Source of the DNA: an uncultured Hyphomicrobiales bacterium
GTDB lineage: Bacteria > Pseudomonadota > Alphaproteobacteria > Rhizobiales > Devosiaceae
Direction of reading: 5' to 3'
DNA length: 39,398 nt
Assembly (NCBI GenBank): GCA_903842455.1
Contig: CAIMLX010000248.1
Coordinates: 1-39,398, forward strand
Under the pieces are notes generated by a model, which was not told the origin of the DNA, ran no database searches, and saw only the letters and a list, made by a program, of their open reading frames with translations. Shown in pieces: positions 1-39,398 of this stretch (positions are counted from its first letter, which is position 1; the number at the start of each line of letters is the position of its first letter). Position numbers and translations under genes: made by a program.

Positions 1-141
1 GCAGATTATTCAGGACGCCTGCACCGATGTCGGCCAGCCGCGCCCATCCATCGTCGTCTCGGCCACGGAGGAGACGCCGCGCAGAATGCTCCGTCTACTG
101 AATAAAGCTGGCACCCAGCTCATGCGCGAGTTTGAGTGGCC
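1..141. repeat. Terminal direct repeat, left copy
   Basis: Bases 1-141 are identical to 39258-39398. The repeat lies inside one open reading frame that reads through the join without a break. An exact length of 141 equals a common maximum k-mer of short-read assemblers, so this is most simply the overlap left when a circular assembly graph is cut. It need not be a physical terminal repeat of the virion DNA. Confidence 0.95.
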
Positions 142-691
142 GAGGCTGAAGGAGCAGACGACCTTCACCGCCGTCGCCGCAGAAGAGCAGGCGGAGCCAA
201 GCTCGACGGAATTTGCGCGCCTGTCTCCCAACTCCTCGATCTGGCATGTGAACACCCAGAGGCAGGTGATCGGCCCAGTGTCGATGGAGGAGTGGAACCA
301 GCTCCACATCTCTCCGATCAGCAACGCGCAGTTCTACTGGACGCTCTATGGCCGTCGCTTCTCCATCTTCCCCGCTCCGACGACCAACGACCAGTTCACC
401 TACTCCTACGTCTGGCAGAAGTGGGCAGCCAATGCTGCTGGCACCGTCTTCGGTCTGGAGTTCACCGCCGACGACGACATCCACCTTCTCGATGACGAGA
501 TGCTGACGCTGGAGCTGGTGTGGCGATGGAAGCAGGCCATCGGCATCGACTACGCCGAGGACATGGCGAGCTGCAACCGCTACAAGGAGGTGCTGTACGC
601 GGGTATGCGAAACAGAAGCGTGCTGAACCTGTCTAATCCATGGCAGGGCAAGCTCCCCGAGGGCTACTGGCCGGGAACCATAACAGCATGA
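1..691 (+). CDS. Head-tail adaptor protein (3' part; gene spans the contig join)
   Basis: The frame is open from base 2 and continues the fragment that starts at 39235, giving a 237-residue protein once the contig is closed. The sequence has the look of SU10/P22-type adaptor proteins that sit under the portal: an N-terminal helical part with 'LLNKAGTQLMREFEWPRLKEQ' type wording shortened here to its FEWPRLKEQ core, a beta-rich middle (YGRRFSIFPAP), and a helical C-terminal half (LVWRWKQAIG). It directly precedes the nozzle-like gene and overlaps it as ATGA at 688-691, as expected for adjacent neck proteins. The internal ATG at 86 is not the start, because homologous-looking coding sequence continues upstream. 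The family is assigned from memory of sequence style and order, not from a search. Confidence 0.8.
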   Translation, partial: QIIQDACTDVGQPRPSIVVSATEETPRRMLRLLNKAGTQLMREFEWPRLKEQTTFTAVAAEEQAEPSSTEFARLSPNSSIWHVNTQRQVIGPVSMEEWNQLHISPISNAQFYWTLYGRRFSIFPAPTTNDQFTYSYVWQKWAANAAGTVFGLEFTADDDIHLLDDEMLTLELVWRWKQAIGIDYAEDMASCNRYKEVLYAGMRNRSVLNLSNPWQGKLPEGYWPGTITA

Positions 692-2259
692 GAAAGGCGC
701 TCCGGCCCAACGCGAACAGGTCTGCCGTCGCTCGACCGACGGTCATCGCAGCTCCGACGAAGGGCTGGAGCGCCAACGCATTGCCCATCGAGGCAGAGGA
801 TGGCACTGCCATCATCCTCGATAACTTCTTCCCAGAGGCCACCGCGCTGCGTCCGCGCAAGGGCTACACGCAGCAGGTCTCTGGCATCGCGTCGGACGTG
901 AACACGCTGATGACCTTCTCGTCCGGCTCCGTGCAGAAGCTCTTCGCGGCAGGTGGCGGCAGCAACATCTATGACGTGACCACGGCGGGCGCGCTGGGCG
1001 CTGCCGTCTACACCGGGCTCTCCACGACGAAGCTCTCCTATGTCAACTTCGCCACGGCTGGCGGTCAGTTCCTCTACATCGTCAACGGGCTCGACAGCGC
1101 CTTCTACTACAACGGCTCGACGTGGACTGTTCCAACCATCACTGGCGTGACATCGGCCGATCTGATCTATGTGACCACGCACAAAAGCCGCCTGTGGTTC
1201 GTGAAGAAGAACAGCACCACGCTCTACTACCTGCCCGTGGACAGTATCGCTGGTGCTGCAGTGGCCTTCGAGGTCGGATCGCAGTTCAACCGTGGTGGCC
1301 GGATCGTGGCAATCGCATCTTGGTCCGTCGATGCAGGTCAAGGCATGGATGACCTCTTCGTGATCTGGTCGAGCGAGGGAGAGGTTCTCGTCTACGCCGG
1401 AAACAATCCGACCTCGGACTATTCCATCGTGGGCCGCTACACGTCCGGCAAGCCTATCGGCTCGCGCCCCTTCTTCCCCATCGGCGGCGACCTTGCGATG
1501 ATCTCGGAAGACGGCATCCTTGCCCTGTCCAACGTGATGCGCTTCGACCGCCTGACGGCTGCCGAGAAGAGCCTCTCGGCGCAGATCGTGGACGCCTACC
1601 GTAAGGTGGTGAACACCGAAGCCGACACCTTCGGCTGGCAGGTGATCTCGCTGCCGAAAGCCTCGATGGCCCTCATCAACGTGCCCGGCGCGGGCAACAA
1701 CGGCACATCGATCCAATTCGCCTACAACGTCTCGACCAAGGCATGGAGCCGCTTCCTCGGCATCGATGCCCTGTGCTGGGAGCTGTTCGACGGCAACATC
1801 TACTTCGGAACCGCTGCTGGGGCGGTACACCGTGCGGAGAATGGAGGCTCCGACAACGGTGCCCTCATTACCGCACGGTGCCTTCCAGCATTCACGCACC
1901 TTGGCTCGCCGGGCCGGGTGAAGCACATCAAGCTCATCCAGCCCCTGCTCTCGACCGACCTGTCCGGCTACACCCTCGGCGTCGGCTGCGTGGTGAACTT
2001 CCAGTCTCCGCAGGTGGTGGGTGCCAGCGTGCCCGGAACGTCTCTGGCCTTCACATGGGACACCTCCCTGTGGGACGATGGCGATGTCTGGGTCGGCGTG
2101 AACGTGATCGATAGATGGGAGGGGGCTGACGGCTTGGGCTATGTCATTGCTCCGTATGCGGAGGTTCTGATCGATGCGGACGCTTATCCGACCTTCGAGT
2201 TCTCCCTCATCGGCTGGAACATCCTTGCCGAGGTCGGCGGTCTCGGCTTCAGCTCATAG
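688..2259 (+). CDS. Tail nozzle / stabilisation-like protein
   Basis: This 523-residue protein is rich in beta strand and has repeated short segments of the type expected in a beta-propeller (for example VNGLDSAFYYNG, GEVLVYAGNNP, GNIYFGTAAG). Proteins of this kind follow the adaptor in P22-like and SU10-like phages and form the short tail tube or nozzle below it. I chose the ATG at 688 because it overlaps the upstream stop (ATGA) and suggests coupled translation. An in-frame ATG at 640 would add 16 residues inside the adaptor gene and has no ribosome-binding site. The nozzle role is inferred from order and fold style. Confidence 0.7.
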   Translation: MRKALRPNANRSAVARPTVIAAPTKGWSANALPIEAEDGTAIILDNFFPEATALRPRKGYTQQVSGIASDVNTLMTFSSGSVQKLFAAGGGSNIYDVTTAGALGAAVYTGLSTTKLSYVNFATAGGQFLYIVNGLDSAFYYNGSTWTVPTITGVTSADLIYVTTHKSRLWFVKKNSTTLYYLPVDSIAGAAVAFEVGSQFNRGGRIVAIASWSVDAGQGMDDLFVIWSSEGEVLVYAGNNPTSDYSIVGRYTSGKPIGSRPFFPIGGDLAMISEDGILALSNVMRFDRLTAAEKSLSAQIVDAYRKVVNTEADTFGWQVISLPKASMALINVPGAGNNGTSIQFAYNVSTKAWSRFLGIDALCWELFDGNIYFGTAAGAVHRAENGGSDNGALITARCLPAFTHLGSPGRVKHIKLIQPLLSTDLSGYTLGVGCVVNFQSPQVVGASVPGTSLAFTWDTSLWDDGDVWVGVNVIDRWEGADGLGYVIAPYAEVLIDADAYPTFEFSLIGWNILAEVGGLGFSS

Positions 2260-2269
2260 ACCCCTGATC

Positions 2270-2701
2270 GTGGGCCGCATCCTTCTGTATGCGGACGATT
2301 TCGTGGGTGGCTGGCTGGAGGATCGGATGGGTGTCCGGCTAGTTCCTCCGTACACGTCCTTTGGCATGATCGGCCCCGATGGACTTTTGGCGGGAGCCAT
2401 GATATTCAACGGCTTCAACGAGGGAAACGCCGAGGTGTCGATCTATGCACCGAGGGCCGTTTCCCGAGGCAGTCTACGGGCCGCAGCCAGCTATGTCTTC
2501 GAGACGAATGGCTGCAACCGTCTGACAGCGCGAACTAGAGCATCAAGCCTCTCGGTTCGTAGGTTCATAGAGAAGGTTGGCTTCCAGCAGGAAGGCGTCC
2601 TCCGGGCCTACTACCAAGACGGAGAGGACGCCATCCTGTACGGGCTTCTAAGGAGCGAATGCAGATGGCTATCACACCAAAACCCAAGGGCTCCGGCGTA
2701 A
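2270..2701 (+). CDS. GNAT-family acetyltransferase-like protein
   Basis: The 143-residue product ends in a typical GNAT C-terminal half: a strand-helix with NGCNRLTAR, then ASSLSVRRFIEKVGFQQEG, which matches the 'N..a....ek.GF..eG' signature around the acetyl-CoA pyrophosphate and beta-6 region. GNAT enzymes move an acetyl group from acetyl-CoA to an amine. The target here is unknown. The frame is open further upstream, but that part overlaps the nozzle gene. The GTG at 2270, 10 bp after the nozzle stop, is the likeliest start, though its ribosome-binding site is weak. The 3' end overlaps the next gene by 37 bp. Such genes are seen among tail genes of other phages, where they may modify host or virion proteins. 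Confidence 0.7.
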   Translation: MGRILLYADDFVGGWLEDRMGVRLVPPYTSFGMIGPDGLLAGAMIFNGFNEGNAEVSIYAPRAVSRGSLRAAASYVFETNGCNRLTARTRASSLSVRRFIEKVGFQQEGVLRAYYQDGEDAILYGLLRSECRWLSHQNPRAPA

Positions 2702-3468
2702 CCTTCACGCCCGATGCGAACATCAACGGCCCCTACAACTACACGCGGGCCGACATCCCCATCTACAAGACGCCGCCCGCAGCGAGCGCGCCCGGTGGGC
2801 CGGGCTCCACGCCGGGGCCTGCTCCTGCACCGACGCCGACCACGCCGACCGTGAAGCCTCCGGGCGGAGCTGGTGGTGGAGCTGGTGGCAACAATGGGGC
2901 CGTCAGGCCGATCACTGGCGTCAACAACCCGCTGAACAGCAGCCAGTTCACGGGCACGCCGAACCCCAAGATGAATGTCGTCAACAACATCGACAGCACA
3001 CAGTTCACGGGCACACCGAACCCGAGGATCGTCCAGAACCCGAGCCGCGTGGTCGGAGGCGACCTCCGTGACGCCGGAGGCGGTGTCAATCGGACGCCTC
3101 TGGACAACGTGGTCCTCGGCGGCGGCATCAAGCCGAGCAGCATCCCCAACATGCCCAAGGTGCCCGTCAGGCAGACTGGCACTGGCATGGCGCTTGGTGG
3201 AGCTGGTGTCGGCAACGCGCCGCAGACGCCCCTGCCGCCCTTGGGCACGCCGACGCCGCCTCCGGCCACTGGTGGCCTGCCCGTCGCGCCGAAGCCTGTA
3301 AACACCATCGCGCCGAAGCCCGTCGCACGGCCCACGACGGCCAGCCCGGCGCTGCAGACGTTCAACCAGAACCCGAGCCGCGTGGTCGGCCCGCCCAACG
3401 TCAATGCCATCAAGCCGACGCAGCGGAACGCCTTCGCCACGGCCCTCGCACGGCCTCCGATCCGCTGA
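2665..3468 (+). CDS. Proline/glycine-rich low-complexity virion-type protein
   Basis: No known domain is visible in this 267-residue protein. It is rich in Pro, Thr, Gly and Asn and has internal repeats: FTGTPNP occurs twice and QNPSRVVG twice. The second pair is also identical in DNA over 23 bp (3034-3056 and 3367-3389). Two ATGs are close together (2659 and 2665). The AAGGAG at 2650-2655 is 3 nt from the first and 9 nt from the second, so 2665 is preferred. The stop overlaps the next start as TGATG. The position between tail genes and the lytic virion protein suggests an extended, disordered internal or linker protein, but this is inference. Confidence 0.65.
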   Translation: MAITPKPKGSGVTFTPDANINGPYNYTRADIPIYKTPPAASAPGGPGSTPGPAPAPTPTTPTVKPPGGAGGGAGGNNGAVRPITGVNNPLNSSQFTGTPNPKMNVVNNIDSTQFTGTPNPRIVQNPSRVVGGDLRDAGGGVNRTPLDNVVLGGGIKPSSIPNMPKVPVRQTGTGMALGGAGVGNAPQTPLPPLGTPTPPPATGGLPVAPKPVNTIAPKPVARPTTASPALQTFNQNPSRVVGPPNVNAIKPTQRNAFATALARPPIR

Positions 3469-6308
3469 TGCTGCGTCGGAAGCACATAAGGGCACCCGCC
3501 ACCTTCGATCCGGGGCCGGGCCATCCGCGCGAGCGGCTGATCTACGCCAATGATGCGGAGATGGAGATGCTCCGTAGGCTGACGGATGGCACCGTCAGTC
3601 GCGGACCCCGTGGCATCCCCTCCTTCGCCGTCACGTCCGGCAAGGAGACCGGGACGACCATGGGCGGTGGCAACGCCACCAGCTCGAACCCGTCCGGCGG
3701 TGGACCCGGTGGCCCCTTCGGCCCGAACAGCGGCCCCTCGAAGGCTCCCTCGGCACCCGCCTCGGGCGTCGGAGGTGGCAACAAGGGCACCTCCCAGAAC
3801 AGCTCCCCGAAGAGCCCGGCAGGCCCCTCCGGCCCGAACAGCGGCGCATCCGCAGCGAAGCCCGCTGGAGGCTCTCCTGCGTCGGGGGCGTCTACCCCCA
3901 CGGGCGGCTCGAAATCGCCGTCCAGCACCTCTCCCGGCTCCGTTAAGAGCCCATCCAGCCCCATGGGTGGGCAGGGCTCGTCTTTTGGCAGCTCGGCAGC
4001 CGCCGCCAGCTACAATCGAGGTGCGATCAGCCGCTCGGCTCCCACCCCGGCATCGCCCATGGGCGGACAGGGCTCGTCCTTCTCGCGCCCCTCGGCTGCG
4101 GCAGAGGCGAACCGCCAGACGGCCAGCGCCATCAAGGGCGGACAGAACCCCTCCGGCTCTCAGCGCGTGGCCTCCGGCGTCAGCCAGTCGCAGAAGGACG
4201 CCTACACCCAGTTCGGCCAGAAGATGGCCGCAGCTCCTCGCCAGCCCGAGATCACCCGCACGCCCGGTGACGCCGAGCAGCTCGCCCGCATGGCGCGTGC
4301 CGAGAACGGCCTCATCCGCGATCCGGTGACGGGCAAGATGTCCCAGCTCGCCGCGCAGGGCACCATGAACGTGGTCCGCAATCGCGCCGAGAACCAAGGC
4401 GTCGATGTCGAGGGCATCATCTCCCAGTCCGGGCAGTTCAGCCCATGGGGCAATGGCACCTACGCAGCGACGAAGCCGACCGCAGCCGAGACCGCCATGG
4501 CAGAACAGGTGCTGCGCGGCGTGACGCCGGACTATACGGCCACCCCCGCTCGCCCACAGGGTGCGGACTACTATCACAACACCGACACGGTGAAGAACAA
4601 GAGCGGCTATTCCAACGCCGCGACGAAGTCTCGCGTGAAGGATCGCTTCGCCTCGACCATGTCGGTTGCTGACGCGGTGAAGCCCGGCGTCTATGGACAC
4701 GACTACGGATACGATCCGACCGGGATGCCAGCCTCCAGCTTCAAGACCACTCCCATGGCCCCGGCTCCGAAGGGTCGCACCGACTACGGTACCGGGCGCG
4801 TGCCCACCGCAGCGAACGTGCCGCAGGGCGCGCTATCGCCTGACCCGAACTATGGCGGCTTCGTCGGCAGCTCTCCGGCAGCTCCTCGCTCGCGCAATGC
4901 GCCGGGCATGTTTGGTGGTACCCGGCCTGACTTCGGAAGTGGCGCGTCGAAGGTCAGCGCGGAGAGCGTGCCCGACGAGGACTATGGCACCATCGGCATG
5001 GGCTTCAACGTGCCTCGCGGCCTTGGCTATAATTCGCGCTTTGAGGATCAGCTCAACGAGTACGGCACGCTGCGCGACATCCAAGACCCGAACCAGTTCT
5101 CGACCCAGAGGGTGCGGGATGGCTTCTACAGCGACCGCGTCGGGCCGGGCGGCACCAGCACCCCGATCAACGGCTGGTCGAATGGTTTCGACCCGAACAA
5201 GCTGTCGGCGGACGGCCAGCACCTCTATGACGCGATGGCTGACACTGGCCTCCGCACTGGCGTGCCGCGCGATTACTTCTCCGGCAGGGCTGGTCGATCC
5301 AGCACGCCGAACCACCCGGCAGGCAATGCCATCGACACGCGCGTCATGGACCCGACAACCGGGCGTCCGGTCGGCAACGAATACAATCCCATCCGCCTGT
5401 CTGGCGAGACGCGGGCGGCATACGACAATGCTGCGGACGATGTCCTCGACACGATGTACCAGAACCCCGACATGTACGGCGGTCTGGCTCCTCGCGCTCG
5501 CTATGGCGGCGACTTCCGCAGCTCGACGCCCTACGACCAGATGCACATGGACGTGACGCCGGGCGGCGGCTTCAGTGGCGAGCAACGAACACGTCACGCC
5601 GCAGCAGTGGGCCGCTCCGGCAACACACCGGGCACTGGTGGCTACATGACCGCATCGGCCACCAACCCCGGCATCATGAACAGCGCCCCGCCAGAGCAGG
5701 GATATGAGCTGTCCGAGGGTGGCATCTACAACGGCCTGCGCTCGATCCCCGGTGCCATCTCCGGCCTCGGTCGCGGCCTCCGCTCCATCAGCGAGACGAT
5801 CTCGACGCCGAACCCGGCCTTCAAGGGCGCGGCCGGGATGCTCGCCAGCCCGAACCCCATCGTCCGCGCAGGCGCGCAGGCGGTCGCTGGTCAGGTGATC
5901 GGCCCGCAGGTGAAAGAGTTCGCGCGCTCGACCATCCAGAGCATCAAGGACATCGCAGACCCGAACAACCCGAGCGCACAGGCGGCGCAGAAGGCTGGCG
6001 GCTACGGCTCGCGCAAACCGTCCGACACTTCGGGCTCTGTCCGTGATGACCAGCGCGGCGAGCAGCGCGAAGGATCGAAGACGGCCTCCGCGACGAGCAA
6101 GGGCAACCCGGATCGCGGCAAGGGCGGTGACCGTGAGAACGGTCGCCAGAAGGAGACCTCCGCGCAGAAGGCCAAGCGCATCGGGAAGAAGAAGATCGAA
6201 GACCTTGCCAAGCCCGAGCCGAAGGCTGCGGACTGGAGCAACTACACGAATGTCATGACCAAGGAGCAGGCTATGCGAAAGCTCCTCGGCGAGGAGTGGT
6301 ACGCATGA
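3468..6308 (+). CDS. Virion-associated peptidoglycan hydrolase with SleB-like and M15-like domains
   Basis: The protein has 946 residues. Residues 1-250 are Gly/Ser/Pro-rich, with SPMGGQGSSF twice. Around 266-330 is a cell-wall-hydrolase (SleB/CwlJ, Hydrolase_2) pattern: LARMARAE with candidate catalytic E279, then NVVRNRAEN and QFSPWGNG. Around 580-700 is a VanY/M15-like zinc peptidase pattern: H616 and D623 in HPAGNAID (the HxxGxAxD signature) and H693 and D695 in HMD. The C-terminal 200 residues are helical and charged. It probably travels in the virion and opens the cell wall at DNA entry, cutting glycan strands and peptide cross-links with different domains. It sits directly before the ejection-type proteins and overlaps both neighbours (TGATG, ATGA). 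Domain calls rest on motifs only. Confidence 0.72.
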   Translation: MLRRKHIRAPATFDPGPGHPRERLIYANDAEMEMLRRLTDGTVSRGPRGIPSFAVTSGKETGTTMGGGNATSSNPSGGGPGGPFGPNSGPSKAPSAPASGVGGGNKGTSQNSSPKSPAGPSGPNSGASAAKPAGGSPASGASTPTGGSKSPSSTSPGSVKSPSSPMGGQGSSFGSSAAAASYNRGAISRSAPTPASPMGGQGSSFSRPSAAAEANRQTASAIKGGQNPSGSQRVASGVSQSQKDAYTQFGQKMAAAPRQPEITRTPGDAEQLARMARAENGLIRDPVTGKMSQLAAQGTMNVVRNRAENQGVDVEGIISQSGQFSPWGNGTYAATKPTAAETAMAEQVLRGVTPDYTATPARPQGADYYHNTDTVKNKSGYSNAATKSRVKDRFASTMSVADAVKPGVYGHDYGYDPTGMPASSFKTTPMAPAPKGRTDYGTGRVPTAANVPQGALSPDPNYGGFVGSSPAAPRSRNAPGMFGGTRPDFGSGASKVSAESVPDEDYGTIGMGFNVPRGLGYNSRFEDQLNEYGTLRDIQDPNQFSTQRVRDGFYSDRVGPGGTSTPINGWSNGFDPNKLSADGQHLYDAMADTGLRTGVPRDYFSGRAGRSSTPNHPAGNAIDTRVMDPTTGRPVGNEYNPIRLSGETRAAYDNAADDVLDTMYQNPDMYGGLAPRARYGGDFRSSTPYDQMHMDVTPGGGFSGEQRTRHAAAVGRSGNTPGTGGYMTASATNPGIMNSAPPEQGYELSEGGIYNGLRSIPGAISGLGRGLRSISETISTPNPAFKGAAGMLASPNPIVRAGAQAVAGQVIGPQVKEFARSTIQSIKDIADPNNPSAQAAQKAGGYGSRKPSDTSGSVRDDQRGEQREGSKTASATSKGNPDRGKGGDRENGRQKETSAQKAKRIGKKKIEDLAKPEPKAADWSNYTNVMTKEQAMRKLLGEEWYA

Positions 6309-7534
6309 ACAGCGGCAACAACACACCCAAGGTGCCGAGCCCGACCACGGTCGCAGCCGCGCAGACGGGATCGAACCAATCGACGGCTCTCTATGAGACG
6401 CTGCTCAACCAGCAGGACCAGCGCACGCCGACTGGTTCTCTGACGTGGCAGCAGGCCGGAACAAATACCTACACCGACCCGACGACCGGGAAGGAGGTGA
6501 CCGTTCCGAAGTTCATCGCCTCTCAGGTGCTGTCGCCGACGCAGCAGGGCTTGCTCGATCAGGAAGAGCAGTTCGATGCCCGCTACAATCAAATGGCAAT
6601 CGATCAGGCCGGGCAGATCAAGGAAAAGCTCTCGACGCCCTTCAGCTACTCGCCGGGCGAGCATGAGGCATGGGCTGGTGGCCTCTATGACAAGCTCAAC
6701 GCCGAGAGCATCGCTCGCGGTCGCGACGAGATGGAGCAGAACCTCGCCAACCGTGGTCTCAACTACGGCACGGCGACCTACAACACCGCGCAGCAGGCCT
6801 TCACCAAGGGCAATCAGGATGCGCGCAACGAGTTCATGCTCGACAGCTACGGCACGGGCCTGAACACCGCCCTCACCGTCCGCAACCAGCCGCTCAAGGA
6901 AGGCATCGCCCTCATGGGCGGCGGACAGATGTCGGAGCCGTCGTGGGTGCAGGGCGCACAGAGCGGCGTCAACGGCGTCGATGTCGCTGGCATCTATGCC
7001 GCGAACACGGCAGCGAAGCAGGCGAACGCGCAGCAGCAGCAGGGCGTGTGGGGCGCTCTCGGTCAGGTCGGCGGCGCAGCTCTCGGCGGCTGGATGGCCT
7101 CGGACGAGCGCGTCAAGACCAACATCAAGTCGAAGGGCAAGAAGGGCCTGTCGAAGCTCGGCGAGAAGGAGTGGAGCTACAAGGGCTCGAAGCAGCGCCA
7201 CACAACGCCCATGGCGCAGGATGTCGAGAAGAAGTTCCCCGGAGCCGTCGCAGAGATCGGCGGCACCAAGTATGTCAACTGGCGCGGCATCCCCGGCGGC
7301 GGCAAGTATGAGAAGGACATCGCTCGCGAGCAGACGGTCGATCCGCGTCTCTACGGCCAGCCGGGCTGGTCGATGAACGCCCTGCCTGACGGCAAGATGC
7401 TCCGTGAACGGAACATGAGGAACAGCGGCGACGATCCGGCCTACTCGATCAAGAAGGCGTTGCCGCCGATCAGGGAGCAGGACGCTCGCCTGAAGGGTGG
7501 CCTGTCGCGTCTCGGCGCAAGGAGCATCGCATAA
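6305..7534 (+). CDS. Virion protein with C-terminal S74-like intramolecular chaperone domain
   Basis: The 409-residue product starts at the ATG at 6305, 8 nt after GAGGAG and overlapping the upstream stop as ATGA. The N-terminal 260 residues are Gln/Asn-rich and helical with no known domain. At residue 266 begins SDERVKTNIK, and about 30 residues later comes TTPMAQDVEKKFPGAV. This is the pattern of peptidase S74 / intramolecular chaperone domains (SDxRxKxxI ... AQdVxxxxP), which fold trimeric tail spikes and are then often cut at the Ser. Here the domain is followed by about 100 further residues, which is unusual. The gene lies between the virion lysin and two ejection-type proteins, not next to the tail fibre, so it may act in internal or tail protein assembly. 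Confidence 0.65.
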   Translation: MNSGNNTPKVPSPTTVAAAQTGSNQSTALYETLLNQQDQRTPTGSLTWQQAGTNTYTDPTTGKEVTVPKFIASQVLSPTQQGLLDQEEQFDARYNQMAIDQAGQIKEKLSTPFSYSPGEHEAWAGGLYDKLNAESIARGRDEMEQNLANRGLNYGTATYNTAQQAFTKGNQDARNEFMLDSYGTGLNTALTVRNQPLKEGIALMGGGQMSEPSWVQGAQSGVNGVDVAGIYAANTAAKQANAQQQQGVWGALGQVGGAALGGWMASDERVKTNIKSKGKKGLSKLGEKEWSYKGSKQRHTTPMAQDVEKKFPGAVAEIGGTKYVNWRGIPGGGKYEKDIAREQTVDPRLYGQPGWSMNALPDGKMLRERNMRNSGDDPAYSIKKALPPIREQDARLKGGLSRLGARSIA

Positions 7535-8883
7535 TGGTCAACCAGTTCGAAATCGCCGACAAGAACAGGCTCGCTCCCACGACATCGCTGGTGAAGCCGA
7601 AGACCCAGCGCGAGCGGAAGACGATCTCGTCCCTTCTGGAGAACTTCATTCCCAAGCCCGCGACGGCTGCGCCTGCTGGCCCGGATGCGCTCGGCACCAA
7701 GCGGGATGCTTGGGCGAACGCACTCTCGACCATGAACGGCGTCTACACTCCGTCGCCCCTCACTGCTGTGGCGAAGGTCGCTGGCATGGGGCTCGCCGGG
7801 TACAACATGGGTAAGGCATCGTCCGACATCGAGGCGGGTCAGGCTGGCTTCCGCACGAAGCTGGCGCAGGCCCTGAAGGGTGGTGCGCCCGACAACGCAA
7901 CCATCGCCGACATGATGGCCGACCCCTACGCCGGACAGAACATGGACACGCTCTTTGGCTTGTGGGAGCGCGCGAACCCGAAGGCCAACACCGACCCCGA
8001 GATGGTCACCCTGAAGTACCCGAACGGCACAGAGGTGCCTGTCGATCTCAACTCGCCAGAGGGCAAGGAGATGCATCGCAAGTTCGTGGAGAAGATGGGC
8101 AGCGGAGCTGGTGGAGCTGGTGGCGTCATCAAAGACCCGATGAAGATCACCGACAACATGCAGCAGTCGAAGGTGCAGCAGTCGGCAGCCACCACTGCCG
8201 GAACGCTTAACTCGATGTTCCAGTCCCTGTCGGACCCGAGCGCGATCTCGGACCTCGACTTCGTCAACGGCGTTGCCAAAATCCTCGACCCGACCTCCGT
8301 CGTCCGCAGCGAGGAAGGCCGTCAGGTCATCGAGAGCCAGTCGATCCCCTCGCAGGTTCTCGGTCAGCTCAACATGCTGGCGAACGGCGAGAGCCGCCTC
8401 GATCCGCAGACCCGCATCGCCATGTACCAGCTCGCCGCCCGGCGCGGTGGAGAGGTCATGGAGCAGGCCCAGAAGGAGGCGGACTTCTACAGCAAGATGG
8501 CCGAGGGCAGCGGCTATGAGCCCGAGCTTTATGTTCCGCAGGTGCCGGAAGGCCCACGCTCGGACTTCAACTTCCAGCCCGAGGCTGCAGCATACCCGCA
8601 GGAGCCCGCAGGGCCTCGCCCACCGCCCTCGCGGCAACCGCCCGCTACCCCTGTGCCCGGCGGCGATCCTGCCGCTCCTGCGCCTCCCCAGAGGCTCGAT
8701 CCGCGTACCGCCCAGTTCGACCAGCGCCTCCTCACGGTGCCGGGCGCACGCAACCTGTGGCCGCGCATCGTGGAGCAGGCCGACGATGCCGAGGAGCTGG
8801 AGACGATCATCAACGGCATCATCGAGAACCCGGCCATGCTTCGGCAGGTCTTCCCTGACGCCTTCCCGACGGAGCAGCAGTAA
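7534..8883 (+). CDS. Putative internal virion / ejection protein A
   Basis: This 449-residue protein has no domain I recognise. It has a short Ala/Gly-rich hydrophobic stretch near residue 75 (AVAKVAGMGLAGYNMG), a Gly-rich linker (GSGAGGAGG) near 190 and a Pro-rich segment near 350-385. The start at 7534 overlaps the previous stop as TAATG, with AAGGAG at 7519-7524, 9 nt upstream. It lies between the S74-like gene and the next ejection-type gene. In short-tailed phages this slot usually holds proteins that leave the virion to build the channel for DNA. That role is inference from order and composition. Confidence 0.55.
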   Translation: MVNQFEIADKNRLAPTTSLVKPKTQRERKTISSLLENFIPKPATAAPAGPDALGTKRDAWANALSTMNGVYTPSPLTAVAKVAGMGLAGYNMGKASSDIEAGQAGFRTKLAQALKGGAPDNATIADMMADPYAGQNMDTLFGLWERANPKANTDPEMVTLKYPNGTEVPVDLNSPEGKEMHRKFVEKMGSGAGGAGGVIKDPMKITDNMQQSKVQQSAATTAGTLNSMFQSLSDPSAISDLDFVNGVAKILDPTSVVRSEEGRQVIESQSIPSQVLGQLNMLANGESRLDPQTRIAMYQLAARRGGEVMEQAQKEADFYSKMAEGSGYEPELYVPQVPEGPRSDFNFQPEAAAYPQEPAGPRPPPSRQPPATPVPGGDPAAPAPPQRLDPRTAQFDQRLLTVPGARNLWPRIVEQADDAEELETIINGIIENPAMLRQVFPDAFPTEQQ

Positions 8884-10604
8884 TGGCAAGTCTACGCGAT
8901 GTCATGGGCCTCCCTCCCCGGCAGGTCGGCGTGCCCGAGGACATGGGCCGCTCGGTTGTGTCCGAGGGCTCGAAGGGCATTGCCGATCTCGCTGGCGGCA
9001 TCGGCCAGATGCACCACAATCTGCGGGCGGTTAATTCCTATGTCCTGCAGAAGGTCTTCGGCTACGACAAGGAGACCGCCGACAGCTATGGCGAAGTCCT
9101 CTCGACCATTCAGGCTCCTCTGGCGAAGGTCATGCCGGACAGCGAGGACATGCGCTCGGTGATCCCCGAGAGCTTCGAGCATGAGCCGCAGACATGGCAG
9201 GGCGACATCGCTGGCCGTACTGCCTACAACGTGCCCGGCGCTATCGCGTCCGGCGGCGGCTCGATGCTGAACAGGCTCGCCTCTGCAGGTGGAGCTGCTG
9301 TCGGCGGCTTCGCCGGGAAAGAGGGGGCAACCAAGATGGTGGACGCCCTCCAGAATTGGATGCCGAAATACAAGGACACCATCGAAGGCTACCGCCCCTA
9401 CATCGAGCAGGGTGCCGATCTCGCTGGCAACGTGGCGGGCTCCTTCGCGCCGAACGCCATCCAGAAGGCTGTGACGCCGAACCCGATGACCGACGAGCGC
9501 ATCGCCGACGCGCGCCTCCTCGATGACCATGGCGTCGAGATGACGGCAGGCCAGCGCACTGGGAATGAAGCCCTACACGCCAAGGAGGCCCAGACGGGCG
9601 GCTCCGCCTACTGGAATGTCCGCCAGCGTCAGAACCGTCAGTACACGGCAGGCGCTCTCGATGATGCTGGCATCCGCCCGAACCGGGCTGGTGGCCCTCG
9701 TCCCGATGTTGCGTCTCCCGCCGTCATCAATCGCCAGCACGAACTTCTCGGCGATGAGTTCGACCGCCTGCAGGGCTACGGAATGCAGCCGGACACGCAG
9801 TTCTTCGATGACCTCGTTCAGGTCCGCGACGAGTACCGCGCGACCATGCCTCTCAACGCCAGAGCGCCGATCGTGGAGACCACGATCCGTCAGCTCTCGG
9901 ATCGCGCCCGTCGCGGCATCCCGGTAGATGGTGAGATGCTCCGCAAGATCGGCACGCAGCTCCGCCGCACACGCCAGCAGTTCCGCGCCTCCGGCAGGGC
10001 TGATGATGCAGAGGCTCTCGACAACCTGATCGAGGCCATCGACGGCGGCATCGAGAGGTCTCTAGCGATCACCAACCCGAACGAGGTCGGTGCCTTCCGC
10101 GATCTCCGCACGCGCTACCGCAACCTCATCACTGTCGAGGAGGCCGCATCGAACGCGCCGAACGGGCAACTCTCTCCGGCGGACCTCACGCGGGCAACGA
10201 AGAAGATGGAGACGCGGCGCGGATACTCGCGCGGCTTCGGCCCCTTCAACGACTACTCGCGAGCTGGTGATGACATCCTTCGCGATCCGCCCAACTCCGG
10301 CACGCCGAGCCGCCTCATCGCAGCACTGGGCGGCAAGGGCCTGAACACTGCACCAGCCGCCATCGGTGGTGGTGTCGGCTTCGCTGTCGGTGGCCCGGTG
10401 GGAGCTGGTGTCGGCGCTGCCATCGGCGCTGGAACGGACATGCTGTTCAAGGCTGGCAAGAACTACCTCCGCATGACGCCCGCCATGCAGGCCTACCTCG
10501 CTAACCAGATTGCGCGCGGCTGGACGCCCGAGGTCGGAGCTGGCACGCGAGCTGCCACCATCGGCGTCACTAACTCTCAGCGCATCGACAAGGAGAAAAG
10601 ATAA
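8883..10604 (+). CDS. Putative internal virion / ejection protein B
   Basis: The 573-residue protein has a Gly/Ala hydrophobic stretch near residues 120-145, a long charged helical middle (for example RQLSDRARRG, LRKIGTQLRRTRQQFRASG), and a strong glycine-zipper segment near 490-525 (IGGGVGFAVGGPVGAGVG). Glycine zippers that can insert in membranes are common in phage DNA-ejection proteins. The start overlaps the previous stop as TAATG, and the stop overlaps the tail-fibre start in the same way. No enzymatic motif is visible. The ejection role is inferred from composition and position; the gene itself is certain. Confidence 0.6.
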   Translation: MASLRDVMGLPPRQVGVPEDMGRSVVSEGSKGIADLAGGIGQMHHNLRAVNSYVLQKVFGYDKETADSYGEVLSTIQAPLAKVMPDSEDMRSVIPESFEHEPQTWQGDIAGRTAYNVPGAIASGGGSMLNRLASAGGAAVGGFAGKEGATKMVDALQNWMPKYKDTIEGYRPYIEQGADLAGNVAGSFAPNAIQKAVTPNPMTDERIADARLLDDHGVEMTAGQRTGNEALHAKEAQTGGSAYWNVRQRQNRQYTAGALDDAGIRPNRAGGPRPDVASPAVINRQHELLGDEFDRLQGYGMQPDTQFFDDLVQVRDEYRATMPLNARAPIVETTIRQLSDRARRGIPVDGEMLRKIGTQLRRTRQQFRASGRADDAEALDNLIEAIDGGIERSLAITNPNEVGAFRDLRTRYRNLITVEEAASNAPNGQLSPADLTRATKKMETRRGYSRGFGPFNDYSRAGDDILRDPPNSGTPSRLIAALGGKGLNTAPAAIGGGVGFAVGGPVGAGVGAAIGAGTDMLFKAGKNYLRMTPAMQAYLANQIARGWTPEVGAGTRAATIGVTNSQRIDKEKR

Positions 10605-11833
10605 TGTCCCGTGACGGCACAGGAACCTATACACCCCCGGCAGTGATGGCGACATCGAACACCATCGCCAGCTCGGTCACGGTCAACTCGATCATCGATG
10701 ACATCGCGCAGGCGCTGACCGACAGCATCAACAAGGACGGGACCAAGGCCTTCGCCGCGAACCAGTCCATGGGTGGCAATAGGCTCACCAGCCTTGGCGC
10801 TGGCACGGCCCTCACCGATGCGGCGCAGGTCTCTCAGGTGCAGAAGGCCAACGTGCAGCGCGCCACGACTGTCGGCGGCTCTGTAGATGCCATCACGCTC
10901 GCCTTCACTCCGGCCATCACCAGCTACACGACGGGCATGGTGATCCGCTGGGCCTCGGCTGGTGCCAACACCAGCACGGCTCCGACCGTCAACATAGACA
11001 CCCTTGGCGCAAAAACGATCAAGCAAAATCCGGCGGCGGCTGCCCTCGCTGTCGGCCAGCTCGGCGCTGCTGGCACGATCCATATGGCCGAATACAACGG
11101 CACCGATTTCATCCTGCTCGGCGCGTCTCCGCAGGCCCTCGGCACCAGTGACAATCCGCAGTTCAACTCCGTCAACATCGGCAACGCATCCGATACAACC
11201 ATCACCCGCATCTCTGCTGGTGTTATCGCTGTCGAGGGAAAGAACGTAGCCCTTAATGGAACGACAGAAGTTCTAACTACGGGTTCGATAAATCTGGGTC
11301 ACGCATCTGACACAACCCTCACCCGCATCTCTGCTGGTGCGGTGCAGATCGAGGGCTTCACAATTTCAGTGAACGATCTGGCTAGATTTCACCAGTGCAG
11401 TTTCATTCAGATCGGCTCTGCTACCTCGGTCATCGGCGATTACTTTGGCTTCGGCAACACGGCTAGAGGACTTAGGGTCGTTGGCACGGGTGGTCTCGGC
11501 TACTATTCCGATGGCTTAGGCGCGGGTGGAGCCGTTACCCAGCTCACATCAAAATCCACCACCGTTACGCTGAATAAACACTCCGGCAAGATCACCATGC
11601 ACAACGCAGCTCTGGCGGGTGGAGCTTCTGTCACCTTCCAGTTTGTGAACAGCGCGCTCGATGACTGGTCCACCATGATGATCAACTGCTACAACAACGA
11701 CCGCTACAACGTCGATTGCCTGTCCACGGTGGGCGGCGGCTCTGCCTTTATCAGGGTGACCAATATCACTGGCGGCTCTCTGTCCGAGGCCCTCGTCCTG
11801 AACTTCAACATCATCACTGGCGCGGCCAACTAG
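10604..11833 (+). CDS. Tail fibre / receptor-binding protein
   Basis: This 409-residue protein begins with the phage fibre attachment pattern MSRDGTGTY and, near residue 45, has AFAANQSMGGNRLTSLG followed by a DAAQVSQVQ segment, as in many short tail fibres. Two similar modules of about 20 residues follow near residues 192 and 231 (ASDTTITRISAG and ASDTTLTRISAG). The C-terminal 90 residues resemble a widespread phage fibre tip: TSKSTTVTLNKHSGKITM, ASVTFQFVNS, then SLSEALVLNFNI. The tip probably binds the host surface. AAGGAG at 10590-10595 precedes the TAATG-overlapping start by 8 nt. It is the last structural gene before lysis. AT-richer codons from about 11230 to 11600 suggest a recently exchanged middle part. 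Confidence 0.82.
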   Translation: MSRDGTGTYTPPAVMATSNTIASSVTVNSIIDDIAQALTDSINKDGTKAFAANQSMGGNRLTSLGAGTALTDAAQVSQVQKANVQRATTVGGSVDAITLAFTPAITSYTTGMVIRWASAGANTSTAPTVNIDTLGAKTIKQNPAAAALAVGQLGAAGTIHMAEYNGTDFILLGASPQALGTSDNPQFNSVNIGNASDTTITRISAGVIAVEGKNVALNGTTEVLTTGSINLGHASDTTLTRISAGAVQIEGFTISVNDLARFHQCSFIQIGSATSVIGDYFGFGNTARGLRVVGTGGLGYYSDGLGAGGAVTQLTSKSTTVTLNKHSGKITMHNAALAGGASVTFQFVNSALDDWSTMMINCYNNDRYNVDCLSTVGGGSAFIRVTNITGGSLSEALVLNFNIITGAAN

Positions 11834-11861
11834 CATTGACTTCTATCTGGGAATAAAAAGA

Positions 11862-12155
11862 ATGCCTCAACCGTTGAAAGATTTGCTGTCTGCTCCGCTG
11901 CCTCTCTCGGTCGTGGCGTTCCTCATCCTTCAGACGATGGGGTCCGTGTGGTGGGCATCCGCGCAGGTCAACGATGTTCACCTGCAAATATCTACGATCC
12001 GGTCACTGCTCGACCGCATCGTGGACGAAGCGAAGGCTGCCTCTTCTCAGGAGGGCCGCATCATCGTGCTGGAGCAGGCAATCGGCAGAAACGCCGAGGA
12101 CATTAAAGACATCAAGGACACCCTCAGAACCAGAGGATACGATTATGCAAAGTGA
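11862..12155 (+). CDS. Small membrane protein with coiled coil, lysis region
   Basis: The 97-residue product has one hydrophobic segment at about residues 13-33 (LPLSVVAFLILQTMGSVWW) followed by a heptad-like helical tail (RIIVLEQAIGRNAEDIKDIKDTL). I do not recognise the family. It is the first of five small genes around the amidase, several with membrane segments, so a role in lysis (holin, antiholin or spanin-like) is possible. The start at 11862 follows a GGGA 9 nt upstream and lies 28 bp after the tail-fibre stop. The stop overlaps the next gene by 11 bp. Confidence 0.7.
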   Translation: MPQPLKDLLSAPLPLSVVAFLILQTMGSVWWASAQVNDVHLQISTIRSLLDRIVDEAKAASSQEGRIIVLEQAIGRNAEDIKDIKDTLRTRGYDYAK

Positions 12156-12309
12156 GCGTAAGCGCGACGAGATGATCGCGAACATCAAGGCTCGCCGCAG
12201 AGCAGAACAGCTCGCGCTCGGGCATCGGTTCCAAGTGCCGTTCCTGCTGCTGGCATCGGGGGCGTGGTTCATCTTCCTCGTCCTGCTCTCGCATCGGTTC
12301 CCGCTATGA
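12145..12309 (+). CDS. Small single-span membrane protein, lysis region
   Basis: A 54-residue protein: a highly basic N-terminus (ERKRDEMIANIKARRR) is followed by one membrane span (VPFLLLASGAWFIFLVLLS) and a short tail. AGAGGA at 12132-12137 lies 7 nt before the ATG. The gene overlaps its upstream neighbour by 11 bp and the amidase by ATGA. The basic end should stay in the cytoplasm, giving an N-in, C-out protein. It could be a pinholin, an antiholin or a structural accessory. I cannot decide from sequence. Confidence 0.65.
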   Translation: MQSERKRDEMIANIKARRRAEQLALGHRFQVPFLLLASGAWFIFLVLLSHRFPL

Positions 12310-12749
12310 TCAGCCGTCTACGGACGAATTGGATTGTCATCCACTGCTCGGCCACGCGGGCGATCCAGATCAACATCGGCGCGAAGGACATCCGCCTCTG
12401 GCACCACCAGAAGGGCTGGACGGACATCGGCTACCACTATGTGATCAAGCGCAGTGGTGCCGTGGAGAAGGGCCGAGAGCTGGGGCTCGTCGGAGCTGGC
12501 GTCGAGGGCCACAACACCGACAGCGTCCACATCTGTCTGGTGGGCGGTCTGAACGACGACACATGGAAGCCGGAGAACAACTACACCAGTCAGCAGTGGG
12601 CTGCTCTCCAGAAACTTGTCAGCACACTGACAAAAAAGTATCCTGCGGCCAAGGTGCTTGGTCACCGAGACTTCGCAGGCGTTAAGAAGGCCTGTCCCTG
12701 TTTCAATGTGAGGCCGTGGGCCAAGAAGCTCGGCTTCCCAATTTATTAG
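12306..12749 (+). CDS. Endolysin: N-acetylmuramoyl-L-alanine amidase (T7 lysozyme-like)
   Basis: The 147-residue product is a single amidase_2 domain that cuts the bond between N-acetylmuramic acid and L-alanine. Zinc ligands known from T7 lysozyme are matched by H13 (VIHCSAT), H120 (LGHRDF) and C130 (KKACPCF). The catalytic pair is matched by Y43 or Y45 in GYHYVI and K128. The size is close to that of T7 gp3.5 (about 150). There is no signal peptide or membrane anchor, so release needs a holin. I start at 12306, the ATG that overlaps the upstream stop as ATGA. The upstream in-frame GTG at 12264 lies inside the previous gene. The holin candidate follows 9 bp downstream. Confidence 0.93.
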   Translation: MISRLRTNWIVIHCSATRAIQINIGAKDIRLWHHQKGWTDIGYHYVIKRSGAVEKGRELGLVGAGVEGHNTDSVHICLVGGLNDDTWKPENNYTSQQWAALQKLVSTLTKKYPAAKVLGHRDFAGVKKACPCFNVRPWAKKLGFPIY

Positions 12750-12758
12750 GAGAAGAGA

Positions 12759-12932
12759 ATGTTCACGACCATCGACAAGGCACTGACCGCTCTCATCATG
12801 GCGGTTGTTTTCCTGCTCAACTACTTCTTCGGCTTCAACCTCGGCTGGCTCACCTCTGACGCCATCGCGACCGTCGTCGCCGCGCTGACGCCGTTCCTCG
12901 TCTGGCTGGTGCCGAACAAGAAGCCCGCATGA
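12759..12932 (+). CDS. Holin-like small membrane protein
   Basis: This 57-residue protein has two membrane spans (about residues 8-28, ALIMAVVFLLNYFFGFN, and 34-52, AIATVVAALTPFLVWLV) and a basic C-terminal end (NKKPA). Size and shape fit a class II holin that makes the membrane lesion through which the amidase passes. AGGAG at 12748-12752 lies 6 nt before the ATG. It is directly downstream of the amidase and overlaps the next gene as ATGA at 12929-12932. The holin call comes from topology and position. Confidence 0.75.
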   Translation: MFTTIDKALTALIMAVVFLLNYFFGFNLGWLTSDAIATVVAALTPFLVWLVPNKKPA

Positions 12933-13186
12933 CAGGGTGGGTCATCACAGTGATTTGCCTGCTGCTCCTCGGGGTGGCAGGCTTTTCTGTCTATCGGGCA
13001 TTCCAGAGCCCGAAGTTCGTCGCGCGCATCACCCGGAGAGCCACCAAGGCTGCCATCAAGGCCATCGTGCCTGTCATCACGGAGCCGCGCGATCTGAAGG
13101 AGATGGCCGAGGACCAGAAGGAGTATCGCGCCGGGCGCGGTGACGACTACTGGCGCAGGCGATCAGGCGCACCCCCAAAAGGATAG
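12929..13186 (+). CDS. Small membrane-anchored protein, end of lysis cluster
   Basis: An 85-residue protein with one N-terminal membrane span (about residues 3-22, WVITVICLLLLGVAGFSVY), then a basic amphipathic region (ARITRRATKAAIKAIV) and a charged tail. It might be an inner-membrane spanin-like subunit, but it lacks a clear periplasmic coiled coil and no outer-membrane lipoprotein partner with a lipobox is visible, so I leave it unnamed. It is the last + strand gene of the late block and ends 22 bp from the convergent - strand gene. Confidence 0.65.
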   Translation: MTGWVITVICLLLLGVAGFSVYRAFQSPKFVARITRRATKAAIKAIVPVITEPRDLKEMAEDQKEYRAGRGDDYWRRRSGAPPKG

Positions 13187-13203
13187 GGCGGGTTTCCCCG
13201 CCC
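13186..13203 (+). terminator. Hairpin between convergent operons
   Basis: GGGCGGG (13186-13192) and CCCGCCC (13197-13203) form a perfect 7-bp stem with a TTTC loop. It sits exactly in the 22-bp gap between the end of the late + strand block and the end of a - strand gene. There is no T run on either side, so it may slow or end transcription only weakly, or protect the 3' ends. Confidence 0.5.
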
Positions 13204-13208
13204 CTCCA

Positions 13209-13460
13209 TCACACATCGTAGCGCCTGTAGATGTCGTGCAGCTCGCTGTTGTCGCCGACCGAGTGCCGACCGAATTTCCGGTTCCACTCTTGGAAGGAGA
13301 CGAGGCGCTGGTCTCGGCACCTCTCTGCCTCGTCCTCCTGTCTTCGCCGCTTCACCGACAGGGCATACTGCAGGATGCAGACGCACAGGAGGCACACCAG
13401 CAGGAAGCCGCTGACCAAGATCAGCCCCTGCACCATCGTCTCGCCGTCAGACTGGGTCAT
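13209..13460 (-). CDS. Small single-span membrane protein
   Basis: The 83-residue protein has one membrane span at about residues 10-33 (VQGLILVSGFLLVCLLCVCIL), with four Cys in or near it counting the one further on, then a highly charged cytoplasmic tail (SVKRRRQEDEAERCRDQR). I do not recognise it. It is the last gene of the - strand recombination block and overlaps the winged-helix gene by 14 bp. A GGAAGG lies just before the ATG on the - strand. Confidence 0.65.
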   Translation of the reverse strand: MTQSDGETMVQGLILVSGFLLVCLLCVCILQYALSVKRRRQEDEAERCRDQRLVSFQEWNRKFGRHSVGDNSELHDIYRRYDV

Positions 13461-13779
13461 CTTTCACCTTCCACACTGATTGGCCGTGGCTCTTGCCGAC
13501 CTTCTCGACAAGCCCCTTCTCCACCAGCTCCGCGCGCCGGGTGCGCCATGTGCTTTCTGTCCGGCCATACTGGCCGCGCAGGGCGGTGACGAGAGAGCGA
13601 TCCGTACACGGACCATAGACACGGAGCGCCTTCAGGACGATGGCCTGCAGCTCCGGCAGCTCTGCGGTGATCCGTCTGGCTGCATCGTGCGATGTCTCGG
13701 GGTCCGTAGTGCGGGCCAGAGGCGTGAACATGTCATGCTGGCTGGGCGAGTGGCGGTGAGCCTTAACGGTTTGCGACAT
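13447..13779 (-). CDS. Winged-helix DNA-binding protein
   Basis: This 110-residue protein begins with a segment common in phages (ARTTDPETSHDAARRI) and continues as a winged helix: helices (ELQAIVLKALRVYG, SLVTALRGQYG), a recognition-type helix (ESTWRTRRAELVEKGLV) and a beta wing (EKVGKSHGQSVWKV). It probably binds DNA and may regulate the early genes or assist replication. The - strand AGGAGG lies 6 nt before the ATG. It overlaps the upstream gene by 17 bp and the downstream gene by 14 bp. Confidence 0.7.
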   Translation of the reverse strand: MSQTVKAHRHSPSQHDMFTPLARTTDPETSHDAARRITAELPELQAIVLKALRVYGPCTDRSLVTALRGQYGRTESTWRTRRAELVEKGLVEKVGKSHGQSVWKVKDDPV

Positions 13780-14128
13780 AGCGATCCTCCTGTGGAGCTT
13801 GCATGGGCTTCGACAGGGCGCGTGCCGTGCTTTCCATGGTGCGCCATGCCTCGATGCGGGCTTCGTGTCCGATCTTCAGTACACGGAGCATCTCATACTC
13901 GCCCGCCGCATCGGCCTCATCGATGTAGGCCTGATGCATCTCGGGTGAAGCCTTCGCCTCTCTCTCCTGCGCGGAGACCGGGAGATCGACGTACTTCTTC
14001 ATCACCAGAGCCTTCATGCGCTCGGTGAGCCGCTCGGTCAGCACCATCTGCCTCCTCGCCTGCCCGAGCTGCCGGGCGGTGGCGAAGAACCACTGGATGC
14101 TCTCCTCGACCTGTTCGATGCTGATCAT
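13763..14128 (-). CDS. Conserved-type helical phage protein linked to recombination genes
   Basis: The 121-residue protein is almost wholly helical and charged. Its pattern (ATARQLGQARRQMVLTERL, then EADAAGEYEMLRVLK and a final ARIEAWRTMESTARAL) is one I remember from small phage proteins that sit beside single-strand annealing genes. Its biochemical role is not known to me. I start at the ATG at 14128, which is 7 nt after AGGAG and overlaps the upstream stop. The longer reading frame to 14203 lies in the neighbour gene. Its first residues (MISIEQV) are copied from, or to, the neighbouring gene. Confidence 0.65.
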   Translation of the reverse strand: MISIEQVEESIQWFFATARQLGQARRQMVLTERLTERMKALVMKKYVDLPVSAQEREAKASPEMHQAYIDEADAAGEYEMLRVLKIGHEARIEAWRTMESTARALSKPMQAPQEDRYVANR

Positions 14129-14328
14129 TTGACGCTCCTGTTGACGGGTAGCACGATGTCGGTCGGCGTGCGGTTCAGAGGGACAGTGTAGACACCCGCC
14201 CAAGCGGTTATCCCGCGAGCGAGTGCCATCTTGGCGTGGTATCGGTCGGTGAGGGTGCCTGTCGGCCCCATCGCCGCGCTGACGGCATCGTCCGGCAGCA
14301 ACTCCAGAACCTGCTCGATGCTGATCAT
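14125..14328 (-). CDS. Small protein of unknown function
   Basis: A 67-residue product with no recognised domain. It starts MISIEQVLEL, the same first seven residues and nearly the same DNA as the next gene (14128). It overlaps the annealing-protein gene upstream and the helical protein downstream by 4 bp each, so the three are translated as one coupled unit. Confidence 0.55.
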   Translation of the reverse strand: MISIEQVLELLPDDAVSAAMGPTGTLTDRYHAKMALARGITAWAGVYTVPLNRTPTDIVLPVNRSVK

Positions 14329-15077
14329 TGGACCTCTCCCGTGTCAGGATCGAAGCCCTGCTGCTTCGAGGAGGAGAGAGGCTTGCGCGTAGCAGCTTCG
14401 AACTCGGCCTTCAGGCGATCCTTCTCCTCCGTCAACTCCTTCACCCATCCCTCGGGCATGGCCTTGATCTTCGGGTAGTTCGACTTCCAGAACAGGATCA
14501 AGTCCTCCATCGAGCCGGATTTCTCGATGGTGAAGATGCCAGCCCGGATGCGCTTGAACTCTTCGTCGTAGCCCTCCTTCTTGGCCTGATAGGCGGACTT
14601 CTTCGGCTGCACGCCCTCCTCGGCCTCTGGTGCATCTTCGTCCGTGGTCTGACGAACATACTTGGAGCCGTCGAAGTAGCCCATGTAGATGTCGCTCGCC
14701 ACGCCGAGCTTGACCAGCGCGTTGCCGAGCGCGTCGGTGTAGCTCATCTTGAAAAGCTCGTCGTCGCTGCGGCCAGAGACGGTGCCTCCGACGCCCCACA
14801 CGGCCTGTGACCACTCGCCGCCCGGCTCCCTGATCATCACGCCGACCGTGCAGTGGCAGGTGGTGCCCTGCATGGTGAACTCCGGCTTCGTCATCGTCCA
14901 CCCGAGGCCGCATGGGCCGAATACCTCGGTCATCACTTGGATGCGCCACTGTGGCTTGATGTCGGTGCCCTTGAAGCCGCCCTGCTTCGCGAACCCCTTG
15001 AGGTGTTCCTTCGGCACGTTGGCGAGCTTGCGCCAGTAGCGCGTCGGATCGAACCTGTTCATGTCTGTATCGGTCAT
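14325..15077 (-). CDS. Sak/Rad52-like single-strand annealing protein
   Basis: This 250-residue protein has the hallmarks of phage Sak proteins related to Rad52: an N-terminal strand-helix with KQGGFKGTDIKPQWRIQVMTE shortened here to GGFKGTDIKPQWR, FGPCGLGWTM, and then the conserved helix DDELFKMSYTDALGNALVKLG followed by DIYMGYFDG. Such proteins form rings on single-stranded DNA and anneal complementary strands in phage recombination and replication-linked repair. Residues 150-250 are a charged, flexible tail. I start at 15077, after AGGAG on the - strand, with a hairpin at 15093-15109 just upstream. The frame extends to 15437 but overlaps the divergent gene. It leads the - strand recombination block. 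Confidence 0.8.
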   Translation of the reverse strand: MTDTDMNRFDPTRYWRKLANVPKEHLKGFAKQGGFKGTDIKPQWRIQVMTEVFGPCGLGWTMTKPEFTMQGTTCHCTVGVMIREPGGEWSQAVWGVGGTVSGRSDDELFKMSYTDALGNALVKLGVASDIYMGYFDGSKYVRQTTDEDAPEAEEGVQPKKSAYQAKKEGYDEEFKRIRAGIFTIEKSGSMEDLILFWKSNYPKIKAMPEGWVKELTEEKDRLKAEFEAATRKPLSSSKQQGFDPDTGEVQ

Positions 15078-15239
15078 GGTGCTGGGTCTCCTGTGGGCCT
15101 GATGCCCACCGGGTAGGATGCTCCTGTTCGCTGCCGAGACCAACCCGCGCCACGCATAGCAGCCATTCCTTAAATGCAGATCGCTCGATCTTCGATCCGG
15201 GGGTATCCTGACCTGCTTCGACAACCACAGGAGACAACC
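15078..15239. promoter_or_regulatory. Divergent control region between recombination and replication blocks
   Basis: This 162-bp gap separates the - strand sak-like gene from the + strand replication genes, so it must hold or overlap promoters for both. A perfect hairpin (GTGGGC 15093-15098, GCCCAC 15104-15109, 5-nt loop) lies in the - strand leader just before AGGAGAC. On the + side, TCGATC occurs twice 7 bp apart (15185 and 15192), next to a GATCG/CGATC dyad, a possible operator. AGGAGAC at 15229-15235 is the ribosome-binding site of the 15240 gene. I could not find a convincing -35/-10 pair. Confidence 0.5.
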
Positions 15240-15545
15240 ATGTCGATCCAACACCAGCTCGTTGACCCATGCTACCCGATGATCAAGCTCGGCATCGATC
15301 CCTCGACCGCCATCGGCGCGCAGATACTGGCGCTCCGGCTCCGCCGCTACTGGCTGGACCGGAACCTCGATGTGCCGTGCGAGATGTACGTCGTGCAGTC
15401 GCGCATCGACAGCAAGGGTGGCCCGCGCTGCGGCCACACGATCTACAGCGCACGCGCCGACTTCAAGGCCGCGAAGAAGGTCGATGCCAACCGCCGCCTG
15501 CAGCTCATCCTGTCCATCGAGGACGAGGCGGGGGTGTTCGCATGA
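15240..15545 (+). CDS. Small protein of unknown function, replication block
   Basis: The 101-residue product has no domain I recognise. The first half is helical (AQILALRLRRYWLDRN) and the second half has strands with paired Cys around it (PCEMYVV, GGPRCGHTIY). The start at 15240 follows AGGAGAC-AACC, the signature shared with most early genes. The longer frame from 15174 would need a start with no ribosome-binding site. Its stop overlaps the next tiny gene as ATGA. Confidence 0.65.
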   Translation: MSIQHQLVDPCYPMIKLGIDPSTAIGAQILALRLRRYWLDRNLDVPCEMYVVQSRIDSKGGPRCGHTIYSARADFKAAKKVDANRRLQLILSIEDEAGVFA

Positions 15546-15631
15546 GCTTCGAGGATAAGACCGAGTTGTTCGCCACGGTGATGATCGCCATGGGGATCAT
15601 CTGCGCCATCGTCATAGGGAGCCTGAAATGA
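15542..15631 (+). CDS. 29-residue membrane peptide
   Basis: A tiny reading frame encodes a short charged start (MSFEDKTELF) and one hydrophobic segment (VMIAMGIICAIVIGSL). It overlaps both neighbours as ATGA (15542-15545 and 15628-15631), which argues that it is translated. Its first 13 bases are identical to the first 13 of the next gene, so it could be a decaying duplicate start or a leader peptide that couples translation. It is too short to assign. Confidence 0.45.
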   Translation: MSFEDKTELFATVMIAMGIICAIVIGSLK

Positions 15632-16359
15632 GCTTCGAGGCGATGGCATGGGCCATCAAGCAGCAGGTGGGCAACACCACCGCCAAGTTCACGCTGCTGA
15701 TGGTCGCGAACTATGCGGATGAACAGGGCCGGGCGTGGCCCTCACAGGAGACACTGGCGAGCGGCATGGACGCCTCCCGCCACACGGTCATGCGGGCTCT
15801 GGACTTCCTCGAAGAGCAGGGCTTCATGACCCGCGAGAGGCGGCACCGGGCGGACGGATCGAGGGCGGCTGACGTGCTGCGCCTCGACCTAAGTCGCAAT
15901 TTGCTACGTTGCAAAAGTGGGGAGCCTATGTCGCAAATTGCTACAGCAGAACCTATCACTGAACCTATCAGTAAACCCAAGAAGGTAGAGCGCACGCGAG
16001 GAAGCCGACTTTCGGACGAATGGAACCCACCTCCAGCCTCACTCGTCAAGGCCAGAGCCTACCTCGATGACGTGACGATCTTCGAGGAGCTGGTGAAGTT
16101 CCGCAACTACTGGCTTTCGAAGGCTGGCCGCGATGCGGTCAAGCTCGACTGGACCAGAACCTTCGACAACTGGATCATCAACGCGAAGAACGGGAGACCG
16201 AGCCATGGAAAAGCTGCCGACACCGCATCTGGGACACAACGCGCCGAGCCGTCCGGTAACCTTGCCCGCATCTTCAGCAAGATCAATGCAGCCATTGACG
16301 CCGCTGAAGACGGCAGCGAGGGCGGCGGAGGTTATCCTTCGAGCCTATCCGCAGGCTGA
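15628..16359 (+). CDS. Replication initiator O-like / helix-turn-helix protein
   Basis: The 243-residue protein has an N-terminal winged helix (about residues 1-90): MAWAIKQ, FTLLMVANYAD, AWPSQETLASGMDASRHTVMRALDFLEEQGF, quoted here only in parts up to SQETLASGMDASRHTV, then a basic wing. This arrangement is typical of phage replisome organisers that bind the origin. Near 125-190 is the second conserved part seen with it: RLSDEWNPPPASL, FRNYWLSKAGRDAVKLDW and FDNWI. It probably recruits host replication proteins together with the next gene. The region 15890-15980 is AT-richer than its surroundings and codes for the linker; phage origins often lie within such O-gene linkers, so this is a candidate origin. 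Confidence 0.78.
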   Translation: MSFEAMAWAIKQQVGNTTAKFTLLMVANYADEQGRAWPSQETLASGMDASRHTVMRALDFLEEQGFMTRERRHRADGSRAADVLRLDLSRNLLRCKSGEPMSQIATAEPITEPISKPKKVERTRGSRLSDEWNPPPASLVKARAYLDDVTIFEELVKFRNYWLSKAGRDAVKLDWTRTFDNWIINAKNGRPSHGKAADTASGTQRAEPSGNLARIFSKINAAIDAAEDGSEGGGGYPSSLSAG

Positions 16360-16810
16360 CGTGCGAGCCACCGAAGCGACCGCCGCAGAGCTGACCCAGT
16401 TCATCAGTACACTGACCTCTCGCGAGCTGGCATGGGTGATGGATGCCCGCGACGGCATCAAGGCACGATGCAAGTTCTTACCGACGCCAGCCGACGTGAA
16501 CGAGCTGCTGGCCGAGAAGCACAAGGCGCGCGACTTCGTCCAGCCGCCACGCGGCTATCGGAAGCTCGGGCCTGATGACAACATCGAGCAGCCGCCGGGC
16601 GATGTCCGCAAGGCGCAGGTCAGGGCACTGCTCGGCTACGATCCAGCCGCACCGATGAAGCGCACCGTCCGAGAGGAGCTGGTGCCGCCGACGCCGGAGG
16701 ACATGGAGATGCTGGCGAGAACCGTGAAGCTGAAGCCGCCCGCGACGGCGGAGATCAGCCCACAACTGAGGAGGCTGCTGACGCGGCCGGAAGAGGAGAG
16801 ACTGACGTGA
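16205..16810 (+). CDS. Putative replication helper protein
   Basis: This protein has 201 residues if started at the ATG at 16205, which has GGGAGA at 16192-16197, 7 nt upstream. That start makes a 155-bp overlap with the O-like gene. A later ATG at 16287 would cut the overlap to 73 bp but has no good ribosome-binding site. The middle is helical (AARAAEVILRAYPQ, TAAELTQFISTLTSRELAWV) with FLPTPADVNELL, a pattern often seen in phage proteins that follow an O-like initiator. The C-terminal part is proline-rich and disordered. A helicase-loading or initiator-partner role is inferred from order only; no Walker motif is present. Confidence 0.6.
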   Translation: MEKLPTPHLGHNAPSRPVTLPASSARSMQPLTPLKTAARAAEVILRAYPQADVRATEATAAELTQFISTLTSRELAWVMDARDGIKARCKFLPTPADVNELLAEKHKARDFVQPPRGYRKLGPDDNIEQPPGDVRKAQVRALLGYDPAAPMKRTVREELVPPTPEDMEMLARTVKLKPPATAEISPQLRRLLTRPEEERLT

Positions 16811-17238
16811 AGAAGCCCCGGAAGACCAAGGCACCCCGCGTGCCGGAGAACGTCCTGCAGAAGGCCATCGCCAAGCTGCTGGAGGTCGCGGCCCCGCGAA
16901 AGGTTCTGTGGTGGCATACGCCCAATGGCGAGAAGCGGGAGGCCATCACAGCGGCCATCCTGAAGGGCATGGGGGTCAAGCCGGGCGTGCCGGACTTGCT
17001 GCTCTACGACACCTCCACGGGCCACCTGTATGCCATCGAGGTCAAGGCCAAGGACGGCTACCTGTCGGAGAGCCAGAAGGCGTGGATGGATCACTTCACC
17101 AGCTCGCCCACCGGGCGGTATGCCGTCGCCCGCTCGGTCGAGGATGCCATCCAAATCCTGCAAGACTGGTGGCCTCACGACCACCGGATCGTGCGCCAGC
17201 TCGCGCCGGGCATCGTCCAGACCGAGGTTCGGGCATGA
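16807..17238 (+). CDS. VRR-NUC domain endonuclease
   Basis: The 143-residue protein is a stand-alone VRR-NUC nuclease of the PD-(D/E)XK group. Visible motifs are WWHTPNGEKRE, then D63 in GVPDLLLY, E78 and K80 in YAIEVKAK, and a downstream SESQKAW helix. These residues bind the metal and cut DNA. In phages such enzymes are thought to resolve branched DNA from recombination or replication. It starts at a GTG at 16807 that overlaps the upstream stop (GTGA), with GAGGAG 9 nt before it. Confidence 0.85.
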   Translation: MKKPRKTKAPRVPENVLQKAIAKLLEVAAPRKVLWWHTPNGEKREAITAAILKGMGVKPGVPDLLLYDTSTGHLYAIEVKAKDGYLSESQKAWMDHFTSSPTGRYAVARSVEDAIQILQDWWPHDHRIVRQLAPGIVQTEVRA

Positions 17239-17564
17239 CGCACATGCTGATCGTGTCGCCCTCGATTGACCCGGCCACCAAGCGGCAGCGCCTGACGCTG
17301 CGCGGCCCGCTCTACGATGTCCGCTACGATGGCGTGACCGTGCTGGAGGGCACCCACCAGCCCTTCCTCGACGGCTGCCGGGCGATCCAGAAGCTGGGCG
17401 CGACAGGCCCGGCGGAGATGTGGGACACCGTCCGGCCCTTCCCCCGCATGGTTGGCACGGTCGAGGGCGCGGCCAAGCTGACGGTTCGGGAGCCTGCCTC
17501 GGGCGGCATCCGGTTCACCAAGTGGTCGGAGTGGTCGGGGGAAGGCCACTCGGATGCCCCGTAA
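17235..17564 (+). CDS. Protein of unknown function, end of replication block
   Basis: A 109-residue product begins with strands (MLIVSPSIDP, RLTLRGPLYDVRYDG) followed by a helix (FLDGCRAIQKLG) and a mixed second half. I do not recognise it. The start overlaps the nuclease stop as ATGA, so it is translationally coupled to the nuclease and is the last clear gene of the + strand replication block. Confidence 0.6.
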   Translation: MTHMLIVSPSIDPATKRQRLTLRGPLYDVRYDGVTVLEGTHQPFLDGCRAIQKLGATGPAEMWDTVRPFPRMVGTVEGAAKLTVREPASGGIRFTKWSEWSGEGHSDAP

Positions 17565-17803
17565 CGCGACAGGGAGGTGTGCTGGGCGGCAAAGTCCGAG
17601 GTGGCAGCTAGGGTGGTGGCTTGGACCCCATGAAAGCCGCTGGCGGGGCTCCTACGAGGTCGGACAAATATTCGACCGAATATCTGTCCAGCCTCGGTAG
17701 AGCGCAGTTCGCGCCGATACCGGGTTGACCGTCCACCGCCGTCCACATAGGCTCACCGTTGATCGCAGTCATGGGCGGTCTCCAGAGTGGTCCCAAAACG
17801 CAG
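17565..17803. other. Intergenic stretch with two possible tiny ORFs and a dyad
   Basis: No confident gene lies between the replication block and the terminator. Two short + strand frames exist: 17554-17700 (48 codons, basic product) and 17630-17728 (32 residues, containing RSDKYSTEYLSSLGR). Neither has a strong start site, and they overlap. The stretch also contains the 28-bp dyad listed separately. It may hold the 3' leader of the replication transcript or a small regulatory RNA. Confidence 0.4.
17662..17689. promoter_or_regulatory. 28-bp imperfect dyad
   Basis: GGACAAATATTC (17662-17673) and GAATATCTGTCC (17678-17689) are inverted repeats with one mismatch and a 4-bp centre, GACC. The AT-rich core stands out in this GC-rich genome. 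It could be an operator or other protein-binding site, or an RNA hairpin near the end of the replication transcript. It also lies within a doubtful 32-residue frame. Confidence 0.4.
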
Positions 17804-17835
17804 AAAACCCCGCCAGTTCCCCGGCGGGGTTTTTT
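17804..17835. terminator. Bidirectional intrinsic terminator
   Basis: Stem CCCCGCC (17808-17814) pairs with GGCGGGG (17823-17829), with an 8-nt loop. It is followed by TTTTTT on the + strand and preceded by AAAA, which gives TTTT on the - strand. It separates the convergent + strand replication block and the - strand early block and should stop transcription from both sides. Confidence 0.92.
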
Positions 17836-17855
17836 GTTGTCGTCGTGAGAGCAGA

Positions 17856-18116
17856 TCAGATCGGGCCTCGCCTCCATTCATCGAAGCCCTTCATCGTGTG
17901 GCCCGTGGCGACTGCGCCCTTCCACTTCACCAAGTCGCGTTCGAGCTGCTCGTCGGCCTCGACCTGCCGGAGGTCGGCGAAGGCTTGCGCCACCGCCTTC
18001 TTGGCCTCCTCGACCGCATGGACCGCGTCGTGGTGCTTCCATGTGTAGTCGATGCTGGCGTTGGCCTGACTGAGGGCGTTGCTGATCGCGGCGTGCAGTC
18101 TGGTACTCCAGCCCAT
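17856..18116 (-). CDS. Small helical protein, end of early block
   Basis: The 86-residue protein is mainly charged helix (HDAVHAVEEAKKAVAQAFADLRQ begins near residue 29; quoted part AVAQAFADLRQVEADEQ) and ends EWRRGPI. No family is recognised. The start overlaps the DUF932 stop as TGATG, so it is translated together with that gene. It is the last gene before the bidirectional terminator. Confidence 0.6.
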   Translation of the reverse strand: MGWSTRLHAAISNALSQANASIDYTWKHHDAVHAVEEAKKAVAQAFADLRQVEADEQLERDLVKWKGAVATGHTMKGFDEWRRGPI

Positions 18117-19009
18117 CACGCACCCCCCTTCAGCTTCGCCATCTCCTCGGTCAGGGTCCAGAGCGCACGGTTCAGCTTGATGTCGCCATCGACCGAGCGC
18201 ACCGGGCGCGTGGTCTGCTGGATGTGGTTCTGACGGCCCTGCGCGTCCTCGCGGACAGCGTCGAAGGAGATGCCTCCCTTGATCAGGTTCTCCTGCGCCC
18301 GGTTGAACACCGTCCACAGGTCCGGCTTCTCGTCCTCCCGGCGGCGCGACTTCAGCGCCTTCAGGGGATCGTCCTTCAGGCTCTTCGGCACCTCGTCCTC
18401 GAAGCGGGCGACCAGTGCCGCGCTGGCGAAGGCGCGAGCCTCGCCGGGATCGAGGACAATCTGCTTCAGGCTCTCGACACGATCCAGAACCTGCTGGCCG
18501 TGGCTGATCACCGAGTAGGTGCCCTCGATGACCTTGTCGAGCGCGTGACCACGATGCGGGACTTTCACATCGCCGACCACGCTGTCGGCCACCACCATGC
18601 CGTTCATGCAGATGAACCGGAACAGGCCGAGCATCAGGTGGTACTGGCTGGTGCCGTCGTGACCGTTTTTCAGGACGATCTCGGGCAGCGTCTCGTTGAG
18701 GTTGCGCGGCTGGAGCTGGTCAACGCGGCGCAGGCGAAGCATGTGCTTGGTGAAGGCACGCTTCTCGGCATCGCTCGATCCGCCGACGCGCACCCCGGTG
18801 ATGGCCCAGCCTTCCTTGGCGAGGGCGTTGATCATCTCATGGGTGGGGATGTGGGCGAACCGCTCCGAGCGCGAGCTGTGCGGCACCTCGGCGAAGAGGG
18901 CCGGGCAGTGGGCGCGGATGAAGTCGATGTCGAGAGCCTCGCCGGGGCGGGCTTCGAGCTTCACTGCGTTGCGGCCAAAGATGGTGGCGCGGGGGTTGTA
19001 GAAGTTCAT
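18116..19009 (-). CDS. DUF932-family protein
   Basis: This 297-residue protein matches the DUF932 pattern found in phages and plasmids: HIPTHEMINALAKEGWAI, quoted as PTHEMINALAKEGWAITG, then LPEIVLKNGHDGTSQY, LMLGLFRFICMNGMVV and a helical C-terminal region with ALWTLTEEMAKL. The biochemical function of the family is not settled. It starts at 19009, after GGAGACGACC. The frame extends to 19045, but that part is the repeated leader element and not protein. It is the largest gene of the - strand early block, whose other members are small and unnamed. Confidence 0.8.
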   Translation of the reverse strand: MNFYNPRATIFGRNAVKLEARPGEALDIDFIRAHCPALFAEVPHSSRSERFAHIPTHEMINALAKEGWAITGVRVGGSSDAEKRAFTKHMLRLRRVDQLQPRNLNETLPEIVLKNGHDGTSQYHLMLGLFRFICMNGMVVADSVVGDVKVPHRGHALDKVIEGTYSVISHGQQVLDRVESLKQIVLDPGEARAFASAALVARFEDEVPKSLKDDPLKALKSRRREDEKPDLWTVFNRAQENLIKGGISFDAVREDAQGRQNHIQQTTRPVRSVDGDIKLNRALWTLTEEMAKLKGGA

Positions 19010-19079
19010 GGTCGTCTCCTTTGTGTTGGGCGGGCTTGCCCTCACGCCGCCCAGCGAACCGGACGGCGGTAGAGTTTCC
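19010..19079 (-). promoter_or_regulatory. Structured leader element A (early operon repeat)
   Basis: Read on the - strand, the element begins at the upstream stop codon (TAG) with GGGAAACTC. A 10-bp hairpin (19045-19068) follows with a UUCG loop and two G-U pairs, then a GGGCAAGCCCGCCC box and finally GGAGACGACC before the DUF932 ATG. It is one of five copies. The hairpin sequence differs from the other copies, but pairing is kept. Confidence 0.75.
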
Positions 19080-19505
19080 CTACTTGACGCGCATCACCTC
19101 GACGCCCTCGCCGGGCACCCATGCGGTGATGTAGTTGCCGAGGCCCCACATGCGGCCAGCCTGCGCTGCGGAGGCGCTGCGGAGGCGCTCCTCGGTGAAG
19201 TCACCGCTCGGCCTCACCAGCACCACCTCGCCCGGCTTCAGGTGCTGGAGCTGGGCCGCGATGTAGCGGGACAGGTCGCCAGACCGCTTGTGCCCGTTCG
19301 GGTAGCGCCGTTTCAGCGGCTGCACCAAGGCAGCGGTCGGCTGCAGCTCCTCCACCGCCTCGATGATGGCGAGGATCACACTGCGGTGTTTTGAGATATT
19401 CGAGGCGGTTGCCTTCGCTGCCATCCAGTCCTTGCGCTTCAGCTCGCCGACTAGCTTGTTGGCGGCGTCGCGCAGCAGCTCGGCGTGTTCGTCAATCTTG
19501 GTCAT
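19080..19505 (-). CDS. Early protein of unknown function
   Basis: The 141-residue protein has a helical first half (EHAELLRDAANKLVGELK, SVILAIIEAVEEL) and a second half with strands (GEVVLVRPSG) and a Gly-rich turn (AGRMWGLGNYI). I do not recognise it. The start is the ATG at 19505 after GGAGACAAGACC. The frame continues to 19538 only because the leader element has no in-frame stop. It is flanked by leader copies A and B. Confidence 0.6.
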   Translation of the reverse strand: MTKIDEHAELLRDAANKLVGELKRKDWMAAKATASNISKHRSVILAIIEAVEELQPTAALVQPLKRRYPNGHKRSGDLSRYIAAQLQHLKPGEVVLVRPSGDFTEERLRSASAAQAGRMWGLGNYITAWVPGEGVEVMRVK

Positions 19506-19574
19506 GGTCTTGTCTCCAGTGGGCGGGCTTGCCCCCACTGCACCGGGCCGGAGCCCGATGCAGGAAGAGTTTCC
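19506..19574 (-). promoter_or_regulatory. Structured leader element B (early operon repeat)
   Basis: Beginning at the upstream TAG, this copy has GGAA-ACUC-UUCC, then a 10-bp hairpin (19539-19562, loop UCCG, one G-U pair), the GGGGGCAAGCCCGCCC box (19521-19536) which can itself fold, and GGAGACAAGACC before the ATG at 19505. Confidence 0.78.
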
Positions 19575-19781
19575 CTAGAAGGCGATGTTCGAGACGTTGC
19601 TGTTCAGCCACCCGATCAGCGCGGCCTTGTTGGTGGGAACGTCGAGGCTCTTCACGGTCGCGCAAGCTGCCCGGCCCAGCTCGTTGTTCGCCAGCTTGCG
19701 GCACTCACGCTCCGATGCTGCCCAGACCACCCTGCGGCCCTTGCCGTCTGCTGCTGGTGCCCATGCTCGCCAGAGGTTCAT
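19575..19781 (-). CDS. Small early protein of unknown function
   Basis: A 68-residue product with basic and aromatic residues (WRAWAPAADGKGRRVVWAAS) and a helix with two Cys (RECRKLANNELGRAAC). No family is recognised. It starts at the ATG at 19781 and overlaps the upstream stop as TGATG, so it has no leader element of its own and depends on coupled translation. Confidence 0.6.
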   Translation of the reverse strand: MNLWRAWAPAADGKGRRVVWAASERECRKLANNELGRAACATVKSLDVPTNKAALIGWLNSNVSNIAF

Positions 19782-20041
19782 CAGAAGGGCTCCCTCGGTG
19801 AGAGCTTGCCCAGAGCGGAGGTGGCCTCCGCCTTGTTCGAGGCGATGATGGCCGGGTCCACGATGATGATGCCCAGATACTCCTGCGCGCCGTTCAGCAT
19901 CGTCGCCCACTCATCGAGGGCTCGCCAGTCACCATCGGTGCGGCGCTCGGTGGGGATTTGCTTGGTGGCCCAGAAGGCCTCATGCGCGCCGACCAAGTCG
20001 CGGATCGCGCTTTCGAGGTTGCTCATTTTCAGTTCGGTCAT
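19781..20041 (-). CDS. Small early protein of unknown function
   Basis: The 86-residue product is mainly helical (SAIRDLVGAHEAFWATKQ, ALDEWATMLNGAQEYLGII). Its pattern resembles that of the 20352-20624 product (ALWDALNTPDHKR, CCWAGILMRAQRDVGVV), so the two may be diverged duplicates. The start is the first ATG, 6 nt after GGAG in leader copy C; a second in-frame ATG lies 15 bp downstream. Confidence 0.6.
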   Translation of the reverse strand: MTELKMSNLESAIRDLVGAHEAFWATKQIPTERRTDGDWRALDEWATMLNGAQEYLGIIIVDPAIIASNKAEATSALGKLSPREPF

Positions 20042-20109
20042 GGTTGTCTCCATGCGGGCGGGATTGCCCCCACTGCACCCGGTTGCCCGGATGCAGGAAG
20101 AGTTCCCCG
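20042..20109 (-). promoter_or_regulatory. Structured leader element C (early operon repeat)
   Basis: After the upstream TAG this copy has GGAA-CUC-UUCC, a 9-bp hairpin (20074-20095) with a GCAA tetraloop and one G-U pair, the box GGGGGCAATCCCGCCC (20055-20070), and GGAGACAACC before the ATG at 20041. GCAA is a GNRA-type loop, which favours a real RNA fold. Confidence 0.78.
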
Positions 20110-20355
20110 CTACTTCACCCGGCCCCAGCTCTCGCACTTCCACACTTCGTAGGAGGCGATGTCGAGGTTGGTGGGGAGAAGACCGCCCAGTGTGTCCTTG
20201 CGGCTCTTCTCGTTGTCGTGGATCGCGTTCTCGGCCTGCACCAGCGTCTTGTAGTTGCCGAGGCGCGACCGATACTTGCGGGCCGGGATGGTGACGAACA
20301 CCGCAAACTCTGCGGGCTCGAAGCTCTCGTCGGGAGGGGTCAGCCTGTAGGTCAT
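20110..20355 (-). CDS. Small early protein of unknown function
   Basis: The 81-residue protein begins with strands (EFAVFVTIPARKYRSRLG) and has a short helix (TLVQAENAIHDNEKSRK), then IASYEVWKCESWGRVK at the end. I do not recognise it. The ATG at 20355 overlaps the upstream stop as ATGA, so it is the second gene of a coupled pair with the gene above it. Confidence 0.58.
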   Translation of the reverse strand: MTYRLTPPDESFEPAEFAVFVTIPARKYRSRLGNYKTLVQAENAIHDNEKSRKDTLGGLLPTNLDIASYEVWKCESWGRVK

Positions 20356-20624
20356 ACCGGGCTGATCCCGTCTTCGTGGATGCGGCCCGACATGATGCCG
20401 TCGATCCGCTCCATGTGCTTGCGGGCGACATCGATGTGGCCCTGCAGGGTAACGTCGGCCATCAGCACGACGCCGACATCGCGCTGGGCGCGCATCAGGA
20501 TGCCAGCCCAGCAGCACACGCTGTTCCATGTGGAACGGTTGCGCTTGTGGTCGGGGGTGTTCAGGGCATCCCAGAGAGCCTCGTAGCTCACCGCGAAATC
20601 CTTGATCTGGTCAGGTGTAGGCAT
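20352..20624 (-). CDS. Small early protein of unknown function
   Basis: A 90-residue mainly helical protein (IKDFAVSYEALWDALN, GILMRAQRDVGVVLMADVT). Two ATGs lie 6 bp apart (20630 and 20624). GGAG is 3 nt from the first and 9 nt from the second, so I take 20624. It looks like a diverged relative of the 19781-20041 product, which shares the order helix, acidic turn, W-x-ILMRAQ-type helix. It is preceded by leader copy D. Confidence 0.58.
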   Translation of the reverse strand: MPTPDQIKDFAVSYEALWDALNTPDHKRNRSTWNSVCCWAGILMRAQRDVGVVLMADVTLQGHIDVARKHMERIDGIMSGRIHEDGISPV

Positions 20625-20693
20625 GGTCATGGTCTCCGTGGGCGGACTTGCCCCCACCCTCCCCGGCGCACCGGAGAGGGGAAGAGTTTTCCG
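20625..20693 (-). promoter_or_regulatory. Structured leader element D (early operon repeat)
   Basis: This copy follows the upstream TGA. It has GGAA-AACUC-UUCC, a 10-bp hairpin (20657-20680) with a UGCG loop and one G-U pair, the box GGGGGCAAGTCCGCCC (20640-20655), and GGAGACC. The hairpin sequence shares almost nothing with those of copies A to C, yet both arms have changed together. Confidence 0.78.
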
Positions 20694-20843
20694 TCAGTCT
20701 CTGTCGTTCTGGGCGATGCGCCACTCGGCGTCCTCTCGGACCTGCCGGGAGGTGCGCTTCCATTCGTTGAAGGTGGGGAAGTCACGGTCGCCGCAGGCAC
20801 GGGCCTCGGCGCGTTCGGTGCGGTACTGTTCGAGCTTCGACAT
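20694..20843 (-). CDS. 49-residue charged early protein
   Basis: This short gene encodes a very charged, helical protein (LEQYRTERAEARACGDRD, then FNEWKRTSRQVREDAEW). The start at 20843 has GGAGACCACC directly before it, which is the early start signature. The ribosome-binding site overlaps the stop codon region of the upstream gene (TAA, then GGAGACC). No family is recognised. Codon third positions are GC-rich like those of the neighbours, which supports coding. Confidence 0.62.
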   Translation of the reverse strand: MSKLEQYRTERAEARACGDRDFPTFNEWKRTSRQVREDAEWRIAQNDRD

Positions 20844-20853
20844 GGTGGTCTCC

Positions 20854-21057
20854 TTAGCGTGACATGCGGACGGCGAGTTCGAGGTCGCGCTTGCTGCGAT
20901 CCTCGTCGGCGATCAGCTCCATCGGGCCGATCACCCAAGTCTCAAGGAAGAGCTTCACACTGCGATCCTGCAGGTGAGCCGTTACCTCTGCCGAGGCAGA
21001 GCCGCCGCGAAGGCGGTCGATCAGGTTGCGGATCACTTCGTTCTCGGACTTGTTCAT
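20854..21057 (-). CDS. Small early protein downstream of the hammerhead ribozyme
   Basis: A 67-residue helical protein (SENEVIRNLIDRLRGGSAS, then RSVKLFLETWVIGPMEL and a basic end). No family is recognised. Of the two ATGs (21063 and 21057), the second lies 8 nt after GGAG and is preferred; the first is only 2 nt away. Its mRNA leader holds the hammerhead ribozyme, so cleavage would give a message that starts with the ribozyme's stem I hairpin. Confidence 0.6.
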   Translation of the reverse strand: MNKSENEVIRNLIDRLRGGSASAEVTAHLQDRSVKLFLETWVIGPMELIADEDRSKRDLELAVRMSR

Positions 21058-21073
21058 GGTCATGTCTCCAGTT

Positions 21074-21125
21074 GGTCTCATCAGCAGCCGCTTGACGGCT
21101 GGACCGCATCGCTGCGGTTTCGACC
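21074..21125 (-). ncRNA. Type II hammerhead ribozyme
   Basis: On the - strand, reading from 21125 down to 21074, the parts occur in type II order: stem II 5' strand GGUC; core GAAA; a stem III hairpin of 6 pairs counting the A-U closing pair (ACCGCA / UGCGGU) with a GCGA tetraloop; cleavage-site C17, giving GUC; a stem I hairpin (CAGCCG / CGGCUG, loop UCAAG); core CUGAUGA; stem II 3' strand GACC. All invariant core residues are present, and all three stems are perfectly paired. Predicted cleavage is between 21102 and 21101. It begins at the base after the TAA of the upstream gene (21126-21128) and ends 17 nt before the next start, exactly where the other junctions carry the leader element. 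Function is predicted from sequence, not tested. Confidence 0.92.
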
Positions 21126-21371
21126 TTAGAAGGGGCAGTCGGTGGCCTTCAGCCAGTCTTCGCGCTGGCGGACATGGAAGTCGTTGGCATAGTCGGCCAT
21201 GCGAAGTTCCTTGCCCGTGGCGGCGTCGAAGGCCGAGCCGCCGTCTATCTCGCGCCACGCGAGGTAAAGAGCGTAGATTGGGCTGGCGCAGTGATAGGCG
21301 AGCGGCTGACCAAGAGTGCAGCGGCCACGGTCTTCATCAACCAGCAGGGGGCGTACAGCGTAGAGGTTCAT
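21126..21371 (-). CDS. First gene of the - strand early block, unknown function
   Basis: An 81-residue protein starting MNLYAVRPLLVDEDRG, with a middle segment YHCASPIYALYLAWREIDGG (partly quoted as IYALYLAWREI) and ending WLKATDCPF. I do not recognise it. The start at 21371 follows GGAGACGACC of leader copy E. It is the promoter-proximal gene of the operon. Its stop codon touches the hammerhead ribozyme, so a cleaved transcript would end just after this gene. Confidence 0.62.
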   Translation of the reverse strand: MNLYAVRPLLVDEDRGRCTLGQPLAYHCASPIYALYLAWREIDGGSAFDAATGKELRMADYANDFHVRQREDWLKATDCPF

Positions 21372-21443
21372 GGTCGTCTCCATTGTGTTGGGCGGGCTTG
21401 CCCCCACTGCGCCCGGACATGCCGGGCGTAGGGAAGGTTTCCC
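21372..21443 (-). promoter_or_regulatory. Structured leader element E (early operon repeat, operon head)
   Basis: This copy is not between two genes but in the 5' leader of the operon. It has GGGAA-ACC-UUCCC (21431-21443), a 7-bp hairpin CGCCCGG/CCGGGCG (21410-21428), the box GGGGGCAAGCCCGCCC (21390-21405), and GGAGACGACC before the ATG at 21371. Its presence without an upstream gene argues that the element serves the downstream gene and is not only a transcript end. Confidence 0.75.
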
Positions 21444-21546
21444 TTGATCTGCTTTTCACGATTTCAATCAGCGTGCGCCGGGAGGGGTGGGCTGGTGGGC
21501 ATCGCGCGTGCAGCGCCCCTCGGTGCCCCCTCTATATGCGCCCGCC

Positions 21547-21565
21547 GTAGAGCGAAGTTAAGCGA
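21547..21565 (+). repeat. 19-bp dispersed motif, copy 1
   Basis: GTAGAGCGAAGTTAAGCGA contains AGCGA twice with a 5-bp spacer. A copy with one change (A to C) lies at 22583-22601. Both copies are non-coding or overlap a stop codon and flank the 21862-22586 gene pair, so they may be protein-binding sites or the edges of a mobile gene cassette. Confidence 0.6.
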
Positions 21566-21829
21566 CCATACGACATGGCAGCTATGCATTGGGCGCATGA
21601 GGAATGTGACGACCATCACACCGACATTGCGTAGGAAGGCCGTGGACGGCGTTCTTGCTCCACCCATCCTACCCTACCGGGCACCTCGTCCGAGGGCACT
21701 CAGCGGCCTTCCCTGAAGGTGTCAAATTCGGCCTTGTTTATCAGTAAGTTACAAGGTCAACAAAAATCGATAGCATGGCAGGGCTGCAGACAATGCATAC
21801 CTCCCATGGTGGGGGTGGTCTATGGTGGG

Positions 21830-21846
21830 GGGTGGGCATCCCGCCC
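21830..21846 (+). promoter_or_regulatory. Leader hairpin before the 21862 gene
   Basis: GGGTGGG (21830-21836) pairs with CCCGCCC (21840-21846), with one G-U pair and a 3-nt loop. It is followed 4 nt later by AGGAGACACCC and the ATG. This resembles the last part of the early leader elements, but on the + strand. Confidence 0.55.
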
Positions 21847-21861
21847 GCACAGGAGACACCC

Positions 21862-22356
21862 ATGACCGTTATCATCCACGCGCCCGGCGGCGACATGCGC
21901 GCCCTCGCCGCTACCGCCGTTGACAGCTTCATCAAGGAGGCGGGCAACCCCTCCTATGACACCGACCTGCGCCAGCAGGCCATCGAGGCCATCGTGGACT
22001 ACCGCCCGGCCTATGTCCGCATGTCGGACTACAGCGACCAGCTCTCGACCAATGCCGCGATCTGGGCCATGGGCGGCAAGCTCGGCGTGACGAGCCTCGA
22101 CCCGGTCGCGCCGCTCTTCGGCCTCCGCGCCGTGGCGAAGCACATGGAGGCCCTCTGGCCTGACATGGCGGACATCAAGATAGAGAAGGCCCTCCGCAAC
22201 ATCGCCCCGGCCAATGCCATGGCCCTCCTCGACCGACAGCTCCTCCTTGAGGAGCGCGGCATCCGCGAGGCCGACGTGGACTGGAGCAACGCTGCTGCCT
22301 TGAGCCGGGCGCGTCAGAACACCACCAAGACGATGGTCTCGGGGGCTCAGTCATGA
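21862..22356 (+). CDS. Early protein of unknown function
   Basis: The 164-residue product has a helical N-terminal region (ALAATAVDSFIKEAGN), a middle rich in Ala (TNAAIWAMGGKLG) and a long charged helix (ANAMALLDRQLLLEERG). I do not recognise it. The start at 21862 has AGGAGACACCC before it, the early start signature. It overlaps the next gene as ATGA. The pair faces away from the - strand early block and shares its leader style. Confidence 0.62.
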   Translation: MTVIIHAPGGDMRALAATAVDSFIKEAGNPSYDTDLRQQAIEAIVDYRPAYVRMSDYSDQLSTNAAIWAMGGKLGVTSLDPVAPLFGLRAVAKHMEALWPDMADIKIEKALRNIAPANAMALLDRQLLLEERGIREADVDWSNAAALSRARQNTTKTMVSGAQS

Positions 22357-22586
22357 AGCCGCACCACAAGATCGCCATCGAGAGCCTTCTGACCAATGCC
22401 TGCTCGGCGGTGGACCTGCTGGGTAAGGTCCAGCTCGGCACCATCAAGGAGGAAGACCTGAAGGTCTACTTCGGCCTCAAGCGGGCCTGCGAGCTGGTGG
22501 ACAGGGTGGTCGCCGATCTGGAGCAGGAGCGGCTTGAGGAGAAGCTGGCGTTGCGAAAGCCCGCCGACGCGCGAGGTGCCCTGTAG
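22353..22586 (+). CDS. Small helical protein of unknown function
   Basis: A 77-residue protein that is almost entirely helical (IAIESLLTNACSAVDLLG, LKRACELVDRVVADLEQERL). No family is recognised. It is coupled to the upstream gene by ATGA and is followed 34 bp later by an intrinsic terminator. The stop codon lies inside copy 2 of the 19-bp motif. Confidence 0.58.
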   Translation: MKPHHKIAIESLLTNACSAVDLLGKVQLGTIKEEDLKVYFGLKRACELVDRVVADLEQERLEEKLALRKPADARGAL

Positions 22587-22601
22587 AGCGAAGTTCAGCG
22601 A
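22583..22601 (+). repeat. 19-bp dispersed motif, copy 2
   Basis: GTAGAGCGAAGTTCAGCGA differs from copy 1 (21547-21565) at one base. It includes the TAG stop of the 22353 gene. Together the two copies bracket about 1 kb that carries the 21862 and 22353 genes. Confidence 0.6.
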
Positions 22602-22620
22602 GGTTGGTACTGCGTAGAAG

Positions 22621-22645
22621 GGGAGCCTGTGATAGGCTCCCTTTT
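22621..22645 (+). terminator. Intrinsic terminator after the early + strand pair
   Basis: GGGAGCCT (22621-22628) pairs perfectly with AGGCTCCC (22634-22641) across a GTGAT loop and is followed by TTTT. It separates the early + strand pair from the late genes, so the late block needs its own promoter further downstream. Confidence 0.88.
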
Positions 22646-22747
22646 GCGTTGGCTCGACACCAGCGCAGCGTCCTTGCAAAGGCGTTTCCTCCCTGTCGAG
22701 CAACTTGGCCGGGGCCTCGGCTCCGGCTCTTTCTTTGGAGCCCCAGC
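22646..22747 (+). promoter_or_regulatory. Leader region at the head of the late block
   Basis: About 100 bp between the terminator and the first late gene. A GC-rich hairpin, GCCGGGGC / GCTCCGGC (22708-22727, loop CTCG, one G-U pair), is followed by a T-rich stretch and then GGAG 8 nt before the 22748 ATG. A late promoter is expected here or at 23599, but I cannot name one with confidence. Confidence 0.4.
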
Positions 22748-23149
22748 ATGACCGAAGCAACATCCATTCCCGAGATCGAGATCGAGCCCTTCAGCACCGA
22801 CGACGACGAGGTGGGCCGCGAAGAGGAGGCCAGCATCGAGGCCTCCGAGCCGGACTATCTGGCCTATGGCGCACCCGATCCGGGCGAAACGCCTCCAGAG
22901 CCCGTCCGGCAGCCCACGAGAGGCGAGCGCCTCGTCGGTCTGGCGCTCTCCCCCGGCATCGAGGTGATGCTGATGAAGGCCAGAGGTGGCCGGATCATCG
23001 ATGAGCTGTCGGAGCTGCCCCTCAACATGATCGAGCGCAACGGCCAGCCGAGGGTGGACGCCGACCACCACAAGATCGTGGAGGAGGCCATCGCCCGGCA
23101 GGTGGATGCGACCATGTGGGCCGTGAAGGCCCTGACGTGGGGCAAGTGA
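22748..23149 (+). CDS. Acidic protein of unknown function, head of late block
   Basis: The 133-residue protein has a very acidic, disordered N-terminal half (IEIEPFSTDDDEVGREEEAS) and a helical C-terminal half (GLALSPGIEVMLMKARGG, HKIVEEAIARQVDATMW). I do not recognise it. It lies just before the packaging genes, so a role in packaging or head assembly is possible but unproven. GGAG lies 8 nt before the ATG. The stop overlaps the next gene as TGATG. Confidence 0.6.
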   Translation: MTEATSIPEIEIEPFSTDDDEVGREEEASIEASEPDYLAYGAPDPGETPPEPVRQPTRGERLVGLALSPGIEVMLMKARGGRIIDELSELPLNMIERNGQPRVDADHHKIVEEAIARQVDATMWAVKALTWGK

Positions 23150-23568
23150 TGCGCCGCCGCAGCCTCATGGCAATGCTGGGCCTCGCGCCCATCGCTGGCG
23201 CATCAGGTGCCCTGTCAGCGCCAACGCCCAAGGTGGTGGGTCTCCGCACCATGTCAGGTGTCGCCTTGGACGGACTGAGCCTGTCCGAGCCCGTCGCCCT
23301 CAAATACAATTCCCCCGAGGATGACGTGCCCTATGCCGAGAAGCAGCTCAACCTGCTGCGCTGGAAGCAGAAGAACGGCTTCGGCACGCGGCCCAACAAC
23401 ATCTACGACTGCCCGAACATCGAGAGCCGTCGAGCCACCAGCCCGGCGGTCAAGCGCATCCTGCACGCCCAGAACCGCGACAGGCTGGAGATGCAGGAGG
23501 CCGAGAGGTCGGTGGCCTATCACACCGCCATAAGGCTCGCGCCAGAGTGGCTGCGGAGGTTCCTGTGA
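23149..23568 (+). CDS. Protein with twin-arginine-like signal peptide
   Basis: The 139-residue product starts MRRRSLMAMLGLAPIAG and continues into an Ala-rich stretch ending in LSA before PTPK. This has the n-, h- and c-regions of a signal peptide with a twin-arginine-like RRRSLMAML. The rest is a charged domain (EKQLNLLRWKQKNGFG, RILHAQNRDRLEMQEAERS) that I do not recognise. Export of a protein coded just before the terminase genes is unexpected, so the hydrophobic part might instead be a membrane anchor. The start overlaps the upstream stop as TGATG. Confidence 0.6.
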   Translation: MRRRSLMAMLGLAPIAGASGALSAPTPKVVGLRTMSGVALDGLSLSEPVALKYNSPEDDVPYAEKQLNLLRWKQKNGFGTRPNNIYDCPNIESRRATSPAVKRILHAQNRDRLEMQEAERSVAYHTAIRLAPEWLRRFL

Positions 23569-23581
23569 GCCCCACTAGATC

Positions 23582-23616
23582 GTCCGTGCCCTGAGTGTTA
23601 TGATCCGGGCACGGAC
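23582..23616. promoter_or_regulatory. 10-bp inverted repeat framing an extended -10 promoter match
   Basis: GTCCGTGCCC (23582-23591) and GGGCACGGAC (23607-23616) are perfect inverted repeats with a 15-bp centre. The centre holds TGT-TATGAT (23596-23604), which matches an extended -10 element (TGn then a hexamer with 5 of 6 bases of TATAAT). No good -35 is present. This fits a promoter embedded in an operator, placed 19 bp before the packaging genes; an RNA hairpin is the other reading. Confidence 0.5.
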
Positions 23617-23634
23617 AATCAAACGGACGGACCC

Positions 23635-24051
23635 ATGGCAGCCCCCAGACAGGTGCCCCGCGTCTCTCAGGTTCACATCGATGAAACCCGAGCCCGCATC
23701 AAGGCCCACAACCTCATCACACGCCTGCAGGACTACGCCCTCGGCGAGATCGTCAACATGGCGAACGAGGACGGGGAGATCAGGGCCATGGTCCGCACAC
23801 AGGACGGCACCCTCAAGCAGGCCATGAACAAGGACCAAGTGGCCGCAGCCTGCAAGCTCCTGAGCTATGTGCTGCCCACCCTGCAGTCCGTCGAGGTAAA
23901 CACACAGGAAACAAAGACTTATGTGCTGCGGGCACCCTCACCAGCATTGGATGCAGACACATGGCTGAGACAGTACGGCCCGAAGACCATAGAGGGGGAG
24001 ACCCTGTCACCATCTGGGAAGCCCAACCCGGCCCCCAAACAGCCCTCCTGA
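23635..24051 (+). CDS. Probable terminase small subunit
   Basis: The 138-residue protein has helices RARIKAHNLITRLQDYALG and MNKDQVAAACKLLSYVLPTLQSVEV, a pattern I associate with small-terminase-like proteins that lie directly before TerL in P22-like and related phages. The small subunit would recognise packaging DNA and load TerL. The last 35 residues are proline-rich. The gene overlaps the TerL start region. No strong ribosome-binding site is seen, which fits a leadered start near the proposed promoter at 23599. The assignment is by position and pattern. Confidence 0.62.
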   Translation: MAAPRQVPRVSQVHIDETRARIKAHNLITRLQDYALGEIVNMANEDGEIRAMVRTQDGTLKQAMNKDQVAAACKLLSYVLPTLQSVEVNTQETKTYVLRAPSPALDADTWLRQYGPKTIEGETLSPSGKPNPAPKQPS

Positions 24052-25442
24052 CCTGCCCACTGGACGAGATATGCTTCGGGGGTGCCCGAGGAGGCGGCAA
24101 GACGGACGGCGCACTGGGCGACTTCGCCAGCCACGCTGCCGAGCATGGGGAGAACGCCATCGCCCTGATGCTCCGTAGGCAGAGGACAGAGCTGGTCGAG
24201 ACCATCGAGCGGTCGAAGCAGCTCTACACGCCCATCGGGGCCAAGTTCAACGACCAGAAGTCCATGTGGACCTTCCCAGACGGAGCCCGCCTCCGCTTCG
24301 CCTATCTGGAGCGCGACAGCGATGCCAATTCCTACCAAGGCCACGGCTACACCCGCCTCTATGTCGAGGAGGCCGGAAACTTCCCCAGCCCGACGCCTGT
24401 GATGAAGATGCTGGGCACCCTGCGCTCGGGCGCGGGCGTCAGGCCCAAGGCCATCCTGACCTGCAACCCCGGCGGACCCGGCCACCAGTGGGTGAAGGCC
24501 CGCTACATCAGCCCGGCCCCCATGGGCTACCAGCCGATCTATGACGAGTTCACCAACCCGTGGACCCACAAGAAGATCGTCCGTTCACGGATATTCATCC
24601 CCAGCTTCGTCACGGACAACAAGTTCCTCGGCGACGAGTATGTCGCCACCTTGCAGCAGACGGGCAACGACAACCTCGTCAAGGCTTGGCTGCTGGGCGA
24701 CTGGAACATCGTGGAGGGGGCCTACTTCGACAAGTGGTCGCACCTCAACGTGGTCCGGCCCTTCTCGGTGCCGCGCGACTGGCTGCGCTTCAGGGCCGCA
24801 GACTGGGGCTACAGCGCGCCCTTCTCCATGGGCTGGTATGCCGTCGCTGGCGACGATGCGGCCGATTTTGGGCTGCAGCGCGGCTGCCTAGTGCGTTACC
24901 GCGAGTTCTATGCTATGAGGCCCGGACAGCCCAATGTCGGACTTCGTCTGACCACGGAGGAATTGGCTGAACGGGTCAAGGAGATGTCCAAGGATGAGCA
25001 ATACGCCTATTCAGTCATTGACCCCGCAGCATTTGCCGAGAGTGGGGGTCCGTCTATCGCCGAACGCTTTGCTCGGGCTGGTGTTGAGTTCAAGCGTGGC
25101 GACAATCGAAGGCTGGGAGCGCGTGGCGCGATGGGCGGCTGGGATATGGTCCGCCAACGGATCAGTGGGGAGGACGACAAGCCCATGTTCGTGACCTTCT
25201 CCACCTGCACCGAATTGATCCGCACACTGCCGATCCTGCAGCATGACCCCGACCGTGCCGAAGACCTCGACACCAATCAGGAAGACCACGCCGCCGACGA
25301 GCTGCGCTACGCCTGCATGAGCCGCCCATGGGTGAAGAAGGGCAAGCCGCCCGAGCCCAAGCCCCGCACCATCCATGACCTGACGATGAACGAGGCATGG
25401 GAGAAGCTCCGTGACAACCCTGCCGAGAGAGGGCGCATCTGA
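23961..25442 (+). CDS. terL: Terminase large subunit
   Basis: This 493-residue packaging motor has an N-terminal ATPase: Walker A at residues 41-48 (GARGGGKT), Walker B near 132-137 (RLYVEE) and the coupling motif TCNPGG near 173. The C-terminal RNase H-like nuclease has acidic residues in AADWGY, in VIDPAAF and in the DELRYA segment near the end. It drives DNA into the prohead and cuts it. The only in-frame ATG is 23961, which overlaps the upstream gene by 91 bp and has no ribosome-binding site. A strong GGGGGAG lies near 23995, shortly before an ATC codon where TerL proteins usually begin. The stop overlaps the next gene as TGATG. Confidence 0.95.
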   Translation: MAETVRPEDHRGGDPVTIWEAQPGPQTALLTCPLDEICFGGARGGGKTDGALGDFASHAAEHGENAIALMLRRQRTELVETIERSKQLYTPIGAKFNDQKSMWTFPDGARLRFAYLERDSDANSYQGHGYTRLYVEEAGNFPSPTPVMKMLGTLRSGAGVRPKAILTCNPGGPGHQWVKARYISPAPMGYQPIYDEFTNPWTHKKIVRSRIFIPSFVTDNKFLGDEYVATLQQTGNDNLVKAWLLGDWNIVEGAYFDKWSHLNVVRPFSVPRDWLRFRAADWGYSAPFSMGWYAVAGDDAADFGLQRGCLVRYREFYAMRPGQPNVGLRLTTEELAERVKEMSKDEQYAYSVIDPAAFAESGGPSIAERFARAGVEFKRGDNRRLGARGAMGGWDMVRQRISGEDDKPMFVTFSTCTELIRTLPILQHDPDRAEDLDTNQEDHAADELRYACMSRPWVKKGKPPEPKPRTIHDLTMNEAWEKLRDNPAERGRI

Positions 25443-28400
25443 TGGCTGGACGCATTTCAGGGATCGGCGTGAAGCCGAAGGGGCCGCAGGTGCCGATGCC
25501 GGAGGCCGAGCCCGGCTACTTCCAGAACCTGCAGGAGGAGACGCGCCTCGCCGCCGACATGGCGAACGCTGGCAAGGTCTACAGCCAGATGCAGAAGGAG
25601 CTGAGAACCCATGGCCGCACCCTTGACGATCCACAGGGAGCGCGCCTGACGGCCTCCACGCAGGAGGGCCTCGGTCCTATCGCCAAGGCGCGCAAGGCCT
25701 CTGGTGACCTCGCTCCGGGCCAGCAGAAGGGCTCTGGCGACCGTCGCAGGATGGCGGCTGGCGTCTCCAAGGCCTCGAAGGTCCGGCAGAAGGTCTCCAG
25801 CGCCCTGCATGGGGCCATCGACCCGGTGAACAAGGCCATCGACTACTACGCAGGCCCGCACCTTGGCCCGGCTCTGGGGCGTGGTGCCGAGGCGGCGAAC
25901 TATGTGGCTGGTGCTACGCCCGGCATCGGTGACGCGATGCAGCTCGGGCAGGCTGGAGCTGACTATGCCGACGCCATGGGCGCTGGCGACAACTGGGGAG
26001 CTGCTGGCGCTCTGGCTGCTGGCACCATCGGTGCGATGTTCGTGCCCATGGTCAAGGCTGGGCCGGGCATGACGCAGGCCGACGAACTGGCCTTGGCCGA
26101 GGCCGAGCGCATGTGGAACGAGGTGCCCGTTGACCAGCGCACCTTCACCTTCGCCCGCGACATCACCAAGAAGACGGGCCTGACCTATGTTCCGGGTACG
26201 GACGGTCGCTTCGTCAAGGAGGTCGCCGATCCGACGTGGAGGCCCGGCGTCAAGGAGCAGGTGATCGACAAGGGCGTCCCGTTTGTCGGTCGGTGGGATC
26301 AGGCCTTCGACGCGCCGGAGATGCTCCCCTACACCCCCGACGTGCCGGAGATGCCGACCTACCTGAAGTATGATCGCGACTACATCCAAGGAGCCTATTC
26401 GCCGAGGGCTGGCGGCGGCAGCGACATGCTGGCCGTGGGGCCGGAGTTCAGGCCGGGCGATAGCTGGGGCTCCGGCAGCCTGCTCGAAGCCGCAGGCCAT
26501 GAGACCGGGCACGGCATCTTCGACCACGCTAGCCTTCCCGGCGGCGCGAGCCCCAAGGGCCTGCCGAAGTTCGTCAAGGATGCCCGCGTCTATGGCGACG
26601 ACGAGATCGAGGCCTACCGGGCCTCCACAGGAGAGGCCTTCAGCCACGCCCTGATGAAGCGTTACGGCTGGACGCCGGAGCAGCGAGCAGCCACGCACCC
26701 ATACGACAGTATGCCCCAGCCGCCCGAGGGCCTGCAGTGGTCGCGCCTCCTTGAGAAGAACCCCAACGGCCCCGGCTATGTCGCCAAGTTCGGCTGGTCC
26801 GATCCGCGCGTGCCCGGCGGCATGGATGTCAAGGACACAACCCTCTACGACACCATCCCGGCCAAGTCGCAGGTCCGCAAGATGGGTGAGCAGTGGAAGG
26901 ACGCGAAGACGCCAGCTCCTCCCGAGATGCAGGGACCGCCGAAGCCGCCAGCCCGGCCATGGCGCGAGCAGCTCGGCATCGGTCAGAGCCAGTCAACTGA
27001 TCAGCTCACGGACGAAATGTTCATGCCCCAGCGCGGCATGAAGGGTGAGCCAGACTTCTCGATGTTCGAGCTGGCGCAGAAGATGGAACGCGACGGCGCA
27101 TCCCCGGAGGACATCTGGGCCGCGACCGCGAAGGGCGGGCAGCCGGGCATCTGGCGTGCGCCGGATGGTCGCTGGCGCTGGGAGATGGACGACAGCAAGG
27201 CCAAGATCACGCCCGCAGGCCGCACCTACGCCAGCGATCCGCGTGCCATGGAGAAGCTGCTGCCGCCACGCGCCATGCCGGAGATGTACGACCACCCCGG
27301 CCTCTACACTGCGGAGCCACGCGCCAAGGATGCCTACATGTCGCTCGCCAATGACGGCAGCGGCTCTGGGCAGTTCATGTCCGACATCGGGCCAGCGGGC
27401 TTTATCGAGGCCTACGGCTCGCCATTCGCTGGAGGCGTCGATCAGTATGGCCGCGCGGTGGGCGACAAGAACCTGCAGCGGGTTGTCGCGCATGAGAGCC
27501 AGCATCTGGTGGACACCGTCAACGGCCTGCCGACCGGAGCGATGCCGGGAGACGAGGCGATGCCGTTCATCCGGTCGGATGATGCGGGCATGGGCGGGAC
27601 AGGTGTCGCCACGCCCTACCAAGTGTATCGTCGCAGCTCGGGCGAGAACCTCGCCAACCTGACCGACAAGCGCATGTACATGAACCCAGACACCCGCTCG
27701 GGCCAGTTCCCCGGCCACATGATGGACTACCCGGCGGACCTCCAGTGGGTGCGCGAACAGGACGGACGACTGTGGGTGCCGGACGGCAAGGGCGGCTCTC
27801 GCCAGCTCCGTGGCCCGCAGCCCGGCTGGAGTGGCAATGCAGAGGCCAGCGCAGAGGCTGGAGGGCTGGTGGACGAGATGGCCGCTACCCCTGTCAGGGG
27901 TGGAGCTGGAGGGCCTCCACGGGCTCGGCTGGGCAAGATCGGCGACAACGGCGGACCGAAGATGGAGCCGACCTTCCCGCAGTTTGCCAAGGAGTATCCG
28001 CCTGTCGGGCCGGGCACGCCTGCCATCGACAAGACCACGGGCAAGGCCTACCTCGAAAAGACCCTCACGCCGGAGGCAGTAGCCTTCGACAAGGTCCGCT
28101 CGAAGGTCGTGAAGGACGTGAAGAAGGGCAACTACGATCCCTACTTCGACCCCAAGAAGCGGCAGAAGGTCGATCCGGCCAACTACCCGCGATCCGGCCA
28201 GACGCTCGACAGCACCATGCCGAAGCAGGAGAAGACCATCGCCAAGTATGAGGCCATCGTCCGCAACCCGGAGGCCACCGCACGCCTGCAGGCTGCATAC
28301 GACGAGGGCAACCAGTTCGAGGGTGCCGGGCAGTGGTACTACATGAAGCAGCTCGAAGACGAGTTCATCGCGGAGCTGGGCGAGGAAGAGGGCCGCAAGG

Positions 28401-29059
28401 GCTTCGAGCAGTGGGCTCGCACCATGGCGCAGACGACAGGCGGAGCTGACCCGACAGGCAACCTGCTCGCAGCTCACAACCTGCGCTACCAGCGCGCCAA
28501 GGGCGAGGAGGGCATCACCAAGTCGGTTGACATGCCCTACCCGGTCGGAGGCCGCTACATGAGCGGCAACATGGAGCTGGCGAACAAGGCTGGCGACAAG
28601 CCCTTCGTGCCCGGCATCAACCCGAAGCGTCACAACTTCGAGAGCAACTTCCTCGGCCACACCGATCCGACCATCGATGAGGTGATGATGCGCGGCTTCG
28701 ATCCGAAGGGACCGCAGATGCCGGAGATGTACGGACCATACGAAGCGGCGGTGAACGATCTCGCTGCCGCCAACGGCGTGCCCGGCTCCGAGTTCCAAGA
28801 CAAGGCGTGGGCGGGTCTCAAGCGTCAGGGCGAGAAAGCGCGCGGCAAGGAGCCCTACATCCCGATGCCGATGATCCAGATCGTCAACGATGCCATCGAG
28901 CGCACGGCGCGCCTCACAGGTCTCTCTCCGCGCGAGGTCGTGCGGCAGAACCTTGTGAGGGCCAAGGGGCCGATGTACGGCATCAGCGGTCTCGTCGCGG
29001 CTGACCAGATCAGGCGCATAATTCAGCAGGATGAAGAGGGCGGACAAAATGCCTATTAG
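25442..29059 (+). CDS. Large polyvalent protein with two HExxH metalloprotease-like motifs
   Basis: The 1205-residue protein lies between TerL and portal. Residues 120-205 are Gly/Ala-rich and hydrophobic. Near 353-357 is HETGH, followed by EAYRASTGEAFSHAL, which could supply a third zinc ligand. Around 525-690 is a region like phage polyvalent-protein domains (FELAQKMERDGASPEDIW, GRWRWEMDDS), ending in HESQH at 684-688. Both motifs fit HExxH zinc peptidases. The last 250 residues have GQWYYMKQLEDEFIAELGEE-type wording (partly quoted as QWYYMKQLEDEF) and an IERTARLTGLSPREV helix, as in phage proteins of unknown role. It could be a protein injected with the DNA or a virion-maturation protease. 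Function is inferred. Confidence 0.65.
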   Translation: MAGRISGIGVKPKGPQVPMPEAEPGYFQNLQEETRLAADMANAGKVYSQMQKELRTHGRTLDDPQGARLTASTQEGLGPIAKARKASGDLAPGQQKGSGDRRRMAAGVSKASKVRQKVSSALHGAIDPVNKAIDYYAGPHLGPALGRGAEAANYVAGATPGIGDAMQLGQAGADYADAMGAGDNWGAAGALAAGTIGAMFVPMVKAGPGMTQADELALAEAERMWNEVPVDQRTFTFARDITKKTGLTYVPGTDGRFVKEVADPTWRPGVKEQVIDKGVPFVGRWDQAFDAPEMLPYTPDVPEMPTYLKYDRDYIQGAYSPRAGGGSDMLAVGPEFRPGDSWGSGSLLEAAGHETGHGIFDHASLPGGASPKGLPKFVKDARVYGDDEIEAYRASTGEAFSHALMKRYGWTPEQRAATHPYDSMPQPPEGLQWSRLLEKNPNGPGYVAKFGWSDPRVPGGMDVKDTTLYDTIPAKSQVRKMGEQWKDAKTPAPPEMQGPPKPPARPWREQLGIGQSQSTDQLTDEMFMPQRGMKGEPDFSMFELAQKMERDGASPEDIWAATAKGGQPGIWRAPDGRWRWEMDDSKAKITPAGRTYASDPRAMEKLLPPRAMPEMYDHPGLYTAEPRAKDAYMSLANDGSGSGQFMSDIGPAGFIEAYGSPFAGGVDQYGRAVGDKNLQRVVAHESQHLVDTVNGLPTGAMPGDEAMPFIRSDDAGMGGTGVATPYQVYRRSSGENLANLTDKRMYMNPDTRSGQFPGHMMDYPADLQWVREQDGRLWVPDGKGGSRQLRGPQPGWSGNAEASAEAGGLVDEMAATPVRGGAGGPPRARLGKIGDNGGPKMEPTFPQFAKEYPPVGPGTPAIDKTTGKAYLEKTLTPEAVAFDKVRSKVVKDVKKGNYDPYFDPKKRQKVDPANYPRSGQTLDSTMPKQEKTIAKYEAIVRNPEATARLQAAYDEGNQFEGAGQWYYMKQLEDEFIAELGEEEGRKGFEQWARTMAQTTGGADPTGNLLAAHNLRYQRAKGEEGITKSVDMPYPVGGRYMSGNMELANKAGDKPFVPGINPKRHNFESNFLGHTDPTIDEVMMRGFDPKGPQMPEMYGPYEAAVNDLAAANGVPGSEFQDKAWAGLKRQGEKARGKEPYIPMPMIQIVNDAIERTARLTGLSPREVVRQNLVRAKGPMYGISGLVAADQIRRIIQQDEEGGQNAY

Positions 29060-31442
29060 CATGGCCGAGAGCAACGCACCCGCACAGAAGGCTGGCGAGG
29101 GCGAGCAGACCGACAAGATGCAGGACTACTGGAAGAAGGAGTTGGCTCGCGCCGAGAAGCACTTCGACACGTTCTGGAAGAAGGCCGACAAGCTCTACAA
29201 GCTGTTCGCGAAGCAGGGGCAGGAGAACGACAGCAAGCGCAAGTTCGCCATGCTGTGGGCCAACACCGAGGTGATGAAGCCCTCGATCTACGCCCGGCCT
29301 CCGATCCCGCAGGTGTCTCGCCGCTACCGCGACAAAGACCCGGTCGGTCGTCTCGCCGCCGAGATACTGGAGCGCGCGTCGGGCTTCGAGTTCGAGCGCA
29401 TGAACCTCGACAGCGTGCTGCGTGCTGTGCGTGATGATCTGCTGCTGCCGGGGCGTGGTCAGGCATGGGTGCGCTATGAGGCCGAGATCGAGGGCGCAGA
29501 GGAAGAGCCCTACGACGGCGAGGAGCAGCTCGAAGCAGAGATGCAGGCAGAGCAGCCGCAGGTGCCGCAGGCCGAGCCGCAGGTGAAGGAACACAAGACC
29601 ATCGTGGACTATGTCCACTATCGCCAGTTCCTGCACTCACCAGCTCGTCGCTGGGAAGAGGTGTCGTGGGTGGCGAAGGCCGTCTACATGACCGACGACG
29701 AGGGCAAGGCGCGCTTCAAGGACAAGTGGAAGGGCGTGCCGCTCGACAACAAGGCCGACAGCGAGGGCGGCAAGTCCGACAGCACGAAAGACCCGAAGCT
29801 GGAGAACAGCCAGAACGCGCAGGCGACCGTGTTCGAGATTTGGTGCAAGACCCACAAGAAGGTCTACTTCGTCGCCAAGGGCGCACCGCAGGTGCTGGAG
29901 ACCATCGATCCCTACCTCGACTTCGAGGGCTTCTTCCCGTGCCCGAAGCCTGTCTATGCGACGGTCACCAACAACTCGCTGATCCCGACGCCGGACTACA
30001 AATATTACCAAGACCAAGCCGAGGAGATCGACCAGCTCACGGCGCGCATCGGCAAGCTGATCGACAGCCTCAAGCTCGTCGGCTTCTACCCGGCAGGTGC
30101 CGAGGGCGATGTCAGCGCCGCGATGGAGAAGGCACTTAGTCCGGGTACGGACAGTCAGATGATCCCCATCGCGAGCTGGGCAGCGTTTGGCGAGAAGGGT
30201 GGCGGCAACGCCATCGTGTGGCTGCCCATCCGTGAAGTCGTGGAGACGATCCGTTCATGCACCGAGGTCCGCAATCAGGCCATCCAAGATGTCTACCAGA
30301 TCACAGGCATCAGCGACATCCTGCGCGGCTCGACCGACAGCAACGAGACCGCGACGGCTCAGTCGATCAAGGCCCAGTGGGGCAGCGTGCGCGTGCGCGA
30401 CCGCCAGCAGGAGATGGTGCGCTTCGCCCGCGACCTGACGAGGATGGTGTGTGAGGTCATCAGCGAGAACTATGACCCGCAGTACCTCATCAGCATGACC
30501 AATATCGAGATGCCCACGGAGCCGCCTCCGCCTCCGCAGCAGCCTCCGATGCAGCCGCCGCAGCCGACAGGCGATCCGCAGCAGGACCAGATGGCCCAGC
30601 AGCAGATGCAGCAGGCCGCGCAGCAACAGCAGCAGGCCATGCAGGCCCACCAGCAGCAGGTGCAGGAGTATCAGGCGCAGATGAAGAAGGTGCAGGACGC
30701 CTTCGCCCTGCTCGCCAACGACGACATGCGCGGCTACCGGATCGAGATCGAGACGGACAGCACGATCCAGCCGGACGAGGATGCGGAGAAGCAGCGCCGC
30801 ACCGAGTTCGTCACGGCAGTGGGCGGTCTCCTGCAGCAGGCCGTGCCGCTACTGGGCGCAGCGCCGGAGCTGGCACCTCTCGTCGGTGAGACCATCCTGT
30901 TCACCGCTCGCGGCTTCCGCGCCGGGCGGCAGCTCGAAGACGTGATCGAGCAGGCCTTCAAGGCCGTGCAGGATCGCCTGTCTCAGCCGCCGCCGCAGCA
31001 GGCCGACCCGAACGCAGCGATGCTGGAGGCCAAGCAGAAGCAGGCCCAGATCGACATCGAGCATACGACGGCCAAGAACCAGCTCGACCTGCAGCACAAG
31101 CAGGAGGCCCACCAGCTCGATCTGCAGATCAAGGGCGAGCAGGCCAACCATCAACTCCAGACCGCGCAGCAGACGAGCGAGCTGGGGCTCAACACGGGCA
31201 AGGCGAAGCTGCGCGACCAGATACTGGCGGAGGAGCAGGATGCCTTCCTCGGCCAGCCGGGAGAGCAGGTCAACGGAGTGGCGCAGGTGCTGCAGGGCAC
31301 GCTGGGCCAGCTCATGGAGGCCATGACCAACTCCAACAATCAGGTGCTGCAGTCTAACCAGCAGCTCCTGACTGCCCTAACCGCTCCGAAGGTCATCACG
31401 GCCCCGGATGGTCGTCAGTACACTGCACAAACCGTCAACTAA
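29049..31442 (+). CDS. Portal protein (P22-like)
   Basis: The 797-residue protein forms the dodecameric ring through which DNA enters and leaves the head. Portal features are an N-terminal FWKKADKLYKLF / MLWANTEVMKPSIYARPP region, a long helical core with EVRNQAIQDVYQITGISDILRG and a following TATAQSIKAQWGSVRV helix, and a very Gln/Pro-rich segment near 490-545. The last 150 residues are a Gln-rich coiled coil (for example QAQIDIEHTTAKNQLDLQH), as in the P22 portal barrel. I start at 29049; an ATG at 29031 would give 6 more residues and one at 29061 would give 4 fewer. It overlaps the polyvalent gene by 11 bp. Confidence 0.9.
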   Translation: MPISMAESNAPAQKAGEGEQTDKMQDYWKKELARAEKHFDTFWKKADKLYKLFAKQGQENDSKRKFAMLWANTEVMKPSIYARPPIPQVSRRYRDKDPVGRLAAEILERASGFEFERMNLDSVLRAVRDDLLLPGRGQAWVRYEAEIEGAEEEPYDGEEQLEAEMQAEQPQVPQAEPQVKEHKTIVDYVHYRQFLHSPARRWEEVSWVAKAVYMTDDEGKARFKDKWKGVPLDNKADSEGGKSDSTKDPKLENSQNAQATVFEIWCKTHKKVYFVAKGAPQVLETIDPYLDFEGFFPCPKPVYATVTNNSLIPTPDYKYYQDQAEEIDQLTARIGKLIDSLKLVGFYPAGAEGDVSAAMEKALSPGTDSQMIPIASWAAFGEKGGGNAIVWLPIREVVETIRSCTEVRNQAIQDVYQITGISDILRGSTDSNETATAQSIKAQWGSVRVRDRQQEMVRFARDLTRMVCEVISENYDPQYLISMTNIEMPTEPPPPPQQPPMQPPQPTGDPQQDQMAQQQMQQAAQQQQQAMQAHQQQVQEYQAQMKKVQDAFALLANDDMRGYRIEIETDSTIQPDEDAEKQRRTEFVTAVGGLLQQAVPLLGAAPELAPLVGETILFTARGFRAGRQLEDVIEQAFKAVQDRLSQPPPQQADPNAAMLEAKQKQAQIDIEHTTAKNQLDLQHKQEAHQLDLQIKGEQANHQLQTAQQTSELGLNTGKAKLRDQILAEEQDAFLGQPGEQVNGVAQVLQGTLGQLMEAMTNSNNQVLQSNQQLLTALTAPKVITAPDGRQYTAQTVN

Positions 31443-31457
31443 CTTAGGAATAAACCA

Positions 31458-31889
31458 ATGGCTACTTATGTGAAGTACGAAAGCGCCATCGAGCAGATCG
31501 CCAACAAGATCATGGACGTGTTCGGCAATCAGGACACGTTCCGTGCGGCGATCCACACGGACGCTCCCACCGTGGCGACCGACACCGTTCTGGCCGACAT
31601 CACCCAGATCGGTGCCTCGAACGGCTATCCCGGCACCAACAACATCACCTTCAACTCCTCGCGAACAGGCGCGACGATCACCGCTACGGCGGCGGACGTG
31701 ACGTGGACCGCGACAGGCGGCAACCTCGGAGCATCCACCACCGGGCGCTACATCGCGATCTACGACGACACCCCGGCGGCTCCGCTCGATCCGCTGCTCT
31801 CCGACTACGACTACGGCTCGACCTTCACCGTGGCCGACACCGAAACGCTGCTGCTCGACTTCGGCGCAACCTTCTGGACGCTGGCCTGA
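31458..31889 (+). CDS. Small structural protein, probable head decoration or fibre
   Basis: This 143-residue protein has a short helix (IEQIANKIMDVFGN) and then beta strands rich in Thr and Asn (NNITFNSSRTGATITATAAD, TFTVADTETLLLDFG). It resembles small head or neck proteins found beside portal genes. Exact role unknown. AGGAA lies 7 nt before the ATG at 31458, and the stop overlaps the next gene as TGATG. Confidence 0.55.
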   Translation: MATYVKYESAIEQIANKIMDVFGNQDTFRAAIHTDAPTVATDTVLADITQIGASNGYPGTNNITFNSSRTGATITATAADVTWTATGGNLGASTTGRYIAIYDDTPAAPLDPLLSDYDYGSTFTVADTETLLLDFGATFWTLA

Positions 31890-32299
31890 TGACCATGGAA
31901 CCCAGCACCATGGCCGTCAGGACCAACCAGCCGCTCAACCTCGCGCATGAGCCGCTGGACAGCGAACACATCCTCGCCTGCAAGCGAGCGCCCTATGAAC
32001 AGGTGCGTGACATCGTGGAGGGCGCGGGCAAGGGCAAGTGGATGGAGAGGTTCATCGCGGTCTCTCCGCTCGACTGCTGCAAAGACCCTGCGAACTACGA
32101 CATCGAGGCGTGGTACTCGACGGCGAAGGAGCAGGCCATCGGCACGCCGGACCTTTACAAGTTCTACTGCCGCGTCTGCGAGGACCGCGTCGATCTCGGC
32201 CTTCAGGATGGCTGCTGCAAGGTGGCCTTCTGTGTCGGCGGCAGCCACCCGACCGATCCAACGAAGCAGGACAACCGTCCTATCTGGGAGATACGATAA
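31889..32299 (+). CDS. Cys-rich protein, possible zinc binding
   Basis: The 136-residue protein has a C-terminal cluster of Cys: FYCRVCEDRVDLGLQDG, then CCKVAFCVGG with a nearby His. The CxxC ... CCxxxxC spacing suggests a small zinc-binding fold. The first half is helical (YEQVRDIVEGAGKGKWMERF). I do not recognise a family. It lies among head genes, with overlapping TGATG and TAATG boundaries. Confidence 0.6.
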   Translation: MTMEPSTMAVRTNQPLNLAHEPLDSEHILACKRAPYEQVRDIVEGAGKGKWMERFIAVSPLDCCKDPANYDIEAWYSTAKEQAIGTPDLYKFYCRVCEDRVDLGLQDGCCKVAFCVGGSHPTDPTKQDNRPIWEIR

Positions 32300-32523
32300 T
32301 GGCGACCCTGAACCTGACGATGACGATTGCGGATGAAGACGTGCCGCGCCTTGTTGCGGCAGCTCGCGCCGTGTTCGAGAACGACACCCTCACGCTGGAG
32401 CAGATCACCGAGATGCTGCGCCAGTACGGCATCAGCCAGATGACGCAGATGATTGCCAACTATGAGCGCAAGGTCGCCATCGCTGCGGCTGATAGCGCAT
32501 CCTACGGCATCGAGGTGGTCTAA
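32299..32523 (+). CDS. Small helical protein among head genes
   Basis: A 74-residue helical protein (DVPRLVAAARAVFEND, QITEMLRQYGISQMTQMI). The start at 32299 overlaps the upstream stop as TAATG and has GGGAG 9 nt before it. No family is recognised; proteins of this size and place are often minor head components. Confidence 0.58.
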   Translation: MATLNLTMTIADEDVPRLVAAARAVFENDTLTLEQITEMLRQYGISQMTQMIANYERKVAIAAADSASYGIEVV

Positions 32524-33290
32524 TGGTTGACAACGTCACAACGCCCACCACGGGCACTGGCACCGCCACGCCTGTCATCGCGACCGATGACGTGTCCGGT
32601 GTCCACTACCAGCGCATGAAGATCACCGATGGCACTGCTGACAGCGCCGTCCACCTGAAGGTAGCTGCGGAGGACAGCGCCAGCGCAGATGGCGACACTG
32701 GCCTTGTGCCAATGGCCGTCCGCCGCGCAGCACCCGTCAACTCATCCGGCACAGATGGCGACTATGAGCCGCTGCAGATGAACAACGGCGCTCTCTGGGT
32801 GTCGCCCCTCGGCTTCCCCAAGACGATCAAGGTTGACATCACGCGCCCGGCTGACACGACCGCCTACGCGGCTGGCGATGCCATGTCTAACTCGACCACG
32901 GCACCGACCTCGGGCGGCTTCACGCTCACGGACGCTGCGCGCAAGTCGGGCGGCTCTGGCATCATCACGGATGTGTGTGTCGCATCATCGAACGATCCCG
33001 GCACACGCCTGAACGGCGAGATTTATTTCTGGGATCAGGCAGTCACCAACATCAACGACAACGCCGCCTTCACTGTGACCGACGCGGAAATCAAGAACTG
33101 CATCGGCGTGGTGCCGTTCTCGCTCTATGACGTGGGCGCTAACCACTACTCGCACATGACGGGCCTCAACATCCTCTACACCTGCGTCGGCACGGCGAAC
33201 CTGCGCTTCCTGCTCCGCGTCCGAGCAGCCTACACCCCGGCCAACGCCGAGGTCATTTCGATCACCGTCAAAATGCTCCAGTTGGATTGA
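32523..33290 (+). CDS. Structural protein, beta-rich
   Basis: The 255-residue protein starts with a Thr-rich segment, then MKITDGTADSAVHLKVAAED and GDTGLVPMAVRR, a pattern common in phage structural proteins encoded near capsid genes. The rest is beta-rich (KVDITRPADTTAYAAGDAMS, FLLRVRAAYTPANAEV). It may be a fibre or decoration subunit of the head. The start overlaps the previous stop (TAATG), and 3 bp separate its end from the next gene. Confidence 0.62.
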   Translation: MVDNVTTPTTGTGTATPVIATDDVSGVHYQRMKITDGTADSAVHLKVAAEDSASADGDTGLVPMAVRRAAPVNSSGTDGDYEPLQMNNGALWVSPLGFPKTIKVDITRPADTTAYAAGDAMSNSTTAPTSGGFTLTDAARKSGGSGIITDVCVASSNDPGTRLNGEIYFWDQAVTNINDNAAFTVTDAEIKNCIGVVPFSLYDVGANHYSHMTGLNILYTCVGTANLRFLLRVRAAYTPANAEVISITVKMLQLD

Positions 33291-33293
33291 TCG

Positions 33294-34097
33294 ATGTACC
33301 ACCCAGCACATAGGCTACTGCTGCGACCGCAGTACCCCGTCGTGAAGGTGAGCGATGTCCGTGATGATGTCGCTGACAGCACCGCCTACACGTTCACCAA
33401 CGTGAACCTGCCAGCTCTCGGCACGGCCATGAGTACCGCGCAGAGCCTCGGCGTGAACCAGCTCACGCGGTCGCCGTCGAATAGGGCCATCGTGGTTGTC
33501 TGCCATAGCGAGGCTGCTGCGGTCACTTGGACGGTGTCGAGCTGCTCTATCGGCGGCGTGAACGGCAACAAGCTCGTTGATCGCGGCGGCGGCACCCTCG
33601 CTATCAACACGGCCCTGTTCATCTGGCCTGCCAACGTGTTGCAGGGCATCGCCAACACCAACGTGGTCGTGACGCACTCCAAGGCCGTGACCTCCTGCGC
33701 CATCGGCGTCCTGTCGATGGAGAACATGAGGCACGTCTCCACGACGGCGCTGTCTTCGACGTTTTCCGACAGCAGCGTCTCCGGGTTCTCCCACCAAGGG
33801 TCTGGATCATGCACCCTCGCAAATGCGAACACCGGATGGACGATGATCGCGGGCTCCACCAACGACACGGGCGGCGGGCTTGAGGATTGCACTTGGGAGG
33901 CGAGACAGGGCTCCAGCACGAACATCTCCGGGGCAAATCAGGCGACCCATCTCTACACGGGATCGAACGCTGAGATGTCTTTCTCGGCCTGCTACCTCGT
34001 CAATCCCTGCTACAGCGCCAATCTGGTGGCCTGCGGTTACGGGGTGGATTGGAGCGGAGCTGGTCTTCACGAAGCTGCGGCCTTCGCCATTTACTGA
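33294..34097 (+). CDS. Structural protein of unknown function, Cys-rich beta protein
   Basis: A 267-residue beta-rich protein (AIVVVCHSEAAAVTWTVS, ANTNVVVTHSKAVTSCAIGV) with about ten Cys and many Ser and Thr. No family is recognised. It sits between two structural-type genes and is likely a head or appendage component. The ATG at 33294 lies 3 bp after the upstream stop. Confidence 0.55.
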   Translation: MYHPAHRLLLRPQYPVVKVSDVRDDVADSTAYTFTNVNLPALGTAMSTAQSLGVNQLTRSPSNRAIVVVCHSEAAAVTWTVSSCSIGGVNGNKLVDRGGGTLAINTALFIWPANVLQGIANTNVVVTHSKAVTSCAIGVLSMENMRHVSTTALSSTFSDSSVSGFSHQGSGSCTLANANTGWTMIAGSTNDTGGGLEDCTWEARQGSSTNISGANQATHLYTGSNAEMSFSACYLVNPCYSANLVACGYGVDWSGAGLHEAAAFAIY

Positions 34098-34107
34098 GGG
34101 GTAGAAC

Positions 34108-35451
34108 ATGTCACTGCTTCTGCTCTTCGAGGGCACTGCCACAGGCGGGAGCGGCATCACGCTTCCCGCCGATGCTGGCAGCTATGCGCTCACGGGCGTT
34201 GCGGCTGGCGTCAAGCGCGGGCGCATCGTTGCAGCAGCTCCTGCGAGCTACGCCCTCACGGGAGCCGTGGCTGGCACCCGGCGCGGTCGGAAGGTAGCGG
34301 CAGGAACAGCGTCCTACGCCCTCACGGGCGTTGCTGCGGGCGTCAAGCATGGATGGAAGGTCGCAGCAGCTCCGGCCAGCTACGCCCTCACTGGCGCTGC
34401 CGCTGGCGTCCGCGTCGGTCGCATCGTCGCCGCAGGCACCGCCTCCTACACCCTGACGGGTGCCGCTGCCGGGCTGGTGACAGGCCGCATCGTCGGAGCA
34501 GGAACAGCATCCTATGCCCTCACGGGCGCGGATGCGACGATCACCCTCTTTGCCAACAAGGTCGTTGCCGCCGATCCGGGCTCCTATGTCCTGACGGGTG
34601 CCGCTGCTGGTGTCCGCGTCGGTCGCAAGGTCGCAGCAGCTCCGGGCTCCTATGCTCTGACTGGCGCAGCGGCTGGTGTCCGCCATGGATGGAAGGTCGC
34701 CGCCGCGCCCGCCAGCTACGCCTTCACCGGGTCCGTGGCTGGCATCAAGCGCGGGCGGAAGGTGGCTGCTGGCACCAGCTCCTACGCCCTGACGGGTGCA
34801 GCCGCCGCGCTGAAGATCGGTCGCAAGGTCGCCGCCGGGACGGCCTCCTACCTCCTGACCGGGTCCGACGCCACGCCGACCGTCTTCACCAACAAGCTGA
34901 TTGCCGCCGGGCCGGGCAGCTACCTGCTGACAGGCGCGGCCGCCGCCGTCCGCCATGGCTGGATCGCGTCCGCAGCTCCGGGCGTCTACACCTTCCTCGG
35001 TGCCGACGCTGGCATCGTCTACACCCCCGTCGTGCCCTCCGTGCCCGGCTCCGCGCCCTATGGCGTGGGCGGCTCCGTCCACCGACAGGGTGATACCCGC
35101 TGGGATGGCCTGCGCGAAGCGAGGGAAGAGGCTAGACGGCTCTTCGACAAGGTGCCCGCTACTACCCCCGCCCGGCGCAAGGAAGCCGCTGTACGGGCTT
35201 CTGAGGCGGTTGCGAAAGTTGCCAAAAAGATCACCGCGCCAAGTCTCACCTATTCGGGTTTTGATGAGACTGGCCTCCTCGACGACCTGCTCCAGCTTCA
35301 GGCCTACCTGCAGGGGCTGGCCGATCAGGAGCGGATCAGGGCAGCCGAGGCCCGGCAGGCAGCCGAGATGTGGGCGATGATCGAGCGCGAGATGATTGCC
35401 GAAGCCGCCCGAGAGGAGGAGCTGATGATCGTCTTGGCTCTGGCCCTATGA
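34108..35451 (+). CDS. 13-repeat surface-type protein
   Basis: The 447-residue protein is built of about 13 tandem repeats of 22-26 residues over residues 20-310. Each has a core like SYALTGAAAGV followed by a basic turn such as RVGRKVAA. Three repeats differ in carrying a DAT-type insert (for example ADATITLFANK). DNA repeats run from about 34168 to 35020. The last 110 residues are charged helix (REAREEARRLFDK, RIRAAEARQAAEMW). Such repeat proteins are known in phages and prophages and probably make an elongated solenoid or fibre. Repeat number could vary by recombination. AGGGG precedes the ATG at 34108. Confidence 0.68.
   Translation: MSLLLLFEGTATGGSGITLPADAGSYALTGVAAGVKRGRIVAAAPASYALTGAVAGTRRGRKVAAGTASYALTGVAAGVKHGWKVAAAPASYALTGAAAGVRVGRIVAAGTASYTLTGAAAGLVTGRIVGAGTASYALTGADATITLFANKVVAADPGSYVLTGAAAGVRVGRKVAAAPGSYALTGAAAGVRHGWKVAAAPASYAFTGSVAGIKRGRKVAAGTSSYALTGAAAALKIGRKVAAGTASYLLTGSDATPTVFTNKLIAAGPGSYLLTGAAAAVRHGWIASAAPGVYTFLGADAGIVYTPVVPSVPGSAPYGVGGSVHRQGDTRWDGLREAREEARRLFDKVPATTPARRKEAAVRASEAVAKVAKKITAPSLTYSGFDETGLLDDLLQLQAYLQGLADQERIRAAEARQAAEMWAMIEREMIAEAAREEELMIVLALAL
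34168..35020 (+). repeat. Tandem coding repeats (about 66-78 bp units)
   Basis: About 13 units, each coding for a SY-x-LTG core, are arranged head to tail inside the 34108 gene. Neighbouring units are similar but not identical at the DNA level, so the array is old enough to have diverged, yet it should still allow unequal recombination. Confidence 0.85.
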
Positions 35452-35470
35452 TCAGTGTACGGAGGAGTTT

Positions 35471-35797
35471 ATGACCCAGCGTTTCTGCAAAGTGTGCCGA
35501 GGATGGCACGACCTCGATCTGCCGTGGCCCGACAACTGTCGGCCAGAGGCGAACATGGCCCGCAGCGATCTGCCCACACCGAGGGTGATCAGCGACAGGC
35601 TCGATGATGTCTGGAACCCGGTGAACGGCAAGAAGTACGACAGCAAGTCTGCCTACTACGCCGCCGTCAAGGATGCCGGGTACACCATCGCCGGAAACGA
35701 CAGCTCGATCACCAAAGCACATGAGCGCGCTGTCGAGACGACTGCTCCTGCGGGCCTGAAGGACGACCTGAAGGCCGCGTGGGAACAGCACACATAG
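35471..35797 (+). CDS. Conserved-type phage protein before scaffold
   Basis: This 108-residue protein has an N-terminal CKVCRGWHD with a further Cys in PDNCRPE, a possible zinc site. It continues with a pattern I recall from phage head operons: DVWNPVNGKKYDSKSAYYAAVKD, partly quoted as NGKKYDSKSAYY, then AGNDSS. The role is unknown but it usually travels with scaffold and capsid genes. GGAGG lies 5 nt before the ATG. Confidence 0.62.
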   Translation: MTQRFCKVCRGWHDLDLPWPDNCRPEANMARSDLPTPRVISDRLDDVWNPVNGKKYDSKSAYYAAVKDAGYTIAGNDSSITKAHERAVETTAPAGLKDDLKAAWEQHT

Positions 35798-35808
35798 GAG
35801 GGCTATCA

Positions 35809-36825
35809 ATGGCACCTGAACTTGAAGGCGAAGACGACGGCGAACTGGACCTGCGGGCACAGCTCGACGCCGCGTTCGAGGGAGATGATCAGTCTACGGA
35901 CGATCAGGCACCAGTTACCGAGCCCCAGCTTGACGAGAATGGAAACGAGCAGCCCCGCGACGAGCAGGGCCGCTGGACGAGGGCGCAGCAGGAACACTAC
36001 GAAGAGCAGCAGCGCCAGCAGCAGGAGCAGCAGCAGACACAGGAGCAGGAGCTGCGGCTCGCGCCTCCTCCCGGCTGGGCACCTGCAGCGAAGGCAGCCT
36101 ACGCCAGCCTGCCGCCGGAGGTGCAGACCGCTGTCGCCCAGCGCGAGGCCGAGATCAACAACGGCTTCCGCAAGCTGCAGGAGTACAAGGGGCTCGATGA
36201 GTATGCGGAGATGGCGCGCGAAAGCGGCACCACTCTCCGTGAAGCCCTCGACCGCTACAAGGCCGCAGAGGACAACCTCGATCGCGACTTTGCAGGCGGC
36301 ATCGCGCAGCTCTGCCAGATGTATCAGGTCCACCCTGTGCAGCTCGCGCAGACCTTCCTCCGCGCCTTCGGCGGTCAGCAGCCACAGGGGATGCCGCAGG
36401 GCGCTCCGCAGGGCGACTTGATCGCAAGGCGATTAGCTGGTATGGAGGAAACCGTCCGTACACTGATTTCCGAGCGTGAACGGGGCGAACAGGAGGCTAT
36501 CAACCAGTCTCTCGAAGCCTTTGCATCGGAGAACATGTACTTCGAGGATGTCCGGCAGGACATGGCGCTCCTTATCAGAGAGGGCCGCGCCAATAGTCTG
36601 GAACAGGCTTATTCGATGGCCTGCCGTATGCATCCCGAAATCGGCGACTTGCTGATCAAAGAGCAGGCCGCTCCACAGATTGCCAGACAGCGCGTCGATC
36701 AAGCCCGGCGAGCCTCTAGCGGTCTGAGAACCGGAGCCCCTGCTGGATCACCATCCGGCAACTCCTCAAGCAACAGCCTGCGCGATGCACTCGCAGATGC
36801 GTGGAATGACGCGCAGGGAATTTAA
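35809..36825 (+). CDS. Probable scaffolding protein
   Basis: The 338-residue protein is acidic at the start (LEGEDDGELD), Gln/Glu-rich to residue 90 (QQRQQQEQQQTQEQE), then helical (QTAVAQREAEINNGFRKLQE, AQLCQMYQVHPVQLAQTFLR) and ends in a Ser-rich tail with ALADAWNDAQG. The order and composition fit a scaffold that guides capsid assembly and is later lost; it lies 12 bp before the capsid gene. AGGAGGG at 35796-35802 lies 6 nt before the ATG at 35809, so the longer frame from 35779 is not used. Confidence 0.78.
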   Translation: MAPELEGEDDGELDLRAQLDAAFEGDDQSTDDQAPVTEPQLDENGNEQPRDEQGRWTRAQQEHYEEQQRQQQEQQQTQEQELRLAPPPGWAPAAKAAYASLPPEVQTAVAQREAEINNGFRKLQEYKGLDEYAEMARESGTTLREALDRYKAAEDNLDRDFAGGIAQLCQMYQVHPVQLAQTFLRAFGGQQPQGMPQGAPQGDLIARRLAGMEETVRTLISERERGEQEAINQSLEAFASENMYFEDVRQDMALLIREGRANSLEQAYSMACRMHPEIGDLLIKEQAAPQIARQRVDQARRASSGLRTGAPAGSPSGNSSSNSLRDALADAWNDAQGI

Positions 36826-36837
36826 GGAGACACTGAG

Positions 36838-37806
36838 ATGCCTTCGCCGAACCTTAGCGAAATCATCACCTCAACTCTCCGCAACCGGACGGGCAAACTT
36901 GCTGACAACGTCACCAAGAACAATGCCCTGCTGTATCGCCTGAAGCAGCGTGGGCGCACCAAGCCCGCGTCTGGCGGTCGGACGCTCGTTCAAGAGCTGT
37001 CCTATCAGGAGAACAGCACGTTCATGTGGTACTCTGGCTATGATCCTCTGGACATCGCCGCCACGGACGTGATATCGGCTGCGGAGTTCGACTGGAAGCA
37101 GGCTGCGGTCGCTGTCACCATCAGCGGCCTCGAACAGCTCCAGAACGCAGGCAAGGAGAAAATCCTCGACCTGCTCGAAAGCCGCATCGATGTGGCTGAG
37201 AAGACCATGCAGAACCAGATCAGCTCCGCCTGCTACGGCGACGGCACTGGCAATGGTGGCAAGCAGATCGGCGGGCTTCAGCTCCTTGTGGCTGACGCTC
37301 CCGGCTCCGGCACTGTGGGCGGCATCAACCGCCTGACGTGGTCCTTCTGGCGCAACATCGCACGCGACAGCTCTGTCGCTGGCGTGACGCTGACGAAGGA
37401 CACGATCCAGTCGGAGATGGGCATCATGTACACGCAGCTCGTGCGTGGCACGGATCGCCCCGATCTGATCATCACGGACAACAACAACTGGCTGCTGTAC
37501 CTCGCCTCGTTGCAGGCGATCCAGCGCATCACCAACGACAACCTTGGTCAGGCTGGCTTCACCAACCTGAAGTACATGGATGCCGATGTGGTGCTGGACG
37601 GCGGCGTCGGCAACGGTTGCCCCGTGGACCACATGTACTTCCTGAACAGCGACTACATCCACTATCGCCCTCACAGCGATAGGAATATGGTCGTTATGGG
37701 CGGCGAGCGCATGAACACCAACCAAGACGCTGTCGTGAAGCTGATCGGCTGGGCGGGCAATATGACCGCTTCCAACTGCTCGCTTCAGGGCGTGCTTCAG
37801 AAGTAA
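36838..37806 (+). CDS. Major capsid protein
   Basis: This 322-residue protein has the pattern of a well-known HK97-fold capsid family of short-tailed phages: LADNVTKNNALLYRLKQRG, GGRTLVQELSYQENSTF, AAEFDWKQAAVAVTISGLE, IGGLQLLVADAP, then PDLIITDNNNWLLYLASLQ, FTNLKYMDADVVLDGG and a final VVKLIGWAGNMTASN. The N-arm is short, with no obvious delta domain, consistent with a separate scaffold gene just upstream. AAGGAG lies 9 nt before the ATG. It should be the most abundant virion protein. Confidence 0.92.
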   Translation: MPSPNLSEIITSTLRNRTGKLADNVTKNNALLYRLKQRGRTKPASGGRTLVQELSYQENSTFMWYSGYDPLDIAATDVISAAEFDWKQAAVAVTISGLEQLQNAGKEKILDLLESRIDVAEKTMQNQISSACYGDGTGNGGKQIGGLQLLVADAPGSGTVGGINRLTWSFWRNIARDSSVAGVTLTKDTIQSEMGIMYTQLVRGTDRPDLIITDNNNWLLYLASLQAIQRITNDNLGQAGFTNLKYMDADVVLDGGVGNGCPVDHMYFLNSDYIHYRPHSDRNMVVMGGERMNTNQDAVVKLIGWAGNMTASNCSLQGVLQK

Positions 37807-37820
37807 GGGAGGGCACAGAT

Positions 37821-38312
37821 ATGCCTTATCGCGTTCGCGACGAATATATCGGCGCTCCGGTGATCACCGACACGGACACGGTTGCAAAGGTGCCACTCGG
37901 CACTCGTCTGCACGCCTACGATCCGGTGTACGGCGACGGCGAGTTCATCTACCTTCTGGGCGCTGCCTCGACGGTGGTGGGTTCGTGGGTCACCTTCCAG
38001 TCGGACAACAACGGCACCGCGCTTCTGGCAGCCAATGCCATCGGCCCGGTCGCGGTTGCGATGTCCGCCAACGTGGCAAACCAGTACGGCTGGTATCAGA
38101 TTTACGGCAAGGCCGTGGGTCTGGCTCTCGCGGGTTATGTTGACAACGCTCTCGTCTATGCGACCGCCACGGCGGGCAGCGTGGATGATGCAGTGGTTGC
38201 TGGCGACCGCGTCAAGGGCGCTCTCGGCGCATCCGCAGTGGGCACGCCCGCTGCTGGTCAGGCCGAGTTCGAAATCCAGTATCCGCTGATGGATGACGGC
38301 TCGGCTGCCTAA
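37821..38312 (+). CDS. Probable head decoration protein
   Basis: The 163-residue protein is beta-rich (KVPLGTRLHAYDPVYGDG, GSWVTFQSDNNGTALL, YGWYQIYGKAVGLALAG) and follows the capsid by 14 bp. Proteins of this size and place commonly bind the capsid surface. The role is inferred from position and composition. Confidence 0.65.
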   Translation: MPYRVRDEYIGAPVITDTDTVAKVPLGTRLHAYDPVYGDGEFIYLLGAASTVVGSWVTFQSDNNGTALLAANAIGPVAVAMSANVANQYGWYQIYGKAVGLALAGYVDNALVYATATAGSVDDAVVAGDRVKGALGASAVGTPAAGQAEFEIQYPLMDDGSAA

Positions 38313-38369
38313 GCCGAGTTCACGACAACAGGGGCGGGGAGCAATCTCCGCCTCTTCTACCTTCGCCCC
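38300..38369 (+). terminator. Paired hairpins after the capsid genes
   Basis: CTCGGCT / AGCCGAG forms a 7-bp hairpin over the stop codon of the decoration gene (about 38300-38318). It is followed by a second hairpin with outer GGGGCG / CGCCCC and inner GGGGAG / CTCC pairing (about 38331-38369). There is no long T run, so this is probably an attenuator or RNA-processing point that lowers expression downstream of the abundant capsid genes. Confidence 0.45.
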
Positions 38370-38389
38370 AGCAACTAGGAAAAAACATC

Positions 38390-38974
38390 ATGTTCGATCC
38401 GACCGACGACCAGTTCTTCATGCCATCGCCGCAGAACACGGGACGCGGCCCCCGACCGATCCTCCGCTTCTACATCGAGCCCGTCGAGCAGACCGCTCTC
38501 TCCGCACAGGAGGGCCGTCCGGTCTACAAGGACGTGGACATGGTCGGCATCACCAACCCCGGCTCGCGCGACGAGCATGTGGTGAACGCCGAGAAGAAGG
38601 CCAAGACCGATGAATACATCGCTTGGGCCTACAAGAAGTGGAAGGCCACGCAGGAGCAGGTGGTCGATGGCACGCCCGTCGAGACCGTGCCCTTCCTCGG
38701 CAAGGCCGTGGTGCTGGAGCTGAAGGCCATCAACATCCACACGCTGGAGCAGCTCGCGCTCGCGCCGGAGCCCGCCCTGCAGCGCATGATGGGCCTCCGC
38801 GACCTGAAGAAGAAGGCAGAGGCCTACATGGCCGCAGCCAAGGACAGCGCCGTCGTCACCAAGATGCAGCATGAGCTGTCGCAGCGTGACCATGAGATCG
38901 CCGCACTGAAGGCCTCGATGGCTCAGATGTCGGCCCGCTTCGATGAGATGCAGAAGGAGCAGGCCAATGGCTGA
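38390..38974 (+). CDS. Conserved-type head/neck operon protein
   Basis: A 194-residue protein with the pattern RFYIEPVEQTA, VDMVGITNPGSRDEHV, DGTPVETVPFLGKAVV and LKAINIHTLEQLALAPEPAL. This pattern is common in phages between capsid and tail genes, where its function is unknown. The INIHTLEQLA stretch resembles a helix-hairpin-helix-like segment. The last 50 residues are a coiled coil (MQHELSQRDHEIAALKASM). Confidence 0.65.
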   Translation: MFDPTDDQFFMPSPQNTGRGPRPILRFYIEPVEQTALSAQEGRPVYKDVDMVGITNPGSRDEHVVNAEKKAKTDEYIAWAYKKWKATQEQVVDGTPVETVPFLGKAVVLELKAINIHTLEQLALAPEPALQRMMGLRDLKKKAEAYMAAAKDSAVVTKMQHELSQRDHEIAALKASMAQMSARFDEMQKEQANG

Positions 38975-39233
38975 CATCTCCCTCCAGCCTGTCTACGGCC
39001 CGCGCTTCTTCCGAGCCTCCGTCAACGACGGAGACAGCTACGACTTCTTCGAGCATCGCGTGGACAGCCGGACAGGCGTCGGCCCGCGCATCGCGACGAA
39101 GCAGGACAAGCAGAACCACGCATCGCTCTGGGCCAAGTATCAGGCGGCTCTCACCGAGGAGCTGAACGCTGGCCTCGTCGGCAACGCTCCGGCGAAGGTC
39201 GTGACGCCGCCTCCGAAGAAGAAGGGCAAGTGA
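38967..39233 (+). CDS. Small head/neck operon protein
   Basis: The 88-residue protein starts at the ATG at 38967, with AAGGAG 7 nt upstream and an 8-bp overlap with the previous gene. It has a short beta part (FFRASVNDGDSYDFFEHRVD), a helix (SLWAKYQAALTEELNAG) and a basic tail (PPPKKKGK). No family is recognised. It lies directly before the adaptor gene that crosses the contig join. Confidence 0.6.
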   Translation: MADISLQPVYGPRFFRASVNDGDSYDFFEHRVDSRTGVGPRIATKQDKQNHASLWAKYQAALTEELNAGLVGNAPAKVVTPPPKKKGK

Positions 39234-39234
39234 C

Positions 39235-39398
39235 ATGACCTCACAGAAGAACATGCTGCAGATTATTCAGGACGCCTGCACCGATGTCGGCCAGCCGCGC
39301 CCATCCATCGTCGTCTCGGCCACGGAGGAGACGCCGCGCAGAATGCTCCGTCTACTGAATAAAGCTGGCACCCAGCTCATGCGCGAGTTTGAGTGGCC
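39235..39398 (+). CDS. Head-tail adaptor protein (5' part; continues at base 1)
   Basis: The ATG at 39235 opens the frame that continues through the repeated 141 bp and joins base 2 of the window in phase. After closing the circle the full gene is 714 bp and encodes 237 residues. The new N-terminal part reads MTSQKNMLQIIQDACTDVG, which fits adaptor proteins better than a start at base 86. Confidence 0.85.
   Translation, partial: MTSQKNMLQIIQDACTDVGQPRPSIVVSATEETPRRMLRLLNKAGTQLMREFEW
39258..39398. repeat. Terminal direct repeat, right copy
   Basis: This copy is identical to 1-141. It implies a circular or circularly permuted genome of 39,257 bp after removing one copy. Confidence 0.95.

Follow-up and report, generated by a model that had tools for sequence, protein, structure and literature searches.

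A compact type II hammerhead ribozyme and a second RNA element, M2, between the genes of a phage operon

The minus strand of the 39,398-nt stretch of DNA analysed here (the window) carries, at 21125-21074, a complete type II hammerhead ribozyme with a cleavage site predicted from its sequence. It lies between two small genes, g1 and g2, and very probably acts as a self-cleaving compact hammerhead that cuts their common message after the g1 stop codon, leaving separate messages capped by hairpins. Type II hammerheads in phages are already known, and the window copy is a new member; the novel lead is not the hammerhead but M2, a second RNA element in the same operon.

A minus-strand phage operon

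The window is a whole contig within a 4.56-Mb assembly. Because it is bounded by an exact 141-nt terminal direct repeat (1-141 and 39258-39398) and encodes a terminase, a portal and an amidase, it looks like a complete phage genome, and the contig probably represents a genome, circular or complete, of about 39.26 kb. The operon of the ribozyme comprises small genes on the minus strand, running from about 21.5 to 17.8 kb. Its features are as follows.

21547..21564, minus strand: promoter-like CGCTTAACTTCGCTCTAC upstream of the operon (second copy at 22600-22583, minus strand)
21126..21371, minus strand: g1, 81 aa, upstream of the ribozyme, no PHROG family at E 0.001
21074..21125, minus strand: compact type II hammerhead ribozyme, 52 nt (by sequence, fold, motif scan and covariance model)
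20854..21063, minus strand: g2, downstream of the ribozyme, 69 aa from the ATG at 21063, with the ATG at 21057 better spaced; phrog_34903, unknown function
20355-20624, minus strand: g4, small gene preceded by M2
19784-20041, minus strand: g6, small gene preceded by M2
18116..19009, minus strand: g9, phrog_12094 (unknown function), presumably DUF932-like
17804..17833, minus strand: terminator-like hairpin at the operon end, 13-bp stem and U-rich tail

The promoter-like element occurs as two exact copies in the window, where 0.04 would be expected with up to three mismatches. Its conserved part, TTAACTTCGCTCTA, is found in the window at 21547-21564 and 22583-22600, both on the minus strand, and at about 590-610 in the leader of L280, a cousin phage described below. 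No sigma-70-like promoter was found in 17600-22900, and the promoter-like element may therefore be specific to the phage. A scan for terminator-like hairpins gave 5 sites against 3.3 in shuffled sequence, which is weak by number alone. The genes g4 and g6 appear paralogue-like, in that the same L280 gene is matched by both. At the DNA level, we found no annotated phage relatives for the window operon or for L139, the contig with the most hammerhead copies, and protein relatives of g9 in the kin of the host were found in 1 of 101 genomes, the phage's own.

Sequence and fold of the hammerhead

Read from 21125 to 21074, the minus strand is GGUC GAA ACCGCA GCGA UGCGGU C / CAGCCG UCAAG CGGCUG CUGAUGA GACC, with the slash at the predicted cleavage site. 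The parts of the ribozyme are assigned as follows, with the basis of each in brackets.

21122..21125, minus strand: stem II 3' strand GGUC, partner of GACC at 21077-21074 (sequence, fold)
21119..21121, minus strand: core residues G12 A13 A14 (sequence)
21103..21118, minus strand: stem III hairpin, 6 bp including A15.1-U16.1, loop GCGA (sequence, fold)
21102, minus strand: C17, with predicted cleavage at 21102/21101 (sequence)
21085..21101, minus strand: stem I hairpin, 17 nt, 6 bp, loop UCAAG of the UNANG class (sequence, fold, relatives)
21078..21084, minus strand: core CUGAUGA, C3 to A9 (sequence)

The window copy has every element of the type II hammerhead core (CUGANGA, GAA, A15.1-U16.1 and H17) and three unbroken stems, of which I and III are closed by loops and II is open, as type II demands. 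Stem I comprises 6 bp, or 7 bp with a U-G pair counted. Energy minimisation folds the 52 nt into the hammerhead structure itself, at -22.5 kcal/mol (z -2.40), a stability that 5 of 200 shuffles equal or exceed. Averaged over the hammerhead pairs, the pair probability is 0.96 in the 52 nt and 0.97 in a 76-nt context, declining to 0.79 in 121 nt and to 0.43 in 201 nt, the last because of competing folds. A motif scan of both strands found no other type II hammerhead in the whole window.

An earlier interpretation of this DNA from its letters alone (the sequence-only reading) had described GGUC through GACC in type II order within 52 nt of the minus strand, with all invariant core residues and perfectly paired stems. 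Both the sequence and its place are as described there, and the sequence check and the minimum-energy fold agree on core and stems. The cleavage site that it proposed, 21102/21101, is the one also predicted here from the core, and its assignment to the type II hammerheads is borne out by motif and fold, by covariation among relatives and by a covariance model built independently of it.

Chance level and covariance models

The frequency of the motif by chance was estimated from 3,130 Mb of random single-strand sequence with the dinucleotide make-up of the window. A loose form of the motif (stems II, III and I of at least 2, 4 and 4 bp) matched 105 times and a strict form (4, 6 and 6 bp) 0 times; for the loose form, about 0.003 matches are expected by chance on both strands of the window. 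A model (R1) trained on 48 unique 52-nt relatives (alignment A1), with the window copy left out, scores the window copy at 70.1 bits (E 3.9e-15), and its sole further match in the rest of the window is an 18-nt piece at E 0.73. The random-sequence scan and the score from a model that excluded the window copy refute a chance resemblance, which is vanishingly improbable. The members of A1 were chosen by a script that demands the stems; the 100% pairing in that alignment is thus circular and does not count as independent evidence.

The sequence-only reading had also proposed a search with the Rfam type II model. That search returned no match, and it is R1 that recognises the element. In Rfam 15, no family reaches its gathering score in the whole window, and in a 252-nt stretch the hammerhead is not among the matches at E up to 10; the window copy stays below the 37-bit threshold of RF02276 (Hammerhead_II). 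The same model, at its cut-off, recovers 3 of 51 script-found copies from 12 loci and misses 48, the matches being one in L109 (60.4 bits) and two in L139, with none in L095, L130 or L051. RF02276 has the same permuted topology and core as the window copy, and some relatives are found by it; its printed model, however, has 2 stem II pairs, and a loop I and tail longer than in the compact copies. Because it recovers only 3 of the 51 relatives, we read the silence of Rfam on the window copy as a limit of the model, which is insensitive to the compact subclass, and have set it aside as a refutation of the hammerhead.

A compact subclass in phages

Viral contigs were searched with a pattern that fixed only stem II, the core and the UC preceding the cleavage site. 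At least 120 viral stretches match this pattern, with 127 unique matches among those listed. Stem I (at least 5 bp) and stem III (at least 4 bp), neither of which the pattern demands, are both formed by 122 of the 127 listed matches, and in the remaining 5 one of the two counts just 3 bp. Since they form undemanded, stems I and III are real and not a product of the choice of sequences. This argues against a non-cutting look-alike that would act just as a pair of intergenic hairpins, a reading in keeping with the failure of Rfam to call the element. The 48 aligned relatives, in addition, keep the unpaired core residues, a point of little weight since most of these were demanded by the search and the script, and arrays of similar hammerheads do cleave, according to the accessible text of PMC3088659. 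We consider such a look-alike very improbable.

The loci listed (L001-L146) contain 179 unique copies, which share further features that the pattern leaves free. Stem I plus its loop measures exactly 17 nt in 155 of these 179 listed copies, 98 of the 155 have a loop of the form G[UNANG]C, and an A stands just before stem II in 168 of the 179. Stem II varies where it may, with GGAC/GUCC in 16 of the 179 listed copies and GAUC, GGCC, AGGC or GAGC in a few. Judged by its sequence, the window copy belongs to a compact subclass, defined by a 17-nt stem I and loop, a UNANG loop, an A before stem II and no pseudoknot.

A pseudoknot between loop I and the tail was considered as the tertiary contact and rejected, as it is above chance neither in the UNANG class nor in the window. 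At least 4 Watson-Crick pairs can form in 2 of 102 copies of the UNANG class (null 4%) and in 6 of 53 copies with other 17-nt loops (null 7%, near chance), whereas copies with longer loops do form the pseudoknot (9 of 24, null 15%). The longest match between loop I and tail in the window copy is 2 Watson-Crick pairs, or 3 pairs with G-U, where at least 4 bp were required. Presumably, the subclass uses another contact between loop I and stem II. According to PMC3088659, a pseudoknot of loop I with the tail is possible in a majority of type II motifs. The type II hammerheads of that study (Perreault et al. 2011) resemble ours in the order of parts, the core, the phage setting and the flanking of single genes by multiple copies; relative to their consensus, as given in that text, the window subclass differs in its 5-nt UNANG loop I without a pseudoknot. 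The same text calls type II hammerheads 'very common in eubacteria', and the view of the sequence-only reading that they are the least familiar type does not hold against this.

The Rfam type II model thus overlooks a compact subclass present in at least 120 viral stretches, and surveys relying on the model will undercount phage ribozymes. A stricter pattern with a GUNANGC loop matched 49 stretches in genomes of bacterial species (L152-L200). Many of these are titled as metagenome assemblies of Gastranaerophilales or Synergistales/Synergistaceae, and in 12 of the 49 two copies lie about 350-380 nt apart. Some contigs hold many copies (11 in L139, 9 in L095, 6 in L130 and 5 in L051), all on a single strand within each. 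Across 19 genomes of the genus, with up to 150 candidates scored per genome, R1 matched in the phage's own genome only. A motif scan found no hammerhead in Pam5 and MW202489, which by their terminases are the two closest relatives in the phage collection, and hence phages of this type do not always carry one.

Such patchiness (1 of 19 genomes of the genus, and neither Pam5 nor MW202489), together with the many copies per contig in some phages, would suit a neutral or selfish ribozyme cassette that spreads via compact phage gaps and is kept because it is harmless. However, divergent phages preserve the core and stems despite differences in sequence, and the bias in strand and position is strong. 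Moreover, comparison with the cousin phage places hammerhead and the structurally unrelated M2 at the same leader position, contrary to what neutral spread of one cassette predicts. We hold this explanation to be quite improbable.

Placement between genes and the proposed cut

Gene context was scored for 180 unique listed copies from 101 loci, the window included. A same-strand stop codon lies within 120 nt upstream of 169 of the 180 listed copies, and a start codon with a ribosome-binding site lies downstream of 161. Both flank the ribozyme in 153 of the 180 listed copies, compared with 8 of 180 on the antisense strand at the same spots and 180 of 900 random same-strand spots. This contrast with the antisense control supports the prediction of the sequence-only reading that a single message is cut between two of its genes.

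The median distance from stop codon to ribozyme is 2 nt across the 180 listed copies. The ribozyme starts between -2 and +6 nt from the upstream stop in 133 of them (74 of 95 loci, counting one copy per locus), and 33 of the 180 overlap a TAG stop by one base, its G being also the first base of the ribozyme. Uniform placement within the same gaps would put 42% in the -2 to +6 range; the abutment on the stop codon is thus in excess, yet partly expected from the compactness of the gaps. In the window, the ribozyme starts directly after the TAA of g1 (21128-21126) and is followed after 10 nt by the ATG at 21063 and after 16 nt by that at 21057. As the context script demands a spaced ribosome-binding site, it was the ATG at 21057 that counted for g2.

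The close placement at the stop codon, with the TAG overlap, could also reflect control in place of constant processing, whereby a ribosome at the g1 stop covers stem II and the GAAA strand and so holds cutting back. Compact gaps by themselves, though, bring 42% of copies that close. In a variant of this idea, suggested by one fold, the upstream flank would hide the downstream ribosome-binding site. Among the 178 copies whose flank is long enough, at least 4 Watson-Crick pairs between flank and ribosome-binding site are possible in 41.6% (44.3% shuffled) and at least 5 in 14.0% (11.7% shuffled, sd 2.2); such sequestration is not conserved, and was rejected as a general mechanism. Control by the terminating ribosome strikes us as rather unlikely.

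Under constant processing by cleavage, the reading that we prefer, the minus-strand operon (about 21.5 to 17.8 kb) would be transcribed and its RNA would fold and cut itself at 21102/21101, parting the g1 message from that of g2 and the later genes. The g1 RNA would then end 24 nt past its stop codon, in the stem III hairpin and a 2',3'-cyclic phosphate, and the downstream RNA would have a 5'-OH at its start, followed by the stem I hairpin. From what is generally known of RNA decay in bacteria, a 3' end with a hairpin and a cyclic phosphate, and a 5' end with a 5'-OH and a hairpin, should both be protected at the points where mRNA breakdown usually sets in. Separate, stable, hairpin-capped messages could result, whose levels can differ. 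We infer cleavage and its site from the hammerhead family; that processing and end protection are the purpose is put forward more tentatively. In T7-like phages, RNase III sites between early genes leave hairpin ends, and there a host protein makes the cut. The outcome is the same as that proposed here, with the difference that a hammerhead needs no protein.

Published work on related arrays is consistent with such a cut. For clustered prophage hammerheads, PMC3088659 reports that three arrays cleaved in vitro and one in E. coli, and it contains the 2011 proposal that hammerheads divide long phage transcripts into messages the length of an operon or a gene. What hammerheads do in prokaryotes and their phages is, according to PMC6155905, an open question. 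The phrase 'stop codon' has 0 occurrences in the accessible main text of PMC3088659. Within the accessible open-licence literature, we found neither statistics on stop codons nor M2 in print, nor a compact subclass without the pseudoknot described as such.

M2, a second intergenic RNA element

A motif of 53-55 nt, which we call M2, occupies four gaps and the leader of the hammerhead operon. In its layout of about 53 nt, GGGAAACUCUUCC is followed by a covarying hairpin and then by GUGGGGGCAAGCCC. The window copies are as follows.

21390..21443, minus strand: M2 in the g1 leader (L280 has a hammerhead at the same leader position)
20640..20692, minus strand: M2 upstream of g4, 1 nt past a TGA stop
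20056..20108, minus strand: M2 upstream of g6, 1 nt past a TAG stop
19521..19575, minus strand: M2 upstream of g8, its first G being the last base of the g7 TAG stop
19028..19080, minus strand: M2 upstream of g9, its first G being the last base of the g8 TAG stop

A ribosome-binding site lies just downstream of all five window copies, and a stop codon just upstream of 4 of the 5. Pattern searches found M2 in further viral contigs as well. Among 18 listed copies, a list that leaves out one chance match in L095, 14 lie -2 to +6 nt from the stop of the longest upstream frame, and the other 4, including the leader copy of the window, are 11 to 44 nt from it.

From 24 distinct sequences, M2 folds as a single irregular hairpin. 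It starts with a 3-bp helix P1, in which A-U replaces G-C, followed by an internal loop that is mostly AAA/CAA[G/U]; beyond the loop, a C-U mismatch separates a 5-bp helix from a 10-bp one. In an alignment of the 24, fitted to the model, pairing holds in 98.8% of cells and both partners vary in 11 of 18 pairs; a MAFFT alignment of 17 sequences (A3) gives 98.7% and 9 of 18. Outside the variable hairpin, M2 keeps much of its sequence. An alternative fold with a GGGC/GCCC hairpin was disfavoured by eye, as the GCCC tail is absent from L256.

In the window, M2 matches no Rfam family at gathering score, and a search of 12 loci, six of them with M2, returned tRNAs only. Sub-threshold matches around one copy (E 5.2-8.5) are at chance level, and M2 as a known Rfam family was rejected, as was RAGATH-32 (E 8.5) as its identity. 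A relaxed M2 pattern matches mostly by chance: model R2 confirmed M2 in 5 of 90 new loci, tested in two sets of 83 and 7. In the kin of the host, M2 was found in 1 of 61 genomes, the phage's own, and neither Pam5 nor MW202489 contains it.

Exchange of hammerhead and M2

The cleanest case of exchange comes from L280 (record G233), a cousin phage whose g9 homologue is 61% identical and is likewise preceded by M2. Its leader aligns with that of the window at TTAACTTCGCTCTA and at GCTGATTGA.ATCGTGA, and the flanks rejoin at GGAGAC.ACCATGA; in between, the place of the window's M2 is taken in L280 by a hammerhead. Two weaker cases involve other genes. A hammerhead precedes the L280 homologue of g4 and g6 (27% identity to g4 over 75 aa, E 1e-12), both of which follow M2 in the window, and a g9 relative in L030 (33% identical) is directly preceded by a hammerhead. 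L006, which encodes a 46%-identical g9 relative, has a 52-nt hammerhead elsewhere.

Both elements are present in the window and in three records, on one strand in each (within 2.9 kb in G102, 1.3 kb in G233 and 2.3 kb in G236). As a general rule, a standing pair of hammerhead and M2 was nevertheless rejected. M2 was found at E 0.01 in 0 of 118 hammerhead-bearing records (38 + 50 + 30), many of which are fragments; two M2 control records run beside the last 30 were both positive, and L058, L068 and L100 had been dropped from the 121 hammerhead loci as contigs already counted. Conversely, 3 of 19 M2-bearing records have hammerheads (1 of 14 at E 0.1 and 2 of 5 at E 0.01) and 16 of the 19, many of them again fragments, have none, with a background of 0 hammerheads in 85 loci (78 + 7) covering 806 kb.

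M2 is a probable counterpart of the hammerhead. It might provide an equivalent site of cutting or end protection that is served by a nuclease or an RNA-binding protein, a plausible account that we place a little short of an even chance. As an irregular hairpin with an internal loop, M2 resembles the RNase III sites of T7-like phages in kind; an RNase III site would, however, be expected to keep less sequence outside the variable hairpin than M2 does. Alternatively, M2 might itself be an unrecognised class of self-cleaving ribozyme, interchangeable with the hammerhead as operon punctuation. This reading draws on the abutment of M2 on stop codons (14 of 18 listed copies), the location of all copies found on one strand within 3 kb in the four phages with both elements, the exchange in the leader, and the hammerheads before the g4/g6-like gene and before a distant g9 relative. 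We regard it as distinctly unlikely.

The locus makes the role of these elements testable, as one operon combines a hammerhead with five copies of M2 and a cousin phage has a hammerhead in place of M2 in its leader. If both elements serve as punctuation, a ribozyme and a different RNA would have come into convergent use for one task, and M2 would be a well-bounded candidate for a new processing RNA. In L216 (record G102), a hairpin-like stretch with GGGCAAGCCUGCCC lies at 4370-4440 on the minus strand, near M2 and two hammerheads, and is possibly another intergenic element.
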